Shown here in pieces: positions 1 to 64,000 of a stretch of 64,000 nucleotides of DNA. The position numbers and the translations under genes were made by a program. The notes beneath the pieces are model-generated. The model saw nothing but the letters and a program-made list of their open reading frames with translations. It had not been told where the DNA came from and searched no databases. Numbering within the stretch: position 1 is the stretch's first letter; the number at the start of each line of letters is the position of its first letter. The stretch comes from Skermanella rosea (lineage in GTDB: Bacteria; Pseudomonadota; Alphaproteobacteria; Azospirillales; Azospirillaceae): assembly GCF_016806835.2 (NCBI RefSeq), contig NZ_CP086111.1:4705471-4769470 (forward strand). The letters run 5' to 3'.

Positions 1-92
1 CCGCCCACGGCTTCAGCGTCGCCCACAAGCCGATCACGTCGCACCAGCTCAGCCTCGCGATGGAGAAGCTGCTCAGCGACGCGGCGGACTGA
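1..92 (+). CDS. C-terminal end of a receiver-domain protein (partial)
   Basis: Only the last 29 codons lie in the window, ending at TGA 90-92. They read ...GFSVAHKPITSHQLSLAMEKLL..., which resembles the last beta strand and helix of a response-regulator receiver domain, with a Lys-Pro motif followed by an amphipathic helix. It could be a stand-alone response regulator or the end of a hybrid histidine kinase. The call rests on this short tail alone. Confidence 0.45.
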   Translation, partial: AHGFSVAHKPITSHQLSLAMEKLLSDAAD

Positions 93-101
93 GTCCGGGG
101 G

Positions 102-1736
102 TCACGGCGCGCGGGTGATGCGCCCCTCCACCTGCGGTGCCACCGGGCCGTTCGCCTTGATGTATTCGGCGACCACCATCTCCAGGTTGGGGCCGAAATC
201 ATAGGCGTCGGCGGCCTTGGCGAACAGGCCGTAGCCGTCGCCGCCCGCCCGCACGAAATTGTTGGTCGCGACCTTGTAGGTCGCCGCGGGGTCGAGCGGG
301 CGGAAGCTGCCGTCCGGCTCGCGGACCTCCACCGACCGGATGCGCTCCCCCTCGGGCTTGGCGGGATCGAACGCGTAGCGCAGCCCGGCGACCTGCGGGA
401 AACGCCCGGTGCCCGACGTGGTCTTGTCGTGCGCCTTGGACACCCCGCCCTCCAGGCTGGCGCGCAGGTCGGCGCCGCTGATCTCGAACGTCGCCAGGGT
501 GTTGGAGAAGGGCAGCACCTCGATCACCTGGCCCATGGTCACCCGGCCGGCCGGGATGCCGGACCGGATGCCGCCGCCGTTCTGGACCGCGATGCGGGTC
601 CCCTGGTCGCGGGTCGCCCACAGCATCGCGTCGGCGATCAGGTTGCCCAGGTTGCATTCGCCGAACCGGCAGGCGTCGCTGGTGCCGACCAGTTCCACCC
701 CGGCCTCGCCGACGGGCTGGCCGCGGAGCTGGGCCAGCGGCACGTTGAGCTGGACGATCTTGTCCCGCACGGCGGGGTCCTGGGCTACCTCGGCTCCCAA
801 GGCCACCGGACCGCCGGTCCAGGCCGTGGGCACGCCGGAAGCGTCGAAGGTGACGTCCAGCCGGCCGAGATGGGTCCCGTAGGAGCCCGCCTGCACCACC
901 AGCGCCGGGGCGCCCGACGGGGTCGTTACGACGGTCGGATAGGGACCGGCGGCCTTGTCGTTGCCGGTTTCCAGGAAGCTGTGGCTGTGCCCGCCGACAT
1001 AAACGTCCACGCCGTCCACCGCCGCGGCCAGCGCCTGGTCCTCGGCATAGCCGACATGGGTCAGCGCGATGATCTTGTCGACGCCTTGCGCCTTCAGGTC
1101 GGCGACCGCCCGCGCCAGGGCGGCGGCCTCGTCGCGGAAAGCCACGGTGGGGCCGGGGCTGGAAGTGATCGGGGTATCGGACGTGGTAAGGCCGATGATT
1201 CCGATCCGCTGCCCGCCCTTCTCGACTACGGTGGACGGCTTGTAGCGGCCCTCCAGGCCGGGTTCGCGCGAGCTGTCCAGGTTGGCGCTCAGCACCGGCC
1301 AGGACACCGCGTCCAGATAGGGGCGCAATCCCGCCGGGCCGTCGTCGAACTCGTGGTTGCCGAGCGTCTGGGCGTCGGGGTTCAGCATGCCCAGCACCGT
1401 CTGGACCGCGCCGTGCTTGAAATGGGTATAGAAAAGGGTTCCCTGGAACTGGTCGCCGGCATCGAGGAACAGGGCATTGTCGCCGCGCAGCTCCCGGAGC
1501 TTGGTCTGCAGGCGGGCGGCGCCGCCGACGCACTTGGCGGCCGACTCGTCCTTCGGCGTGCAGAACCCGCCGGAGGAGGTCACCTGGTCGTAGCGGGCAT
1601 GCACGTCGTTGACGTGCAGGATGCGCAGCTGGAACTCGGCCGCTCCGGCCGCCGCGGGCCAGAGGCCGGTTCCGAGCAGGGTCAGGAGCCCTGCTCCAAG
1701 CAGAGCGGTTTTCGTCGCCATCGTCGCCCTCGCCAT
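102..1736 (-). CDS. Periplasmic 5'-nucleotidase / UshA-type bifunctional metallophosphatase
   Basis: A 544-residue exported nucleotidase, expected to hydrolyse extracellular nucleotides or related phosphate esters. After a signal peptide ending near AAAGAA the metallophosphatase domain shows HVNDVH, DAGDQFQG, GNHEFDDG and GGHSHS, the usual metal-ligand motifs. The C-terminal 5'-nucleotidase domain shows NGGGIRSG and GGDGYG, used in substrate binding. ATG 1736 is preferred over upstream starts because AGAGGA lies about 10 bases before it and the signal peptide then begins normally; ATG 1721 is an alternative. The length is normal for the family. It is divergent from the alanine symporter at 1888 and convergent with the gene ending at 92. 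The exact substrate cannot be read from the sequence. Confidence 0.9.
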   Translation of the reverse strand: MARATMATKTALLGAGLLTLLGTGLWPAAAGAAEFQLRILHVNDVHARYDQVTSSGGFCTPKDESAAKCVGGAARLQTKLRELRGDNALFLDAGDQFQGTLFYTHFKHGAVQTVLGMLNPDAQTLGNHEFDDGPAGLRPYLDAVSWPVLSANLDSSREPGLEGRYKPSTVVEKGGQRIGIIGLTTSDTPITSSPGPTVAFRDEAAALARAVADLKAQGVDKIIALTHVGYAEDQALAAAVDGVDVYVGGHSHSFLETGNDKAAGPYPTVVTTPSGAPALVVQAGSYGTHLGRLDVTFDASGVPTAWTGGPVALGAEVAQDPAVRDKIVQLNVPLAQLRGQPVGEAGVELVGTSDACRFGECNLGNLIADAMLWATRDQGTRIAVQNGGGIRSGIPAGRVTMGQVIEVLPFSNTLATFEISGADLRASLEGGVSKAHDKTTSGTGRFPQVAGLRYAFDPAKPEGERIRSVEVREPDGSFRPLDPAATYKVATNNFVRAGGDGYGLFAKAADAYDFGPNLEMVVAEYIKANGPVAPQVEGRITRAP

Positions 1737-1887
1737 CGTCGCATATTCCTCTGGAAGATCCCGGCCCCGAAGCCGGCCTCCAACCTTTTGCACGATCGTG
1801 CGTTCAGTCTTCAAGAAGAACCCTCCCCGACTGCCCTGCGGGTTTCGACCGCAACGCTGATTCGAGCCCAAACCTGAAAGGCCTGCC

Positions 1888-3300
1888 ATGGAAAGTGTCG
1901 ATGCCGTGCTCGGCGCACTCAACACCGTGATCTGGGGCTACCTGCTGATCTATGTGCTGATCGGCGCCGGGATCTACTTCACCGTGAAGACCAGGTTCGT
2001 GCAGTTCCGCCGGTTCGGCCACCTGTTCGGCGTCATGTCCGGCTCCCGCCACTGCGAGGGCGGTGGGATATCGCCGTTCCAGGCCTTCTGCGTCAGCATG
2101 GCGAGCCGCGTCGGCACCGGCAACATCGCCGGCGTCGCGATCGCGCTGACCCTGGGCGGGCCGGGCGCCGTGTTCTGGATGTGGTGCGTCGCCCTGGTGG
2201 GCATGGCGACCGCCTTCGTCGAGGCGACCCTGGCCCAGCTCTACAAGGTGCCGCAGCCGGACGGCACGTTCCGCGGCGGCCCGGCCTATTACATCCAGCG
2301 CGGCCTGGGCTCCCGGGCCTGGGGCATCGTGTTCGCGATCCTGCTGATCTTCACCTTCGGGCTGGCCTTCAACGCGGTCCAGGCGAACACCATCGCCGAC
2401 GTGCTGGGCGAGAGCTTCGGGGTGCCGACCTGGGTGACCGGCGTGGCGCTGGCCCTGATCTGCGCGCCGATCTTCTTCGGCGGCATCCGCTCGGTCGCCC
2501 GCGTGGCGGAATGGATGCTGCCGGTCATGGCGCTGGCCTACGTGGCGCTGGCGCTGCTGATCCTGGCGATCCACATCGACCGGGTGCCCGACATGTTCAT
2601 GCTGATCGTCCGCTCCGCCTTCGGGCTGGACCAAGCGGCGGCCGGGGCCTTCGGCGGGCTGACGGTGGCGCTGATGAACGGCGCGAAGCGCGGCCTGTTC
2701 TCCAACGAGGCGGGCATGGGCAGCGCCCCCAACATGGCGGCCACCGCGACGACGCACCATCCCGCGACCCAGGGCTTCATCCAGGCGCTGGGAGTCTTCG
2801 TGGACACCATCGTGATCTGCTCGGCCACCGCCTTCATCATCCTGCTGTCGAACCAGTACGACGTGACCGGCGCCACCGAGATGGCGGGCGCCAGCCTGAC
2901 CCAGTCGGTGATCGCGGAGGAGTTCGGCACGGCCGGCGGCCTGTTCATGACCTTCGTGATCTTCCTGTTCGCCTTTTCCTCGATCATCGGCAACTACGCC
3001 TATGCCGACGGCAACATGACCTTCCTGGGCGCCCGGATCAGCACCTTCAACATCTTCCGGATCGTCGCGGTGCTGGCGGTGCTGGGCGGCTCGATCGGCG
3101 AACTGCCGACCGTCTGGGCGCTGGCCGACGTCGCCATGGGCCTGATGGCGCTGGTCAACCTGGGAGCCATCCTGATGCTGTCCAAATGGGCCTTCGCGAC
3201 CCTGGCCGACTACGAGGCGTCGGAAGAGCGGGGCCGGCCCCGGTTCGAGGCCAGCGGCAACGCCCTGATGCCGGGCGCCCTGAAGACGGAGGTCTGGTAG
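1888..3300 (+). CDS. Alanine/glycine:cation symporter (AGCS family)
   Basis: A 470-residue inner-membrane amino-acid carrier with about ten hydrophobic segments. It belongs to the AGCS (AlsT/DagA-type) family, which takes up alanine or glycine with sodium or protons. Family-like stretches are SRVGTGNIAGVA near residue 70 and GLFSNEAGMGSAPN near residue 270, both in the conserved transport core. ATG 1888 is preceded by AAAGG six bases upstream. The gene is divergent from the 5'-nucleotidase with about 150 bases between them, so both promoters must lie there. Ion and substrate specificity are inferred from the family. Confidence 0.92.
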   Translation: MESVDAVLGALNTVIWGYLLIYVLIGAGIYFTVKTRFVQFRRFGHLFGVMSGSRHCEGGGISPFQAFCVSMASRVGTGNIAGVAIALTLGGPGAVFWMWCVALVGMATAFVEATLAQLYKVPQPDGTFRGGPAYYIQRGLGSRAWGIVFAILLIFTFGLAFNAVQANTIADVLGESFGVPTWVTGVALALICAPIFFGGIRSVARVAEWMLPVMALAYVALALLILAIHIDRVPDMFMLIVRSAFGLDQAAAGAFGGLTVALMNGAKRGLFSNEAGMGSAPNMAATATTHHPATQGFIQALGVFVDTIVICSATAFIILLSNQYDVTGATEMAGASLTQSVIAEEFGTAGGLFMTFVIFLFAFSSIIGNYAYADGNMTFLGARISTFNIFRIVAVLAVLGGSIGELPTVWALADVAMGLMALVNLGAILMLSKWAFATLADYEASEERGRPRFEASGNALMPGALKTEVW

Positions 3301-3406
3301 GTGCCTACGGCGATGCTGCTTTAGTCCCGATTGACAGGAATCGCGGTCGCCGCCACCGTGCGGACACGACAATAACAACCAATCACGAATCGGGAGGAAT
3401 CGACCC

Positions 3407-3724
3407 ATGTTCACGCTGGCCCTGCTGCTCTACCGGAAGCCCGGCACCACCACCGAGCAGTACCAGACCTACTGGCACGACGTTCACGGCCCGATCGCGG
3501 CGAAGATCCCCGGGCTGCGCGGCTATGTCCAGAAGCACGTCCAGCCCGACGCCGAAGGCAACGTGCCGGTGGACGGCATCGCCGAATTGACCTTCGACAG
3601 CGCCGACGCCCAACAGGCCGGCTTCGCCTCCCCGGAGGGCAAGGCCGCGCTCGACGATGTCGCCAACTTCGCGGACACGTCGCGGGTGGTGGCCTTCCCG
3701 GTGGAGGTGCGGCGGATCGTGTAG
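3407..3724 (+). CDS. EthD-like dimeric alpha/beta barrel protein
   Basis: A 105-residue cytoplasmic protein with the EthD pattern: an N-terminal beta strand (TLALLLYRKPG), the TYWHDVHGPIAAKIPG helix carrying the conserved W-x-x-x-H-G-P, and a C-terminal FPVEVRRIV strand. EthD-like proteins form ferredoxin-like dimeric barrels. The founder is linked to ether-degrading monooxygenases, but most homologues have no known substrate. GGGAGGA eight bases before ATG 3407 is a strong ribosome binding site. It stands alone, 106 bases after the symporter, so the neighbours do not indicate a pathway. Confidence 0.85.
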   Translation: MFTLALLLYRKPGTTTEQYQTYWHDVHGPIAAKIPGLRGYVQKHVQPDAEGNVPVDGIAELTFDSADAQQAGFASPEGKAALDDVANFADTSRVVAFPVEVRRIV

Positions 3725-4126
3725 CGGTCGGGGCGGGGCGGAAGCGGTAGTCCTGGGGAGGAGCGCGGCGTTGGGCCGCGGGGACTCCCCGGGATTACGG
3801 TGTGAGGGAGGCGGGCATCAAATCGTGCCAACGCCTGCAACTTCAAAATTCATTCTTTTTCATTTTACCTTTCAAGCTTTACCTTGCGCTTCAGAGTCCC
3901 TGAGGTAGGCGGGGGAAATCAATACCTATGTATCTTTGATCAACTCCTCAATGATACTCGGATGGCCAAGCGTCATCGGGGTATCTCATCCAGACCTGCA
4001 CAGCTTGAACCATCCCGGAAGGAGCGCCACGCTCAGGGTTGGATGGTCCTATCGACATACTGGTTTGACCGGCTGGTGATGGAATTCTTGTGTTATCAGT
4101 CTCTCATAACCATAATGGAGCGGGTG
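3725..4126. other. Intergenic stretch, AT-richer than its surroundings
   Basis: About 400 bases between the EthD-like gene and the toxin remnant hold no convincing gene. The part from about 3825 to 4115 is clearly richer in A and T than the rest of the window, including a run of T-rich sequence near 3850. Open frames here have atypical composition and no recognisable motif. The base composition fits acquisition together with the toxin-antitoxin locus that follows. Confidence 0.5.
4092..4110. promoter_or_regulatory. Small inverted repeat ahead of the TumE/TumA-like locus
   Basis: GTTAT (4092-4096) and ATAAC (4106-4110) form a 5-base inverted repeat with a 9-base centre. It lies 17 bases before the toxin start at 4127. 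Toxin-antitoxin operons are commonly repressed by their own DNA-binding antitoxin, so this is a candidate operator. The short arms make chance occurrence possible. Confidence 0.25.
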
Positions 4127-4424
4127 ATGGCTGAGGAGGATGTCGGCCTTGACGATCTACTGTTGCTCGACGGCCAAATCCTGGTGGTCGATCCCGAGGG
4201 CGGGCATTGGGTCAAGTTCGTCGTCCATCGGGTGCCGCCAAGCCCGGAACGCCCATCCGGTGTCCCGCGCGCATCGGCGAGGCAAGGGAGGGGCCGGATC
4301 AGCGAACGATCATCGGCATCGACACGACACGGTACGTCCCTACGACTACACCAGCGCCGCCGACCTCCTGAAGGACTTCTGGTCGGAGGTGGATGCGATA
4401 TTGAAGGAACGAGGAGTGCTGTGA
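4127..4424 (+). pseudogene. TumE-family (DUF6516) toxin remnant, frameshifted with central deletion
   Basis: The first half (frame of ATG 4127) reads LDDLLLLDGQILVVDPEGG then HWVKFVVHRVPPSPERP, the N-terminal half of TumE-like toxins. The second half is in the next frame and reads NAHPVSRAHRRGKGG, then DHRHRHDTVRPYDYTSAADL and LKDFWSEVDAILKERGVL, matching the C-terminal half with its D-H-R-H and PYDY motifs. From memory of the family, roughly 20-25 residues normally lie between (ending ...GFDNAHPV). Here the halves join at the 10-base block AACGCCCATC near 4248-4257. A deletion between two short repeats would explain both the gap and the frame change. GGAG six bases before ATG 4127 marks the original start. 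The stop overlaps the next gene's start by one base. Confidence 0.8.
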
Positions 4425-4780
4425 TGACCACGCTTCGCATCGGTATCGCCAGCTATGAGCAGATGAAGGCCCGCACCATGGCTATTGCGCGGGGCGAGCT
4501 TCGTCCCGGCCCCGACGAGCCCAAGGTCTGGTTCACCTCCATGGATTCCCTCGCCAAGGTGCTGTCGGAAGACAACCGGACGCTTCTGCGCCAGATCGCA
4601 GCGACGCGCCCGGCCTCGCTGGACGAATTGGCAAAGGAGAGCGGTCGGAAGAAGTCAAACCTGTCCCGCACCCTCAAAACCATGGCCGGCTACGGACTGA
4701 TCGAACTTGATCGCGGTGAGCGGGGCCGGATCAGCCCACGGCTGACGTTCGACAGGTTGGTGCTGGAAATCGGCGTGTAG
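4424..4780 (+). CDS. HVO_A0114-type HTH DNA-binding protein (TumA-like antitoxin)
   Basis: A 118-residue protein with an N-terminal segment (LRIGIASYEQMKARTMAIAR) and a winged helix-turn-helix (SLDELAKESGRKKSNLSRTL, then KTMAGYGLIEL). This is the layout of the putative DNA-binding protein that accompanies TumE-like toxins. Its ATG overlaps the toxin's stop (TGATG), so the two were translationally coupled; GTG 4421 in the same frame is an alternative start. The frame is intact and motif-complete although the toxin is broken. It may survive as an orphan regulator or as protection against a homologous toxin elsewhere (inference). Confidence 0.85.
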   Translation: MTTLRIGIASYEQMKARTMAIARGELRPGPDEPKVWFTSMDSLAKVLSEDNRTLLRQIAATRPASLDELAKESGRKKSNLSRTLKTMAGYGLIELDRGERGRISPRLTFDRLVLEIGV

Positions 4781-4954
4781 GGGTTCGGCGTGAAATTCGC
4801 CTTCCCGATCCAACCTGGCCTCTTCCACTTCACCCATAATGTCCGAAGAAGGGGAAGGCGCTCCTGGGCGCTCCGATCGCTTCATTGCAGATCGTCACCC
4901 CGGAACACAGGATGAGCCAAATCTGCAAAATATCGATTTTGAGGAGTCTGGGCT

Positions 4955-5028
4955 TGGAGCGGGTGAAGGGAATCGAACCCTCGTCGTAAGCTTGGGAAGC
5001 TTCTGCTCTACCATTGAGCTACACCCGC
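4955..5028 (-). tRNA. tRNA-Gly (anticodon CCC)
   Basis: The minus strand folds into a full cloverleaf of 74 bases including encoded CCA (complement of 4955-4957). The acceptor stem is GCGGGTG with CACCCGC, the D stem GCTC with GAGC, the anticodon arm GAAGC-TTCCCAA-GCTTA with CCC at positions 34-36, and the T arm GAGGG-TTCGATT-CCCTT. The discriminator base is T. One anticodon-stem pair (27-43, G-A) is mismatched, which I believe also occurs in other alphaproteobacterial copies. Confidence 0.97.
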
Positions 5029-5114
5029 GACGCCCCTGTTTATAGGGCATCGCCGCCCCCGATTCAAGGCGGCGATTCACTCCCTCGTACAGACCCTCAC
5101 GCAGCCCCGCGCTC

Positions 5115-5702
5115 TCACGCCGGCGCGTTCAGCAGCCGCCACTCCCGGGCATAGGCCGGCGCGCCCACGCCCTGGCGGGCGGCGATTTCCGGGGCCAGCA
5201 TCGGCTCGGGTTCGGCGGGCCAGCGGGTCAGCAGGCCGGAGACGCCGGCGAGCGAGCCTTCCACCAGTTCCAGCGCCAGGAAGCGGTCCAGGTCCACCGG
5301 GCCGGGCAGGCTCATGGAGAGGGTCAGGTCCCGGGTGAAGCCGAAGCGGCCATAGTAGGGCGCGTCGCCGACCAGGACGACGCTGCGCCAGCCGGCGGCC
5401 GAGGCCCGGTTCAGGCTCTGCCGGATCATCTGGGCGCCCAGGCCGCCGCTCCGCATGTGCGGCGCGATCGCGATGGGGCCGAGCAGGATGGTCGGCGTGA
5501 CGCCGCCAATCAGGACGGGCCAGTAGCGGATGGTGCCCACGACGGCATCGTCCTCCAGCGCCACCAGCGACAGGCCGGGGACGGGATCGACGCCTTCGCG
5601 CAGGCGGTAAACGGTCTTGCCGGCCCGTTCGGGGCCGAAGGAGAGGTCCAGCAGGGTGTCGATGGCGGCGGCGTGATGCGGCTGCTCGATCGCAATGTTC
5701 AT
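5115..5702 (-). CDS. GNAT-family N-acetyltransferase (YhbS-like)
   Basis: A 195-residue cytoplasmic acyltransferase. The N-terminal half has the GNAT fold with LGPIAIAPHMRSGGLGAQMI, the acetyl-CoA pyrophosphate-binding motif A, around residues 94-113. It is followed by GDAPYYGRFGFTRDL, typical of YhbS-like members. The acceptor substrate is unknown. It runs convergently toward tRNA-Gly. The start at 5702 has no obvious ribosome binding site, but nothing further downstream would keep the domain whole. Confidence 0.88.
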   Translation of the reverse strand: MNIAIEQPHHAAAIDTLLDLSFGPERAGKTVYRLREGVDPVPGLSLVALEDDAVVGTIRYWPVLIGGVTPTILLGPIAIAPHMRSGGLGAQMIRQSLNRASAAGWRSVVLVGDAPYYGRFGFTRDLTLSMSLPGPVDLDRFLALELVEGSLAGVSGLLTRWPAEPEPMLAPEIAARQGVGAPAYAREWRLLNAPA

Positions 5703-6097
5703 TGAGGCTTGTGATCCCGGCGGCAGGAAGTGGGCAGAGAGGCTGTAACGCCGTGCCGCCGATGCCGGGGAGGGAAACTCAGGGGGTCAGCCTGCCGTCC
5801 CATGGGCATCAGCACGCGGCGTGAGGACTGCGTCGCTTGCGAGAGCGCAAGTCGGCATCCTTCGTCGTCGTAGGGCGTGCTGGGGCGACATGGGGCTGGG
5901 GTTACCCATACAGTTTCAAGGGACGCTGGATATAACACCACCCCCCTTCCGGTTAAAGCAGGAAATTCGTCATGGGACATCATGGCCCTACATCGATCAA
6001 ACCGGCGTGATCGGTACGCAACATCCATGACTTCCGACTGACTCGCGGGTTGTCCTGGGATACCGTCCGGCACGGCTGAAAGGACCCGAACCAAGGC
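5703..6097. other. 395-base gap between divergent GNAT and ynjC-like genes
   Basis: No gene is recognisable here. It must contain the promoters of the GNAT gene (minus) and the YnjC-like gene (plus). One clear hairpin is present: CTTGCG (5836-5841), loop AGAG, CGCAAG (5846-5851), without a T run. A TPP riboswitch was looked for because of the thiamine-transporter-like neighbours, but the conserved core was not found. Confidence 0.45.
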
Positions 6098-7876
6098 ATG
6101 ACGACAGGCGAACGGATCGACATCGCGACCGCTCCCGCCGCATCCGACGCCCCTGCCCCCGCAGCGGGCCGGCGGCGGCGCAGCCGGCTGGAAGCCGTGC
6201 CGGCGGTGACGCTCGTCCTGTTCCTCGGGCCGATCGCCGCCGGGCTGGCCGGCACCTGGGCGCCGGCCTTCGGAATCCTGCCCGCGCTGGGCGGGACCGA
6301 GCCGACGCTGGACCCGTGGCGCGGGCTGCTGGCGGCGCCGGGGCTGGGCGGGGCCGTGCTGCTGTCCGCGGGGACGGGGCTGGCGGCGACGCTGCTGTCC
6401 TTCGCCATCGCCCTGTGGTTCTGCGCCGCGTGGCACGGCACCCGCACCTTCTCCGCCTTCCGGCGGCTGCTCGCCCCCCTGCTGGCCCTGCCCCACGCCG
6501 CCTTCGCGATCGGGCTGGCCTTCCTGATGGCGCCCAGCGGCTGGGTCGCGCGGCTGCTGTCGCCCTGGGCGACCGGCTGGACCTTTCCGCCCGACCTGGC
6601 GCTGGTCAACGATCCCTGGGGACTGGCGCTGGTGCTGGGGCTGATGGTCAAGGAGGTGCCGTTCCTGATGCTGATGGTCGTCGCGGCGCTCGGCCAGACG
6701 CCGGCGGACAAGGCGCTGACGGTCGCCCGCAGCATGGGGTACGGCCCGGTCACGGCCTGGCTGAAAGTGGTGCTGCCGCTGGTCTATGCGCAGGTCCGGC
6801 TGCCGGTTTACGCGGTGCTGGCCTTCTCCCTGTCGGTCGTGGACGTGGCGCTGATCCTGGGGCCGGGCACGCCGCCGCCGCTGGCGGTGCTGGTGCTGCG
6901 CTGGTTCTCCGATCCCGACCTGGCGCTGCGGTACCAGGCGGCGGCGGGCGCCTGCCTGCAATTGGTCCTGGTGGCGGCGATGATCGCCCTGTGGCGCCTG
7001 GCCGAGGTCGCGGCCGGGCGGGCCAGCCGGGGCTGGCTGGTGTCCGGCCGGCGCGGCGGTTCCGGGCGGGCGGCGCGGGCGGTCTCGGCCGGGCTGGCCG
7101 CCGGGGTGGTGGCGGTCGCGGTCGGCTCCTCGGTCGGGCTCGGCCTGTGGTCGGTGGCGTCGCGCTGGCGCTTTCCCGACGCCCTGCCCGGCGGCTGGAC
7201 GCTGGAGACCTGGGAACGGGCGCTGCCCGCCCTGGCGGGTCCCGCCTGGACGACGCTGACGGCCGGGCTAGCCGCCGCCGGGATCGCCCTGGTGCTGGTG
7301 CTGGGCTGCCTGGAGAACGAGCAGAGGTCCGGCCTTCGGCCCTCGGCCCGCGGGCTGTGGCTGCTCTACCTGCCGCTGCTGGTGCCGCAGATCGGCTTCC
7401 TGTTCGGGACCCAGGTGCTGCTGGTGGCGGCCGGGCTGGACGGCACCTGGCCGGCCCTGGTGTGGAGCCACCTGCTGTTCGTGCTGCCCTACGTGTTCCT
7501 GACCCTGGCCGATCCCTACCGGGCGCTGGACGAGCGCTACGCGCGGGCGGCGGCGTGCCTCGGCGCCTCGCCGGCTCGGGTCTTCCTGCGGGTCAAGCTG
7601 CCGCTGCTGCTGCGCCCGGTGCTGGCGGCGGCGGCGATCGGCTTCTCGGTCAGCGTCGCCCAGTACCTGCCGACCCAGTTCGCCGGGGCCGGCCGGCTGC
7701 CGACGCTGACCACCGAGGCGGTCGGGCTGGCGGCCGGGGCGGACCGCCGGCTGATCGGCGTCTACGGCTTCGCCCAGGCCGCCCTGCCCCTGGCCGCCTT
7801 CGCCCTGGCGCTGCTGGCGCCGGGACTGGTCGGGCGGGCGCGCCGGTTCGGAAGCGGAACGGGAGGACGGGCATGA
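6098..7876 (+). CDS. ynjC: ABC transporter permease, YnjC-like (fused double permease)
   Basis: A 592-residue inner-membrane protein with about twelve hydrophobic segments arranged as two homologous permease halves, like ThiP and YnjC. Each half has a coupling loop resembling the binding-protein-dependent permease signature: ADKALTVARSMGYGPVTAWL near 210 and ERYARAAACLGASPARVFLR near 475. Its stop overlaps the ATPase start by four bases (ATGA), so the two are coupled. The YnjBCD substrate is not firmly established; YnjB belongs near thiamine/iron-type binding proteins. A YnjB homologue is absent here but encoded at 45723. The N-terminus carries an Ala/Pro-rich cytoplasmic extension of about 35 residues. 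Confidence 0.85.
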   Translation: MTTGERIDIATAPAASDAPAPAAGRRRRSRLEAVPAVTLVLFLGPIAAGLAGTWAPAFGILPALGGTEPTLDPWRGLLAAPGLGGAVLLSAGTGLAATLLSFAIALWFCAAWHGTRTFSAFRRLLAPLLALPHAAFAIGLAFLMAPSGWVARLLSPWATGWTFPPDLALVNDPWGLALVLGLMVKEVPFLMLMVVAALGQTPADKALTVARSMGYGPVTAWLKVVLPLVYAQVRLPVYAVLAFSLSVVDVALILGPGTPPPLAVLVLRWFSDPDLALRYQAAAGACLQLVLVAAMIALWRLAEVAAGRASRGWLVSGRRGGSGRAARAVSAGLAAGVVAVAVGSSVGLGLWSVASRWRFPDALPGGWTLETWERALPALAGPAWTTLTAGLAAAGIALVLVLGCLENEQRSGLRPSARGLWLLYLPLLVPQIGFLFGTQVLLVAAGLDGTWPALVWSHLLFVLPYVFLTLADPYRALDERYARAAACLGASPARVFLRVKLPLLLRPVLAAAAIGFSVSVAQYLPTQFAGAGRLPTLTTEAVGLAAGADRRLIGVYGFAQAALPLAAFALALLAPGLVGRARRFGSGTGGRA

Positions 7877-8619
7877 GGGCGGGCCTGGGACCGCCCCTGG
7901 GAGCGGATGAGGAACACTGGCTGGAACTCGACCGGGTGACGCTCAAGCTCGGCGGACGGGACCTGTTCGCGCCGCTGTCGCTGACCATCCGGGGCGGCCG
8001 GGTCGCCGTGCTGATGGGGCCGAGCGGAAGCGGCAAGTCCAGCCTGCTGGCCCATCTGTGCGGGACCCTGGACCCCGCCTTCGACGCCGCCGGACGGGTG
8101 GTGCTGGACGGCGCCGACCTGGCCGGGCTGCCGCCGGAACGGCGCCGGGTCGGCATCCTGTTCCAGGACGACCTGCTGTTCCCCCACATGAGCGTGGCGG
8201 AGAACCTGGCGTTCGGCCTGCCGCCGGCCGTCCGGGGACGCGCCGGGAGGCGGGCCGTGGTCGATCGGGCGCTGGACGAGGCCGACCTCGCCGGCTTCGG
8301 CGGGCGCGACCCGGCGACCCTGTCGGGCGGACAGCGCGCCCGCGTGGCCCTGCTGCGAACCCTGTTGGCGGAGCCGTCGGCCCTGCTGCTGGACGAACCT
8401 TTCGGCAAGCTGGACGCCGCCCTGCGCGGCCGGTTCCGCGCCTGGGTGTTCGATCATGCGCGGCGGCGCGGCCTGCCGACCCTGCTGGTCACCCACGACC
8501 CGGCCGACGCGGAGGAGGCCGACGGGCCGGTCGTCGATCTCGGCGCGGCGGAGCCCGATACGCCGACGACCGCATATGGGGGTACGTTATTAAGCGGGCG
8601 TAAACGCAAAGGAGCGTAG
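7873..8619 (+). CDS. ynjD: ABC transporter ATP-binding protein, YnjD-like
   Basis: A 248-residue ATPase that should power the YnjC-like permease. Walker A is GPSGSGKS (about residue 51), the Q-loop region is ILFQDDLLFPHMSV, the signature motif LSGGQRARVALLRTLL, Walker B LLLDEPF and the switch histidine is in LLVTHDPADA. ATG 7873 is chosen because it overlaps the permease stop as ATGA; open sequence upstream is out-of-frame permease coding DNA. A perfect 8-base inverted repeat (8611-8618 with 8632-8639) spans the stop codon but lacks a T tract. Confidence 0.92.
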   Translation: MRAGLGPPLGADEEHWLELDRVTLKLGGRDLFAPLSLTIRGGRVAVLMGPSGSGKSSLLAHLCGTLDPAFDAAGRVVLDGADLAGLPPERRRVGILFQDDLLFPHMSVAENLAFGLPPAVRGRAGRRAVVDRALDEADLAGFGGRDPATLSGGQRARVALLRTLLAEPSALLLDEPFGKLDAALRGRFRAWVFDHARRRGLPTLLVTHDPADAEEADGPVVDLGAAEPDTPTTAYGGTLLSGRKRKGA

Positions 8620-8717
8620 AAACGGGATGGATACGCTCCTGGACAAGGAGGAAAGCACGGAGTAATTTTTGTTTCGCTGCCATTTCGATACAACCGACGC
8701 CCGGTCGCGAGCCCGCC

Positions 8718-9110
8718 ATGTACAGTCAGACAACCCGCTCGATCAGGGTTTCCGTCAAGCCGACGTTCCTGGAGGAACAGTCCTCGCCGGCGGAACACCA
8801 TTTCGTATGGGCCTATCATGTCCGGATCGAGAACACCGGGGGCGAGACGGTTCAGCTGCGCAACCGCCACTGGCGGATCACCGACAGGTTCGGCCGGGTC
8901 CAGGAGGTGCAGGGAGCCGGCGTCGTCGGGGAACAGCCCGTCCTGGAACCGGGAGAGAGCTTCGAATACACCAGCGGCACGCCGTTGACCGCTCCCTCGG
9001 GCATCATGTCGGGCAGCTATCAGATGGAAACCGCGCGCGGCGAGAAGTTCGACGTGACGATACCGGCCTTCTCGCTGGACAGCCCCCACGAGACTGTCCA
9101 ACTCAACTAG
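8718..9110 (+). CDS. apaG: ApaG protein
   Basis: A 130-residue single-domain immunoglobulin-like beta protein of full ApaG length. Diagnostic stretches are [45 protein letters not shown] and [18 protein letters not shown]. ApaG is a small cytoplasmic protein linked genetically to cobalt/magnesium efflux phenotypes, with unclear biochemistry. It lies about 100 bases after ynjD and 180 before folE and probably has its own promoter. Confidence 0.95.
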
Positions 9111-9291
9111 CAGCCACCCCTCCTGCGCCGGACAGCGGCGCGACTGCCGACCGGCCGATCTTGAATCGGGCGAACGGCACGCCACTTCGCTGTTCAAGCG
9201 GAACCGGTTCCCGCCCACGCACGACGGTCGGGGGACGACAGTGCGCGACACAGCGAACCGGGACAGAGCCGACCATCGAAAGGTACCCGTC

Positions 9292-9960
9292 GTGAGTGCA
9301 TCGAAGCCCCTGGCTACGGACAACATCGTCCGCGGTCCTTCCCACCATCGCCGCAGCGCCCCCGGGATTGCGCGCCCAAGCCGTGCCGAAGCCGAACAAG
9401 CCGTCCGCACCCTTCTGCTCTGGGCGGGAGACGATCCCGACCGCGAGGGCCTGCTGGGCACGCCCGACCGCGTGGTGCGGTCCTACGAGGAGTTCTTCGC
9501 CGGCTACGGCGTCGATCCGGTGGAACTGCTCCAGCGCACCTTCGAGGAGACCGACGGCTATGACGAAATGGTCGTCCTGAAGGGCATCCGGTTCGAATCC
9601 TACTGCGAACACCACATGGTGCCGATCATCGGCAAGGCGCACGTGGCCTATCTGCCCAATCACCGCGTCGTCGGCATCAGCAAGCTGGCCCGCGTGGTCG
9701 AGGCCTATGCCAAGCGCCTCCAGATCCAGGAGAAGATGACCTCCCAGATCGCCAACACGATCGAGGAGGTCCTCCAGCCGCTCGGCGTCGCGGTCGTGCT
9801 GGAAGGCGAGCACCAGTGCATGACCACCCGCGGCATCCACAAGCCCGGCGTCAACATGGTGACCAGCCGGATGCTGGGCGCCTTCCGGACGGACCCGTCG
9901 ACCCGCCGGGAATTCCTGGCCATGATCGGCAGCCCGTCCGGCAACGGCATCGGCGGCTGA
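9292..9960 (+). CDS. folE: GTP cyclohydrolase I
   Basis: A 222-residue enzyme converting GTP to 7,8-dihydroneopterin triphosphate, the first step of folate/pterin synthesis, acting as a cytoplasmic homodecamer. The zinc site is intact: Cys105 and His108 in [11 protein letters not shown] and Cys176 in [11 protein letters not shown]. The [18 protein letters not shown] segment is also typical. GTG 9292 is chosen because AAAGG lies eight bases before it; a GTG at 9241 in frame would add 17 residues and also has a purine-rich upstream run. A strong terminator follows at 9988. Confidence 0.95.
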
Positions 9961-9987
9961 TCCCAGAGGCATAAGGCAGTATGATGA

Positions 9988-10015
9988 GGGCGCCGCGGCG
10001 ACGCGGCGCCCTTTT
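9988..10015 (+). terminator. Rho-independent terminator after folE
   Basis: GGGCGCCGC (9988-9996), loop GGCGAC, GCGGCGCCC (10003-10011) form a perfect 9-pair stem followed directly by TTTT (10012-10015). It begins 27 bases after the folE stop and ends folE transcription before the Trk gene. Confidence 0.9.
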
Positions 10016-10041
10016 CCCATTCCGGACCCTGGCCTTTTCCT

Positions 10042-11487
10042 TTGGATTATCGCCCCGTCTTCTTCGTTCTCGGCATCCTGCTGTCGACGCTGGCCTTCAG
10101 CATGCTGGTCCCGATGCTGGCCGACCTGTCGGTCGGGCACCCGGACTGGCAGACCTTCGCGATCTCGGCGGCCTTTACCCTGTTCGTCGGCGTGTCCCTG
10201 CTGCTGACCAACCGGATGCCCGAATTCACGCTGTCGATCCGCCAGGCCTTCCTGCTGACCACGCTCTCCTGGGTGGTGACCGCCGCCTTCGCCGCGGTAC
10301 CCCTGATGCTGGCGGAGATGGGGCTCAGCTACACCGACGCCTTCTTCGAGGCGATGTCCGGCATCACGACGACCGGCGCAACCGTGATCGTCGGGCTGGA
10401 CTCGGCCCCGCCGGGCATCCTGCTGTGGCGGGCTCTGCTTCAGTGGATGGGCGGGATCGGCATCATCGTGCTGGCGCTGTCGGTGCTGCCCATGCTCCAG
10501 GTCGGCGGCATGCAGCTGTTCCGAACGGAATCGTCGGAGAAATCGGACAAGGTACTGCCGCGAGCCGCCCAGCTGGCGAGCTGGATCGGCCTGATCTACC
10601 TGGGCTTCACGGCGCTGTGCGCGGTCGGCTACCGGCTGGCCGGCATGGGCTGGTTCGATGCCTTCGCCCATGCCATGACCACCATCGCGACCGGCGGCTT
10701 CTCCACCGCCGACGCGTCGGTCGCCTTCTTCGACGATCCGCTGATCGAGCTGGTGGGGATCGTCTTCATGCTGGCGGGGGCGCTGCCCTTCGTGCTGTAC
10801 CTCCGGGCCCTGCGCGGCGACCCGCGGCCCCTGCTGGCGGACCGGCAGGTCCAGTGGTTCGCCGCCGTGGTCGCCGCAGCGATCGGCATCATGGCCGCGC
10901 ACCTGTGGATCGAGCGCGACTACGAACCGCTTGCCGCGCTGCGGCTGGCGTCGTTCAACGTCGTGTCGGTGATCACCGGGACGGGCTACGCGACGTCGGA
11001 CTTCGGGACCTGGGGACCGTTCGCCGCGGGGCTGATGTTCTTCCTGATGTTCGTCGGCGGCTGCGCCGGGTCCACCTCGTGCGGGATCAAGATCTTCCGG
11101 TTCCAGGTGCTCTACGCCACCGCCGACGCCCAGATGCGGCGGCTGATCCAGCCGCACGGCGTCTTCATCGCCTATTACAACGGCAAGCCGATCCCGGAGG
11201 CGGTCTCGGTGTCGGTGATGAGCTTCTTTTTCCTCTACGCCCTGTGCTTCGTGGCGCTGTCCCTGTCGCTCCAACTGCTGGGGCTGGACTACATGACGGC
11301 GATGAGCGGCGCCGCCACCGCGATCAGCAATGTCGGCCCCGGCCTGGGGCCGGTGATCGGGCCGAGCGGCACCTTCGCGCCTCTGCCCGACGCCGCCAAA
11401 TGGGTCCTGTCGGCCGGGATGCTGATGGGACGGCTGGAGCTGTTCACCGTGCTGGTCCTGCTGACCCCGGCCTTCTGGCGCCAGTGA
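10042..11487 (+). CDS. trkH: TrkH-family potassium uptake protein
   Basis: A 481-residue inner-membrane K+-translocating subunit, expected to work with cytoplasmic TrkA. Four selectivity-filter-like loops are visible: AMSGITTTGATVI, TTIATGGFST, NVVSVITGTGYATSDFG and GCAGSTSCGIKIF. The N-terminus appears to start at TTG 10042, giving MDYRPVFFVLGILL, which matches the usual beginning of alphaproteobacterial TrkH. No ATG or GTG is available between the preceding terminator and the first membrane helix, and no good ribosome binding site is visible. Length is normal. Confidence 0.93.
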   Translation: MDYRPVFFVLGILLSTLAFSMLVPMLADLSVGHPDWQTFAISAAFTLFVGVSLLLTNRMPEFTLSIRQAFLLTTLSWVVTAAFAAVPLMLAEMGLSYTDAFFEAMSGITTTGATVIVGLDSAPPGILLWRALLQWMGGIGIIVLALSVLPMLQVGGMQLFRTESSEKSDKVLPRAAQLASWIGLIYLGFTALCAVGYRLAGMGWFDAFAHAMTTIATGGFSTADASVAFFDDPLIELVGIVFMLAGALPFVLYLRALRGDPRPLLADRQVQWFAAVVAAAIGIMAAHLWIERDYEPLAALRLASFNVVSVITGTGYATSDFGTWGPFAAGLMFFLMFVGGCAGSTSCGIKIFRFQVLYATADAQMRRLIQPHGVFIAYYNGKPIPEAVSVSVMSFFFLYALCFVALSLSLQLLGLDYMTAMSGAATAISNVGPGLGPVIGPSGTFAPLPDAAKWVLSAGMLMGRLELFTVLVLLTPAFWRQ

Positions 11488-11544
11488 GGGAATGGGGATA
11501 CAGTTCCCCCCTTCCTGGCCCCCGTCCCTGGCAGGATCAAGGAA

Positions 11545-12156
11545 ATGCTGGAATTCGGACGCTCCCTGCGCCGGCTCCGCCGGCTGAACGGCATCAAGCA
11601 GGAACACCTGGCCGAACTGGCCGGCGTGACCCAGGCGACCGTGTCGCGCTGGGAATCCGGGCGGCACCGGCCGACGCCGGAGCAGGCGGCGCAGCTGCTG
11701 CCCCTGCTGGAGGCGCGCCTGAACCCGGCGGGCGACGCCATGCTGAAGCGGCTGGTGGAAACCTCCGCCCTGCGGGTCCACCTGGTCTGCGACGTCAGCC
11801 ACCGGCTGCTGGCCGTGTCCCAGGGGCGCCGGCGGGAGTGGGAGAACGACGCCCATGACCTCTACGGCGAGACCCTGTGGCCCTTCGCGTCCGACGGCAT
11901 CCGCGACGGCGAGGCGCGCCTGGGGGACCTGGGCTGGTACGAACCGGTCGCCCGTCCCGTCGCCGGCTGGACCGACTTGAAGCATTCGGGCGTGATCCGC
12001 ATGGGTCCGGGCATGTGGCTGTGGGAGCGGGTCCGGCTGAGCGACGGCCGCTTCGCCCGGATGGTCACCACGCTGCCGCTGGAGGACCTGCGGCGCGGCG
12101 TGCCCGAGGCGCGCATCGTCTCCCTGCCGCCCGGAGCCGAAGAACCGGTCGTATGA
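11545..12156 (+). CDS. XRE-family transcriptional regulator
   Basis: A 203-residue DNA-binding protein. Residues about 5-58 form a Cro/CI-type helix-turn-helix with KQEHLAELAGVTQATVSRWE as the recognition region. Residues 70-195 form an unrecognised, probably ligand-binding C-terminal domain with several tryptophans (LGWYEPVARPVAGW, MGPGMWLWERVRL). AGGA eight bases before ATG 11545 supports the start. It follows trkH by 57 bases in the same direction and may be cotranscribed. Its targets cannot be read from the sequence. Confidence 0.85.
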   Translation: MLEFGRSLRRLRRLNGIKQEHLAELAGVTQATVSRWESGRHRPTPEQAAQLLPLLEARLNPAGDAMLKRLVETSALRVHLVCDVSHRLLAVSQGRRREWENDAHDLYGETLWPFASDGIRDGEARLGDLGWYEPVARPVAGWTDLKHSGVIRMGPGMWLWERVRLSDGRFARMVTTLPLEDLRRGVPEARIVSLPPGAEEPVV

Positions 12157-12218
12157 TTTATACGTCGGCCCGGGCGGGGGTGCGGCGGTAAGTTTGCCCT
12201 CTCCTGGAGGGATGAGCC

Positions 12219-12698
12219 ATGCCGATAAGACTCTTCCGGCGCCGCCCCGTCGCGGAGCCGCCGCTTGCCGAGGTGGCCGCCGGCCTGATGGCGGCACGGG
12301 ACGCGGACCGGATCGCCCTGATGGTCCTGGCCCTCGGGCCGCGCCTGAACGAACGCCTGGACCTCGATGAATGCCTGCGCCTGGCGGCGGCGGGCAACTT
12401 CACCGACGGGACCCGCGAAACCCGCTTCGTCGAGACGCTGGCGCGCTTGGCGCGCCGCATCGAGCTGAACGCCGCCCCGGCCCGGCACTGGACCGGGGAC
12501 GACCGCCGTCGCCTGTTCGACCCCGACTTCCTGGCCCGGCGCTGCGCCGGCGAACCCGTGCTGGCTGAGTTGAACGACCTGCTGTGGCACGCCGCCGTCG
12601 CCAGGCTGCGCGAGGCCGGCGAGAACCCGGCGGCGGTGGCGCTGGAGGCGATGGGGCTGACGGCGCAGCTGGCACCGTCGAGGGCGACGGCCCGGTAG
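12219..12698 (+). CDS. Conserved-looking hypothetical protein
   Basis: A 159-residue soluble, helix-rich, Arg/Ala/Leu-rich protein that I do not recognise. It has no signal peptide or membrane segment. The start is well supported: GGAGGG seven bases before ATG 12219. It follows the XRE gene by 62 bases and could be in the same transcript. The N-terminal MPIRLFRRRP is strongly basic. No function is suggested. Confidence 0.7.
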   Translation: MPIRLFRRRPVAEPPLAEVAAGLMAARDADRIALMVLALGPRLNERLDLDECLRLAAAGNFTDGTRETRFVETLARLARRIELNAAPARHWTGDDRRRLFDPDFLARRCAGEPVLAELNDLLWHAAVARLREAGENPAAVALEAMGLTAQLAPSRATAR

Positions 12699-12714
12699 GT
12701 CGGCAGCTACCCCG

Positions 12715-13311
12715 CTACCGCAGCGTCACCGCCGACAGGTTGCCGTAGACCCCTTCCTCCAGCTTGGCGTTCAGCTCGGTCATCATGCGCTCGACCATGG
12801 CGAACAGGGCGTCGTCCCTGCCCTGGAGGGAGATGTTCTCGGGCACGCTGATGGTGCGGGCGACGGCGGCGCCGGTGTAGCCGTGGAAGCGGCGCGACGG
12901 CTGGTCCACGACCAGATCGACCGCCAGCTTGCCGTCGTAGCGCTCGGACTGGTCGGTGGTGAAGGCGCCGCGCAGGCCGGTGGTCGGCGGCAGGCCGGTC
13001 TCGACGATGCTGGCGTCCTTGATGATCACCCGCAGCGTGCCGCTGCCGCCCATGGCGCGCAGCCGCTCGTTGGCCCAGCGGCGGATCGCGTCGGACGGGG
13101 GCACCGGGGCCAGATGGTCGACGTTTGGCTGCACCTGGGGCGGCTGGTATTGCTGGACGACCTCTACCGTGGCGACGTCGAACGAGATCGGGGCCGCGTC
13201 GGCGAAGCTGATCTGGCGGGCCGCCTGGCGCGGTGGCGTCGACTGGCAGGCCGCCAGGGCGAGGGTGGCTGCCAGGACGAGGGCGGCCGGACGGAGAAGG
13301 CTGCGGAGCAT
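12715..13311 (-). CDS. Putative outer-membrane or periplasmic lipoprotein
   Basis: A 198-residue protein with a lipoprotein signal: MLRSLLRPAALVLAATLALAAC, lipobox LAAC, then a Gln/Pro-rich linker. The mature part contains PPSDAIRRWANERLRAMGGS, SLQGRDDALFAMVERMMTEL and a beta-rich middle. It is unrecognised beyond resembling small alphaproteobacterial lipoproteins. ATG 13311 gives a normal signal peptide; an upstream in-frame start at 13353 would add 14 residues ahead of it. It lies downstream of the carboxypeptidase gene on the same strand with about 60 bases between, so an envelope role is plausible. Confidence 0.75.
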   Translation of the reverse strand: MLRSLLRPAALVLAATLALAACQSTPPRQAARQISFADAAPISFDVATVEVVQQYQPPQVQPNVDHLAPVPPSDAIRRWANERLRAMGGSGTLRVIIKDASIVETGLPPTTGLRGAFTTDQSERYDGKLAVDLVVDQPSRRFHGYTGAAVARTISVPENISLQGRDDALFAMVERMMTELNAKLEEGVYGNLSAVTLR

Positions 13312-13369
13312 GATGGCGGTTTCGCGGAAAAGGAGGGGGTTCACGGATAGCACGGGGCTGCGGTGCCGG

Positions 13370-14689
13370 TCACTTGGATTTGGCCGGCGGCGGCTTGGGC
13401 GGCTGGGATTTGGGCGGCTGGGATTTGGGCGGCTGGGATTTGGGCGGCTGGGATTTCCGGACCTTCGCCGAGGTCGGCGCCACGGCGGCGCGGAGGTTCT
13501 TCGGCGAGACCACCAGGCAATAGGCCTTGGCCTGGCGCAGGCGCTTGCAGGCGGCCGTGGCCTGCGCCTCCTCCAGCCCGACGACGATCGGGCGGTGCTT
13601 TCTGCGCCGTTCGATCGTCGTCAGCATGGCCCCGCCGAGCACGGCGGCATGGCTCCGCATCAGCTTGCGCCCGGCGTCGGCCGCCTTCGCCTTGGTGTTG
13701 AAGGTGCCGGCGATCTCGACGCTCCAGCCGCCCTGCGCCCGCGGCATGCCGGGAACCGAGACGATCGACGCGCAGGTCGGGGAGATGACGCCGGCGGCCG
13801 GCTCGTCCGGCTCCCGGGTCCGGACCGGGTCGATGTCGCGCAGGGTGACCGGGATCTTGGGGGACGGCTTGGCATAGGCCTCGTCCATCAGCCGGGCGAT
13901 GCTGTCGGCGCGGTCGCCGCGGCTCAGCTCGCCCAGGACGACGGCGACCAGCCGGCGCCCGTCGCGCACCGCCGACGCCACCAGGTTGTACCCGGCGGCG
14001 CAGGTGAAGCCGGTCTTGATGCCGTCGGCGCCCCGGTAGTTGGCCAGGAAACCGTTGACGCTGTTGAAGGTGCTGCCCCGGTGGACGAAGCTCCGGGTGC
14101 TGAAATAGCTGTACTGGTCGGGAAAGTTCCGCAGCAGCGCCAGCGCCAGGATCGTCAGGTCGCGCGCCGTGACGACCTGCTCCGGGTGGTTGAGCCCGGA
14201 GGCGTTGCGGAACTCGGTCCGGTTCATGCCGAGCGACCGGGCCTTGGCGGTCATGGCTTCGGCGAAATCGGACTCGGTGCCGCCCAGCCGCTCGGCCAGG
14301 ACGACGGCGGCGTCGTTGGCGGATTCGATGATGGCGCCCAGGATGGCGTCTCGCGCCCGGATGGTCGAGCCCTGGCGAAGCCGCAGGGACTGGCCGGTCT
14401 GGCTGGCCGCCCGGACCGACACGGGCAGTTCCTCGTCCAGCTTCAGCCGGCCGGCCCGCAGCGCGTCGAACGCCATGTAGACCGTCATCATCTTGGTGGT
14501 CGAGGCCGGGAAGCTGCGCAGGTTGGGCTGCTCGGCATGGAGCACGACCCCGCTGTCGGCATCGACGACCAGGCTGGCCCGGTACGCGGCGGCAGGTCTC
14601 GGGAAGAGAAGGCTGGAGAACAGGGCTCCGGAGAGGATCAGGGCCGCGAGCGCGCCCGCCGACGACACACGAACGCATACCCGCAGCAC
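13370..14689 (-). CDS. D-alanyl-D-alanine carboxypeptidase (peptidase S11) with SPOR-like tail
   Basis: A 439-residue periplasmic peptidoglycan enzyme that trims the terminal D-alanine of pentapeptides (DacA/DacC class). After a signal peptide ending AAAYRA come the active-site motifs: SxxK as S63-TT-K66, SxN as S123-A-N125, and KTG at 225-227 in ADGIKTGFT. Residues about 325-415 (GGWSVEIAGTFNTKAKAADA and following) look like a SPOR domain, which binds denuded glycan at division sites. The protein ends in a Lys/Pro-rich tail made of KSQPP repeats encoded by a perfect 15-base tandem repeat. It follows hslO by 16 bases on the same strand and may be read with the arg-hslO transcript. Confidence 0.92.
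   Translation of the reverse strand: MLRVCVRVSSAGALAALILSGALFSSLLFPRPAAAYRASLVVDADSGVVLHAEQPNLRSFPASTTKMMTVYMAFDALRAGRLKLDEELPVSVRAASQTGQSLRLRQGSTIRARDAILGAIIESANDAAVVLAERLGGTESDFAEAMTAKARSLGMNRTEFRNASGLNHPEQVVTARDLTILALALLRNFPDQYSYFSTRSFVHRGSTFNSVNGFLANYRGADGIKTGFTCAAGYNLVASAVRDGRRLVAVVLGELSRGDRADSIARLMDEAYAKPSPKIPVTLRDIDPVRTREPDEPAAGVISPTCASIVSVPGMPRAQGGWSVEIAGTFNTKAKAADAGRKLMRSHAAVLGGAMLTTIERRRKHRPIVVGLEEAQATAACKRLRQAKAYCLVVSPKNLRAAVAPTSAKVRKSQPPKSQPPKSQPPKSQPPKPPPAKSK
13397..13456. repeat. 15-base tandem repeat, four perfect copies, in the carboxypeptidase gene
   Basis: Four identical units GGGCGGCTGGGATTT run from 13397 to 13456 on the plus strand. On the coding (minus) strand they encode KSQPP repeats near the protein's C-terminus. 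The unit is a multiple of three, so copy number can change without a frameshift. Confidence 0.95.
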
Positions 14690-14705
14690 GATGAACCCCT
14701 ATGGA

Positions 14706-15638
14706 TCAGCCGTAGACATTCTCCAATTGTGCATCATCAAAAGTATACGTCGAGTTACAGAACTCGCACGTGACCTCGACCCGGCCGTTGACCTTCAGTT
14801 CCGAGATCTCCTCCCGCGGCAGCGACCGCAGCACCGTCGCCACGCGGTCGCGCGAGCAGCGGCAGGTGGCCCGGAGCTCCGTCGGAGTATAGACCCGCAC
14901 GCCGTCCTCGTGGAACAGGCGGAACAGCAGGTCGTTGGGCGGCAGCCCCGGGTCCAGCAGCTCGGCGTCGGTGCAGGTGCCGATCAGCACCATGGCCCGG
15001 CGCCAGTCGTCGGCCACGTCGCTTCCCAGCACCTGCTGGATCTGGTCCTCCGGCAGTCGCTGGAGCATCAGGGCGCCGCCGCGCCAGATCCGGTCCGAGT
15101 CGGTGCCGGCATGGCCGACCGCGACCTTGATGCCGGTATCGAGCTGCTCGGACTGGCGGAAGTAATGCTGAACGCAATCCGACAGGGTATCGCCGTTCAG
15201 CTCGACGATGCCCTGGTAGCGTTCGGTGTGCTCGCCCTGGTCGACCGTGAAGGCGAGATAGCCGGTGCCCAGCAACGCAGGCACCGGCGCCGCAACACCC
15301 GCGTCGGCCCCGGCCAGCCGCTCGGCGTCGAACTGGGCGTAGCCGCGCACGTCGCCGGTGCTGGTGACGTCGGCCACCATCAGCGAGATCGGGCCGTCGC
15401 CCTTGGTCTGGAGCGTGAAGATGCCCTCGTATTTGAGGGCGCCCGCCAGGGTGATGGCGAGCGTGATGGTTTCGCCGAGCAGATGGGCGACCGGCTCGGG
15501 ATAGGCATGCTTGGACAGGACCTCGTCGAGCATCGGGCCGACCTTGACCAGACGGCCCCGCAGGTGCGAGGCGTCGATCTGGAAAGGCTGCACGATGTCG
15601 TCGGTGAGGGGATTCTCGGCGTGACCGAAATGACTCAT
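14706..15638 (-). CDS. hslO: Redox-regulated chaperone Hsp33
   Basis: A 310-residue cytoplasmic holdase chaperone activated by oxidation. The C-terminal zinc/redox switch is complete: CRCSRDR followed by [10 protein letters not shown] (CxC...CxxC). The N-terminal domain contains typical [12 protein letters not shown] and [15 protein letters not shown] 15638 overlaps the argF stop by four bases (ATGA), which decides the start over an in-frame GTG at 15650. Translation is therefore probably coupled to arginine-biosynthesis genes, an arrangement I recall from other alphaproteobacteria. Confidence 0.95.
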
Positions 15639-16561
15639 GAACTCAGACACCAGGTTAAAATGCCCTTCTGGGCGTGCAGGCGGTTTTCCGCCTCGTCCCA
15701 TACCACGGAGTTCGGTCCGTCGATCACGTCGGCGGTGACCTCGTCGCCGCGATGGGCTGGCAGACAGTGCATGAATATGGCGTCCGGTTTCGCGTTTGCC
15801 ATCAGGCGCCGGTCAACCCGGTAGGGGGCCAGCATGTTATGGCGGGTTTCGGCGTCCTGCTGGTTCATGGAGACCCAGGTGTCGGTGACCACGCAATCGG
15901 CCCCGGCCACGGCGGCTTCCGGGTCGCCACCGACGGTGACATTTCCGCCCTGCCCGGCCGCCCAGCCGACCAGGTCCGGGTCGGGCCGGAGCTGTTCCGG
16001 ACAGGCGAGCCGCAGCTCGAAGCCGAAACGGACCGCGGCGTGGATCCAGCTGGCGGCGACATTGTTGCCGTCACCGCTCCAGGCCACCACCTTGCCCGCG
16101 ATCGGGCCGCGGTGCTCCTCGAAGGTAAGCACGTCGGCCATGATCTGGCAGGGGTGCGACCGGTCGGTCAGCCCATTGATCACCGGGACGGTCGCGTGCT
16201 CCGCCAGTTCCAGCAGCTTCGCCTCGGAATCGGTGCGCAGCATGATCACGTCGACGAAGCGGGACAATACCTTGGCGGTGTCGGCCACCGTCTCCCCGCG
16301 GCCGAGCTGCATCTCCTTGGAGCTGAGCATCACCACGTCGCCGCCGAGCTGGCGCATGCCGACCTCGAAGGAGACGCGGGTCCGGGTGGACGGCTTCTCG
16401 AAGATCATGGCGAGCGTCTTGCCGGCCAGCGGCTTGTCGCTCCTGCCGCCGGCCTTCAGCGCCTTGCCGCGCTCCAGGATGGAGCGCAGCGTCGCGGCGT
16501 CGAAATCGTCGAGGTCGAGGAAGTGGCGGGGGCCGGGACCGCCGGAGGCCGGCGCGGTCAT
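15635..16561 (-). CDS. argF: Ornithine carbamoyltransferase
   Basis: A 308-residue cytoplasmic enzyme making citrulline from ornithine and carbamoyl phosphate. The carbamoyl-phosphate motif is intact ([20 protein letters not shown], about residues 55-74), as are the HPCQ motif ([12 protein letters not shown]) and the C-terminal [11 protein letters not shown]. It starts at ATG 16561, overlapping the argD stop by four bases, and its own stop overlaps hslO by four bases. The three genes thus form one translationally coupled unit transcribed from about 17.8 kb. Confidence 0.97.
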
Positions 16562-17736
16562 TGCGCCAGCTCCGCGCAGGCCTTGTCGAGGATATCGATC
16601 GCCTCGTCCACCTGGGTCTCGGTGATGATCAGCGGCGGCAGCAGGCGCACGACGTTGTCGCCGGCGGCGACCGTCAGCATGCCGTGGGCGCGCAGCTTGT
16701 CCACCACGGTGCCGTTGACGATCTCCGGAACGAACCGCAGGCCCAGCAGCAGGCCGGCGCCCCGCACCTCGGCCAGCGCCTTGGGGTGGCGCGCGACCGC
16801 CTCGGTCAGGCGGCCCCACAGCATGCGGGCGATGCGGTCCACGCCTTCCAGGAAGCCCGGCTCCAGCATGACGTCGAGCACCGCGTTGCCGACCGCGGTG
16901 GCCAGCGGATTGCCGCCATAGGTCGAGCCGTGGGTACCGGGGGTCATGCCGACCGCGGCCTTCTCCGTCGCGAGGCAGGCGCCCAGCGGGAAGCCGCCGC
17001 CGATGCCCTTGGCGACCGACATCACGTCGGGGGTGATGCCGGCCCATTCATGGGCGAACAGCTTGCCGGTGCGGCCCATGCCGGTCTGGATCTCGTCGAA
17101 CAGCAGCAGCAGGCCGTACTCGTCGCAGACCTCGCGGAGCTGGCGCAGATAGTCGAGCGAGCCCGCACGGATGCCGCCCTCGCCCTGCACCGGCTCGATC
17201 GAGATGCCCGCCGTCTCGTTCGTGATGGCGGCGCGCAGCTCGTTCATGTTGCCGAAGGCGACCTGGTCGAAGCCGTCCTGCATGGGGCCGAAGCCCTTGA
17301 CCATCTTCTCCTGCTTGGTCGCGGCGATGGCGGTCGTGGTCCGCCCGTGGAAGGCGCCGCCGGCGGTGATGATCCGCCAGCGCTCGGGATGCCCCGTCTC
17401 GTACTGGTACTTGCGCACCACCTTGATCGCGCATTCCCAGGCTTCGACGCCGGAGTTGGTGAAGAACACCGTATCGGCGAAGGTGTGATCGACAAGTCGT
17501 CGCGCCAGGCTCTCCTGCCCCGCCACGCGGTACAGGTTGGAGGTATGCCAGATCTTGTGCGCCTGATCGGTCAGGGCCTTGATCAGGTGCGGATGGGCAT
17601 GGCCCAGCGCGGTGACGGCGACGCCGCTGGCGAAATCCAGATAGCGTCGGCCGGTCGTGTCGAAGACATAGGGTCCTTCGCCCCGCTCGAACACGACATC
17701 CGCACGGGCATAGGTGGGCATGACAACAGGGATCAC
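16558..17736 (-). CDS. argD: Acetylornithine aminotransferase
   Basis: A 392-residue PLP enzyme of class III that transaminates N-acetylglutamate semialdehyde in arginine synthesis and may also serve lysine synthesis. Key stretches are [45 protein letters not shown] (cofactor aspartate) and [14 protein letters not shown] with the Schiff-base lysine. GTG 17736 is preferred: GGGGG lies seven bases upstream and the product starts [16 protein letters not shown] 17721 five codons later lacks a ribosome binding site. It is the first gene of the argD-argF-hslO unit. Confidence 0.95.
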
Positions 17737-18045
17737 GGGTAAGCCCCCAACGGGTTCAATTCCGGCAACGGTCCACCAGCGCCGCCATCCGGAAAACGGC
17801 GTAGTACGGAAAGCACGAACTCCCGGAAGGCGCAGCCGTCCGGGAGACCGCAGACTATCCAAAGCCGGGGACGGGATGTCAACGATTGCGGGCGCGAATC
17901 GGGCGGGCGGGGCGTGATTTCATGGGCCGGCGCAGCGAAACAGGATAAAATTCGCGGTAATAAATCCTTAAATGCATTGTGACAATCTTGCGCCCGATTT
18001 GCATTCAAAGGAATGCATCCACGTGTTCGGGAAAACGCCTCAGCA
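17737..18045. other. Divergent promoter region with argD leader hairpin
   Basis: About 309 bases separate argD (minus) from the lipoprotein operon (plus). It contains a perfect 8-pair inverted repeat, CTCCCGGA (17820-17827) with TCCGGGAG (17839-17846), in the argD leader about 85 bases before its start. The half nearer 18000 is AT-rich with repeated ATGCAT/TGCATT words and is the likely promoter region of the lipoprotein operon. No gene is visible, and no specific regulator site can be named. Confidence 0.5.
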
Positions 18046-19041
18046 ATGATCGCCGCTGCATTTCGTCCTGGAAGCGACAGGATCCCCCTCGGCAGGCTCC
18101 TTCGCCTTGCCCTTGCCGGAACGGTGGCATTGAGCGGATGCGCCACGCCGCCGCCGCCGCCCGTCGCGGTCCAGGCCCCCGCCGCCGTCGCGGAGGCCCA
18201 GAAGCAGGCGGCGCTGGCGCCGCCCGCCGCGAAGAGCTTCAAGCGGAAGGTGGCGTTGGGGCGTTTCACCAACGAGACCCGCTACGGCAAGGCGCTGCTG
18301 GGCGGCGACCTGGATCCGCTCGGGCGCCAGACCGGCGACATGCTGAGTTCGCGGCTGGTCGAGTCCGGCCGATTCATCGTGCTCGAACGGCCGGACCTCG
18401 CGGCGGTGAAAGCCGAGCAGGCGCTGTCCGGCGGAGGCAACACCGTCGGGGCCGACACCCTGATCGTCGGGTCGCTGACGGAGTTCGGCCGCGGCGCCGA
18501 AGGCCAAGCGGGATTCCTCAGCAATACCAAGCGCCAGGTCGCCCGGGCCAAGGTCGAGGTGCGGCTTGTCGACGTCAGGACGGGACACGCCTATTTCTCG
18601 GCGACCGGCGCCGGGGAGGCGGCGGTCGAGCAGGGCACCGTCATGGGGTTCGGCTCCCGCGCCGATTACGACGCTACCCTGAACGACCGGGCGATCGGCG
18701 CCGCGATTTCAGACCTGCTCAGCAGCCTCGTCGCGAAACTCGAAGAGCGCCCCTGGCGCAGCGACATCCTGAAGGTCGACGGACCACGCGTCTATATCAG
18801 CGGCGGCACCAGGCAGGGCCTGAAACCGGGAGACAGGCTCGCCGTCATGCGGAGCGGCGAGCGGGTGAAAAGCGCGCAGAGCGGTTTCGACCTGGAACTG
18901 CCGCCCTCCCCCGTCGCCGAACTGGTGGTGGAGAGCACGTTCGGCGACAGCGTCACCAGCGAGGGATCGGTCGCACGCATCGCGGCCGGCACCATTCCCG
19001 GCGGGAACACCAGCGGCCTGTTCGTCGCCGAAGTGAAGTGA
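18046..19041 (+). CDS. CsgG/HfaB-family lipoprotein
   Basis: A 331-residue lipoprotein with signal LLRLALAGTVALSGC (lipobox LSGC) and a Pro/Ala-rich linker, then a CsgG-type domain: KVALGRFTNETRYGKALLGG, LDPLGRQTGDMLSSRLVESG, RFIVLERPDL and GADTLIVGSLTEFGR. CsgG proteins form outer-membrane secretion pores in the curli system, but members of this DUF4810/DUF799-linked subfamily have no proven role. No curli genes are nearby. ATG 18046 is chosen for signal-peptide length; ATG 18013 in frame adds 11 residues. It is the first gene of a four-lipoprotein operon. Confidence 0.85.
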   Translation: MIAAAFRPGSDRIPLGRLLRLALAGTVALSGCATPPPPPVAVQAPAAVAEAQKQAALAPPAAKSFKRKVALGRFTNETRYGKALLGGDLDPLGRQTGDMLSSRLVESGRFIVLERPDLAAVKAEQALSGGGNTVGADTLIVGSLTEFGRGAEGQAGFLSNTKRQVARAKVEVRLVDVRTGHAYFSATGAGEAAVEQGTVMGFGSRADYDATLNDRAIGAAISDLLSSLVAKLEERPWRSDILKVDGPRVYISGGTRQGLKPGDRLAVMRSGERVKSAQSGFDLELPPSPVAELVVESTFGDSVTSEGSVARIAAGTIPGGNTSGLFVAEVK

Positions 19042-19052
19042 GGGGCCAGGAA

Positions 19053-19358
19053 ATGATCATTCGTCCACTGACCTTGGCCGGCGCCCTGCTGCTGACCGCC
19101 TGCGCCTATCCGAGCACGACGGTCCGGACACTGGAGGAAGAGCCGCAGCTGGCCTTCGCCAACGCTTCCCCCACGGCCATGCTGTTCGTCAACGGCGTCC
19201 TGGTCGGCCCGGCCGCCGATTACGACGGAAAGAAGAGCACGCTTCAGGTAGGAACGGGCACCCACACCGTCGAAGTCCGGGAAAACGACAGGGTCATCTA
19301 TAGCGACAAGATCTATCTGGGATCGGATCTGACCAAAATTATCTCCCTGCCCAAGTGA
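19053..19358 (+). CDS. Small lipoprotein with PEGA-like beta domain
   Basis: A 101-residue protein with a lipoprotein signal (MIIRPLTLAGALLLTAC, lipobox LTAC). The mature part, with SPTAMLFVNGVLVGPAADY and LQVGTGTHTVEVREN, resembles the PEGA-type beta sandwich seen in surface proteins. AGGGG seven bases before ATG 19053 supports the start. It sits 11 bases after the CsgG-like gene, and its stop lies just before or overlaps the next start. It appears to be an extra member compared with the usual CsgG-DUF4810-DUF799 set. Confidence 0.8.
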   Translation: MIIRPLTLAGALLLTACAYPSTTVRTLEEEPQLAFANASPTAMLFVNGVLVGPAADYDGKKSTLQVGTGTHTVEVRENDRVIYSDKIYLGSDLTKIISLPK

Positions 19359-19363
19359 GCCAG

Positions 19364-19759
19364 ATGATGAGAACCAGCCGTATTTTCGTTTTGGCTGCGG
19401 CCGCGATTTGCGCCGGATGCGGCCCAACGACCAAGTATTATTGGGGAAACTACTCCAGGTCGCTTTATGACTACCAGCAGAACCCTACCAACCAGGTCAC
19501 CTACCAAGCCGCGCTGGAGAGCATCATCGCGTCGGGCGACCAGACCCGGAAGGTTCCCCCCGGCATCTATGCCGAGCTTGGCTACCTGAAGCTCTCGTCG
19601 GGCGACAGCGAAGGCGCCGTGGCGCTGTTCGAGAAGGAGAAATCCGCTTGGCCGGAGTCGGCGCTCATGATGGAGAAAGCCATCCTGAATGCGCGTGAAG
19701 GCAAGAACAAGTCCCCCGCGGCAACCGGCGTCACGCCGGCTTCGTTACCCACCAGCTAA
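19364..19759 (+). CDS. DUF4810 lipoprotein
   Basis: A 131-residue lipoprotein: signal MMRTSRIFVLAAAAICAGC, then the family-typical KYYWGNYSRSLYDYQQNP and a short TPR-like helical part (GIYAELGYLKLSSGDSEGAV ALFEKEK). Family members sit between CsgG-like and DUF799 lipoproteins in many proteobacteria, including Neisseria. The start is uncertain: GTG 19355 overlaps the previous stop, while ATG 19364 or 19367 gives a cleaner signal peptide. It presumably acts in the cell envelope with its neighbours. Confidence 0.85.
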   Translation: MMRTSRIFVLAAAAICAGCGPTTKYYWGNYSRSLYDYQQNPTNQVTYQAALESIIASGDQTRKVPPGIYAELGYLKLSSGDSEGAVALFEKEKSAWPESALMMEKAILNAREGKNKSPAATGVTPASLPTS

Positions 19760-19771
19760 GGCGACGTCCCC

Positions 19772-20431
19772 ATGCGAATTCTCTTCAAGGCCGCCCTGGC
19801 CTGCCTGTGCCTGGCGGGATTGTCCGCGTGCGCGGTGCCGCCACAGAAGAAGGACTTCAGCACGATCCGCGCGAACCACCCGCGATCCATCCTGATCGTG
19901 CCCGTGACGAACTCCAGCACGCAGGTCGATGCGCCGGACAATTTCCTGGCGACCCTGCCGGTACCGCTGGCCGAGAAAGGCTACTACGTCTTCCCCGTGC
20001 ACATGGTGAAGCGGGTCATGGAGGACGAGGGCCTGGCCGACGCCGACCTGGTCCACTCGGCGGACGCCCGGAAGGTCGCGGCCCTGTTCGGAGCCGATGC
20101 CGTCCTGTTCGCCAACATCCGACGCTGGGACAGCCAATACATCCTGCTGTCGACCACCACGACGGTCGACATCGACTACACCTTGAAAAGCGGCAGGACG
20201 GGAGAAACGCTTTGGGAGGAGACGGTCCACACCGCCTATTCTCCGCAGGCGCAGAACTCGGGCGGTCATCCCCTGGCCTTCCTGGTCACCCAGTTCATCG
20301 TCGCCGCGATGGAGAGGGCGGCTCCGAGCTACCTGCCCCTGGCCAGCCAGGCCAACGGCGTCGCCTTCTACACGGCGGGCCGCGGAATTCCCTCCGGTCC
20401 CTACGACCCGCAGTTCGGCAAGGACTATTGA
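19772..20431 (+). CDS. DUF799 (GNA1162-family) lipoprotein
   Basis: A 219-residue lipoprotein with lipobox LSAC after LFKAALACLCLAG. The mature domain shows RSILIVPVTNSSTQVDAPDN, FPVHMVKRVMEDEGL and LFGADAVLFANIRRWDSQY, as in DUF799/GNA1162 proteins, whose fold resembles the anticodon-binding-like domain of TolB and CsgG. It starts 13 bases after the DUF4810 gene and is the last gene of the operon. The biochemical role is unknown; an envelope complex with the CsgG-like protein is inferred from conserved linkage. Confidence 0.88.
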   Translation: MRILFKAALACLCLAGLSACAVPPQKKDFSTIRANHPRSILIVPVTNSSTQVDAPDNFLATLPVPLAEKGYYVFPVHMVKRVMEDEGLADADLVHSADARKVAALFGADAVLFANIRRWDSQYILLSTTTTVDIDYTLKSGRTGETLWEETVHTAYSPQAQNSGGHPLAFLVTQFIVAAMERAAPSYLPLASQANGVAFYTAGRGIPSGPYDPQFGKDY

Positions 20432-20467
20432 AGCCTGGGCATCGGAGCGCGGGGCGGCATGACCGCC

Positions 20468-21271
20468 TCACGGCCGCAGCTTCCACCCCCGGCTGATCAG
20501 CACGCCGCACGCGGCCCACAGCGCCGCCGCCGTCCCGGCGACCACCGCCAGCGACGCCAGGGGCGACGCCTCCGCCCCGCCCAGGAAGCCGTAGCGGAAG
20601 CCGGAGATGGCGTGGAAGATCGGGTTGAGCTGGATGAGGGCCGGGAACGGCTCCGGCAGGGCGTCGGCCGGGACGAAGACGCCGGACAGGAAGGTCAGCG
20701 GCACCAGGACGAAGACGAAGGCCGCCGCCAGATGGTCCCACTTCTCGCACCACAATCCGATCAGCACGCCGGCCAGGGACATCATCAGGGCACCCAGTGC
20801 CGCGAAGGCGACCACCGCCCAGGGGGCGGCCATGGGCATCGGCCAGACCAGCAGGGTGCCGGCCAGCACCACCGTCCCGGTGACGAGGCCGCTCAGCGCG
20901 CCGGCCAGGGCGTAGGCCGCCGTCATCTCCGCGGCACCCAGCGGGGCCATCAGGATGTCGCTGATGATGCCTTCCATCCGGTCGAACAGCAGGCTGAACG
21001 CCGTGGTCTCGGCCGAGCGGAACAGCGCCGCCATCAGCACGAGGCCCGGCACCGCGAAGGACAGCAGCGCGTCGCCTTCGGCCGTGCCGCGCTCCGGTCC
21101 CAGGGCGAAGACCAGGACGATGAAATAGACCAGGGTCTGGAAGGCGGGCGCCAGGACGGTCTCCAGCGCCTCCTTCAGGTAGCGGCTCAGTTCGCGGCGG
21201 AACAGGGTCCGCGCACCCATCCAGTGGATGCGTCCGATCGCGCGGGGCCGCGGCCCCTGGAAACCCGACAT
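20468..21271 (-). CDS. ABC-2 type transporter permease (copy 2)
   Basis: A 267-residue inner-membrane protein with six hydrophobic segments and ABC-2 features: FDRMEGIISDILMAPLGAAE (cytoplasmic loop), LTFLSGVFVPADALP and FHAISGFRYGFLGG. It is paralogous to and the same length as the gene just upstream (21279-22082). Such permeases export polysaccharides, drugs or lipids with a separate ATPase, but no ATPase gene is adjacent. It starts seven bases after the end of the first copy, so the two form one operon and perhaps a heterodimer. Confidence 0.87.
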   Translation of the reverse strand: MSGFQGPRPRAIGRIHWMGARTLFRRELSRYLKEALETVLAPAFQTLVYFIVLVFALGPERGTAEGDALLSFAVPGLVLMAALFRSAETTAFSLLFDRMEGIISDILMAPLGAAEMTAAYALAGALSGLVTGTVVLAGTLLVWPMPMAAPWAVVAFAALGALMMSLAGVLIGLWCEKWDHLAAAFVFVLVPLTFLSGVFVPADALPEPFPALIQLNPIFHAISGFRYGFLGGAEASPLASLAVVAGTAAALWAACGVLISRGWKLRP

Positions 21272-21278
21272 GGCACCG

Positions 21279-22082
21279 TCACGCCTTCAGCTTGTAGCCG
21301 GTGGACAGCATGCGCAGCAGCAGGACCGCAAGCGCCGCGTTGATGCCCAGCATCACCGCGACGCCGATCGCCAGGGTGCCGTCGGACTGGCCGATGAAGC
21401 CGTAGCGGAACCCGTCGATCATGTAGAAGAACGGGTTGAAGTGCGCCAGCCACCAGAAGGCCGGGGGCAGCCGGTCCACCGAATAGAAGGTACCGGACAG
21501 GAAGGTCAGCGGCGTCACGACGAAATTGGTGAAGGCCGCGATATGGTCGAACTTCTCGGACCAGATGCCGCCGATCATGCCGAGCTGGGCCAGCATCATG
21601 GACGCCATGAAACCGTGGAACAGGATGAAGGCCGGGGAATGGAAGCCCAGCGGCACGAAGGACCAGATCGCCGCCCCGGTCACGACGCCGACCAGCAGCC
21701 CGCGGGTCACCCCGCCGCCGACGAAGGCCACCGCCATCTCCATCGGGGACAGCGGCGGCATCAGCACGTCCACGATGTTGCCCTGGACCTTTGATATCAC
21801 GACCGAGGACGACGTGTTGGCGAAGGCGTTCTGCGCCATCGCCATGACGATCAGGCCCGGCCCCAGGAAGACCAGGAACGGCACGCTTCCGGCCATGCGC
21901 ACGACGCCGCCCAGCGCCAGCGCGAAGACGGCGTAGAACAGCAGCGTGGTGACGACCGGCGCCGCGATGGTCTGGGTATAGACCTTGATGAACCGATGCA
22001 CCTCCCTCTGGTACAGGGTCCAGAGGCCGATCCAGTTGACGGTGCCGATATCGCGCGGCAATGGCGGGAGATGGGTGCTCAT
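21279..22082 (-). CDS. ABC-2 type transporter permease (copy 1)
   Basis: A 267-residue six-segment membrane protein of the ABC-2 superfamily. It contains ISKVQGNIVDVLMPPLSPME, WSEKFDHIAAFTNFVVTPLT and FNPFFYMIDGFRYGFIGQ, each with a clear counterpart in the downstream copy. ATG 22082 gives a cytoplasmic N-terminus with GLWTLYQREVHRFIKVY, the usual amphipathic start. The ATPase partner must be encoded elsewhere. The substrate is unknown. Confidence 0.87.
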   Translation of the reverse strand: MSTHLPPLPRDIGTVNWIGLWTLYQREVHRFIKVYTQTIAAPVVTTLLFYAVFALALGGVVRMAGSVPFLVFLGPGLIVMAMAQNAFANTSSSVVISKVQGNIVDVLMPPLSPMEMAVAFVGGGVTRGLLVGVVTGAAIWSFVPLGFHSPAFILFHGFMASMMLAQLGMIGGIWSEKFDHIAAFTNFVVTPLTFLSGTFYSVDRLPPAFWWLAHFNPFFYMIDGFRYGFIGQSDGTLAIGVAVMLGINAALAVLLLRMLSTGYKLKA

Positions 22083-22187
22083 GATGCCCTTCAGCTAAGT
22101 GCGCGCACCCTAATGTGAAGCCGGCGCATGGCACAATTGCCGAGAGCGAATGGCTGGTGGGCGGCAACGCCGCACCCCCGGCCGGGC

Positions 22188-23645
22188 TTACGCCCGCAGT
22201 TGGCGGACGAAGTCGTGGACCTGGCCGTCCAGGCTTCGAACTTCCGTCATCAGCTCGTTGGCGAAGACGCGGACCCGGCCCGCTCCGTCGCCGGTATGGT
22301 CCGCCGCCCGGCCAACGCCCTGGATGCCCTGGGCGGCGGCGGCGACGCCGGTGGCGACCAGCTGCGCCGTGGCGGCGATCTCGCGGGTGGCGGCGCTCTG
22401 TTCCTCCACGGCGGAGGCGATCGTCGAGGTCACCTGGTCGATCGAGGACACGGCCCCGGTGATCCGGCCGATGGCATCCACCGCCGACCGGGTGGCCTCC
22501 TGGATCTCGCCGATCCGGGCGGTGATCTCCACGGTGGCGTTCTCGGTCTGGCCGGCCAAGCCCTTGACCTCCGCCGCGACGATGGCGAAGCCCCGGCCGG
22601 CCTCGCCGGCGCGTGCCGCCTCGATGGTGGCGTTCAGCGCCAGCAGGTTGGTCTGCGAGGCGATCGCCTGGATCAGTTGGACCACGTCGCCGACCTGGGC
22701 GGCGCCCCGGGACAGCGCCTCGACCGCGACGGCGACCGCCTTGGCCTGCTGGTTGGCGTCGTCGGTCATGCGCGAGGCGCCGGCGATCTGGCGGCTGATC
22801 TCGCCGATCGAGGCGGTCAGCTCGTCGCTCGCGGTGGCGACGCTCTGCACGCCCGCCGAGACCTCCTCCGCCGAGGACGCGGACGCTCCCGCATCGGTGC
22901 GGGTCTCCTCCGCGGTCCGGGCCAGCGCCTCGGCCTCGTGCCGGACCTGCTCGGAAACTTGGCGGAGGCTCGCCGAAACGCTGCCGACGCCCTGCTGGAA
23001 GGCGGCGGCCAGCGCCATCATCTCGTCGCGCCGGCGGCGCTCGGCGGCCTGCCGTTCCTCCTCGCGGCCTGCGGCCAGCCGCTCGTTCTCCGCCTGGGCG
23101 AGCCGGACCTCATGGAGCGCGGTCTCGGAGGTCCGAAGCGCCTGCCCCAGCCGGGTGACCATCCAGACCAGGACGCCGGTCTCCAGCACGACGATCACGG
23201 CGTGCAGGACGACGCGCCCGAGATCGCCGCCGCCGGGAAACACCGCCGCCGGCAGGGCGAAGTTGAGGACCAGGTGGTGGACGGCCGTGGCGCCGGCCCC
23301 CAGCAGGATCGTCACCGGGCAGGCGAATCCGGCCAGCATCGCCAGGGCGGCGAAATAATACATATGCATGTCGATCTGCCAGACGGACCCGCGCATGTCG
23401 TAGACGAGGGCGGAGACCGTCATCACGAACGCGACCGCGACGACGCTCCGCGCGGACAGGCCGGTCGGGTCGCGCCAGACGGCAAGGCTGGCCGCCAGCG
23501 CGGCGAGGCCCGCCAGGGAGACGGCTCCCGCCGTGTCGCTCTCCGGGTAAAACCACGCCAGGGCGAGGATCAGGGGGACATGCAGCCACAGCAGGGCGAC
23601 GGAGAACAGCGCCATGTTCCGGCGCTGGTTCATCAAACCGGTCAT
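22188..23645 (-). CDS. Methyl-accepting chemotaxis protein with multi-helix membrane sensor
   Basis: A 485-residue chemoreceptor. The first about 180 residues form roughly six membrane helices with little periplasmic sequence, including [16 protein letters not shown] and [18 protein letters not shown], a conserved histidine-bearing sensor module seen in other receptors and cyclases. A coiled coil follows, then the signalling domain with tip [20 protein letters not shown] and [15 protein letters not shown]. There is no obvious C-terminal CheR-tether pentapeptide. ATG 23645 overlaps the stop of the upstream small gene by four bases (ATGA), deciding the start. The stimulus is unknown. Confidence 0.92.
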
Positions 23646-23968
23646 TTCGAAGGGGTATCCGCTGGCAGGCACCCGGACATTGCGCGCGCGTCCAGGAGCA
23701 GATAAGCATCAATCGGATGCCGGGGATCATCCCGGGCATCCGGGCGCGCGACGATGATGAAGGACCGGGGCGCCGCGACCGGCAGCCAGCCGGCTTCGGA
23801 CACCCGGGAGATGGCGTCCGTGACGGCGGTTCGGGGATCGAACACGACCATCACGGCATGGCCGGGCCTGGGCGACAGGGTCAGGACGCCGCTGACGGCC
23901 AAGCCGCCCGCCAAGAGGGCGCAAGCCGGAAGTAGTTCCGCCATCCGACGACCCATGGCCACATCCAT
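23642..23968 (-). CDS. Small membrane-anchored protein coupled to the chemoreceptor
   Basis: A 108-residue protein with one N-terminal hydrophobic segment ([20 protein letters not shown]) and a predicted periplasmic part containing [34 protein letters not shown] and DARAMSGC. Similar small single-pass proteins are common in alphaproteobacteria but have no assigned role. Its stop overlaps the chemoreceptor start as ATGA, so the two are co-translated; a role in sensing or receptor assembly is only a suggestion. The exact start is uncertain among ATG 23968, 23956 and 23944. Confidence 0.7.
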
Positions 23969-24111
23969 CCGAATTAAAGGAGTGGAAATCTAAAATACCG
24001 ACTTTCTAATTTAGGGTAATTCGTCCGGATTCGTATTGCATTTTAGGCATATGCCTCTTGACCGATCCGGATCCACCACTTGGACGACCCAGCGCGACAG
24101 GAGCATCAATC

Positions 24112-24687
24112 ATGTCTTCCACCCCGGGTTCCACCCCGCCGGGCCGGCGGCAGCAGAAGCCGGTCACCGCCCAGTACCTGGAGAACGCGGCGCTCTACTA
24201 TCTCCAGCGTTTCGCCAGTTCGTCGGCCAACCTTCGCCGGGTCCTGATGGGCAAGGTGGAACGGTCGGCGCGTGCCCATGGGACCGACCGGTCCGAGGGC
24301 GCCGCCCTGGTCGAGGCGCTGATCGAGCGTTACCAGCGCAGCGGGCTGCTGGACGACAAGGCCTATGCCGAGATGAAGGCGTCCAGCCTGCACCGGCGCG
24401 GCACCTCGACGCGGGCGATCCGCGAGAAGCTGTCGCTGAAAGGCGTCGGCGGCGACGAGATCGCGGCCGCGCTGGAAAGCGTCGACGAGGAGACCCCCGG
24501 CGATACCGAGCTTGCGGCGGCGGTGGCGCTGGCCCGCCGGCGGCGGCTCGGCCCGTTCCGCCGCACCGGCCGCGAGGAGCACCGGGAGAAGGACATGGCG
24601 GCGCTGGGCCGTGCGGGTTTCGGTTACCAGATCGCCCGGAAGGTGGTGGATGCGGAGGATCCCGATGCTATTCAGACGGAAGATTAA
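24112..24687 (+). CDS. recX: RecX-family regulatory protein
   Basis: A 191-residue protein resembling RecX, which binds RecA filaments and limits strand exchange. Family-like helical repeats include AQYLENAALYYLQRFASSSA NLRRVL, LIERYQRSGLLDDKAYAEMK and LSLKGVGGDEIAAALE. AGGAG eight bases before ATG 24112 clearly fixes the start; an upstream in-frame ATG at 24058 lacks one. No recA is adjacent. The C-terminal part (FGYQIARKVVDAED) fits the third RecX repeat. The level of similarity is moderate. Confidence 0.82.
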   Translation: MSSTPGSTPPGRRQQKPVTAQYLENAALYYLQRFASSSANLRRVLMGKVERSARAHGTDRSEGAALVEALIERYQRSGLLDDKAYAEMKASSLHRRGTSTRAIREKLSLKGVGGDEIAAALESVDEETPGDTELAAAVALARRRRLGPFRRTGREEHREKDMAALGRAGFGYQIARKVVDAEDPDAIQTED

Positions 24688-24861
24688 GGAATAATATATT
24701 TTTGGAATGATTTTATTATTGCGTTGCAACCGATAAGTTCTATCGTGAGGAGCGCGGCGACCGGAGTTCCCGGCGTCCGTGCCGGGCCCGGCCCGGCGGT
24801 CGACCGACGACGGATTGATGACGGAGCTGCCGGGACGATGTCTATAGCCCGCGGGGGATCC

Positions 24862-25887
24862 ATGACCCTCGATGGTGCCGCCGCCACCGACATACCGACC
24901 GACATTCGCGTGGTCGTGGCGGAGGACGACCGCGGCACCCGCCTGGTCCTGCGGGGGTTGCTGCGGTCGCTCGGCGTCCGGGACTTCGCGGAATGCGCCA
25001 ACGGGGCGGAGGCCTTCGTGCAGATCCAGCGCTCCGCTCCCGACATCCTGATCTCCGACTGGGAGATGCCGGAGGTCTCGGGCATCGCCCTGACCCGACT
25101 GGTGCGCAACCATCCCGACAGCCCCAACCCGCTGATGCCGGTGATCATGCTGACAAGCCACAGCAACCACCAGCTGGTCGAGCGGGCGCGCGACGCCGGG
25201 GTCACGGCCTTCCTGGCGAAGCCGGTGTCGCGCAAGGCCCTGGCCGCCCGATTGGAGGCGGCGGTCCACCGGTCGCGCTGCTACGTGCTGACCCGCCGGT
25301 TCTTCGGTCCCGACCGCCGACGCGCCCAAGCCGGCACCGACGGGGCGGCGAAATCCCCCGCGGCCGGCAAGCCGCCCGAGGGACGGAGCCAGCCGCCCAG
25401 CGCCGACCTGGACACGGCGGGGGACGCCTTCCTGATCGACCCGGCGCCGCTGGCCGCGGCCTGCGGCATGCCGCCGGGGCTGGTGCGGCCGTCGCCGCTG
25501 TCCCGGTCCCTGTTCACCCGCGTGCGCGCCAAGCGGATCGACCTGGTGGCGGCCGACCGGAGCCGGTTGGAGATCGTCCGGGACGGCCTGCTCAAGGGCG
25601 GCGACCCGGAGCGCCTGGCCGCCGTCCTGATCGACACCATGGACCAGATCCGCCAGAGCGTCGGGCTGAGCCATCCGCTCGTTCAGCGGGTGTGGTCGTC
25701 CCTGGCGGCGATCCGCGACCGGATCGATCCGGCGGATTCCCGCTCCCTCGACATCCTTCACCTGCATGCCCACACGATCGAGCGCCTGCTGGACCTGGCC
25801 GGCCAGCCGGACCGCCGCCTCGCGGAGACGACGGTGGCCGAACTGGAAGCGGCGGTCGCCAAGCTGTTCCCGCCGCTGCGGGCATGA
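24862..25887 (+). CDS. Response regulator with uncharacterised C-terminal domain
   Basis: A 341-residue cytoplasmic protein. Residues about 14-135 are a CheY-like receiver: acidic pocket E21-D22-D23, phospho-acceptor D66 in ISDWEMPEVSG, T98 and K120 in LAKPVS. A Pro/Ala-rich linker follows, then a helical C-terminal domain (residues about 200-340) that is not a DNA-binding or cyclase domain I recognise. GGGG five bases before ATG 24862 supports the start; ATG 24838 is possible. The AT-rich 170 bases upstream should carry its promoter. The partner kinase is unknown. Confidence 0.87.
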   Translation: MTLDGAAATDIPTDIRVVVAEDDRGTRLVLRGLLRSLGVRDFAECANGAEAFVQIQRSAPDILISDWEMPEVSGIALTRLVRNHPDSPNPLMPVIMLTSHSNHQLVERARDAGVTAFLAKPVSRKALAARLEAAVHRSRCYVLTRRFFGPDRRRAQAGTDGAAKSPAAGKPPEGRSQPPSADLDTAGDAFLIDPAPLAAACGMPPGLVRPSPLSRSLFTRVRAKRIDLVAADRSRLEIVRDGLLKGGDPERLAAVLIDTMDQIRQSVGLSHPLVQRVWSSLAAIRDRIDPADSRSLDILHLHAHTIERLLDLAGQPDRRLAETTVAELEAAVAKLFPPLRA

Positions 25888-25902
25888 GGGTGCGGGAACG
25901 GA

Positions 25903-26184
25903 TCAGGCGGTGCGGCGCCGGTCGATTCCGCCGGGATGGCGGACCTGGAACCGGTGATAGACCTCCATCGTCGGCGCGCACCGGGCGGCGTCGCCCCGGC
26001 GCATCGCGCGGACGAGGTTGTCGCGCATCATCTGGCGGATCGCCGGCGCCCCCCAGGGGCGGTCGAGAAGGCTATGGCCCTTGGCAAGGGCGACCACGAA
26101 CCCCAGCCGCTCGTGGCGGGAGATCTCCTCGATCTCTTCGGGTAACAGGTCGCTGAATGCGATACAGTCGTTGAGCGTCAGCAC
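25903..26184 (-). CDS. Small conserved hypothetical protein
   Basis: A 93-residue soluble helical protein beginning MLTLNDCIAFSDLLPEEIEE, with IRQMMRDNLVRAMRRGDAAR in the middle. I recall similar short proteins from Azospirillum relatives, without known function. The start is GTG 26184, preceded by GGGAGG five to six bases upstream; earlier open sequence lacks such a site. It is convergent with the response regulator gene, 15 bases away. Confidence 0.75.
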   Translation of the reverse strand: MLTLNDCIAFSDLLPEEIEEISRHERLGFVVALAKGHSLLDRPWGAPAIRQMMRDNLVRAMRRGDAARCAPTMEVYHRFQVRHPGGIDRRRTA

Positions 26185-26420
26185 TGGTGCCTCCCATGGA
26201 TCGGCGGGAGAGGCGATTGGTCGGCGGCAGCTGATGCCGGTTACGGTCAACCGCAGGCGGTCCCGTGTTGCTATTCCCCAGAGATCGGGCGGCTCCATGT
26301 TCTTGGTTCATTTGTCCGGCCCTGCTGGCCGATGCCGTCCTACCCCTTAAGTAGGCGCCCGAACGCCCATGTTTTCCATGTCGGGCTCATGGCCGCGTCA
26401 ACTTGTCGCAGGATCGCCCT

Positions 26421-26831
26421 ATGACCGATAGGGAGGCCGAAAGCGAACGCTTCGTGGTGCAGCGCGCCGCCGGGAAGAAATGGGAGACGGTGACGGTCCA
26501 CGGCAGCCAGGCCGACGGTTCGGCGGCGTTCGCCTCGGCGGTACAGGCGGGGCCCCGGTCGTTCCTTCGGCTGATCCGCCTGCGCGCCGATCCGGAGGCG
26601 CGCGGCGAGGTGTACGACTGGACCCTGGTCAGCCTGCACGACCCCCGCCGCCACGCGCCGCCGCCGGTCCGGAAGACCGGGTCCGCGAAATCCGGGGGCG
26701 CGAAGTCCGGGGGCGCGAAGTCCGGGGGCGCGGAGCGGGTCCGCGCCCCCGTCAGGCTCTATGTCCTGCTGTTCATCGCCGGGGCGGCGCTCGTCCTGCT
26801 GTGGCTGCTGGCGGGCGGACGACCCCGGTGA
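26421..26831 (+). CDS. Tail-anchored small membrane protein with KSGGA repeats
   Basis: A 136-residue protein. Residues 1-75 look like a compact soluble beta domain (FVVQRAAGKKWETVTVHGSQ, SFLRLIRLRADPEARGE). A linker follows with three tandem KSGGA repeats, then one C-terminal membrane helix (LYVLLFIAGAALVLLWLLAG) ending in GGRPR, so it is probably tail-anchored with the domain in the cytoplasm. AGGAT six bases before ATG 26421 supports the start. It is convergent with the binding-protein gene downstream. Function unknown. Confidence 0.7.
   Translation: MTDREAESERFVVQRAAGKKWETVTVHGSQADGSAAFASAVQAGPRSFLRLIRLRADPEARGEVYDWTLVSLHDPRRHAPPPVRKTGSAKSGGAKSGGAKSGGAERVRAPVRLYVLLFIAGAALVLLWLLAGGRPR
26685..26729. 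repeat. 15-base tandem repeat, three copies, in the tail-anchored protein gene
   Basis: Three units of the form GCGAAGTCCGGGGGC (the first with one A for G difference) run from 26685 to 26729 and encode KSGGA repeats in the linker. Like the repeat at 13397 it is in-frame and sits in a flexible Lys/Ser-bearing region. Confidence 0.92.
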
Positions 26832-26853
26832 GCGCTGTCGGAAGCGTCCGGCC

Positions 26854-28086
26854 CTACTTCTTGACCAGCGGGCACTGGCTCTGGGCCAGCGGCAGATAGG
26901 CCTCGGTGCCGGGGATGGTTCGAACGATTTCGTAATAGTCCCACGGCTTCTTGCTGTCCGACGGGGCCTTGACCCGCGCCAGGTACATGTCGTGGACCAT
27001 CCGGCCGTCCTCGCGCACATCCCCGTTGCGGGCGAACATGTCCTTGATCGGCAGTTCCTTCATCTTGGCCGCGACCACCTTGCCCTCGTCGGTGCCGGCC
27101 GCGTCGATCGCCTTGAGGTAATGCATGACCGAGGAATAGACGCCCGCCTGGACCATGTTGGGCATGCGGTCCATGCGCTCGAAATAGCGCTGCGACCAGG
27201 CCCGCGCCTCGTCGTCCATGTCCCAGTAGAAGCCCGTCGTCAGCACGAGGCCCTGGGCCGTCTCCAGCCCGAGGGAGTGGACGTCGCTGAGCACCAGCAG
27301 CAGGCCGGCGAGCTGCTGGCCGCCCTGGACGATGCCGAACTCCGCCGCCTGCTTGATCGCGGTCGTGGTGTCGGTGCCGGCGTTGGCGAGCCCGACCACC
27401 TGCGCGCCCGAGCCCTGCGCCTGGAGCAGGAAGGAGGAGAAGTCGGCCGTGTTGAGCGGGTGGCGGACGGCGCCCAGCACCTCGCCGCCGGCCGCCTTGA
27501 CGACCTCCCCGACATCCTTCTCCAGCGCGTAGCCGAAGGCATAGTCCGCGGTCAGGAAGTACCAGGTCTTGCCGCCCTCCTGGACCACCGCCTTGCCGGT
27601 GCCGTTGGCCAGCGCCACGGTGTCGTAGGCCCAGTGGAAGCCGGTCGGCGAGCAGGCGTCGCCGGTCAGGCGCGAGGTCGCCGCTCCCGAGGTCAGCGTG
27701 ATCCGGCCGGTCTGCTTGCCGATCTCCTGGACCGCCAGCGCCACCGACGAGGTCGTCAGGTCGGCGATGGCGTCGACGTTCTCGCGGTCGAACCACTGGC
27801 GCGCGATGTTGGAGCCGATGTCGGGCTTGTTCTGGTGATCGGCGGACAGGACTTCGATCGGCTTGCCCAGCACCTTGCCGCCGAAATCCTCGACCGCCAT
27901 CTGGGCCGCGATCACCGAGCCGCGCCCGCCGAAATCGGCGTAGAGGCCGGACTGGTCGTTCAGCACGCCGATCCTGACCGTGTCTCCCGAGACCTGCGCG
28001 CCGGCCTGCCCGGCCGACAACGCCAGCGCGCCCGTCGCCAGCGCTCCGGCGAGCACCCTGGACAGGGTCTTGTTCGTTGACTTCAT
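26854..28086 (-). CDS. ABC transporter substrate-binding protein, branched-chain amino acid type
   Basis: A 410-residue periplasmic binding protein of the LivJ/Peripla_BP_6 type. The signal peptide ends near GQAGAQ; the mature part begins DTVRIGVLNDQSGLYADFGG and includes ADHQNKPDIGSNIARQWFD and YFLTADYAFGYALEKDV, all typical. GGGAGG six bases before ATG 28086 fixes the start. No permease or ATPase of this transporter class is adjacent, so it is an orphan or sensor-associated receptor. The ligand could be an amino acid, amide or aromatic acid. Confidence 0.9.
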   Translation of the reverse strand: MKSTNKTLSRVLAGALATGALALSAGQAGAQVSGDTVRIGVLNDQSGLYADFGGRGSVIAAQMAVEDFGGKVLGKPIEVLSADHQNKPDIGSNIARQWFDRENVDAIADLTTSSVALAVQEIGKQTGRITLTSGAATSRLTGDACSPTGFHWAYDTVALANGTGKAVVQEGGKTWYFLTADYAFGYALEKDVGEVVKAAGGEVLGAVRHPLNTADFSSFLLQAQGSGAQVVGLANAGTDTTTAIKQAAEFGIVQGGQQLAGLLLVLSDVHSLGLETAQGLVLTTGFYWDMDDEARAWSQRYFERMDRMPNMVQAGVYSSVMHYLKAIDAAGTDEGKVVAAKMKELPIKDMFARNGDVREDGRMVHDMYLARVKAPSDSKKPWDYYEIVRTIPGTEAYLPLAQSQCPLVKK

Positions 28087-28164
28087 TTGGTTTCCTCCCG
28101 TCTTCAACTCCTTTCCTTGAAGACCGGGGACGCTTTGGTGTCAACTGATCCTTGGAGGAAACCG

Positions 28165-31100
28165 TCAGGGGTGCGGATTGCAGGCGACGCGGACGGCCCG
28201 TCGGAGGGGCTCTTCGGCGGCGGCGAGCGCCCCGTCGATGCGTTCCGCCAGGACGGAAGCCGTCGCCCCGTCGCCCGCGTGGCAAACGTCGAGCAGGTGG
28301 TGGGCGATCGCCTGCACGGTGACCGCGCCGACATTGCTCGACGATCCCTTGAGGGTATGCGCCTCCTTTCCCGCGGCGGCGAGGTCGCCCCTCGCCAGTG
28401 CCGCCCGGATGCCGGACGCGGCCTCCCGCCCCGCTTCCAGGAACAGGTCGATCAGGTCGGCAACCGTGTCCCAGCCCATCGCGTCGGCCAGGTCGGCCAG
28501 GCGTTCCGAATCCACCAGGTCGTCAGCCCGGTCCGCCGCGGGGTCCGCGACGGGGTCGGGATCGCGCCGGGGTTCCGCAGGGACGGCGCGCGCCGTCCAG
28601 CGCTCCAGCTTCTCGTTGACCAGCTTGCGATTGATCGGCTTGGCCACGAAATCGACCATGCCGCAGGCGCGCCACTCCTCCCCCTGGAGCAGGTCGGCAT
28701 CCGCCGTCATGGCGATCACCGGGGTGGAGCCCGCCGGCGGCGGCAGGGCGCGGATCGCCCGGGTCGCGGCGAAGCCGTCCATCTCCGGCATCTGGATGTC
28801 CATCAGGATCGCGTGGTAGGGCCGGCGCAATGCCGCTTCCACGGCCTCCCGCCCGTTGACCGCCACGTCGATCCGCCGCCCCTCCTCCTTCAGCAGGCCG
28901 GCCAGGATGCGCCGGCTGATCGGGTCGTCCTCGACCACCAGGATCGCGGTCTCCGACCCGGCCCCGGCGCGCACCGGGGGCGGAACCGGAACCCGGGCCG
29001 GCGGTGCCGGCGGCGGCTCCGCGCCGCTTCCGCCGCGCCGGTGCCCCCAGTAGCCGATGGCGTTGGCCAGCTTGCGGCGGTCCACCGGCTTGGGCAGATA
29101 GTCGTCCATGCCGGCCGCGAGGCATTTCTGCGGGTCGCCCTCCATCGCGTTGGCGGTCATGGCGATGATCGGCACCTCGGCACGGCCGCCCTTCAGCCTG
29201 CGGATCGCCGCCGTCGCCTCGTACCCGTCCATCTCCGGCATCTGGACGTCCATCAGGACCAGATCGTAGGGCAGGTTGCAGATCGCCTCGACCGCCTCGC
29301 GGCCGTTGGCGGCGATGTCGACGCGGTGCCCCAGCCGGGTGATCAGCCCGGTCGCGACCTGCTGGTTCACCTGGTTGTCCTCGGCCACCAGGATGCGCAG
29401 CCGCCGGGCCGGCACCGCCGTTTCGGCCGGGGCCGCCGCCGGGTCGGGCCCGTCCGGCGCCGCGCCGCCCAGCAGCTCTGCGAGCCGGGTCAGCAGGGTG
29501 GCGTGGCGCAGCGGCTTGTGCAGCAGGCCGTCCACCGAGACGCCGACCAGTTCGTCCTTCAGGCTGCCGACTCCCGACGAGGAGCACAGGATGACCTTGA
29601 GGTCGCGCAGCCTGGGATCGGCGCGCAGGATCGCCAGCAGGTCGATGCCGGACATCTCCGGCATGTTGTGGTCGAGCAGGACGGCGTCGAGCGGCTGTCC
29701 GGCGCGGCTGGCCTGGCGCAGGATCATCAGCCCGTCGGCGGCCGAGACCGCGGTGCGGGTCTCCACGCCCCAGGGGGCCAGCTGGCGCGCCATGATGTCC
29801 CGATTGACCGCGGTGTCGTCCACGATCAGCACCTGCCGCCCGGCCAGCACCGACCAGTCGGCCTGCCGGGCGGCGGGAACCAGCCCGGTGCGGGGCAGCG
29901 GCAGTTCGAACCAGAAGGTGGATCCCCGGCCGACCGTGCTCTCCACGCCGATGGTGCCGCCCATCAGGTCGACAAGCCGCTTCGAGATCACCAGCCCCAG
30001 GCCGGTGCCGCCATAGCGCCGGGACGTGGTCGAATCGACCTGCGAGAAATGGCGGAACAGCCGCCCCATGGCCTCCGGCGGGATGCCGATTCCGGTGTCG
30101 TCCACCACGAAGCGCACCCCGGCGACCTCGCCGGCACCGTGGTCGCCGGATTCGGGGCCGGGTCCCGCGAGGTCGATGACCTGCAGCGAGACGACACCCT
30201 TCTCGGTGAACTTGACCGCGTTGCCGACCAGGTTCAGCAGGATCTGGCGCAGCCGGCCGGGATCGCCGCGCACCAGCTTGTGCAGCCGGGGCGGCACGAA
30301 GCTGACGATCTCGATGCCCTTCGACAGGGCCCGAGGGGCCAGCAGCTCGATCACCGCCTCCGCCTCGTCGAGGATGGAGAATTCGGCCTCCTCCAGTTCC
30401 AGGTGGCCGGCCTCGATCTTGGAGAAATCCAGGATGTCGTTGATGATGGCGAGCAGCGCCTCGCCGCTCTCGCGGATGGTCTCCGCGTAGTAGCGCTGGT
30501 CGCCGGTCAGCGCGGTGTCCAGCAGCAGGCCGGTCATGCCGATGACCCCGTTCATCGGGGTCCGGATCTCGTGGCTCATGGCGGCCAGGAACTCCGACTT
30601 GGCATGGTCGGCGGCTTCCGCCCTGTCCTTGGCCTCGACCAGTTCGCGCGCGATGCGGCGGCGCTCGGTCACGTCCACATAGATGCCGACGGTGCCGCCG
30701 TCCGGCGTGCGCCGCTCGGTGCTCTCGATCGAGACGCCGTTGGCGAAGTGATGCAGGAACGGCATGCCGTCGGCCCGGCGATGGGCGCGCATCCGGCTCT
30801 CCAGCCATTCCGCGGTCCGCTCCGGCGGAAGGCCGGCATAGTGGCCGCTGGCCGCCGCGGCCTCCAGCGCCTCGGCGAAGGGCAGCCCGGGCCGCAGGAG
30901 GTCGGCGACCGGCGCGAACATCCTTCGATATTCCTGGTTGCACAACACCAGCCGGTCGTCGGCATCGAACAGCACCAGCCCCTCCGAGATGCTGGCGATG
31001 GCGGCGGCCAGCTTGGCCTCGGCCTCGGTCACCCGCTGCTCCGCCTCGACCGAGGCGGTGATGTCGGTCGCGGTGCCGCGGTATCCGGCGAAACTCCCGC

Positions 31101-31971
31101 CGTCGTCGAACAGCGGCGTCCCGCTGATGCTGATCGTCCGGGACGTGCCGCCGGCGTCGCGGAACGTGCCGGTCAGCCCGCGGAACGCCCGGCGCGCCTC
31201 CAGGTCGGCGAGCCGGCCGGCGTCCACCGCCATCAGCTCTCCCAGGGTGCGGCCGACCGACAGTCCGGCGTCGGGACCCAGCACCGCCTCGAAGTTGCCG
31301 AGGAAGCGGGTGAAGCGAAGGTCGGCGCCCATCTCCCAGAACCAGTCCGAGGCCGAGGCGGCGAAATGGCGGAAGCTGCGCTCGCTCTCCCGGATCTCGC
31401 GCTCAGCCTCCTTGCGGAGCGTGATGTCCCGGATCACGCCGATGAACTTGCGGCCTTCGGCCAGCGTGATCTCGGCCACCGCCAGTTCGATCGGGAAGAT
31501 CTCGCCGGACCGCCGCCGGGCCACCGCCTCCCGCTGGCGGCCGATGATCCGGGCCTTACCGGATTCGCGGTAGGCCGCGACCTGGCCGTCGTGGGGCGCC
31601 GCGTCGGCCGGGGCCATCAGCAGGGTCAGGTTCCTGCCTCGCAGCTCGTGCTCGGCATAGCCGAACATGGTCTCGATCGCGCGGTTGACGCTCTCGATCG
31701 CGCCCCGGTCGTCGGCGGTGACGATACCCTCCCCGACATTGTCCAGGATGGTGCGGGCGACCGCCTCCCCCTCCGCCCGGATGCGGCGGTTGACGGCCTC
31801 CAGCTCCTCCTCCATCAGGCGGGTGCTGCGCTCGATCCGGGCACGCTCCTGGTCCGCCTCCGTGTAGGCGGCATCGACCATTTCCAGCAGGGCCGCCATG
31901 TCGGGCTGGCCGTCGGGACGCCCGCGTGCCGCCCGCCTGAGCTGGCGCTCCAGCAGCCGGTGCAGGCTCAT
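28165..31971 (-). CDS. Hybrid histidine kinase (3 PAS, HisKA, HATPase, 3 receivers, Hpt)
   Basis: A 1268-residue cytoplasmic multi-domain kinase without membrane segments. In order: coiled coil (to about 65), PAS ([16 protein letters not shown]), PAS ([16 protein letters not shown]), a third PAS ([16 protein letters not shown]), HisKA with [14 protein letters not shown], HATPase with [20 protein letters not shown] and DTGIGIP, receiver 1 ([11 protein letters not shown]), receiver 2 ([11 protein letters not shown]), receiver 3 ([11 protein letters not shown]) and a C-terminal Hpt domain ([13 protein letters not shown]). Three receivers plus Hpt give a full phosphorelay. Its ATG overlaps the FIST gene's stop by four bases, coupling it to a probable sensor protein. 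Confidence 0.95.
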
Positions 31972-33092
31972 CTTTCGCCGATGGTGGTGATCGTCATGGT
32001 CTGGTTGTGCAGCTCGCAGGCGCCGGTGCGGGCGTGGGGCGAGATCTCGCCGTAGGAGTAGAAGCCGAGGGTGCGGGCGTCCCCGCCCAGGATCTCCGCG
32101 GCGCCCTCGACCTCCTCGGCGACACGCTGGCCCAGCACCAGCTTGCGGCCGATGCAGGACACCAGGATCGCGAGATGGGTCCCCTCGGGTGCTGCGGCCA
32201 TGCCGGCGGCCTCGCCGGCGCCGTCGATCAGCTTCTCGAAGCTGGCCCGCATCAGCTGGGCGACGCTGCCCTCGGGCACGTCGCCCGCGAAGACCATGGT
32301 GTTCGTCGCGTCGTCGGTCCCGACCACGGTGCGGACCACCTCGCCGCCGTCGGGCCTGACGATGCGCAGCGGGAACAGCAGCGCCGAACCGGGAAGCTCC
32401 GGCACCAGGTCGCCGAGATAGCGCTTGTAGAGGTCGAGCGCCGGCTGGTTATCCAGGGTGTGGAGCACGTTCCCGGCAGAGCCGGTGATCCGGCGCTCCG
32501 GCCCGAAGGGCTGCCAGCCGCCATAGCTGCCGTGTCCGACGGCGACGGCGTCGCCGTACAGGCCGATGGCGGCGACCCGCCCGGGCCGCGGCTGGTCCCC
32601 GGCGCCGACATGGGTGACCTTGAAGTCCGCGCCGTCGCCGGCAAGGCCGCCGGTGATCGTGACATCGGCGCCCACGATCTCCTGCAGCCCCCGGATCAGG
32701 TCGCTGCCGTTGATCCGCGTGCCGTCGGACAGGATGAACAGGGCGCGCAAGCCGTCCCCCGGCAGTTCGGCGGCGAGGCGCCGGCCGACGGCGCGCGATT
32801 CGTCGTCCCCGATCTCCACCTTGGCGATCCGCACCGGAGTGGCGTCGAACGAGACCGCGGAGGCGACGACGGAGCCGTCGAACACCTCCTCCCCGATGAT
32901 CTCGCCGCCGGTCGAGCATCCGACCAGGGGGGCTCCGGGGAACCGGTCCTGGATCTCGGCGAGCCGGGCCGCCAGGTCGGGGACGCCGGGTCCGAAGAAG
33001 TAGAGGACGAAGTCCGCCCGGGACAGGTCGTCGGAAGGCCGCATGTCCTCCCATCCCTGCCCCGGCGTCCAGGCAAGCTGACTGACGCGCAT
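31968..33092 (-). CDS. FIST-domain sensory protein (NosP-like)
   Basis: A 374-residue cytoplasmic protein with FIST N and C domains: LVGCSTGGEIIGEEVFDGSV, FILSDGTRINGSDLIRGL, VTITGGLAGDGADF and near the end SCIGRKLVLGQRVAEEVE and FYSYGEISPHARTGACELHN. Some FIST proteins (NosP) bind heme and nitric oxide and control a co-transcribed kinase such as NahK. The four-base overlap with the downstream hybrid kinase fits that arrangement. ATG 33092 is chosen, with GGAG about nine bases upstream. Heme binding is not demonstrated by the sequence. Confidence 0.88.
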   Translation of the reverse strand: MRVSQLAWTPGQGWEDMRPSDDLSRADFVLYFFGPGVPDLAARLAEIQDRFPGAPLVGCSTGGEIIGEEVFDGSVVASAVSFDATPVRIAKVEIGDDESRAVGRRLAAELPGDGLRALFILSDGTRINGSDLIRGLQEIVGADVTITGGLAGDGADFKVTHVGAGDQPRPGRVAAIGLYGDAVAVGHGSYGGWQPFGPERRITGSAGNVLHTLDNQPALDLYKRYLGDLVPELPGSALLFPLRIVRPDGGEVVRTVVGTDDATNTMVFAGDVPEGSVAQLMRASFEKLIDGAGEAAGMAAAPEGTHLAILVSCIGRKLVLGQRVAEEVEGAAEILGGDARTLGFYSYGEISPHARTGACELHNQTMTITTIGER

Positions 33093-33230
33093 ATCCCGCA
33101 ACTCCGGTGAACGGCCGCGGGCACGGATGCTGGCGGCGGTGATCAACGGCCACAAGGATTACCCGCATGCGGAGAGTTTATCCACTTCTCCTTTACGCAA
33201 CGGGATATGCCGCTCCGGAACGCACAATCC

Positions 33231-35558
33231 TCAACCGCCCCGCCCGGCCCGGAGCGCCTGCGGCGGAGATCCGGCCGGAGAGGGCAGCTCCGCCGCCGGG
33301 GATGCCTGGCCGTCGCTCCGGATATGGATCGTCCGCTGCGGGAACGGGATCTCGATGCCCAGCTCGTCGAACCGGCGCTTCATGCGGCGGTTGAACTCGC
33401 GCCCGACCGTCCATTGCTGGATCGGGCGGGTCTTGATCCGGGCCTTGATGATGACGGCATTGTCGCGGAAGGCGTCCACGCCCAGGATCTCGATCGGCTC
33501 CAGGATCAGCCGGCCGAACTGCGGCGTCGCCTGCAGTTCGGCGCCCAGGTCCTTGATCACGCCGATCACCCGGTCCGTGTCCTCGCCGTAGCCGATGCCG
33601 ATGTCCATGACATAGTAGGAGAAGTCCTTGGTCAGGTTAAGCACCGAGTTGACCTGGCTGAACGGGATCGAGTGGACGCCGCCGGCCTGGTCGCGCAGCT
33701 TGATCGTGCGGATCGTGATCGCCTCGACCAGGCCGCTGTGGCCGCCTCCCACGTCCACCACGTCGCCGACCGAGATGGTATCCTCGAACAGGATGAACAG
33801 GCCGGTGATCACGTCCTTGACCAGCGTCTGGGAACCGAAGCCGATCGCCAGGCCGATGACGCCGGCACCGGCCAGCAAGGGCGCTATGTTGACGCCGATC
33901 TCCGACAGGGTGACCAGGGCGACCACGGTGATCAGGACCACCATGACGGCGTTGCGGAGCAACGGCAGCAGGGTGCGGACCCGGGCGCTGCGTTCGATCC
34001 GGGTGCCGTAGCGGTCGGTTCCGGTCAGGTAGTGCTCGATCAGGTTGCTGGTGACCTCCCAGGTGATCGCGGCGAGGATCAGGACGACCCCGATCGAGAC
34101 GGCGGCCGAGCTGATGCGCTGCCCGATCGGCGACTCCAGCCAGGCGAAGCTGTCGACGCCCCAGGCGTTGAGCAGGGCCAGCAGGGCGAAGAACCAGACC
34201 ACCGCCTTGATCACCCGCTGGAGGATCGGCAGGTAACGGTTCGCACGCTCCTCCAGGTGCGGGAACTGCAGCTTGACCTCGGGCGAGATCGAGAAGCCAC
34301 GGCGGATCAGGGCGTCGGTCAGGTTCACGACGATGCGCGCCGCGATCAGCACCAGGATCGACAGGCCGGTGGCCCGCAGCATGAACTCGAACCCGTCCTG
34401 GACGCTGAGCGCCCAGATCCCGTAGATCACCACCAGGTACAGGATCGCCAGGATGTGCCAGATGTCGGCCAGCCGGCGCCGGGCCGCGCGGAAGGCCCCG
34501 CTGCGGCTGCCGGCCGCGATCTCCTGGGCCTCGACGGCGCCGTTGCCCCCGCCGCCCAGGGGACGCCCACGCAGCCATTCGGCGACGTCGCGGCGGTTCT
34601 GCAGGATCAGGATCACCAGCATGCCGGTGACCACCAGCCCGACCAGCTTCAGCAGCGCTTCGTAGGAGCCGCCGGGCAGGCCCAGCATATAGGCCGCCTC
34701 GGAGATGAAGTAGCCGTACACGGCAGTATAGGCGAGGCGCCGCACCCAGATATAGCCGTAATGGGCCGACTCGTCCCCGATCGGGAGCATCCGCAGGTTC
34801 GGGGCCGTCGGCTCCAGCACGCCGCGGGTCAGCGCCAGGATGAGCTGGATCAGGATGGTCGCGTTGATCACGATCAGCGCTACCAGCCGCACGATCAGCG
34901 GCGGATCGGTGACGGACAGCGTGCCGTAGCCGGCGACGGCGAACACGCCGATCGGCAACAGTTCGATGACGGTGCGCAGGACCACCAGCGGCAGGCGGGC
35001 CAGGATACGCTCGCTCCGCCGTTTCTCGATCGACAGCCGGGCGCGGCGGAGCAGGCGCGACATGGCGGCGCTGGCCAGGAACCCGACGCCGACCGCCAGG
35101 ACGAGCTGGAGCCCGACCTGGATCCAGCGGTCGCGGCGCATCTCGTCGGTGGCCTGCCCCCGGAGCCATTCCACCGTGTCCGGCAGGTCGGCGAAGACGG
35201 CCCCTATGGCGATCATCTGCCGGCTGAGGCGCCCGACCCGCTCCGACAGGAATTCCAGCACCCGCGTGCTCGGCGGCTCGATCTCCTCCTGCTCGGTCTG
35301 CCGCTGCGTCTGCAGCAGGGTGCGGAGCTGGGCGGTGAGCCGTTCGCGGGCGGCGGGGTCCTCCAGGGTGGCCAGCAGATCCTGGATCTGCTTGGTGGGG
35401 TCCTCCGGCTCGGCGGCGGGTGCCGCGGGTGCCGCTCCCGGCAGTGCCGCGGAGGGAACCTGGGCGGAGGCGGGCGTGCCGCACAGCAGCAGGGCCAGCA
35501 GGGGCAGGACCGTCAGAAGGCCGAGCACCGACCGGCCGAAGATACGGTCGATCATCAT
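33231..35558 (-). CDS. MscS-family mechanosensitive channel (large, periplasmic N-terminal region)
   Basis: A 775-residue inner-membrane protein. A signal peptide (LTVLPLLALLLCGTPASAQV) precedes a coiled-coil periplasmic region, about eight to ten hydrophobic segments, then the MscS core: pore helix region LLAGAGVIGLAIGFGSQTLV KDVITGLFILFED and the beta domain VGDVVDVGGGHSGLVEAITI. It should act as a turgor-release channel. The start is ATG 35558 or 35555; upstream open sequence has no signal. It is much longer than E. coli MscS (286 residues) and resembles the YbiO/MscM size class. Confidence 0.92.
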   Translation of the reverse strand: MMIDRIFGRSVLGLLTVLPLLALLLCGTPASAQVPSAALPGAAPAAPAAEPEDPTKQIQDLLATLEDPAARERLTAQLRTLLQTQRQTEQEEIEPPSTRVLEFLSERVGRLSRQMIAIGAVFADLPDTVEWLRGQATDEMRRDRWIQVGLQLVLAVGVGFLASAAMSRLLRRARLSIEKRRSERILARLPLVVLRTVIELLPIGVFAVAGYGTLSVTDPPLIVRLVALIVINATILIQLILALTRGVLEPTAPNLRMLPIGDESAHYGYIWVRRLAYTAVYGYFISEAAYMLGLPGGSYEALLKLVGLVVTGMLVILILQNRRDVAEWLRGRPLGGGGNGAVEAQEIAAGSRSGAFRAARRRLADIWHILAILYLVVIYGIWALSVQDGFEFMLRATGLSILVLIAARIVVNLTDALIRRGFSISPEVKLQFPHLEERANRYLPILQRVIKAVVWFFALLALLNAWGVDSFAWLESPIGQRISSAAVSIGVVLILAAITWEVTSNLIEHYLTGTDRYGTRIERSARVRTLLPLLRNAVMVVLITVVALVTLSEIGVNIAPLLAGAGVIGLAIGFGSQTLVKDVITGLFILFEDTISVGDVVDVGGGHSGLVEAITIRTIKLRDQAGGVHSIPFSQVNSVLNLTKDFSYYVMDIGIGYGEDTDRVIGVIKDLGAELQATPQFGRLILEPIEILGVDAFRDNAVIIKARIKTRPIQQWTVGREFNRRMKRRFDELGIEIPFPQRTIHIRSDGQASPAAELPSPAGSPPQALRAGRGG

Positions 35559-35721
35559 CCGTTCGCTTGATCCATGATTTCGGGAAACCGCGACGTTAAC
35601 GCGGGCGGCCACGGCAAGCCACCCGCCGGGGTGTGTCTTTGTCGAGCCAAAAACCCGCCACGGCGCAATTAGTTGCGATGGTGGAGAAATCGGAAGGGGT
35701 AATTCGGCGCCGAGGCGCGGC

Positions 35722-36561
35722 TCAGTCGGTGGCCGGCCGGAAGCTGACATGGCGGGCGTGGATCGCCCGGATCGAGCCGTCCTCGCGCATCGAGGCCAGC
35801 GCCTCGTTGAAGCGCTCGACCAGACCGGCGGCGCCCGACCGGCTGCGGGCGATCGCGAGGCGGAACTCGACCCGTTCGATCGGGAACTCGAGGAAGGCGG
35901 ACCGGGCGGCGCCGCTTTCCTGGGCGGCCAGCAGGAGAGGCTCGGTGAAAGTCACCAGGACGACCCTGCCCTGTCCCCGGAGCACCAGGGTCAGGGCGGC
36001 GGCGCTGCTGGCGACGTCCTCGATATGAACGCCGGCGGCGACGAGGCTGCCCTGCACCGGGTCGCCGTGGATGGTGATGACCCGCAGCCGCGGCTGCCCC
36101 GGGGCCTCTCCCGCTTCCGGATCATCCGCCGGACCGCCGGACTGGCGGATCGCGACCGCCCGGAAGCTGTCGAGCGGCGGGCCGGAATAGCCGGTCCCGA
36201 CGAAGGCGCTGACCGATGCCTCCAGCAGGCTGTCGGACAGCACGAAGTCCGCCGAGCCAGGGCCGGAGCCGCCCCGGAAGACCGTGGCGAAAGCCCGCCC
36301 GTTGCGCACGGTGTGTTCGGCGCGGGCCGCCGGCATGTAGGCGTATCTCGGCGTCCGGCCGTCCCGCCGGAAGGCTTCGGACAGGATCTCGGTGACGATC
36401 CCCTGCGGACGGTCGGGAGCCGCCCCTTCGAGGATGAAGGGAGGGAGCGGCGCCAGAACGACGTTGACCAGGTCCAGCGCCACCGCCGGCTCCGGCAGCA
36501 GCACGGCGGGGAGGCACGACAGGAGCATGAGACGCAGTATCCGGAATGCCCGCGCGATCAT
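35722..36561 (-). CDS. Periplasmic solute-binding protein, SBP_bac_3-like
   Basis: A 279-residue exported protein with a signal peptide ending PEPAVA and a mature start LDLVNVVLAPLPPFI. The body shows GIVTEILSEAFRRDG, YMPAARAEHTVRNG, ATVFRGG and a C-terminal LVERFNEALASMREDGSIRA helix, the pattern of polar-amino-acid-type binding proteins. No transporter genes are adjacent, so it may be an orphan receptor. AGGGG lies three to four bases before ATG 36561; an upstream start at 36603 is possible. Confidence 0.82.
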   Translation of the reverse strand: MIARAFRILRLMLLSCLPAVLLPEPAVALDLVNVVLAPLPPFILEGAAPDRPQGIVTEILSEAFRRDGRTPRYAYMPAARAEHTVRNGRAFATVFRGGSGPGSADFVLSDSLLEASVSAFVGTGYSGPPLDSFRAVAIRQSGGPADDPEAGEAPGQPRLRVITIHGDPVQGSLVAAGVHIEDVASSAAALTLVLRGQGRVVLVTFTEPLLLAAQESGAARSAFLEFPIERVEFRLAIARSRSGAAGLVERFNEALASMREDGSIRAIHARHVSFRPATD

Positions 36562-36654
36562 CTGCCCCTCGGGTTGACGGCCTTGCGGCCCATTCAATCC
36601 CAAGTGCCGAAGCTTGGCAACGTCCGCCGCACGCCCGTGTGCCGGGCTGCGGCA

Positions 36655-37218
36655 TCACGCGGCAGGCGGGCGCAAAGTCAGATAGATGAGGCCGGAGGAG
36701 ACGGCGTCGGCCAGCGGGCCGGGGGTTCCGCGCTCCGGCAGGTCGAGGTCGCGCAGGATCGCGTCGAACCGGAGATCGGCCGCCGGGCGGCCGGCGGACG
36801 GCCGGTGATGGTCGTAATAGAGGCTCGACACCTCGATCATCGGGTTGGGGACCTGGACGCCGATCCGCGGCTTCACCAGCCGGTCGATCAGCGCCACCGC
36901 GAAGGTCAGGTAGTATCCCACCAGCGGCCGCGCCCCGACGAATCGCAACAGGTCGAGCGCCGCCTGCTCCTGGTCCCGGGAGGCGGCGTCCGGCGCGGAC
37001 GGGCCGGTCCTGAGGTGGAGCCGGCGGCTGGTCAGCAGCCGGTTGCCGCGGATCGGGATCGCCACGACCTCCAGCAGGTCGGCCTGCCCCACGTCGAACG
37101 AGCTGGCTGCCACGGCCAGGGCGACCGACTCGCCGCTGTCGTCCTCGTCGAACAGGAAGGCGTAGGCGGGGTCGGCCAGATGGCGGCGGTTGAGCGACTT
37201 GCGCAGGTCCGACAGCAT
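36655..37218 (-). CDS. Degenerate 3'-5' exonuclease-like protein beside the DUF294 gene
   Basis: A 187-residue protein. Genes in this position, next to cNMP/CBS/DUF294 proteins, usually encode DEDDh exonucleases of the PolIII-epsilon type. Here the fold outline remains (VVAIPIRGNRLLTSRRLHLR; GARPLVGYYLTFAVALIDRL), but the first acidic motif, normally like D-x-E-T-T-G, reads VALAVAASSFD and the later H/D-rich N-I-x-F-D region reads YYLTFAVAL. Catalysis is therefore doubtful. It begins two bases after the DUF294 gene's stop. I assign the family by position and residual pattern, with moderate certainty. Confidence 0.65.
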   Translation of the reverse strand: MLSDLRKSLNRRHLADPAYAFLFDEDDSGESVALAVAASSFDVGQADLLEVVAIPIRGNRLLTSRRLHLRTGPSAPDAASRDQEQAALDLLRFVGARPLVGYYLTFAVALIDRLVKPRIGVQVPNPMIEVSSLYYDHHRPSAGRPAADLRFDAILRDLDLPERGTPGPLADAVSSGLIYLTLRPPAA

Positions 37219-37220
37219 GA

Positions 37221-39035
37221 TCAGAACATCTTCAGGTGGAAATGATAGGTGATGAATTCCTTGAAGCGCTTGACGATCGACAGCGAGTCCTTCAGCAGGT
37301 CCCGCTCCAGGCGGTTCAACTGGTCCGGCCGGATGAAATTGTCGGTCTGGGTGCCGGTGTCGCCGGCCGCCAGCCGCAGCTTGAGGCGCAGTTCCAGCAT
37401 CGCCAGCAGGGACTCGGTCAGCTCGGTCGCCAGGGTCGCGTCGAACACGCCCAACGCCTGGAGCGCCCGGATGCGGTCGATCGTGTTGCGCTCCTGCAGG
37501 CGCTTCTCCAGGGCCAGGCTGCGCACGCCATGGACCAGCGGGAAGATCCCGCCCTTCTTGATGTCGAGCTGTTCCCCCTTGAGGTGCGAGAACAACCCGA
37601 TCGGCGTGTCGAAGCTGAGCGTCGGCCGCGCGAAATGGGAGAAGAACATGTCGTTGGCGGACAGCGTCTCGATCAGGTAGTCGCGCGCCTGGTCGAGCAG
37701 CGTGGCGTCGCCGGCCACCGGCGCCGCGTCGTAGAAGATCGCCAGGTTGAGCTGCGCCGCCTCGTCCGGATGGTAGACCCAGCCATGGATCGCCGCCCGG
37801 TACCCGGCCAGCGGCCGGGTCCATTCCGGCGTATTGACCATGATGCCGCCGGGGCACTGGGGATACCCGAACTCGATCAGCGAGCGGGAGAATTCCGCGG
37901 TGATCGACTCCAGGTCCGGGCAGGTATAGCCGTCGCGCAGGATCAGGCCGTTGTCCTGGTCGGTCTTCAGGATCTGCTCGCCGCGCCCTTCGCTGCCCAT
38001 CACGATCAGGCAGGAATTCTCCAGCAGGTCGGGCGGGGCCAGCAGCTCGAACAGCTTGGCGAAGATCCGGCGGTTGAGCGCCGTGACCATCTCGGCGATG
38101 AACTGGACCTTGACGCCGTTGCCGTGCAGGGCCTGGATCAGCGTCGGGATCTCGGCCGAGGCGGCCCGAAGGTCCGCCAGGTCGGAGGCCCGCTCGACCC
38201 GGATCGCCACGATGTGGGAATTGTTGGAAAGGAAGCCCAGCAGGTCGACCTGCTCCAGGATGCCGGCGATCGCCTCCCCCTCGGTCACCACGACGCGGCG
38301 GATGCCGTGCTTGGTCATCACCACCAGGGCGTTGAACAGGAAGTCGTCTATGTCGAGCGAGATCATCGAATAGCTGGCGAGCGGCCCGACCGGCGAGGTC
38401 ACGGGCGCCCCGTCCAGGATCACCGCGTCGCGCAGGTCGCGGTCGCTGAGGATGCCCACCCGTCCCGGCGTGCCGTCGGCGCCCGGTTCACCCCTGACCA
38501 GCAGCGAGGTCGAGCGGGTCGCCTTCATGGCCGCGACCGCGTCGCGGGCGCTGCAGTCGGCACCCACATAGGCGGCGGGGTGGATATAGGCCTGCCGGAT
38601 GCGGGCCATCATGAACGAGGTCATCTCTCGGTTGGCTTGGCGCACGGCCAGGTCGCGCAGCCGGTCGATCATCTCCTGGTGGAACCAGACGCCGAACTGG
38701 GGATTGGTCCGGGTCAGGTCGAGGAAGCTCTCCTGCGGCAGGAGCTGGCAGACGCTGTCCTCGCGCGCGACGAAGGTGCTGGTGCCGGGCGATCCCAGCA
38801 GCGCCTTGATGTCGAAGCTCTCGCCCGGACCGTAGGCGGCCAGCACCTCGGTCCCGCTCAGCTCCTGGACGAGGCCCTTGAGCACGATGTGCAGGTGGCC
38901 GGACGCCTCCTCCCCGCGCAGGACGGTGGCGCCCTTGGACCAGACGGCGATGTCCGAGGCCGCCATGACCTGATCCCGCTCCGCGGGTGTCAGGCGGTCG
39001 AACGGCGCGATCGTGAAACTGAAGGCTTCGAACAC
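37221..39035 (-). CDS. cNMP-binding / CBS / DUF294 nucleotidyltransferase-like protein
   Basis: A 604-residue cytoplasmic signalling protein. Residues about 5-120 form a cyclic-nucleotide-binding-like domain (GEEASGHLHIVLKGLV; AYGPGESFDIKALLG). Two CBS repeats follow (about 150-280; RVGILSDRDLRDAVI, IRRVVVTEGEAIAGILEQVD). Then comes the DUF294 nucleotidyltransferase-like domain (CLIVMGSEGRGEQILKTDQD NGLIL) and its helical C-terminal domain. GlnD-type G-S-x-x-R and D-x-D residues are visible in the catalytic loop. Start GTG 39035 has AAGG nine bases upstream. Such proteins often neighbour actP, as here. Confidence 0.9.
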   Translation of the reverse strand: MFEAFSFTIAPFDRLTPAERDQVMAASDIAVWSKGATVLRGEEASGHLHIVLKGLVQELSGTEVLAAYGPGESFDIKALLGSPGTSTFVAREDSVCQLLPQESFLDLTRTNPQFGVWFHQEMIDRLRDLAVRQANREMTSFMMARIRQAYIHPAAYVGADCSARDAVAAMKATRSTSLLVRGEPGADGTPGRVGILSDRDLRDAVILDGAPVTSPVGPLASYSMISLDIDDFLFNALVVMTKHGIRRVVVTEGEAIAGILEQVDLLGFLSNNSHIVAIRVERASDLADLRAASAEIPTLIQALHGNGVKVQFIAEMVTALNRRIFAKLFELLAPPDLLENSCLIVMGSEGRGEQILKTDQDNGLILRDGYTCPDLESITAEFSRSLIEFGYPQCPGGIMVNTPEWTRPLAGYRAAIHGWVYHPDEAAQLNLAIFYDAAPVAGDATLLDQARDYLIETLSANDMFFSHFARPTLSFDTPIGLFSHLKGEQLDIKKGGIFPLVHGVRSLALEKRLQERNTIDRIRALQALGVFDATLATELTESLLAMLELRLKLRLAAGDTGTQTDNFIRPDQLNRLERDLLKDSLSIVKRFKEFITYHFHLKMF

Positions 39036-39081
39036 GTCGGCGCACCTTCGGCGTTGGAGTTCGGAAAAACCGGGGCCCAAG

Positions 39082-39113
39082 AAAAACGCCCCAAGGTTGG
39101 CAGCCTTGGGGCG
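39082..39113 (-). terminator. Rho-independent terminator downstream of actP
   Basis: On the minus strand a perfect 10-pair stem (39113-39104 with 39096-39087, arms CGCCCCAAGG and CCTTGGGGCG) with a 7-base loop is followed by TTTTT (39086-39082). It ends the yjcH-actP transcript about 80 bases after the actP stop and separates it from the DUF294 gene. Confidence 0.9.
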
Positions 39114-39124
39114 TCTTGGCGAGA

Positions 39125-39164
39125 GCCATAGTCGCGGGGGAGCGCTCCCCCGCGACACCATGGC
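39125..39164. repeat. Long perfect palindrome between actP and the DUF294 gene
   Basis: Positions 39131-39156 are a perfect 26-base palindrome (arm GTCGCGGGGGAGC). It extends outward through GCCAT (39125-39129) and ATGGC (39160-39164) with a 1-base and a 3-base interruption. It lies between the actP stop and the terminator at 39082, so it would form a second very stable hairpin in the same 3' region. It could be a REP-like element, a processing signal or a protein-binding site. Confidence 0.85.
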
Positions 39165-39194
39165 GCAGCCTGCCGGGGCGCAGGGCGCCGGCAC

Positions 39195-40907
39195 TCAGTG
39201 GGACGAAGCACCCTCGGCGCCCAGACCGGTCTGGGAGCGGATGTACTGCGCCTCGTAGGCGGCGGCCTCGTCCGCGGCATTCTGGCTCTTGTCGATGATC
39301 GAGAAGAACCAGGTCCCGACGAAGGCCAGGGTGACCGAGAAGATCGCCGGGTTGTCGTAGCCGAACGGCGCGCTGCCCTTGGCGTTGCCCAGCACGCTTT
39401 CCCACACGGTCGGCCCGAGGATCACCATCACGGTGGCGCTGATCAGGCCCAGGAAGCCGCCGATCAGGGCGCCGCGGGTGGTCAGCTTGCTCCAGAACAT
39501 CGACATCACGATGATCGGGAAGTTGGCCGAGGCCGCGATGGCGAAGGCGAGGCCCACCATGAAGGCGATGTTCTGCTGCTCGAAGGCGATGCCGAGCACC
39601 ATGGCGAGGATGCCGAGGACCACGGTCGAGATCTTCGACACCCGGATCTCCTGCACCTCGTTGACCCGGCCGCGGCGGAACACCGAGGCGTAGAGGTCGT
39701 GCGACACGGCGGACGCGCCGGCCAGCGTCAGGCCCGACACCACCGCCAGGATGGTCGCGAAGGCGACGGCCGAGATGAAGCCCATGAACAGGTCGCCGCC
39801 GACCGCCTTGGACAGATGGATGGCGCCCATGTTGGTGCCGCCGATCATGTCCTTCAGCTTGTCGTAGGAGACGCCGTCGGCCCCCAGCTTGAAGTAGCTC
39901 GGGTCCTTCATCAGCAGGACGATGGCGCCGAAGCCGATGATGAAGGTCAGGATGTAGAAGTAGCCGATGAAGCCTGTGGCGTAGAAGACCGACTTGCGGG
40001 CCTCCTTGGCGTCGGCGACGGTGAAGAAGCGCATCAGGATGTGCGGCAATCCTGCGGTGCCGAACATCAGCGCGATGCCCAGCGAGATCGCCGAGACCGG
40101 ATCCTTGACCAGGGTGCCGGGCTCCATGATCGCGATGCCCTTGGGGTGGATGTCCACCGCGGCCTGGAACAGCGCGCCGAAATTGAAGTTATAGGCCACC
40201 AGCACCATCAGCGCCATGAAGGACGCGCCGGACAGCAGCAGGACCGCCTTGATGATCTGCACCCAGGTGGTGGCGAGCATGCCGCCGAAGGTGACGTACA
40301 TGACCATCAGCACGCCGACCAGGATGACGGCGTAGTTGTACTGCAGGCCGAACAGGAGCTGGATGAGCTTGCCGGCGCCGACCATCTGGGCGATCAGGTA
40401 GAGCGCCACGACGACCAGCGAGCCGGAGGCCGCCAGGGTGCGGATCGGGGTCTGCTGGAGGCGGTAGGAGGCGACGTCGGCGAAGGTGTATTTGCCGAGG
40501 TTGCGCAACTGCTCCGCGATCAGGAACAGGATGATCGGCCAGCCGACCAGGAAGCCGATCGAGTAGATCAGCCCGTCGAAGCCCGAGGTGTAGACCAGCG
40601 CCGAGATGCCGAGGAACGAGGCGGCCGACATGTAGTCGCCGGCGATCGCCAGGCCGTTCTGGAAACCGGTGATGCCGCCGCCGGCGGCGTAGAAGTCCTT
40701 GGCCGACTTGGTCTTGGACGCGGCCCAGTAGGTGATCCCCAGCGTTCCCGCCACGAAGGCCAGGAACATGACGATGGCGGTCCAGTTGGTCGCCGACTTC
40801 TGGACGGCGCCGGAAATGGCGTCGGCGGCGAACGCCGAGCCCGGAACGGCCAGGGCGGCCGCGGCGACAGCCGATGCCGCCGCGAATGCTGCGATGACGC
40901 GCTTCAT
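39195..40907 (-). CDS. actP: Cation/acetate symporter
   Basis: A 570-residue solute:sodium symporter. A cleavable-looking N-terminal signal ([13 protein letters not shown]) is followed by about 13 membrane segments; recognisable stretches are [40 protein letters not shown] and [20 protein letters not shown]. It takes up acetate and other short-chain acids. ATG 40907 overlaps the stop of the upstream DUF485 gene by one base (TAATG), the standard yjcH-actP pairing. The operon is preceded by an FNR-like promoter and followed by a strong terminator. Confidence 0.96.
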
Positions 40908-41209
40908 TATTTCAGGTCCTCGATGATCTGCCGGTTCAGTTCGTCGAACTCGGAGTTGGCGCGACGGACGTAGATACCGGTCAGCACGAAGGCCGAGACG
41001 ATGATCAGCGCGCCGAGCGGAATGCCGATGGTGATGACGCCGAAGACGGGCGTGCCCAGGGCCTTGGGAGCGAAGGCCACCAGGAGGATGAAGCCGTAGT
41101 AGATCACCAGCATCACGATCGACAGGAGCCAACCATAAGCTGTACGCTTCCGGGTCAGCTCCTCGAATTTGGGGTTGTTCCTTATTTTTGTTGTTAATTC
41201 TCGCTGCAT
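40907..41209 (-). CDS. yjcH: DUF485 membrane protein (YjcH-type)
   Basis: A 100-residue protein with two membrane helices ([20 protein letters not shown] and [20 protein letters not shown]) and N-terminal [19 protein letters not shown], the DUF485 pattern. It is co-transcribed with actP, probably as an accessory of the permease. AGGGGA six bases before ATG 41209 fixes the start; longer upstream open sequence covers the promoter and is not coding. Confidence 0.95.
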
Positions 41210-41265
41210 CCGGGGTCCCCTCGATTTGTCCGAGCGCCATGTCAGAAATGAAGCTCTGCTTTTAG

Positions 41266-41314
41266 TCGCGGGATCGTACCGGAAGCTTCGCGCGATGGGA
41301 CTGATCTGGATCAA
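41266..41314 (-). promoter_or_regulatory. FNR/FixK-type site and promoter for yjcH-actP
   Basis: On the minus strand TTGAT-CCAG-ATCAG (41314-41301) matches the FNR/FixK consensus TTGAT-N4-ATCAA in nine of ten bases. A -10-like TACGAT lies at 41278-41273. If transcription starts seven bases later (about 41266) the box centre is at -41.5, exactly the class II activator position. This predicts oxygen-linked control of acetate uptake. Confidence 0.5.
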
Positions 41315-41658
41315 TTGTTAAACGCCGCGGTGCGGCAGCCGCGGCGCAGCCCGCGCGCCGATGGCGGGCCTGCCCGGCCCGCGATTTCAATCGGTGGCGG
41401 CTCTCTCGCCGCGATCATCTCCGCGCAGATGTGTTTATCCCGGGAAGGTCATGACCATGCGGTCCAGCCGCGAGACCGCGAAGAAAGGACTCCCGATGAC
41501 TGCAGGCCCTTGGACCTATGATTCCGCCAATGGTCAGATGCCCGGGTCTCGAAATGCAAAGGACTTCCCTCTCGGGCGACATATCCCAAGCGCCGTCGGT
41601 CACGACAAGTCCCACGGCATGTTTCTCCCGTATGGATGCATTCACGACGGGGACGATC
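41315..41658. other. Intergenic stretch upstream of the DUF2188-like gene
   Basis: About 344 bases with no supported gene. It contains an inverted repeat CGCCGCGG (41323-41330) with CCGCGGCG (41339-41346); on the minus strand this is followed by TTTAAC, so it could block read-through entering the actP promoter. Short open frames here have no ribosome binding site or recognisable content. Confidence 0.5.
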
Positions 41659-41928
41659 ATGGTGACCAACGAATTCTTCGTAACGACCCGGGTCGGCAAA
41701 TGGTACGTGGACAACGGGACCGAAAGCCACGGTCCCTATCTCAGCCAGCACGATGCGACCGCCGACGCGATCGACGCGGCGGAGCAGGTCTCGGGCCGCA
41801 AGAAGCTGGCGGCCGTCCTGTTGAAGCTGCCCGGCTCCAAGGCGTCGCTGGTCTGGACGTCGCGGCGCGGCCGGGAAGGCGCGACGGCGGAACCCGCGGT
41901 GGAGAAGGAGGTCCAGGCGAGCCTTTGA
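41659..41928 (+). CDS. Small protein resembling DUF2188
   Basis: An 89-residue soluble protein: EFFVTTRVGKWYVDNGTESH, GPYLSQHDATADAIDAAEQV and LPGSKASLVWTSRRG. The W-Y-V start and the alternating strand-helix-strand pattern recall DUF2188 proteins, which lack a known function. GGGGA five bases before ATG 41659 supports this start over an earlier in-frame ATG at 41518. It precedes the histidine kinase gene by 67 bases. Confidence 0.65.
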   Translation: MVTNEFFVTTRVGKWYVDNGTESHGPYLSQHDATADAIDAAEQVSGRKKLAAVLLKLPGSKASLVWTSRRGREGATAEPAVEKEVQASL

Positions 41929-41995
41929 GGCGGCCGGCAGCAGCGCCGGGCGCCGGCCTTCCTGCGTGCCTTCCCGCCTGCGTCCGGAGTTGAGC

Positions 41996-43117
41996 ATGTC
42001 CCACTCCTCCAGGAAGGAAGCGCGCTCCCGGCACCCGGAAGAGTCGCCCGAGGCGATGCGCCGCCTGATCGACGACCTTCGGCGCGATCTGGTGATCTCG
42101 GGGCTCGAGCGCGAGCAGCTGCAGATGGAATCCGATGATCTGCGCGAGCAGTCGAACCTGTATGCGCAGGCCTGCGACCGCCTGGAGGCGCGGCTCGAAG
42201 CCGTGACCGAACAGCTGCGCCGGACCGAGCGGACGCTCGCGGAGGTGCGGCAGCGGCTCGACGACGAGAGGATCTTCCGTCGCTCGCTGGAGCGGCAGCT
42301 GCTGGCCAGCCGGGTCGAGGCCGAGACCGCCGAGGAGGAATTCCGCGTCGCGCTGGAGGAACTCGACCAGTCGTCGCGGGAGCTGGCGGAAAGCAATGCC
42401 CGGCTGCTCGACCTGAACGAGACGCTGGAACGCCAGGTCGACCGGCGCACCGCCGACCTCAAGGCGGCGCTCGCCGACCGCGATGCCCTGATCCACGAGA
42501 TCCACCACCAGACCCGCAACAATCTCCAGGTCATCTCAAGCCTGCTCAACCTGCAGGCATCCCGGCTGGAGGAGCCGAGCGCCCGCGAGGTGCGGAAGAG
42601 CTTCGGGCGTATCCAGACCATGAGCCTGGTCCACGGCTTGGTGTTCGACGACAGCAGCACCGCCGACATGCCGATCGGGCCGCTGATCGCGACGGTGTGC
42701 GACAGGATGACGGCGGAGCTGGAGCCCTCTCCCGGCATAGCGGTGCAGGTGACCGGCGGCACCGGACTGGTTCCCCTGAAGGCCGCCGGGCAGCTCGCCC
42801 TGATCGTCGCCGAACTGGTCGCCAACGCGCTGACCCACGCCTACCCGCCCGGCGACGCCGGGAACGGCCGGAACGGCACCGTCGAGATCACCGTCACCGG
42901 CGAGCCCCGGGTGAATACCATCCGCGTCCGCGACGACGGGATCGGCCTGGACGAAAGCCGCACCGCGTCGCGCCGCGGCCTGGGCCTGCTGCTGGTCCAG
43001 ACCCTGGCGCGGCAGGTCGGCGCCCGGATACGCTTCGCGTCCGCCGCGACGCCGGACGCGTCGCCCCGGCCGTTGCGCGGCACGGAGATCGAAATCCGGC
43101 TGCCGCGGATCGATTGA
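41996..43117 (+). CDS. HisKA_2-type sensor histidine kinase
   Basis: A 373-residue soluble kinase. Residues about 15-165 are a long coiled coil (many E/R/L heptads). The phospho-acceptor region is HEIHHQTRNNLQVISSLLNL, the HisKA_2 signature, followed by MSLVHGLVFDDSS and an HATPase domain with ALIVAELVANALTHA, RDDGIGLDES and RGLGLLLVQTLA. Such kinases often act in general stress or light responses and pass phosphate to single-domain receivers. GGAG six bases before ATG 41996 supports the start. There is no sensor domain or membrane segment, so input may be via the coiled coil. Confidence 0.9.
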   Translation: MSHSSRKEARSRHPEESPEAMRRLIDDLRRDLVISGLEREQLQMESDDLREQSNLYAQACDRLEARLEAVTEQLRRTERTLAEVRQRLDDERIFRRSLERQLLASRVEAETAEEEFRVALEELDQSSRELAESNARLLDLNETLERQVDRRTADLKAALADRDALIHEIHHQTRNNLQVISSLLNLQASRLEEPSAREVRKSFGRIQTMSLVHGLVFDDSSTADMPIGPLIATVCDRMTAELEPSPGIAVQVTGGTGLVPLKAAGQLALIVAELVANALTHAYPPGDAGNGRNGTVEITVTGEPRVNTIRVRDDGIGLDESRTASRRGLGLLLVQTLARQVGARIRFASAATPDASPRPLRGTEIEIRLPRID

Positions 43118-43186
43118 TGCCGGTCGGATCGGTGCTAGACTAGGGCCGGACGCCTCCCCGCAAGCCCGGACCCGCAGGAGACATCC

Positions 43187-43888
43187 CTGTCCGCCCTAGG
43201 CATCGTCATTCCCACGCTGAACGCCGGAGGACCCGGCGGCCTGAGCCGGACGCTGGAAGCGATCGGCCCGGCCGCGGCGGCGGCGGGATGGCCGATCCTG
43301 GTGTCCGACGGCGGCTCGACCGACGGCACTCCCGGGACGGCCTTGCGGCACGGCGCCCGGGTCGTCAGGGCGCCGCGCGGACGCGGCGTCCAATTGGCCG
43401 CCGGTGCGGCCGCCCTGCTGGCGGACGGCACGGCGGAATGGCTGTTCTTCCTCCATGCCGACAGCGTGCCCGACCCGTCCTGGGCGGACGAGGCCGCGCG
43501 CTTCATGGCGGTGGCGGAGAACCGCGCCCGCGCCGGCTACGGGCGGTTCGCGCTGGACGACGGCGCGGCCCCGGCCCGCCGGATGGAGCGGCTGGTCGAG
43601 TGGCGGTGCCGCCGCCTCGGCCTGCCCTACGGCGACCAGGGCCTGCTGGTCCACCGCGACCTGTACCGGGCGGCCGGCGGCTTTCCCGCCATCCCCCTGA
43701 TGGAGGATGTCGCCCTCGTGCGCCGGATCGGCCGGCGCCGCCTGGTCCCCCTTCCCTTCGCCGTGACCACCTCGGCGGAGCGCTACCGGCGCGGCGGCTA
43801 TGTCCGCCGGCCGCTGCGCAACCTCGGCTGCCTGGCGCTCTATCTGGCCGGCCTGCCGCCCGACGCCGTCCGCCGGCTTTACGGGTGA
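43187..43888 (+). CDS. TIGR04283-type glycosyltransferase, probable CTG start
   Basis: A 233-residue GT-A fold enzyme, family 2. The reading frame begins LSALGIVIPTLNAGG, the expected N-terminal strand, then ILVSDGGSTDGTPG (nucleotide-sugar site) and LFFLHADSVPDPSW (DxD-like). From an in-frame stop at 43136 down to GTG 43301 there is no ATG, GTG or TTG. CTG 43187 has AGGAG six bases upstream and restores full family length. Starting at 43301 would remove the first beta strand and about 38 residues. It is followed eight bases later by its usual partner. The arsenosugar label of the family is not supported by local arsenic genes. Confidence 0.85.
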   Translation: MSALGIVIPTLNAGGPGGLSRTLEAIGPAAAAAGWPILVSDGGSTDGTPGTALRHGARVVRAPRGRGVQLAAGAAALLADGTAEWLFFLHADSVPDPSWADEAARFMAVAENRARAGYGRFALDDGAAPARRMERLVEWRCRRLGLPYGDQGLLVHRDLYRAAGGFPAIPLMEDVALVRRIGRRRLVPLPFAVTTSAERYRRGGYVRRPLRNLGCLALYLAGLPPDAVRRLYG

Positions 43889-43895
43889 ACCCGCG

Positions 43896-44597
43896 ATGAT
43901 CCTCGGCCCCGGCCCGACGGCACGGCACCTCGTGGTGTTCGCGCGGGAGGCCCGCCTCGGGCGCGGCAAGCGGCGCCTGGCGGCCCATGTCGGCCCGGTC
44001 GCGGCCGTGCATTTCCAGCGCACCGCCCTCCCCGCCCTGCTGCGCCGCCTCGCCCGGGATCCCCGCTGGACCGTCTGGCTGGCCCTGACGCCCGACCGCG
44101 CGCGACCGCCGCCGGGACTGCCGAAGCGGGTGCGCCCGCTCGCGCAGGGCGGCGGCGGCCTGGGCGAGCGGATGCGCCGCCCGATGCGCCGGCCGCCGGT
44201 CGGCCTGCCGCCCGGTCCGGTGGTGGTGCTCGGAAGCGACATCCCGGCGGTCCGGCCGGACCACGTCGCGGCCGCCTTCCGGGCGCTGGGAAACCACGCC
44301 TTCGTGTTCGGGCCGGCGGCGGACGGCGGTTACTGGCTGGTCGGCGCGCGCCGCCGGCCGGCCGAGCCGCGCGACATCTTCGCCGGCGTCCGCTGGTCCG
44401 GCGCGCACGCCTTGTCCGACACGCTCGCCAACCTGCGCGCGCGCGAGGCGGGACCGCCTCTGGACCTGCTGGAGGACGTCGACGATCCGGCGGCCTGGCG
44501 CCGCTGGCGGAGCGGCGGGAAAACCGGGCGTTCACGCCGATGTGAAGACCCATGCCCTATGACCGGGCGGCCGGAACGGCCATATCGTTTCACATGA
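43896..44597 (+). CDS. TIGR04282-type (DUF2064) glycosyltransferase/nucleotidyltransferase
   Basis: A 233-residue protein with a CofC/GT-A-like fold: LVVFAREARLGRGKRRLAAH, VVVLGSDIPAVRPDHV and FVFGPAADGGYWLVGAR, matching the DUF2064 pattern. It pairs almost always with a TIGR04283 enzyme, as here. The C-terminal 30 residues are Arg-rich and poorly conserved in appearance. Its stop overlaps the next start as ATGA. The nucleotide or sugar substrate is unknown. Confidence 0.88.
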   Translation: MILGPGPTARHLVVFAREARLGRGKRRLAAHVGPVAAVHFQRTALPALLRRLARDPRWTVWLALTPDRARPPPGLPKRVRPLAQGGGGLGERMRRPMRRPPVGLPPGPVVVLGSDIPAVRPDHVAAAFRALGNHAFVFGPAADGGYWLVGARRRPAEPRDIFAGVRWSGAHALSDTLANLRAREAGPPLDLLEDVDDPAAWRRWRSGGKTGRSRRCEDPCPMTGRPERPYRFT

Positions 44598-45697
44598 TTT
44601 CGACGCCCCTGCTCCAGGCCCTGCACCGGCGGCTGATCCGCCTGTCCGGATTCGGGGATGTCCGTCTCGAAGACCTGACGCCCCTGCCGACCACCGGGCT
44701 GGCGCACGACCATGTGCGCGTGGCCGGCCACGGCGTCCTCCTCAGGGTGCCCAGGCAGAGCCAGCTCGGCCTGTCCGCGGCGTCCAACCTGACCTACCAG
44801 GCGGCCTGCTTCGAACGGGCGGGCGCGGGCGGCCACGTGCCGGGCCTGCACGCCGTGATGCTGCCGGAGGCGACGGTGCCGATGGGGGCGCTGGTGGTCG
44901 ACGAGATCGTCGGCCGCCCCCCCGTCCTGCCGGCCGACCTTCCCGCGATCGTCCGCGCCCTGGCGTCGATCCACGGGCTCCCGGTGCCGCCCCCGCCGGC
45001 CCGCCGCCCCCTGCGGGACCAGGACGACCCGGTCGGCGCCACGCTCCGGGAGGTGACGGCCCAGGCGCGGCATCTCGACGCCGCCGGCCTCCACCCCGAG
45101 GCCCGGGCCGCCGTGGCGGAGGAGCTCGCCTGGGCCGAGTCCTTCGCGCGCCGGAGCGGCCGGCCCCCGGTCACCCTGATCTCGTTCGACGCCCATCCCG
45201 GCAACTTCCTGATCGCCGGTTCCGGGCCGGCTCCCGGCACGGCCGTCCTGGTCGACCTGGAGAAGGCGCGCTACGGCGCCGCCGGGTTCGACCTGGCGCA
45301 TGCCACGCTCTACACCTCGACCACCTGGGACGTCTCCTGCCACGCCGTGCTGGGCACCGCCGACATCGCCGCCGCCTACGGGCTGTGGCTGGATGCCGTG
45401 GAGGCCCCCCTCGCGGACTCCTGCCGTCCCTGGCTGCTGCCGCTGCGGCGGGTGATGTGGCTGTGGTCGGTGACCTGGTGCGCCAAGTGGCGGGTCGAAT
45501 CGCGGGCCGCGGCCAAGGCCGGCAAGGACCGGGCCGAGAGCGCAGAGGACTGGTCGGCCGACCTCAGCGACGCGGCCCTGGTGGACCATGTCGCCGGCCG
45601 GGTGGCCGATTACCTGGACCCGGTCACCATCGCCGCCGTCCGGTCGGAATGGCTGACCGCCAATCCCCTGACCGACCTGCTGCCGCTCCCGGGCTGA
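44594..45697 (+). CDS. Aminoglycoside-phosphotransferase-fold kinase
   Basis: A 367-residue cytoplasmic protein of the APH/choline-kinase superfamily. The catalytic loop is SFDAHPGNFLIAG (H-x-G-N) and the metal site is VLVDLEKARYGAAGFDLAH. It probably phosphorylates a small molecule such as a sugar or amino alcohol; antibiotic resistance is not implied. ATG 44594 overlaps the previous stop by four bases, so it is translated with the two glycosyltransferases and likely acts in the same pathway. Confidence 0.87.
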   Translation: MISTPLLQALHRRLIRLSGFGDVRLEDLTPLPTTGLAHDHVRVAGHGVLLRVPRQSQLGLSAASNLTYQAACFERAGAGGHVPGLHAVMLPEATVPMGALVVDEIVGRPPVLPADLPAIVRALASIHGLPVPPPPARRPLRDQDDPVGATLREVTAQARHLDAAGLHPEARAAVAEELAWAESFARRSGRPPVTLISFDAHPGNFLIAGSGPAPGTAVLVDLEKARYGAAGFDLAHATLYTSTTWDVSCHAVLGTADIAAAYGLWLDAVEAPLADSCRPWLLPLRRVMWLWSVTWCAKWRVESRAAAKAGKDRAESAEDWSADLSDAALVDHVAGRVADYLDPVTIAAVRSEWLTANPLTDLLPLPG

Positions 45698-45722
45698 GCC
45701 ACCAACAGGAGACTCCCGAACA

Positions 45723-46961
45723 GTGCCATCGCCGTCCCGATTTTCCCCGATCGCCGCCGCCGTCCTGGCGGCGGCGCTCCACCTCGTTCCGGCCGGGCCG
45801 GCACACGCCCAGGCGCCGTCGTCCCCGGCGCCCGGCTGGGACGCGACGCTGGCGGCCGCGCGCGGCAAGACCGTGTACTGGAACGCCTGGGCGGGCGATC
45901 CCAGGATCAACGACTATATCGGCTGGGTCGGCGGCCAGGTGCGCGACCGGTTCGGCATCGACCTGCGCCACGTCAAGGTGACCGACACCGCCGACGTCGT
46001 GTCCCGCGTGCTGGCCGAGAAGGCGGCCGGCAAGGACCGGGGCGGCTCGGTCGACCTGGTCTGGATCAACGGCGAGAACTTCGCGGCCATGAAGGAGAAC
46101 GGGCTTCTGTACGGCCCCTTCGTGGACCGGCTGCCCAACGCCGCCCGGATCGACACGACAGGCAAGCCGACCACCACCGTCGACTTCACGATCCCGACCG
46201 ACGGGCTGGAGGCGCCCTGGGGCATGGCCCAGTTCGTCTTCGTCCATGACTCCGAAGAGGTCGCGGATCCGCCGCGCAGCGCCGCCGCCCTGCTGGACTG
46301 GACCAGCGGGAACCCCGGTCGCTTCACCTATCCGAGCCCGCCGGACTTCATCGGCAGCACCTTCCTGAAGCAGATGCTGGTGGAGGTGACGGCCGACCCG
46401 GCGCGACTTCAGCGGCCGGCCGACGATGCCGATTTCGACCGGGTGACGGCGCCGCTCTGGTCGTTCCTCGACCGGCTGCATCCCAACCTGGCGCGCGGCG
46501 GCCGGAGCTTCCCGGCGACCGGCCCGGCGCTGAAGCAGATGCTGGCCGACGGCGAGGTCGCCATGGCCTTGAGCTTCCATCCCGGCGAGGCGTCCCGCGA
46601 CATCGCCGGCGGCCTGCTGCCGCCGTCGGTCCGCACCTTCGTGCTGGACCGCGGGACGATCGGCAACACCCACTTCGTGGCGATCCCCTACAATGCGAAC
46701 GCGCCGGAGGCCGCCATGGTGGTGGCCGACTTCCTGCTGTCGCCGGAAGCCCAGATCCGCAAGCAGGATCCCGCCGTGTGGGGCGACTTCACCGTGCTGG
46801 ACCCGGACCGGCTCGATCCGGAGGACCGCCGGCGGTTCGAGGCCCTGCCCCGGGGCGTGGCGACCCTGTCGGACGAGGAGCTGGGCACGGCCCAGCTCGA
46901 ACCGCACCCCTCGTGGATGGTGCGGATCGAGCAGCAATGGACCAAGAGGTACGGGAGCTGA
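45723..46961 (+). CDS. ynjB: ABC transporter substrate-binding protein, YnjB family
   Basis: A 412-residue periplasmic binding protein. The signal peptide ends GPAHAQA; the mature domain begins GKTVYWNAWAGDPRINDYIG and contains SVDLVWINGENFAAMKENGL and EAPWGMAQFVFVHDS, closely resembling YnjB. GTG 45723 follows AGGAG by about 11 bases and lies 25 bases after the kinase stop, so it is probably in that operon. The matching YnjC and YnjD genes are at 6098-8619, about 37 kb away. The ligand is not established. Confidence 0.9.
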   Translation: MPSPSRFSPIAAAVLAAALHLVPAGPAHAQAPSSPAPGWDATLAAARGKTVYWNAWAGDPRINDYIGWVGGQVRDRFGIDLRHVKVTDTADVVSRVLAEKAAGKDRGGSVDLVWINGENFAAMKENGLLYGPFVDRLPNAARIDTTGKPTTTVDFTIPTDGLEAPWGMAQFVFVHDSEEVADPPRSAAALLDWTSGNPGRFTYPSPPDFIGSTFLKQMLVEVTADPARLQRPADDADFDRVTAPLWSFLDRLHPNLARGGRSFPATGPALKQMLADGEVAMALSFHPGEASRDIAGGLLPPSVRTFVLDRGTIGNTHFVAIPYNANAPEAAMVVADFLLSPEAQIRKQDPAVWGDFTVLDPDRLDPEDRRRFEALPRGVATLSDEELGTAQLEPHPSWMVRIEQQWTKRYGS

Positions 46962-46988
46962 CGCTCCCGGACTTCGATCTTCCCGGCC

Positions 46989-48182
46989 TCAGCCCTTGAG
47001 CGCCGCGACGCCCGGCAGGTCCTTGCCTTCCAGCCATTCCAGGAAAGCGCCGCCGGCGGCCGAGACATAGGTGAAGGCATCCTCGACGCCGGCCGCGGCC
47101 AGGGCCGCCACGGTGTCGCCGCCGCCGGCCACGCTCAGCACCCGGCCTGCCTTGGTCAGCGCCGCGACGCTGCCGGCCACGGCGTTGGTCCCGGCGTCGA
47201 ACGGACGGGTCTCGAACGCGCCCAGCGGGCCGTTCCAAACCACCGTGCGGCAGCCCTGCAGCTTCAGGGTCACGTACTCGACCGTGGCCGGGCCGACGTC
47301 CAGGATCATGGAGTCGGCGGGCACCTGGTCGATCGCCACCACCTGGCTCTCGGCCCCGGCCTTGAACTCCTTCGCGACGATGGCGTCGCGCGGCAGCAGG
47401 ATCTCGCAACCGGCCTGCTCGGCGATCGCCATGATCTCGCGCGCCTGCTCGGCCATGTCCTTCTCGCACAGGGAGGCGCCGACCGCGGTGCCGCGGGCAT
47501 AGAGGAAGGTGTTGGCCATGCCGCCGCCCAGCGCCAGCAGGTTGACCCGGCGCACCAGGTTGCCCAGCAGATCCAGCTTGGTGGAGATCTTGGCGCCACC
47601 GACCACGGCGGCGACCGGGCGCTCGGGATTCTCCAGCGCCAGGGACAGGGCCTTCAGCTCGGCCTCCATCAGGCGGCCGGCGGCGTTGGGCAGCAGGCGG
47701 GCCAGCGCCTCGGTCGAGGCGTGGGCGCGGTGGGCCGCGGAGAAGGCGTCGTTGACGTAGATGTCGCCCAGCTCGGCGAGCTGCTTCGCGAAGCCGGGGT
47801 CGTTCTTCTCCTCCTCCGGGTGGAAGCGGAGGTTCTCCATCACGATGATCGAGCCGCCATGGAGCTTGGCGAGGGCCTCCTTGGCCTGGGGCCCGACGCA
47901 GTCCGGCGCGAAGGCGACCTTCTGGCCGACCGCCTTGGACACCGCGTCGACCACGGGCTGCAGGGAGTATTTCGGATCGGGGCCGCCCTTGGGCCGGCCG
48001 AAGTGGGAGAGCACGACCACCTTGGCACCGGCCTTCGACAGCTCCGTCAGGGTCGGAGCCAGCCGGTCGATGCGCGTCGTGTCCGACACCGCGCCGTCCT
48101 TCATCGGGACGTTCAGGTCGGCCCGGACCAGGACGGTCTTGCCATCGAACTGGTAGTCATCAAGGGTTTTGAAGCCGCTCAT
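46989..48182 (-). CDS. pgk: Phosphoglycerate kinase
   Basis: A 397-residue glycolytic and gluconeogenic enzyme interconverting 1,3-bisphosphoglycerate and 3-phosphoglycerate with ADP/ATP. Signature stretches are [57 protein letters not shown] and [12 protein letters not shown] (nucleotide site). Length is normal. It converges on ynjB with 27 bases between, where a short hairpin (46952-46969) overlaps the ynjB stop. No gap or fba gene is adjacent in this window. Confidence 0.97.
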
Positions 48183-48477
48183 CGGTTCCGTCCCATTCCT
48201 CGTGGATAGTGCGCGCCCAGTGGATCGCCAAAGGTGTCGCAGAATGACTTCGTGGCATTTTCATGATGCCTGTCGCCGCGGGGGGAACCAACCACAACCG
48301 GCCCGGCAAATCAATCTCCGGCCTCCGCAAGGGGCGGCGACTATGTCAGGCTACCCGTATCGAAATGGGCGCCGCCTGCGCCCCGGCCGCTCCCGGCTTG
48401 ACTTGGCGGCTTGACTTGGCGGCCCGGAAAACCAGCATAGCTCTGGTATGATCGCCAACGGTGACGGAGCTTCGACC

Positions 48478-49521
48478 ATGATCGGACCGGCAGGACGCGC
48501 GGCCTATGCCCTCAGCCAGACCGCCCGCATCTCGTGGTTCTTCGGGCAGTACCTCCTGGCGGCCAGGCTGAACGGCCGGGTCGTGCCCAGGGACCGGCTG
48601 CCCAAGGATCTGAAGACGCCTGACAGGGCGGTCATCCTGGCCGACATCAGGGAGCTGATGCGCCGCGACTTCGCCAACATCGACGCCGGCTACTACCGCA
48701 TGCCCCACGACATGGTGGAGCCGCCGCGCAAGGTGCTGCGCGACGCGGTGCGCTTCTTCCAGGACCTGCCGGAGGTGCGGCGCCGGCGGCGCGACCGGAT
48801 CGCCACCGAGGTCTTCGAGGAGCGGCGGGCTGAGGGCGCGAAGCTGCCGCGCTACTATCTTCAGAACTTCCATTACCAGACCGACGGCTATCTCAGCGAC
48901 CACTCGGCCGAACTGTACGACCATCAGGTGGAGGTGCTGTTCGGCGGCGGCGCGGACGCGATGCGCCGGCAGGCGCTGGTGCCGCTCCACCATCACTTCC
49001 GGGAGCGCAGGGTCTCCGAGTGCAGGCTCCTGGACGTGGCCTGCGGCACGGGGCGCTTCCTGACCTTCGTGAAGGACAATTACCCCCGGCTGGACGTCAC
49101 CGCCCTGGACCTGAGCCCGAACTACCTGCGCCAGTCCCGGCGGCTGCTCAGCCCCTGGTCGCGGACCCGGTTCGTCCAGGCCGCGGCGGAAAGCATACCG
49201 GCCCCGGACGAGAGCTTCGACGCCGTCACCTGCATCTACCTGTTCCACGAACTGCCCCGCAAGGTGCGGGCCGCCGCCGCGGCCGAGATGGCGCGGGTGC
49301 TGAAGCGCGACGGCATCCTGGTCTTCGTCGAGACCCTGCAGAAGGGCGACCGGCCCGACTATGACGGCCTGCTGGACCTGTTCCCGCTGGCCTTCTACGA
49401 ACCCTACTACGACGACTATATCCGCCAGGACATCGGCGCCCTGTTCTCGCAGGCCGGGCTCGAAATCGTCGAAACGACGCTGGCGTTCATGTCCAAGGTG
49501 GTGGTATTGCGCAAGCGGTGA
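48478..49521 (+). CDS. SAM-dependent methyltransferase (UbiE-like) with N-terminal extension
   Basis: A 347-residue class I methyltransferase. Residues 1-165 are a helical extension (LPRYYLQNFHYQTDGYLSDH) and the catalytic domain follows: LLDVACGTGRFLTFV (SAM motif I), VTALDLSPNYLRQSRRLL, PAPDESFDAVTCIYLFHELP and VLKRDGILVFVETLQ. The substrate is unknown, though this type often acts on quinones, lipids or polyketide-like molecules. GGAG eight bases before ATG 48478 supports the start over ATG 48448. It is divergent from pgk. Confidence 0.88.
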   Translation: MIGPAGRAAYALSQTARISWFFGQYLLAARLNGRVVPRDRLPKDLKTPDRAVILADIRELMRRDFANIDAGYYRMPHDMVEPPRKVLRDAVRFFQDLPEVRRRRRDRIATEVFEERRAEGAKLPRYYLQNFHYQTDGYLSDHSAELYDHQVEVLFGGGADAMRRQALVPLHHHFRERRVSECRLLDVACGTGRFLTFVKDNYPRLDVTALDLSPNYLRQSRRLLSPWSRTRFVQAAAESIPAPDESFDAVTCIYLFHELPRKVRAAAAAEMARVLKRDGILVFVETLQKGDRPDYDGLLDLFPLAFYEPYYDDYIRQDIGALFSQAGLEIVETTLAFMSKVVVLRKR

Positions 49522-49524
49522 AAG

Positions 49525-49572
49525 CGACGGCGGCGGGCCGGCGACACCAGCATCGCGCCGCCGTCGTCTTTC
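49525..49572 (+). terminator. Probable terminator after the methyltransferase
   Basis: CGACGGCGGCG (49525-49535) pairs perfectly with CGCCGCCGTCG (49556-49566) across a 20-base loop, followed by TCTTTCC. The stem begins four bases after the stop. The large loop and short T run make it a medium-quality terminator. Confidence 0.45.
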
Positions 49573-49720
49573 CGGCGGAAGCATCATTATTACAGTTTTG
49601 TGAAACTAATATTACATATTGTTTGTATATGGGCTGTCTCCTATAAAGTTTGCCAATGTTTTCAGTTTCATGACAAATCTCGGGCGCTGACATTGTCCCC
49701 GGGTTGAGAGACACGAAAGA

Positions 49721-51304
49721 ATGGCAAGCCAGGAGATCGAGCTGAAGCTGCGGGTCGAGCCGCAGCATCTGCCCCGCTTCCGCAATTCCCCGGCACTGGC
49801 CGGATCGGCGGGCCGTCCGGCCGCCAAGAACCTCGAGAGCGTCTATTACGACACCGAGGACCTGCGCCTGCGCAGCCGCGACGTGACATTGCGGGTCCGC
49901 AAGCAGGGACGCAGCTTCGTCCAGACCATCAAGGCCGCCAACGAGCATGCCGGCGGCGTGTTCAGCCGGGGCGAGTGGGAATGCGCGGTGCCGACCGCGG
50001 AACCCGACCTCGCCGCCGTGACGGACGAGGAGCCGTTGCGCCGGCTCGGCCCGATCACCCAGGCCGACCTGCGGCCGGTCTTCGCCAGCCACGTCAAGCG
50101 GCAGGTCCGGATGCTGAACGGCGCCGCGGGCCGCGGCCCCGAGACCGTGATCGAGGTCGCCATCGACCAGGGCGAGATCCGGACGTCCGGCGGCGACGTC
50201 ATGCCCCTGGCGGAGCTGGAGCTGGAGCTCAAGGGCGGCGACCCCCAGGCCCTGTTCGACCTGGCGCTGGAGCTGTCGGGCGTGGCGCCGCTGCGGATCG
50301 AGACCCGTACCAAGGCGGAGCGCGGCTACGCCCTGGCCGCGGGCGAGGCCGAATCGGCGGTCAAGGCGCAGAAGCTGATGCTGACGCCGGACCATACCGC
50401 CGAGCAGGCGCTGGCCTCGATCATGCGCAACTGCCTGAGCCACGTGGTGCTGAACGAGGCGTCGGCGCTCAAGGGCGCCGACCCCGAGGGCGTCCACCAG
50501 ATGCGGGTGGCTCTGCGGCGCCTGCGCTCCGCCCTGGGACTGTTCCGCAAGCTGGTGCCGGCGGACCAGTACGGCTGGCTGGCCGCCGAGGTGAAGTGGC
50601 TGGCCGGCGAGCTCGGCAACGCGCGGGACTGGGACGTCTTCCTGGCGGACCTGCTGGCCCCGGTCGAAGGCGCGCTGGACGAGGAATCCGCCCGGGGCGG
50701 CCCCCTGAGCGCGCTGCGGGAAGCGGCCCTGGCGAGCCGGGAGCGGGCCTATGAACGCGCGCGGGCGGCCATCCTGTCGGCTCGCTACACCACCCTGCTG
50801 CTCAAGCTGGGAAGCTGGCTGGAGGCGCGCTCCTGGCGCCAGCAGCCGCTGTCGGAGGAGGCGGCCCGGCTGTTCGCCCCCGTCACCGACCTCGCCGACG
50901 GGCTGCTCGCGAAACGGCACAAGCAGTCGCGCCGGCGCGGCGCCGGCTTCGCCCACCTGCGCGCCGAACAGCGGCACGAACTGCGCATCTCCCTGAAGAA
51001 ACTGCGCTACGCCGCAGAGTTCTTCCGCTCGCTCTACGGCGACAAGGCCACGGCGAAGTATCTCCGCCGGCTGGCCGCCCTGCAGGACGACCTGGGCCAC
51101 CTGAACGACGTCGCCACCGCGGAGTCCCTGATGGGGCGGCTGGCGGCCGAGCAGGCCGGCGGTCCCGAGCTGTGGCGGATCGGCGGCGGCATGGTGATCG
51201 GCTGGCACGCCCGCGGCGTCGCCCAGATCGAGCCGAGGCTGATCCAGGACTGGGAGAATTTCGCCGCGGCGAAGCCTTTCTGGTCGAAGGCTTCCAACGG
51301 GTAG
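49721..51304 (+). CDS. CYTH-CHAD domain protein (triphosphatase / polyphosphate-binding)
   Basis: A 527-residue protein. Residues 1-205 are a CYTH triphosphate-tunnel domain with the E-x-E-x-K motif at E5-E7-K9 and tunnel strands DVTLRVRKQGRSFVQTIKAA and LAELELELKGG. Residues about 225-520 are a CHAD domain of helical repeats with basic histidines: HQMRVALRRLRSALGLFRK, ELGNARDWDVFL and RHELRISLKKLRYAAEFFRS. CHAD domains bind polyphosphate and can target proteins to polyphosphate granules. The upstream 200 bases are unusually AT-rich and should carry its promoter. A ParA-type ATPase follows 18 bases later. Confidence 0.92.
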   Translation: MASQEIELKLRVEPQHLPRFRNSPALAGSAGRPAAKNLESVYYDTEDLRLRSRDVTLRVRKQGRSFVQTIKAANEHAGGVFSRGEWECAVPTAEPDLAAVTDEEPLRRLGPITQADLRPVFASHVKRQVRMLNGAAGRGPETVIEVAIDQGEIRTSGGDVMPLAELELELKGGDPQALFDLALELSGVAPLRIETRTKAERGYALAAGEAESAVKAQKLMLTPDHTAEQALASIMRNCLSHVVLNEASALKGADPEGVHQMRVALRRLRSALGLFRKLVPADQYGWLAAEVKWLAGELGNARDWDVFLADLLAPVEGALDEESARGGPLSALREAALASRERAYERARAAILSARYTTLLLKLGSWLEARSWRQQPLSEEAARLFAPVTDLADGLLAKRHKQSRRRGAGFAHLRAEQRHELRISLKKLRYAAEFFRSLYGDKATAKYLRRLAALQDDLGHLNDVATAESLMGRLAAEQAGGPELWRIGGGMVIGWHARGVAQIEPRLIQDWENFAAAKPFWSKASNG

Positions 51305-51322
51305 GATAGGATCGCCGCCACC

Positions 51323-51949
51323 ATGCTCACAGTCCTCGTCGCCAACATCAAGGGCGGTTGCGGCAAGACCACGATCGCAACCCATCTGGCGGCCGCCTTC
51401 GCGACGGCCGGGCAGAACACCCTGCTGGCGGACGTGGACCGCCAGAAATCCAGCCTGGGCTGGGTCGACCGACGTCCGGCCGATGCGGCTCCCCTGACCG
51501 GGCTGGACTGGAGCAAGGACCTGGCCACGCCGCCCAAGGGCTCGGGCCGGCTGGTGATCGACGCGCCGGCCGCGCTCAAGACCAAGCAGATCGAGGAACT
51601 GGTCAGGCTGGCCGACGTGATCGTGCTGCCGGTGCTGCCCAGCACCTTCGACGAGCAGGCGACCCGGCGCTTCCTGGACAAGCTGGAAGAGCTGAAGCCG
51701 ATCGCGAAGAACAAGAAGGCGGTCGCGGTGGTCGGCAACCGGCTGCGCGCCCGGACCCGGTCGGCGGACCGGCTGGACGAGTTCCTGGACGGCGTCGGAC
51801 ACAGGGTCGTGACCCGGATCCGCGACACTCAGCTCTACCCCGACACCGCCGCCACGGGCCTGAGCCTGTTCGACCTCAAGGGCAAGCGCGTCGGCGACTA
51901 CCGAACCGACTGGGAACCGCTGCTCAGCTACATAGCGCTGGTGGAATAG
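51323..51949 (+). CDS. Small ParA-family ATPase
   Basis: A 208-residue ParA/MinD-superfamily ATPase with deviant Walker A KGGCGKTT (signature K10, P-loop K15), switch region LLADVDRQKSSLGW and the Walker B-like LVIDAPAAL. It lacks an N-terminal HTH, so it is the short type that positions plasmids or protein cargo rather than chromosomal ParA. It follows the CYTH-CHAD gene by 18 bases and is surely co-transcribed. No ParB is nearby; an unrelated low-complexity protein gene follows 230 bases later. AGGA lies 11 bases before ATG 51323. Confidence 0.9.
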   Translation: MLTVLVANIKGGCGKTTIATHLAAAFATAGQNTLLADVDRQKSSLGWVDRRPADAAPLTGLDWSKDLATPPKGSGRLVIDAPAALKTKQIEELVRLADVIVLPVLPSTFDEQATRRFLDKLEELKPIAKNKKAVAVVGNRLRARTRSADRLDEFLDGVGHRVVTRIRDTQLYPDTAATGLSLFDLKGKRVGDYRTDWEPLLSYIALVE

Positions 51950-52075
51950 ACTCCCCGATCGAGGTAGTCCAAAATTACTGGACAGGTTCCAGCAAACTCG
52001 ACGGACTGAGCGGCCCCAGACCGGGCCGGCGATGTCCAAGCCCTGGAAAAACCCATCGGGGCGGCGGCTTTCCCA

Positions 52076-52091
52076 CCACTTTCAAAAGTGG
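52076..52091. promoter_or_regulatory. Inverted repeat overlapping the sigma-54 promoter
   Basis: CCACTTT (52076-52082), CA, AAAGTGG (52085-52091) is a perfect 7-base inverted repeat whose right arm covers the first bases of the -24 element. This placement suits a repressor operator or a structural element; the binding protein is unknown. Confidence 0.5.
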
Positions 52092-52104
52092 CACGCGGCT
52101 TGCT
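52089..52104 (+). promoter_or_regulatory. Sigma-54 (RpoN) promoter, exact consensus match
   Basis: TGGCACG (52089-52095), CGGC, TTGCT (52100-52104) matches the -24/-12 consensus TGGCACG-N4-TTGCW at every fixed base with correct spacing. Transcription would begin near 52115, giving a leader of about 65 bases to the Gly/Ser-rich gene at 52180. Confidence 0.75.
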
Positions 52105-52179
52105 GATAGAGGAAGCATCGGCGGACGGCGACGGTGCCGACGGCGAACTGGAACAAACCTTCGATCAGCGGAGAAAATC

Positions 52180-52437
52180 ATGAGCACCAATGTCGGCGTT
52201 GAGCAGAGCGGCAAGTCGGGCGGCGACGCGTTCGGTCACTCCACCTCGGGTTCCATGGGCGTCGGCGGCGCGGGCCTGGGCTCCGCCTCGGCCTTCGGCG
52301 GCTACGGCAATGGCTCGGCCTCGGGCACCGCGTCGGGCTTCGGCGGCGATGCCGGCTCCAGCTCGGCCGCCTCGGGCGCCCTGGGCGGCGACGTCAGCGA
52401 CAACACCTCGATCGGCTCCATCACGATCAACTCCTGA
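52180..52437 (+). CDS. Gly/Ser/Ala-rich low-complexity protein
   Basis: An 85-residue protein of strongly biased composition, with segments such as GSMGVGGAGLGSASAFGGYG and SGTASGFGGDAGSSSAASGA, and an ending DNTSIGSITINS. It has no signal peptide, membrane helix or known domain, contains no cysteine or tryptophan and is probably disordered or self-assembling. GGAG six bases before ATG 52180 is a strong ribosome binding site. It has its own sigma-54 promoter and a strong terminator, so it is a genuine single-gene unit rather than a chance frame. Position after a ParA ATPase suggests an adaptor or cargo protein (inference). Confidence 0.8.
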   Translation: MSTNVGVEQSGKSGGDAFGHSTSGSMGVGGAGLGSASAFGGYGNGSASGTASGFGGDAGSSSAASGALGGDVSDNTSIGSITINS

Positions 52438-52463
52438 TCGCTGACGGACCTTCGGGTCAGGAA

Positions 52464-52503
52464 AAAGGCGCGGTGCCCCCTGGGCGCCGCGCCTTTCCGT
52501 TTT
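52464..52503. terminator. Strong terminator, probably bidirectional
   Basis: AAAGGCGCGGTGCCC (52464-52478), loop CCT, then GGGCGCCGCGCCTTT (52482-52496) forms a 15-pair stem with a single G-T wobble, followed by CCGTTTT. It lies between the Gly/Ser-rich gene (plus) and the small membrane protein gene (minus) and can serve both, since the other strand also has an A/T-rich flank. Confidence 0.85.
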
Positions 52504-52515
52504 CGACGTCCGCTC

Positions 52516-52737
52516 TCAGTTCTCGTGGGCCGCGGTATCGCCCGGTCCCCGGGGGCGCGCGCCGGCCTGGTCGAAGGCCCGGCGGATCGAGAAGAAGATC
52601 ACGCCGACGGCCACCGCGAAAACGATCAGCCCCATGTAATAGAACGTGTGATCCGCTGCGCGCGACGCCACGAACAGGCCGATCAGGCCGATCACGCCGA
52701 CGATGCCGTTGGTCACCCATGTGCCGATCTTGTCCAC
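52516..52737 (-). CDS. Small two-helix membrane protein
   Basis: A 73-residue protein with two membrane helices (IVGVIGLIGLFVASRAAD and FYYMGLIVFAVAVGVIFFSI) and a basic, Pro/Gly-rich cytoplasmic tail. Similar short proteins appear in other alphaproteobacteria without known function. GGAGGAG six bases before ATG 52737 is a very strong ribosome binding site. It lies between the Gly/Ser-rich gene and the histidine kinase gene. Confidence 0.78.
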   Translation of the reverse strand: MDKIGTWVTNGIVGVIGLIGLFVASRAADHTFYYMGLIVFAVAVGVIFFSIRRAFDQAGARPRGPGDTAAHEN

Positions 52738-52851
52738 CGTACTCTCCTCCGTTCCGCAAGGCGGCTCGCCGCCACCGTCGATGATTCCGCATCTCTAATA
52801 GGGAAACGGCGCGATCGTCGCAATCGATCCTTGAGGAGGATCCCGGGTGCC

Positions 52852-54249
52852 TTAAGACGACGGGCTGCCGGCCAGCGGGAGTTCCAGCACGAAGCAGGTG
52901 CCGCGGGAATCGCTCCCGGCCAGGCGGATGTCGCCGCCGTGGGCGCGGGCGACCTCGCGGGCGATCGCCAAGCCGAGCCCCGTCCCGCCCGCGCGGGCGG
53001 AGCCGGCGAAGGGCTGGAACAGGTTCTCCCGGGCGCGGGGCGCCAGGCCCGGCCCGTTGTCGCTGACCGTCAGGGCGAGCCGGCCGTCACTCTCCGGCGC
53101 CGCCGCGGCGACCGTGACCTCGGTGGCGCCGGCCTCCAGCGCGTTCCGCGCCAGGTTGGCCAGCGCGCGGGAAAGCTGCTCGCGATCGGCCTGGACCTTC
53201 AGTCCCCGCGGTACCCGGTTGACCAAGGCGATGCCGGTGCCGGCGGCCGGCGCCAGCTCGGCCCCGACCTCCTCCACCATCTCGGCCAGCGGCACCGCCG
53301 CGCGCCTGAGCGGCAGCGTGCCGTCGCGCGAATAGGCCAGGGTCTGGCTGCACAGCTCGACCGCCCGGTCGATCGCCTGCATCAGGCGCGGCGTGACCCG
53401 GCGGACCTCCGGATCCTCGCTGACCGCCAGCCGTTCGGAAACCAGCGCCGCGGTGGACAGGATGTTGCGGAGGTCGTGGTTGATCTTCGTGACCGCCGTG
53501 CCGAGGGCCGCCAGCCGTTCCTTCTGGCGCAGCGCCGAGCGCAGCGCCGCCTGCATGTCGATCAGCTCGCGCTGGGCCATGCCGATCTCGTCGGCCCGGC
53601 CGGTCGGCGGCAGGGTCGCCGACAGGTCCTCGGGATCGCGGCGGAAGGCCATCATGCTGGCGGTGATCCGCTGCATCGGCCGGACCATCAGGCCGTTCAG
53701 GCTGAGGAACACCAGACCCGCGGTGATCAGCGAGATCAGCACCGACAATGCCAGGATCCGCTCGGCGAAATCGATCATCTCCGCGCGGAGCGGCGCCTCG
53801 TCCAGCACCAGCTCGACCTCGGCGCCGCCGTCCTTCGGCGAGACTCCGGCGACCTGGATGACCCGGTCGTCCCGGCGGACCAGCAGGGCCACGGCGTCCA
53901 TGATCATGTCGAACCATGTGGCCCGCCTCAGGTCGTAGGCTTGCGCCACCGGCGGAGCGGGCGTCGTGCTCAGCATGTAGATGCGCTCGTCCGGCAGCTC
54001 GAGATCGACGGAATAGGCGCCGACATGGGCGAGCAGCTTCGTCTCCAGTTCCTCGGTGACCATCTGGTCGGGCGCCGCCTCGATCGTCAGGGCCGCGAGA
54101 TGGCCGGCCGCCATCCTCTGCTCCAGCCAGACCTGGCGGAAACGGGCGACCGACGGCGCGAAGATGAGAACCTCCGCCAGCATGACGAACAGGATGGTCA
54201 TGACCAGCAGCTTGGCCGACAGGCTGGTGGCGAACTTGCGAAGGATCAT
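52852..54249 (-). CDS. Membrane sensor histidine kinase
   Basis: A 465-residue inner-membrane kinase. Helix 1 (LLVMTILFVMLAEVLIFAP), a periplasmic sensor of about 130 residues, helix 2 (LALSVLISLITAGLVFLSLN), HAMP linker, HisKA with KINHDLRNILSTAALVSERL (phospho-histidine in NHDLRN) and HATPase with ALANLARNALEAGA, SDNGPGLAP and GGTGLGLAIAREVARAHGG. ATG 54249 is chosen; a GTG at 54285 adds 12 residues. There is no response regulator gene beside it. The input signal is unknown. Confidence 0.9.
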   Translation of the reverse strand: MILRKFATSLSAKLLVMTILFVMLAEVLIFAPSVARFRQVWLEQRMAAGHLAALTIEAAPDQMVTEELETKLLAHVGAYSVDLELPDERIYMLSTTPAPPVAQAYDLRRATWFDMIMDAVALLVRRDDRVIQVAGVSPKDGGAEVELVLDEAPLRAEMIDFAERILALSVLISLITAGLVFLSLNGLMVRPMQRITASMMAFRRDPEDLSATLPPTGRADEIGMAQRELIDMQAALRSALRQKERLAALGTAVTKINHDLRNILSTAALVSERLAVSEDPEVRRVTPRLMQAIDRAVELCSQTLAYSRDGTLPLRRAAVPLAEMVEEVGAELAPAAGTGIALVNRVPRGLKVQADREQLSRALANLARNALEAGATEVTVAAAAPESDGRLALTVSDNGPGLAPRARENLFQPFAGSARAGGTGLGLAIAREVARAHGGDIRLAGSDSRGTCFVLELPLAGSPSS

Positions 54250-54331
54250 GGCCGGCGGCGCATCCGTTCCGTTGGGGACGGACACCTTATACTTAAAAAG
54301 CCGGCTTATTGAACCCGTGCGGCGGAAAGTT

Positions 54332-55744
54332 TCAGCCGAACCGGCCGAGGAAGCGGACCAGCCCGCGGGTCCGGCCGCTGAACAGCTTGGGCGTGTAGAA
54401 GCTTCCCGCCGCCCGTTTCGCCGCCTCGCCCCGGGTCGGGTACGGCGCGATCATCGAGGCGACGGCGCCGATCTTGAGCTTCTGCGAGATCGCCAGGCAC
54501 CAGACCTGGATCAGTTCCCCGGCATGGGCTCCCACGATCGAGGCGCCGAGGACCCGGCCATTGGGCAGGGTCACGACCTTGACCTTGCCCTCGGTGTCCC
54601 GCTCGGCCTGGGCGCGGTCGTTCTCCTCGAAGCCCCAGGTCAGCACGCGCACGTCGCCGTGGGCCTCGCGCGCCTGGGCCTCGGTCAGGCCGACATGGGC
54701 CAGTTCCGGCTCGGTATAGGTGACCCAGGGCAGCGCCCTGTAATCCACCTTGGCGGGCAGCCGGAACAGCGCGTTGCGGATCACGATCCCGGCATGGTAG
54801 CCGGCGATGTGGGTGAACTGCGGTCCGCCCGCCACGTCGCCCACGGCATAGACCCGCCGGTTGGTGGTGCGCAGCCGGGCGTCCGTCTTCACCCCCTGGG
54901 GGGAGTACTCGATCCCGGCGAGATCAAGCCCCAGGCCGTCCACGTTGGCCTGCCGCCCGGCGGCCACCAGCAGGTCGGAACCCTCGACCCGGCCACCGTC
55001 GGCCAGCACGACGGCGATGCCGTTGCCGTGGCGCTCGACGCGGGCGATCTCCGCCCGCTCGCGCAGGTCCACCCCCTCCGCCCGGACGCGGTCGCGCACC
55101 ACCGCGACCAGGTCGGGATCGTCCTTGGGCAGGATGGTGTCCTTCTGGAGCACGGTGATCCGGACGCCCAGCCGGCGGTGGGCCTGGGCCATCTCCATGC
55201 CGATCGGCCCGCCGCCGATCACGATCAGGTGATCGGGCGCAGCCTTGCGCTCGAAGATCGTCTCGTTGGTCAGGTACGGCACCGCGTCGAGGCCGGGGAT
55301 CGGCGGCGTGGCCGCGCGCGAGCCCGTCGCCAGCACGAAGCGGCGGGCGCGGACCGTGGTGCCGCCGGCTTCCACCGTGTCCGGGCCGGTGAAGCGGGCC
55401 TGGGCCTGGATCACCCGGACACCCAGCCCCTCGAACCGCTGCACGGAATCATTGGGCGCTATGGCCGCGATCACGCCGTGGACATGGTCGTGGACGCGGG
55501 CGAAGTCGATCTCCGGCTCGTGGCCGTTCACGCCGAAGAGGCCGGCGTGGCGGACCGCGTCGGCCGCCCGCGCGGCGGCCAGCAGCGACTTCGACGGCAC
55601 GCAGCCATAGTTGAGGCAGTCCCCGCCCATGGCGCCGCGCTCGATCAGGACCGTGGAGGCGCCCATCTGGACCGCGCCGGCCGCCACCGAAAGCCCCCCG
55701 GAACCCGCACCGATCACGCAGATGTCCGTCCTGATCTCAGCCAT
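54332..55744 (-). CDS. Pyridine nucleotide-disulfide oxidoreductase, mercuric-reductase-like
   Basis: A 470-residue flavoprotein. FAD motif GAGSGGL (12-18), redox-active disulfide C43/C48 in GGDCLNYGCVPSKSL, NAD(P)H motif VIGGGPIGMEMA and second FAD motif VYAVGDVAGGPQFTH are all present. The C-terminal catalytic His-Pro-T region of lipoamide dehydrogenases reads IAPYPTRGEAAKRA, so the usual histidine is replaced by Tyr while the Glu remains. There is no N-terminal metal-binding domain or C-terminal vicinal Cys pair, so mercury reduction is unlikely. It is co-translated with the TVP38 gene (8-base overlap), a common pairing. Confidence 0.88.
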   Translation of the reverse strand: MAEIRTDICVIGAGSGGLSVAAGAVQMGASTVLIERGAMGGDCLNYGCVPSKSLLAAARAADAVRHAGLFGVNGHEPEIDFARVHDHVHGVIAAIAPNDSVQRFEGLGVRVIQAQARFTGPDTVEAGGTTVRARRFVLATGSRAATPPIPGLDAVPYLTNETIFERKAAPDHLIVIGGGPIGMEMAQAHRRLGVRITVLQKDTILPKDDPDLVAVVRDRVRAEGVDLRERAEIARVERHGNGIAVVLADGGRVEGSDLLVAAGRQANVDGLGLDLAGIEYSPQGVKTDARLRTTNRRVYAVGDVAGGPQFTHIAGYHAGIVIRNALFRLPAKVDYRALPWVTYTEPELAHVGLTEAQAREAHGDVRVLTWGFEENDRAQAERDTEGKVKVVTLPNGRVLGASIVGAHAGELIQVWCLAISQKLKIGAVASMIAPYPTRGEAAKRAAGSFYTPKLFSGRTRGLVRFLGRFG

Positions 55745-56468
55745 TGGCGCTATTCCCCTTGAACTTCTTGTAGATGACCGGCACCAGCGCCAGCAGCGAC
55801 AGCCCGGCGATCGGCAGCAGGATCTCCGGCTTGAAAATGATCGACAGGTCCGGCGTTCCGCCCGCGTCGAACACGGTGCCCACGCCGTTGCCGACCGAGG
55901 CGTAGACGAAGCTGCCGGGGATGATCCCCAGGAAGGTGCCGAGCGCGTAGGTGCCGAGCGGCACGCCCAGGAACGCCGGAACCAGGTTGACCAGCCAGAA
56001 CGGGAACAGCGGCACCAGCCGGAGGACCAGCAGGTAGCTGAGCGCGTTCTCGCGGAACCCTGCCTCCAGCTTTGCCATCCACGGCCCGGCCCGCCGGCGC
56101 AGCCCGCTTCCCAGGGCGGTCCGCGCGGCCAGGAACACGCCGACCGCGCCGAGCGTGGCGCCCGTGACCACGTAGATGCCGCCCGCCAGGGTTCCGAACA
56201 GGAAGCCCCCCGCGATGGTCAGCACTGCGGCGCCCGGGATCGAGAACGCCACCGCCGCCGCGTACGCCCCGATGAAGGCCAGGGGCGCCGCCACGGGATG
56301 GCGCGCGACCAGGTCGAGCAGGGTTTCCCGGTGCTCGCCGAGGCTGGTGAAATTCAGGTAGCGGTGCAGCCCGAGCGCGAAGAAGGCGACCAGCCCGGCG
56401 GCCAGCACCGCCAGCGGCAGGAAGCGTTTCAGGTTGGAGGGCTCGGACATCGGTTCGGCAGCGGCCAT
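55737..56468 (-). CDS. TVP38/TMEM64 (DedA-like) membrane protein
   Basis: A 243-residue inner-membrane protein with five to six helices and the VTT-domain motif: FSIPGAAVLTIAGGFLFGTL, then LVLRLVPLFPFWLVNLVPAF and TFLGIIPGSFVYASVG. Such proteins are proposed lipid scramblases or transport-related factors. AGAGGA eight bases before ATG 56468 supports this start over upstream in-frame ATGs at 56486 and 56513. The stop lies inside the start of the flavoprotein gene, so the two form one operon. Confidence 0.9.
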   Translation of the reverse strand: MAAAEPMSEPSNLKRFLPLAVLAAGLVAFFALGLHRYLNFTSLGEHRETLLDLVARHPVAAPLAFIGAYAAAVAFSIPGAAVLTIAGGFLFGTLAGGIYVVTGATLGAVGVFLAARTALGSGLRRRAGPWMAKLEAGFRENALSYLLVLRLVPLFPFWLVNLVPAFLGVPLGTYALGTFLGIIPGSFVYASVGNGVGTVFDAGGTPDLSIIFKPEILLPIAGLSLLALVPVIYKKFKGNSANG

Positions 56469-56619
56469 GGGCGTCTTCCTCTCCATCGGCGGGGTGCTTT
56501 CGAGAGTTACCATCGGGCGATGTTCACCGGCCAGTCACCTTGCCGTGAGGCCGGCCGTGAGGTTGGCTGGCGGGGACGGTTGATCGGGTCATGACACACG
56601 GCATCGGGGATCCAACGCC

Positions 56620-57402
56620 ATGGCCGAGAGAAAGAGCCGCCGGCACGCCGAAATCGTCGAGCGCGGCGACATCTACTTCCTGTACCGCCCCAGGGTCCGC
56701 GCCGAGGGCGAGCCGGAGGAGAGCGCCGGCGGGATCGGGGACGTGGAGCGCTTCCACATCGTCCTCCGCCCCGACGGGGCGGCGCGGTTCCGGCTGATGA
56801 CCGTCGGCCGCAAGCGGCTGCCGGACGTGGAGGACCACGAGCGCAACTGGGGCTTCGTCGATCTGGTCGCGAAGAGCGCGAAGGAGATCACCTCGGAGCT
56901 GGACGAGCAGCACTACCGGACGAAGACCCGGGGCGAGCGCGTACGTCCCGCCGCACGCCCGGCCGGCGAAGGGGTGTACGTGCTGGCCAGGACCGGCCAT
57001 TCCCTGCATCTGGCCTATGCGCTGGAGCTTCCGGAGAAGCCCGGCCCGGTCCAGGGGGAGCTGAACATCCTTCCCGAAGGCAGCTTCGCGCTCTCGGTCA
57101 AGAATCCCGAGAAGGGCTCGCCGGCCAAGGCCGGGCTGGACGAGGATCGGGAGGCGGACTATCCCGAGAAGCTCCGGGAGGAATTCCGCGGCCGCCGCTT
57201 CGCGGCCGAGGACACGCGGCTGCTCGACTATGCCGGGGCCGAGTTCATCCTGGTCGGAGCCGGTCGCGACGTGAAGGGGGACCTCGGCATCGGGCTGGAC
57301 CCGGAGGATGAGTCCGAAGGGTCGGCCGACATCTTCACCCAACTCCGCCTCGCAAAGGGCAGGCACCCGATCGAGCCGCTCCTGACGGGCAAGTGGCGTT
57401 GA
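56620..57402 (+). CDS. Conserved hypothetical protein
   Basis: A 260-residue soluble protein starting with a basic segment and RGDIYFLYRPRVRAEGEPEE, followed by DVERFHIVLRPDGAARFRLM and, in the C-terminal half, LDYAGAEFILVGAGRD and ADIFTQLRLAKGRHPIEPLL TGKW. Proteins with this RGDIYFFYRPRV-type beginning are widespread, including in cyanobacteria, but have no known role. Purine-rich GGGG lies 10 bases before ATG 56620. It stands alone upstream of rpmH. Confidence 0.8.
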   Translation: MAERKSRRHAEIVERGDIYFLYRPRVRAEGEPEESAGGIGDVERFHIVLRPDGAARFRLMTVGRKRLPDVEDHERNWGFVDLVAKSAKEITSELDEQHYRTKTRGERVRPAARPAGEGVYVLARTGHSLHLAYALELPEKPGPVQGELNILPEGSFALSVKNPEKGSPAKAGLDEDREADYPEKLREEFRGRRFAAEDTRLLDYAGAEFILVGAGRDVKGDLGIGLDPEDESEGSADIFTQLRLAKGRHPIEPLLTGKWR

Positions 57403-57412
57403 CGAACTTGGA

Positions 57413-57441
57413 TTGACTCGCGCGGCCCCTGCCCCTATACA
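57413..57441 (+). promoter_or_regulatory. Sigma-70-type promoter for rpmH
   Basis: TTGACT (57413-57418) and TATACA (57436-57441) are near-consensus -35 and -10 boxes with the ideal 17-base spacer. The start of transcription would be near 57448, about 39 bases before the rpmH start codon. It drives the ribosomal protein and probably rnpA and onward. Confidence 0.85.
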
Positions 57442-57486
57442 CCGTCCTTCGTTTTTCCAGTCACCAGTTTCAACGGAGTGTGTGTC

Positions 57487-57621
57487 GTGAAACGCACGTA
57501 CCAGCCGAGTAAGATCGTGCGCAAGCGCCGGCACGGTTTTCGCGCCCGTATGGCCACCGTGGGTGGTCGCCGGGTTCTGTCCGCCCGCCGGTCCAAGGGC
57601 CGCAAGCGCCTCAGCGCTTAA
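57487..57621 (+). CDS. rpmH: 50S ribosomal protein L34
   Basis: A 44-residue strongly basic ribosomal protein: [27 protein letters not shown] then [17 protein letters not shown], identical in length and pattern to L34. It begins with GTG at 57487 and ends with TAA at 57619-57621, five bases before rnpA. The order rpmH-rnpA-yidD-yidC is the classic conserved cluster. No dnaA is present upstream. Confidence 0.98.
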
Positions 57622-57626
57622 GCCCG

Positions 57627-58043
57627 ATGCCGCCCGAGGGGAGCGCGCCCGGGCTCGGGCGCCTCAAGCGGCGGCCGGAATTTCTCGCTGTAGCCGGCGC
57701 ACGCCGTAAATGGGTTGCTCCCGGCCTGATCTTGCAAGCCCGCCGCCATGACGACCGCCAGCACCCCGGTGCCGGCGAGGCGTCCGTGCGCGTGGGCTTT
57801 ACGGCCAGCAAGAAGGTCGGCAACGCCGTCGCCCGCAACCGGGCGAAACGGCGCCTCCGGGCGCTCGCGGCGGAGATCCTGGCCGAGCACGGCGCGCCCG
57901 AGACGGATTTCGTGCTGATCGCCCGGGGCGAGACGCTGGTCCGCCCGTGGGAAGATCTGCGCCAGGACCTGACGACCTGCCTCAAGCGCCTGAAGGCGTG
58001 GCGCGCACAACGTGGGACGGACCGATGCGGGACCGGACTATGA
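57627..58043 (+). CDS. rnpA: Ribonuclease P protein component
   Basis: A 138-residue basic protein that assists RNase P RNA in maturing tRNA 5' ends. Typical stretches are GRLKRRPEFLAVAGARRKW and the central RNR motif region VGFTASKKVGNAVARNRAKR RLRAL, followed by DFVLIARGETL. It begins five bases after rpmH and its stop overlaps the yidD start as ATGA. Length is normal. Confidence 0.96.
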   Translation: MPPEGSAPGLGRLKRRPEFLAVAGARRKWVAPGLILQARRHDDRQHPGAGEASVRVGFTASKKVGNAVARNRAKRRLRALAAEILAEHGAPETDFVLIARGETLVRPWEDLRQDLTTCLKRLKAWRAQRGTDRCGTGL

Positions 58044-58381
58044 GCGGCGGCACGATGGACGGCACCCCTGCGGGCGCAAGCCCTGCGGCATGGCTGCTGC
58101 GCGCGTTGGTCAGGGTTTACCAGTGGACCCTGGCCCCGGTTCTGGGCAACAACTGCCGTTTCGAACCAAGCTGTTCCAACTACGCGCTGGAAGCGCTATC
58201 TAAGCATGGCGCGGTCCGCGGCGGCTTGATGGCCGCCTGGCGCATCCTGCGGTGCAATCCGTGGGGCGGAGCAGGCTGGGACCCGGTGCCGGATGCTGGA
58301 GATGCCAGCGCCCGTCAGGCCGACGCCGGGCAGGCCACCAAACATAAGATTCATAACAGATGCGACCACGGCAGGGACTGA
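58040..58381 (+). CDS. yidD: Membrane protein insertion efficiency factor YidD
   Basis: A 113-residue protein with the YidD pattern: LLRALVRVYQWTLAPVLGNN, CRFEPSCSNYALEALSKHGA and GGLMAAWRILRCNPWGGAGWDPVP. It assists YidC-dependent membrane insertion and associates with the inner membrane through an amphipathic helix. The ATG overlaps the rnpA stop by four bases. The C-terminal about 25 residues (Asp/Ala/His-rich) extend beyond the conserved core. Confidence 0.95.
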   Translation: MSGGTMDGTPAGASPAAWLLRALVRVYQWTLAPVLGNNCRFEPSCSNYALEALSKHGAVRGGLMAAWRILRCNPWGGAGWDPVPDAGDASARQADAGQATKHKIHNRCDHGRD

Positions 58382-58390
58382 CCAGGATCC

Positions 58391-60136
58391 ATGACTGACC
58401 AGCGCAACCTCCTCGTGGCGATCCTGCTGTCGATCGTCATCCTGCTCGGATTTCAGTACTTCTACGAAATCCCGCGCATGGAACAGCGCAAGGCGGAATT
58501 GGCGCAACAGCGCGCGGAAGAGCAGGCCCGCCTGCCCGCTCCGACCACTCCGGACGGCATCACCGCCGACGGATCGCCGGTTCCGATCCCGGGGGCCCCG
58601 GCCGCGGGCGCTCCGCAGGACCGCTCCCAGGTGGTGGCGGCCGGCCAGCGGGTCCGGATCGACACGCCGCGCCTGCACGGCACGATCTCGACCGTCGGAG
58701 CGCGCGTGGATGACCTGACGCTGGCCGACTACCACGTGACGCCAGACCGCAGCAGCCCGGAGATCGTGCTGCTCTCCCCCGCCGGGACCACCCAGCCCTA
58801 TTACGCCGAGTTCGGCTGGGTTCCGGCCGCCGGGACCGACCAGCCGGTGCCGAACGCCTCGACCCAGTGGACCGCGCCGGACCAGCCGCTGACGCCGGAC
58901 AATCCGGTCACCATGACCTGGGACAACGGCCAGGGGCTGGTGTTCGAGAAGACCTTCTCGGTCGACCAGAACTACATGTTCACGGTGACCCAGCGGGTGC
59001 GCAACAACACGGGAGCGCCGGTGTCGCTGGTGCCCTACGGGCTGGTGTCGCGCCACGGCACGCCGCCGACCCTGGGCTACTACATCCTGCACGAAGGCCC
59101 GCTGGGCGTCTTCGACGGCACGCTGCGCGAGTACAAGTACGGCGACATCAAGGAAGACGGCAACATCCAGCACCAGACCACCGGCGGCTGGATGGGCATC
59201 ACCGACAAGTACTGGCTGGTATCGCTGATCCCGGACCAGGACGACCAGTTCCGGTCGCAGGTCCGCCACACCTCGGCGAACGGCCAGGACCGCTATCAGG
59301 TCGACTATACCGGCCAGCCGGTCACGATCGCCCCGGGCGAGAGCACCGAGACGACCAACCGCCTGTTCGCCGGCGCCAAGCAGGTCAAGCTGCTGGACGC
59401 CTACGCGGAGCAGTACGGCATCAAGAACTTCGACCTCGCGATCGACTTCGGCTGGTTCTACTTCCTGACCAAGCCGTTCTTCTACGCGCTGGATTTCTTC
59501 GGCACGCTGTTCGGCAATTTCGGCGTGGCGATCCTGGTGTTCACCGTCTGCGTCAAGGCGGTCTTCTTCCCCCTGGCCAACAAGTCCTACAAGGCCATGA
59601 GCAAGATGAAGGCCCTGCAGCCGGAGATGACCAAGATCCGCGAGCGCTTCGGCGACGACCGCCAGCGGATGAGCCAGGAGATGATGGCGCTGTACAAGCG
59701 CGAGAAGGCCAACCCGGTCAGCGGCTGCCTGCCGATCCTGATCCAGATCCCGGTGTTCTTCGCGCTCTACAAGGTGCTGTTCGTCACCATCGAGATGCGG
59801 CACGCGCCGTTCTTCGGCTGGATCAAGGACCTGTCGGCCCCCGATCCGACCACCATCTTCAACCTGTTCGGCCTGTTCCCCTGGGACCCGCCGAGCCTGC
59901 TGCACCTGGGCGTCTGGCCGATCATCATGGGCATCACGATGTACCTGCAGCAGAAGCTGAACCCGGCACCGCCGGACCCGGTGCAGGCGAAGGTGTTCAT
60001 GGCGCTGCCCTTCGTGTTCACCTTCATGCTCGCCAGCTTCCCGGCCGGACTGGTGATCTACTGGGCGTGGAACAACAGCCTGTCGATCCTGCAGCAATGG
60101 ATCATCATGCGCCGCATGGGCGTCAAGGTGACCTGA
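58391..60136 (+). CDS. yidC: Membrane protein insertase YidC
   Basis: A 581-residue insertase. An N-terminal membrane helix (LLVAILLSIVILLGFQYFYE) is followed by a Pro/Ala linker, a large periplasmic P1 beta domain (about 90-340) and the conserved five-helix core: YFLTKPFFYALDFFGTLFGN FGVAILVFTVCVKAVFF, the cytoplasmic SKMKALQPEMTKIRERFGDD hairpin, and FALYKVLFVTIEMRHAPFF. It inserts and folds inner-membrane proteins with or without Sec. It starts nine bases after yidD and is full length. Confidence 0.97.
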   Translation: MTDQRNLLVAILLSIVILLGFQYFYEIPRMEQRKAELAQQRAEEQARLPAPTTPDGITADGSPVPIPGAPAAGAPQDRSQVVAAGQRVRIDTPRLHGTISTVGARVDDLTLADYHVTPDRSSPEIVLLSPAGTTQPYYAEFGWVPAAGTDQPVPNASTQWTAPDQPLTPDNPVTMTWDNGQGLVFEKTFSVDQNYMFTVTQRVRNNTGAPVSLVPYGLVSRHGTPPTLGYYILHEGPLGVFDGTLREYKYGDIKEDGNIQHQTTGGWMGITDKYWLVSLIPDQDDQFRSQVRHTSANGQDRYQVDYTGQPVTIAPGESTETTNRLFAGAKQVKLLDAYAEQYGIKNFDLAIDFGWFYFLTKPFFYALDFFGTLFGNFGVAILVFTVCVKAVFFPLANKSYKAMSKMKALQPEMTKIRERFGDDRQRMSQEMMALYKREKANPVSGCLPILIQIPVFFALYKVLFVTIEMRHAPFFGWIKDLSAPDPTTIFNLFGLFPWDPPSLLHLGVWPIIMGITMYLQQKLNPAPPDPVQAKVFMALPFVFTFMLASFPAGLVIYWAWNNSLSILQQWIIMRRMGVKVT

Positions 60137-60158
60137 CGCGGGAGCCCCGCTCCGACAG

Positions 60159-60194
60159 CGCCGCCCCGGGCAACCGCGGGCGGCGTTCGTCGTT
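60159..60194 (+). terminator. Possible terminator or attenuator between yidC and yihA
   Basis: CGCCGCCC (60159-60166) pairs perfectly with GGGCGGCG (60178-60185) over an 11-base loop and is followed by TTCGTCGTT. The T tract is broken, so it may only reduce read-through. Confidence 0.4.
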
Positions 60195-60240
60195 ATGAGA
60201 CATGGGCCCAGAGCCAGAGAGAAGAAGGAACGCGACCGCC

Positions 60241-60906
60241 ATGACCGGCCCGATCATCCCGACCCTGATGCCCGAGCAGACCGAGTCCGGCCTGGAGGAG
60301 GGCCGCCTGCTGTTCGCCAAGGAGTGCAACTTCATCTGGGGTGCGGCCGACGAGGCCAACCTGCCGGAGGCCACCCTGCCGGAGATCGCCTTCGCCGGCC
60401 GGTCCAACGTCGGCAAGTCGAGCCTCGTGAACGCCCTGACCGGCCGCAAGACGCTGGCCCGCACGTCCAACACGCCGGGGCGCACGCAGCAGCTCAACTT
60501 CTTCGACCTGGGCGGCAGGATGATCCTGGTCGACCTGCCGGGCTACGGCTATGCCAAGGAGTCCAAGACCAAGGTCGCCGCCTGGACCGGGCTGGTGAAG
60601 AACTACCTGAAGGGCCGGGTCACGCTCCGCCGGATCTGCCTGCTGATCGACGGCCGCCACGGGCTGAAGCCGAACGACGTCGAGATCATGGACATGCTCG
60701 ACAAGGCGGCGGTGCCCTACCAGGTCGTTCTGACCAAGATGGACAAGGTCAAGAAGGCCGAGCAGGCCGCCGTCGTGGAGAAAACCGTCGCCGGCCTGAG
60801 GAAGCATCCCGCCGCCCATCCCGAGGTGGCCTCGACCAGTTCCGAGGAAGGCACCGGCATCCCCGAGCTGCGCGCCAGCCTGGCGACCCTGGCGCTGCCG
60901 GCCTGA
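60241..60906 (+). CDS. yihA: Ribosome biogenesis GTP-binding protein YihA/YsxC/EngB
   Basis: A 221-residue GTPase needed for large-subunit assembly. G1 is GRSNVGKSS (53-61), the G2 threonine lies in [10 protein letters not shown]3 DLPGYGYA (98-105) and G4 TKMD (165-168). ATG 60241 is chosen with GAAGGA upstream; ATG 60202 would add 13 Arg/Glu-rich residues. It lies 105 bases after yidC and before argB, the order found in many alphaproteobacteria. Confidence 0.96.
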
Positions 60907-61030
60907 CCGAGTCCGGCCGGGGGACGCGAAGTCACGGCAGTGTTGCGGCCGAATCACTTGCAACGGGAAAGCGGTCTGTCGCAAAACCGCCGCTAGCAGG
61001 CACCACCCCATTGGCTTAGAGTCCCGCGCC

Positions 61031-61957
61031 ATGAGCGAACCGACCGTCCCCCCCGCCCCGCCGCAGCTGTCCCGCGAGGAATGGCTGAACAAGGCCAGGA
61101 CCCTGTCCGAGGCCCTTCCCTATATGCGCCGCTATTCCGGCCGCACCTTCGTGATCAAGTACGGCGGCCACGCGATGGGCGACGAGTCGCTGGGCGAGAT
61201 GTTCGCCCGGGACGTCGTGCTGCTGAAGCAGGTCGGCATCAACCCCGTGGTGGTCCACGGCGGCGGGCCGCAGATCGGCGCCATGCTGGAGCGGCTGAAG
61301 ATCAAGAGCTCCTTCGTCGACGGCCTGCGCGTCACCGACAAGGAAACGGTGGACATCGTCGAGATGGTCCTGTCCGGCTCCATCAACAAGCAGATCGTCA
61401 CCGCGATCAACAACCAGGGCGGCAAGGCGGTCGGCTTGTCCGGCAAGGACGGCCACCTGATCAGTGCCCGCAAGCTGCGCCGGACCCAGCGGGACACCGA
61501 CAGCAACATAGAGAAGATCCTGGATTTGGGCTTCGTCGGGGAGCCGTACCAGGTGAACCCCCAGATCCTGGAGACCTTCGAGAAGTCGGACGTGATCCCG
61601 GTGATCGCGCCGATCGGCCTGGGCCGCAACGGCGAGACCTACAACATCAACGCCGACACGGCGGCCGGCGCCATCGCCGCCGCGCTGGGGGCCACCCGCC
61701 TGTTCCTGCTGACCGACGTCGTCGGCGTGCTGGACAAGCAGAAGAACCTGATTCCCAACATGATGCTGGAGGACGCCCGCCGCTACATGACCGACGGCAC
61801 GATCACCGGCGGCATGATCCCGAAGATCGAAACCTGCATCTCTGCGGTCGAGCAGGGCGTCGACGCCTCGGTCATCCTGGACGGCCGGGTACCCCACGCC
61901 CTGCTGCTGGAGATCTTCACCGAAGGCGGCGCCGGAACGATGATCGGGCGGGACTGA
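61031..61957 (+). CDS. argB: Acetylglutamate kinase
   Basis: A 308-residue enzyme phosphorylating N-acetylglutamate in arginine synthesis. Key stretches are [20 protein letters not shown] (catalytic Lys, glycine loop), [38 protein letters not shown] and [20 protein letters not shown]. The N-terminal helix ([20 protein letters not shown]) is typical of the arginine-sensitive hexameric form, so feedback inhibition is likely. It is far from argD/argF (45 kb), i.e. arginine genes are dispersed. Confidence 0.97.
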
Positions 61958-61975
61958 GGCGCCGACCGGCCGCCG

Positions 61976-61997
61976 AAGGGGGACCCGGTTCCCCCTT
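61976..61997 (+). terminator. Hairpin after argB
   Basis: AAGGGGGA (61976-61983), loop CCCGGT, TCCCCCTT (61990-61997) is a perfect 8-pair stem 19 bases after the argB stop. It lacks a T tract beyond the two bases in the stem, so termination efficiency is uncertain. Confidence 0.5.
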
Positions 61998-62037
61998 CCC
62001 ATGCCTGATCCATCCACCACAGCGGCATCACCGGGTT

Positions 62038-62253
62038 AGCCCCGACGCCGACAAGGTCGATGCGACATGCTACGCGGTTGTCTATACGTGGCGGCTCGCC
62101 GACGACGAAAGCCCCTGTGGCTGGATGATTTCAGCGCGCAAAGCAAACCGTTGGGAGTCGCGGATTCATGAAACGGTATTCCCTGGAGGAGGTCGCCGAG
62201 GCTCATCCGGCGGACTTCCGGAAGATAGAGGCGACGACCGACGCCGACATTGA
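62038..62253 (+). pseudogene. BrnT-like toxin remnant, 5' truncated
   Basis: This frame reads SPDADKVDATCYAVVYTWRL then GWMISARKANRWESRIHETVF, which matches the C-terminal half of BrnT-type toxins: the AVVYTWR strand and the ISARKANRxE motif. The N-terminal half, normally with a W-D-x-x-K-N beginning and a K-H-G motif, is absent; argB and its hairpin directly precede the fragment and no start codon or ribosome binding site is present. The frame continues to TGA 62251-62253 across the start of the partner gene. An inactive remnant is the best reading. Confidence 0.7.
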
Positions 62254-62631
62254 GCGCCACATCGCGGAGGACTCCGACACCGCGCCCGATCTGGGCAGCC
62301 AGTCCCCCTCCGAGTTCGTCGCCCGCTCCCCCGACCTGGACGCCAGGGTAATTCGCAAGCGGCTCGGCATCACCCAGGAAGAGTTCGCCTCCCTTTCGGA
62401 ATCAACAGCTGGACGCTGCGGGAGTGGGAACAGCATCGCCGTGAGCCGGATGGACTGGCCCAGGCGCTCCTGAGGGCGCAGGAACGTCTATACCAACGGA
62501 TCCGGCCGGCATGCCGACAAAATGCTGGCCCGGCTGCCTGGCCGTTCCACTCGCCGCACTGTGTTGGGCCATGGGCCCAACCTACGGTTCGATGCAGGGC
62601 AAAGGTGATGCGAGCCGACGATTGTAGGTAG
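62168..62631 (+). pseudogene. XRE-type antitoxin gene with single-base frameshift
   Basis: From ATG 62168 the frame reads MKRYSLEEVAEAHPADFRKI and TDADIERHIAEDSD, then an HTH start DARVIRKRLGITQEEFAS. At about 62391-62397 the sense switches to the next frame, which reads FGINSWTLREWEQHRREPDG LAQALLRAQERL, the second half of the same HTH. Restoring one base in CCCTTTCGG joins them. Unshifted, the protein would end at 62473 with a nonsense tail. In the shifted frame it runs to TAG 62629-62631 inside an inverted-repeat element, so the 3' end may also be altered. A sequencing error cannot be excluded. Confidence 0.75.
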
Positions 62632-62648
62632 GGCCCGTGACCCAACGC
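62561..62648. repeat. MITE-like inverted-repeat element
   Basis: Left arm 62561-62585 (GTGTTGGGCCATGGGCCCAA plus CCTAC) and right arm 62624-62648 are inverted copies of 25 bases with 21 matches, separated by 38 bases. The outward GTTGGG/CCCAAC ends and inner CCTAC/GTAGG words resemble dispersed palindromic repeats of proteobacteria. It sits at the 3' end of the broken antitoxin gene. Confidence 0.65.
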
Positions 62649-62764
62649 ATCGGATCGGCTGTCCCGGACGGATCGACCTGATCGGGCACAGCTCTAGCGC
62701 GACGCTCCTTCGCCCGGATCAGGCAGGACGTCGCCGCCGCAAGATTCCTCGTCCCCGGCCCCGT

Positions 62765-62902
62765 TCAAAAATCCAGGAAGGCGCTGCGCTCTCCAGCGGC
62801 CGCCCGATTCCTGAAGTACTCCTCGGTCTGCAGTGCCGACAGCTCCACCGCGGCAGCCTTCAACGATGGTTGAGGTCGCAAAGTGTAGTTAAGCTTGCTC
62901 AT
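62765..62902 (-). CDS. Possible 45-residue protein, antitoxin-like, maybe frameshifted
   Basis: ATG 62902 opens a frame reading MSKLNYTLRPQPSLKAAAVE then LSALQTEEYFRNRAAAGERS AFLDF, stopping at 62765. The E-x-Y-F-x-x-R-A helix resembles small antitoxin tails, but I cannot name a family. The stop follows a run of five T on the coding strand; one more T would continue as LNGAGDEESCGGDVLPDPGE, a plausible natural tail. The ribosome binding site is weak. No toxin gene is adjacent. Codon use is compatible with real coding sequence, but the call is tentative. Confidence 0.4.
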   Translation of the reverse strand: MSKLNYTLRPQPSLKAAAVELSALQTEEYFRNRAAAGERSAFLDF

Positions 62903-63049
62903 CCGATTCTCGTCGCGTCTTCAGAAAAGACTACATCGGAAACGAATCGACCTGCGAGAGCGAAATGGCGGCGGAATGGGCGACGGAGGCTTCCTTCGCC
63001 GCTGTCCATGATGCATGCCCGTCCTTCGCCTTTAGGTGCCCCGCCCCCC

Positions 63050-63709
63050 TCAGCGCGCCGGCGGCTGGTTCCGGACGGCCCGGTCGAGCATTTCCCGCAC
63101 GACGGCGTCCTCGCTGCGCTTGGTCGCCATGGCGGTGCCGCGGACGATGGCGTCGGTCAGGTCCATGGCCCGGGTCAGGTCGACGCGCCACTCCCCGTTC
63201 TCGCGCACGAAGTCGGCGGGCACCATGACGGGGCGCTGGTTGACCACCAGGGTGCCGCTGGCGCGATCGCCGCGCACCGACACTTTCTCCATGCCGGCCT
63301 GGGTGATGACGTTGGGTCCCAGCCAGTTCTTGCGCAGGCCGAACTCGACGATCTGGGCCGGGGTCATGCGCTTCAGCTCCGCCGGCTTCAGATAGTGCTG
63401 CAATCCCAGCGCGCCGAACTTCTCCGACGGGCCGAGACCCGCCATCTCGCCGTCCAGAGCCGCCTTGCGGGTCCGCTCGACGCGGGCGAGGCTATCGCGC
63501 GACAGCAGCTCCAGCACGCCGCTGCCGTCCTTCGCCAGAAGCGCTTGGCGGGCCGCGACGAAGGTCTCGCCGACCGCGGTGGCGTCCTGGTGGGCCGGCG
63601 CCACCTGCGCCAGGGCCGGAGAGCCTTCCGGGTAACCCGCGCTGATGCCGGCGCCGGCGAGGATCGCCACGCCCAGCAACGCATTGCGCACCGCAGCCAC
63701 AGTCTTCAT
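63050..63709 (-). CDS. Exported hypothetical protein
   Basis: A 219-residue protein with a signal peptide (NALLGVAILAGAGISAGYPE ... ALAQVAP) and a mature domain containing FVAARQALLAKDGSGVLELL, LGLQHYLKPAELKRMTPAQI and VNQRPVMVPADFVRENGEWR VDLTRAMDL. The last part resembles the strand-turn-strand of small NTF2-like or DUF-type periplasmic domains, but I do not recognise a family. AGGA close to ATG 63709 supports the start. It is divergent from the HAD gene at 63844. Confidence 0.75.
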   Translation of the reverse strand: MKTVAAVRNALLGVAILAGAGISAGYPEGSPALAQVAPAHQDATAVGETFVAARQALLAKDGSGVLELLSRDSLARVERTRKAALDGEMAGLGPSEKFGALGLQHYLKPAELKRMTPAQIVEFGLRKNWLGPNVITQAGMEKVSVRGDRASGTLVVNQRPVMVPADFVRENGEWRVDLTRAMDLTDAIVRGTAMATKRSEDAVVREMLDRAVRNQPPAR

Positions 63710-63843
63710 TCCATCCTATCCGTCACGAAGAGGGATCCTTCCCCCGGGGCGTCCATCACATAATGCGCGAATGCGGCGACGCAAAGGCGTCCCCCGCGGT
63801 GCAGCCACTTGCCGTACCGGCCCATCCGGCCCATTGTCACGCC

Positions 63844-64000
63844 ATGACCGCGACCGACACCCGCTCCCCCTCGCCCCTTTCAGGCATCGACGTCTGGATC
63901 TTCGATCTGGACAACACGCTCTACCCGGCCTCCAGCAACCTGTTCGCCCAGATCGACCAGCGCATGACCGAGTTCATCGGCGAGCGCTTCGACCTGCCGT
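63844..64000 (+). CDS. HAD-family pyrimidine 5'-nucleotidase (partial, runs off the end)
   Basis: The first 52 codons are present: after a short Ser/Thr/Pro-rich lead comes IDVWIFDLDNTLYPASSNLF AQIDQRMTEFI, with the HAD motif I D-x-D-N-T. The LYPASSNLF continuation is typical of the Sdt1-like pyrimidine 5'-nucleotidase subfamily, which dephosphorylates UMP/CMP or related compounds. The remainder lies beyond 64000. Confidence 0.88.
   Translation, partial: MTATDTRSPSPLSGIDVWIFDLDNTLYPASSNLFAQIDQRMTEFIGERFDLP

Follow-up and report, generated by a model that had tools for sequence, protein, structure and literature searches.

What does a small ParA-type ATPase do when its gene lies directly behind that of a CYTH-CHAD protein? 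The question is raised by a locus of Skermanella rosea within the window, the whole stretch of 64,000 nucleotides that was analysed, which is part of the main 6.1-Mb contig of a 7.76-Mb genome. ParA/MinD relatives with known function mostly position cargo. The preliminary description of the locus had proposed that it spaces or segregates polyphosphate granules, with a small low-complexity protein as a third component. In the Azospirillum group the CHAD gene precedes a small ParA gene nearly always, which suggests ATP-driven placement of polyphosphate granules; the third component did not hold. Excerpts of a 2023 study (PMC10241942) show gene neighbourhood being used to link ParA ATPases with their cargos, and note that the name orphan is given to many of them.

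The locus and its two products

The features are listed in Table 1. The ORF coordinates confirmed that the CHAD gene and the short ParA gene are 18 bases apart, as described beforehand, and the short gap suggests that they may be co-transcribed. The earlier statement that the locus holds no ParB applies to the five other neighbouring ORFs scanned with Pfam besides CHAD and ParA; the ParB gene beside parA that marks a ParABS system was missing from this set. A methyltransferase gene (window 48448-49521) lies upstream of CHAD on the same strand, as it does in several Skermanella and Azospirillum loci.

Table 1. Features of the locus, with window positions and the basis of each assignment.
Feature	Position	Strand	Basis
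CYTH-CHAD protein, 527 aa; proposed polyphosphate-granule receptor and ParA cargo adaptor	49721-51304	+	Pfam CYTH, CHAD; predicted fold
Intergenic gap CHAD/ParA, 18 bases	51305-51322	+	ORF coordinates
ParA-type ATPase without HTH, 208 aa; proposed positioning ATPase	51323-51949	+	Pfam CbiA/AAA_31; predicted fold
Gly/Ser/Ala-rich ORF, 85 residues	52180-52437	+	ORF; no Pfam name

The ATPase matched the CbiA/ParA-type P-loop and AAA_31 families in Pfam. Its motif KGGCGKT, with K10 and K15, bore out the signature lysine K10 attributed to this 208-residue protein earlier, and K10, K15, D39 and D80 were invariant in two ParA alignments (23 and 30 sequences). With the signature lysine, the Walker A' and Walker B aspartates and a MinD-like fold, it has the features of a deviant Walker A ParA/MinD ATPase. 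The predicted structure (pLDDT 91.2) gave ParA 3cwq and ParF as best PDB folds; it also matched MipZ and Soj, and McdA at rank 16. By profile, the closest solved relative was the TP228 plasmid partition ATPase ParF/ParA (4dzz, 3e-21), which it also resembles in fold and size. Unlike the TP228 protein, the present ParA is encoded on the main contig, with no ParB-type gene among the scanned neighbours. The score against the NCBIfam model ParA_partition (NF041546) was 121.8 bits, below the curated cut-off of 180 bits.

Pfam matches of the CYTH-CHAD protein were strong for both domains (CHAD 7.7e-64, 216 bits; CYTH 6e-25), and the best PDB folds for its predicted structure (mean pLDDT 86.9) were ygiF (5a60) and the CHAD structures 6qv5, 6qv7 and 6qva, the last of which is a polyphosphate complex. 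The ExExK motif, which we take to be the catalytic-type motif of CYTH, is present in the window protein and is nearly invariant across 13 linked CHADs. In the alignment of the same 13 proteins the HxxRxxxR motif, H259-R262-R266 in the window CHAD, was invariant. It aligns with the H-x2-R-x3-R of the Chlorobium CHAD, whose His253, Arg256 and Arg260 contact polyphosphate (excerpts of PMC6537752) and to which, by numbering, the three window residues probably correspond. The protein thus combines a CHAD domain with aligned polyphosphate-binding residues, the sequence feature expected of CHAD phosins, proteins that localise to polyphosphate granules.

Two further CHAD genes occur in the same genome. 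One encodes a second CYTH-CHAD protein (L164, C1:1616000-1624000) and has a SixA-like phosphatase gene on one side and an M1-type peptidase gene on the other; of the genome's two PPK1 genes, one is divergent from this phosphatase-CHAD pair. The remaining CHAD gene is CHAD-only (L165).

Recurrence of the CHAD-ParA pair

Whether CHAD and ParA adjoin outside this genome had been posed beforehand as a refuting test for the proposal, and adjacency was found in the window's family, in a sample of the class and among named relatives. ParA was detected (E <= 1e-20) in 19 of the 23 family genomes searched, the window's own included, and CHAD in 23 of 23. By coordinates, 18 of the 19 ParA-bearing genomes have the CHAD gene immediately upstream of ParA and on its strand, the sole exception being a draft (G019) with ParA and its CHADs on separate contigs. 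A random neighbour would be a CHAD gene in about one case in a thousand (a rough estimate from one to three CHAD genes per genome), and the adjacency is far above chance. The class sample of 289 genomes gave 14 strong ParA matches (at least 226 bits; next match 112 bits), eight of them directly downstream of CHAD and spread over four families: G000, G014, G015, G021 (f1), G217, G103 (f82), G152 (f131) and G101 (f80). A CHAD gene is present in all 14 of these ParA genomes; in the sample as a whole 102 of 289 have one. Among named relatives, CHAD was followed by ParA on one strand in 35 of 76 ParA loci, mostly of Azospirillum, with others from Skermanella, Arenibaculum, one Roseomonas-labelled record and MAGs including L062. 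The CHAD-ParA gene link is real and recurrent.

Shared synteny can arise without shared function: an orphan ParA with a different task may have come to lie beside CHAD in an alphaproteobacterial ancestor and been carried along, an account that we consider improbable. Genes beyond the pair are likewise kept in many loci, namely PGK or methyltransferase upstream and a kinase downstream, and many f1 loci have PGK at the flank with or without the methyltransferase; this is what passive carriage would give. Against carriage, CHAD and ParA keep one strand and, where starts are clear, a gap of approximately 7-46 bases, with 112 in a single genome; the downstream kinase, in contrast, stands at varying distances. 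In one locus (L155) the CHAD and ParA frames share 4 bases; ORF starts in the named-relative set are uncurated and some gaps come out negative. Its recurrence across four families, three of which differ in what flanks the pair, also argues against carriage, the flanks being LpxR in f82, a hydrolase and a dehydrogenase (both upstream) in f80, and PGK; so do a reversed gene order in G637 and a run with polyphosphate kinase genes in L062. On the side of carriage, distance correlation found no specific co-evolution signal, the value for CHAD-ParA given PGK (0.76) being no higher than that of the control kinase (0.78).

Unrelated neighbours of ParA elsewhere also fit with carriage. The pairing is not universal, as the ParA family extends beyond it. 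In the Magnetospirillum-type loci (L063-L088) the same ParA family occurs with no CHAD adjoining, and its scanned neighbours vary from locus to locus. The Pfam scan, which covered part of the unlinked ParA loci, identified radical SAM genes (L063, L068, L092), S15 peptidases (L093), rpoN (L088), EF-G (L095), panC-panD (L138) and ilvD (L143). MarR and response-regulator genes stand ahead of ParA in L077, and in Magnetospirillum sulfuroxidans T7-like phage head genes directly precede it (L066, 3410-6627). By tblastn, a histidine kinase like that of the window is followed by ParA in several loci of Magnetospirillum and relatives (L065, L070, L075-L079, L087, L094, L096). The kinase-linked ParA of Magnetospirillum type perhaps serves another cargo or another kind of control.

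Outside the Alphaproteobacteria the pairing was sparse: within flanks of 1.5 kb, CHAD was found in one of 28 ParA loci from 26 genomes (L136). Wider stretches were read for G555, G637 and G532, and in G555 CHAD lies 3.6 kb from ParA. ParA was searched across all 398 genomes of the phylum sample and was present in 28; with CHAD coordinates taken among the matches listed, CHAD occurs in 18 of the 28, and in 196 of 398 across the sample as a whole, so that the excess is weak. Conversely, four family genomes (G009, G011, G013, G018; three are drafts of more than 250 contigs) keep CHAD with no ParA detected, and two of them retain the methyltransferase-CHAD order, so ParA seems dispensable to CHAD.

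Trees were built for ParA and for CHAD (97 CHADs minus 16 duplicate or partial loci, minus 18 near-identical Azospirillum loci, plus 7). On the ParA tree the starred branches require two or more switches of linkage label, and on the CHAD tree three or more, and the link was thus gained or lost more than once; the trees are quick ones with several long branches, compatible with repeated gain or with gain plus losses. Two candidate signatures of linkage were rejected. A C-terminal FW tail of CHAD was present in unlinked proteins too, and ParA residues that might be diagnostic of linkage came down to two conservative changes.

Polyphosphate context and the proposed role of the pair

A genomic tie to polyphosphate metabolism was found in a Rhodospirillales MAG (L062, single contig PIVK01000013.1), where CHAD, ParA, PPK2 and PPK1 run in one direction and ParA and PPK2 overlap by 4 bases. 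Genome G248 has CHAD-PPK2-PPK1 without ParA, and its CHAD groups with the L062 CHAD on a starred branch. PPK1 was present in 39 of 40 ParA genomes, a count that has no baseline for comparison. It adjoined ParA in 0 of the 40 (nearest approximately 14 kb, in G480), and PPK1 beside ParA was rejected as a rule. Two non-alpha proteobacterial genomes have ParA, CHAD, SixA-like phosphatase, DUF6394 and TrkA-type genes clustered in differing orders (L160, L159). The order in G637 is SixA-like phosphatase-ParA-CHAD-DUF6394-x-TrkA, with ParA and CHAD reversed, and in G555 it is ParA-DUF6394-TrkA, with CHAD 3.6 kb away followed by a SixA-like phosphatase. DUF6394/TrkA was rejected as a general ParA partner, DUF6394 occurring in 3 of 40 genomes.

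The closest published arrangement, known here from papers alone, is that of Acidithiobacillus, in which parA is near CYTH-CHAD and ppk: excerpts describe a conserved group folD-ppk-parA-CHAD (PMC10892726) and a CYTH-CHAD operon that includes parA (PMC6416229). The papers present the cluster as gene context, in connection with cAMP signalling or copper resistance; PMC6416229 takes the operon to couple energy status, through cAMP, to metabolism and to cell division. Granule positioning is not proposed in the excerpts of either paper, and in excerpts of the literature on CHAD phosins a ParA neighbour appears in the Acidithiobacillus context only.

We regard it as an evenly balanced proposition that CHAD and ParA form a two-gene unit for granule positioning, with CYTH-CHAD as the cargo adaptor. 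To judge from its family, the CYTH-CHAD protein would coat polyphosphate granules through its CHAD domain. By analogy with ParA and McdA, the ATPase would dimerise with ATP, bind the nucleoid non-specifically and be released on meeting CHAD-coated granules; the granules would then track ParA gradients, and so be set apart from one another over the nucleoid and distributed between the daughter cells. Such a cycle implies that CHAD may contact ParA physically and stimulate its ATPase activity.

The likeness to the carboxysome-positioning system McdA/McdB is that a ParA-type ATPase is encoded beside a proposed cargo-binding protein. The present ATPase differs from McdA in its signature lysine K10 and in its closest folds, 3cwq and ParF; its partner is a folded CYTH-CHAD protein and not a small McdB. 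Known ParA partners touch ParA through a basic N-terminus (excerpts of a preprint, PMC12204374). Counted from the predicted start codon nearest the CYTH block in 39 linked loci, 35 CHADs had a net charge between -4 and +1 across 20 N-terminal residues and so showed no basic ATPase-contact peptide of McdAB type; there was no call for four, L062 included. The fuller proposal falls just short of an even chance: ATP-driven positioning and partition of polyphosphate granules, in which a polyphosphate-binding CYTH-CHAD enzyme would itself be the partner and would contact ParA by a surface that differs from the known basic N-terminal peptides. On this view CHAD and ParA came together or separated on several occasions within Proteobacteria.

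Spacing of polyphosphate granules on the nucleoid is described for P. aeruginosa, where AlgP, a histone H1-like protein and not an ATPase, is the proposed granule tether (excerpts of PMC9239181). AlgP is also the name given in the table entry for polyphosphate granules of a 2025 review, which says in the excerpts that the need for similar energy expenditure in their case remains to be seen (PMC13052382). Searches of open-access PubMed Central turned up no proposal of granule positioning by CHAD and ParA. The conserved pair provides a testable ATPase candidate for spacing or sharing such granules in bacteria, with Azospirillum as workable hosts, and the CHAD pairing gives a likely cargo to an otherwise orphan ParA family. 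If the proposal is true, a storage granule joins the cargos moved by ParA.

The pair could also be functional in a way other than positioning, with ParA as an ATP-dependent switch on the triphosphatase activity or polyphosphate binding of CHAD, or as a link between polyphosphate status and chromosome segregation or the cell cycle. We consider this rather unlikely. The retention of ExExK in the window protein and its near invariance in the linked CHADs are in its favour, as are the SixA-like phosphatase and PPK genes that neighbour some loci, the persistence of CHAD without ParA, and the connection of energy status with cell division drawn for Acidithiobacillus in the excerpts of PMC6416229. 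The general record of ParA/MinD relatives as positioners of cargo speaks against a switch, and the present data hold no pointer to specific enzymatic control.

The glycine-rich gene downstream

The remaining candidate component is the 85-residue Gly/Ser/Ala-rich ORF, which does come next in line (24 G, 19 S and 10 A). The preliminary description had made it the adaptor of a trio resembling McdA/McdB, a reading now largely refuted and very improbable. The gene adjoins ParA in the window genome and in two close Skermanella genomes, as a trio would have it. In S. stibiiresistens, however, two copies lie 2.7 kb from ParA, and in S. aerolata the gene is beside a membrane ORF and a histidine kinase on a contig other than that of ParA; among the loci compared it was found near ParA only in Skermanella. 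The product, with one K and no R, has a net charge of -4, and it matched nothing in Pfam or NCBIfam. The three-gene adjacency expected from the description was therefore conserved for the CHAD-ParA pair, once with polyphosphate kinase genes (L062), and not for the third gene, which fails as the small low-complexity adaptor gene kept beside the ATPase in McdAB-type systems.

A perfect match to the -24/-12 consensus, which we take to be sigma54-type, starts at 52089, 140 bases after parA. No other site on either strand of the 64 kb comes within one mismatch of the consensus, so that the promoter that the ORF had been said to possess at this distance is plausible as a prediction. Of 24 genomes searched, 9 have homologues of the gene; G011 has seven, and five Skermanella genomes have four or five apiece. 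In 8 of 10 paralogue upstream regions, a sigma54-type site that departs from the consensus by one base at most lies about 91 bases (range 89-107) before the ORF start. Since the paralogues are dispersed and mostly have sigma54-type promoters of their own, and since the S. aerolata gene is on a separate contig, the trio is unsupported and the ORF was rejected as an adaptor; it is most likely an independent unit and not a component of CHAD-ParA. Together with its relatives (window 52089-52437 and L166-L177), it belongs to a family of small Gly/Ser-rich proteins that may form a sigma54 regulon.
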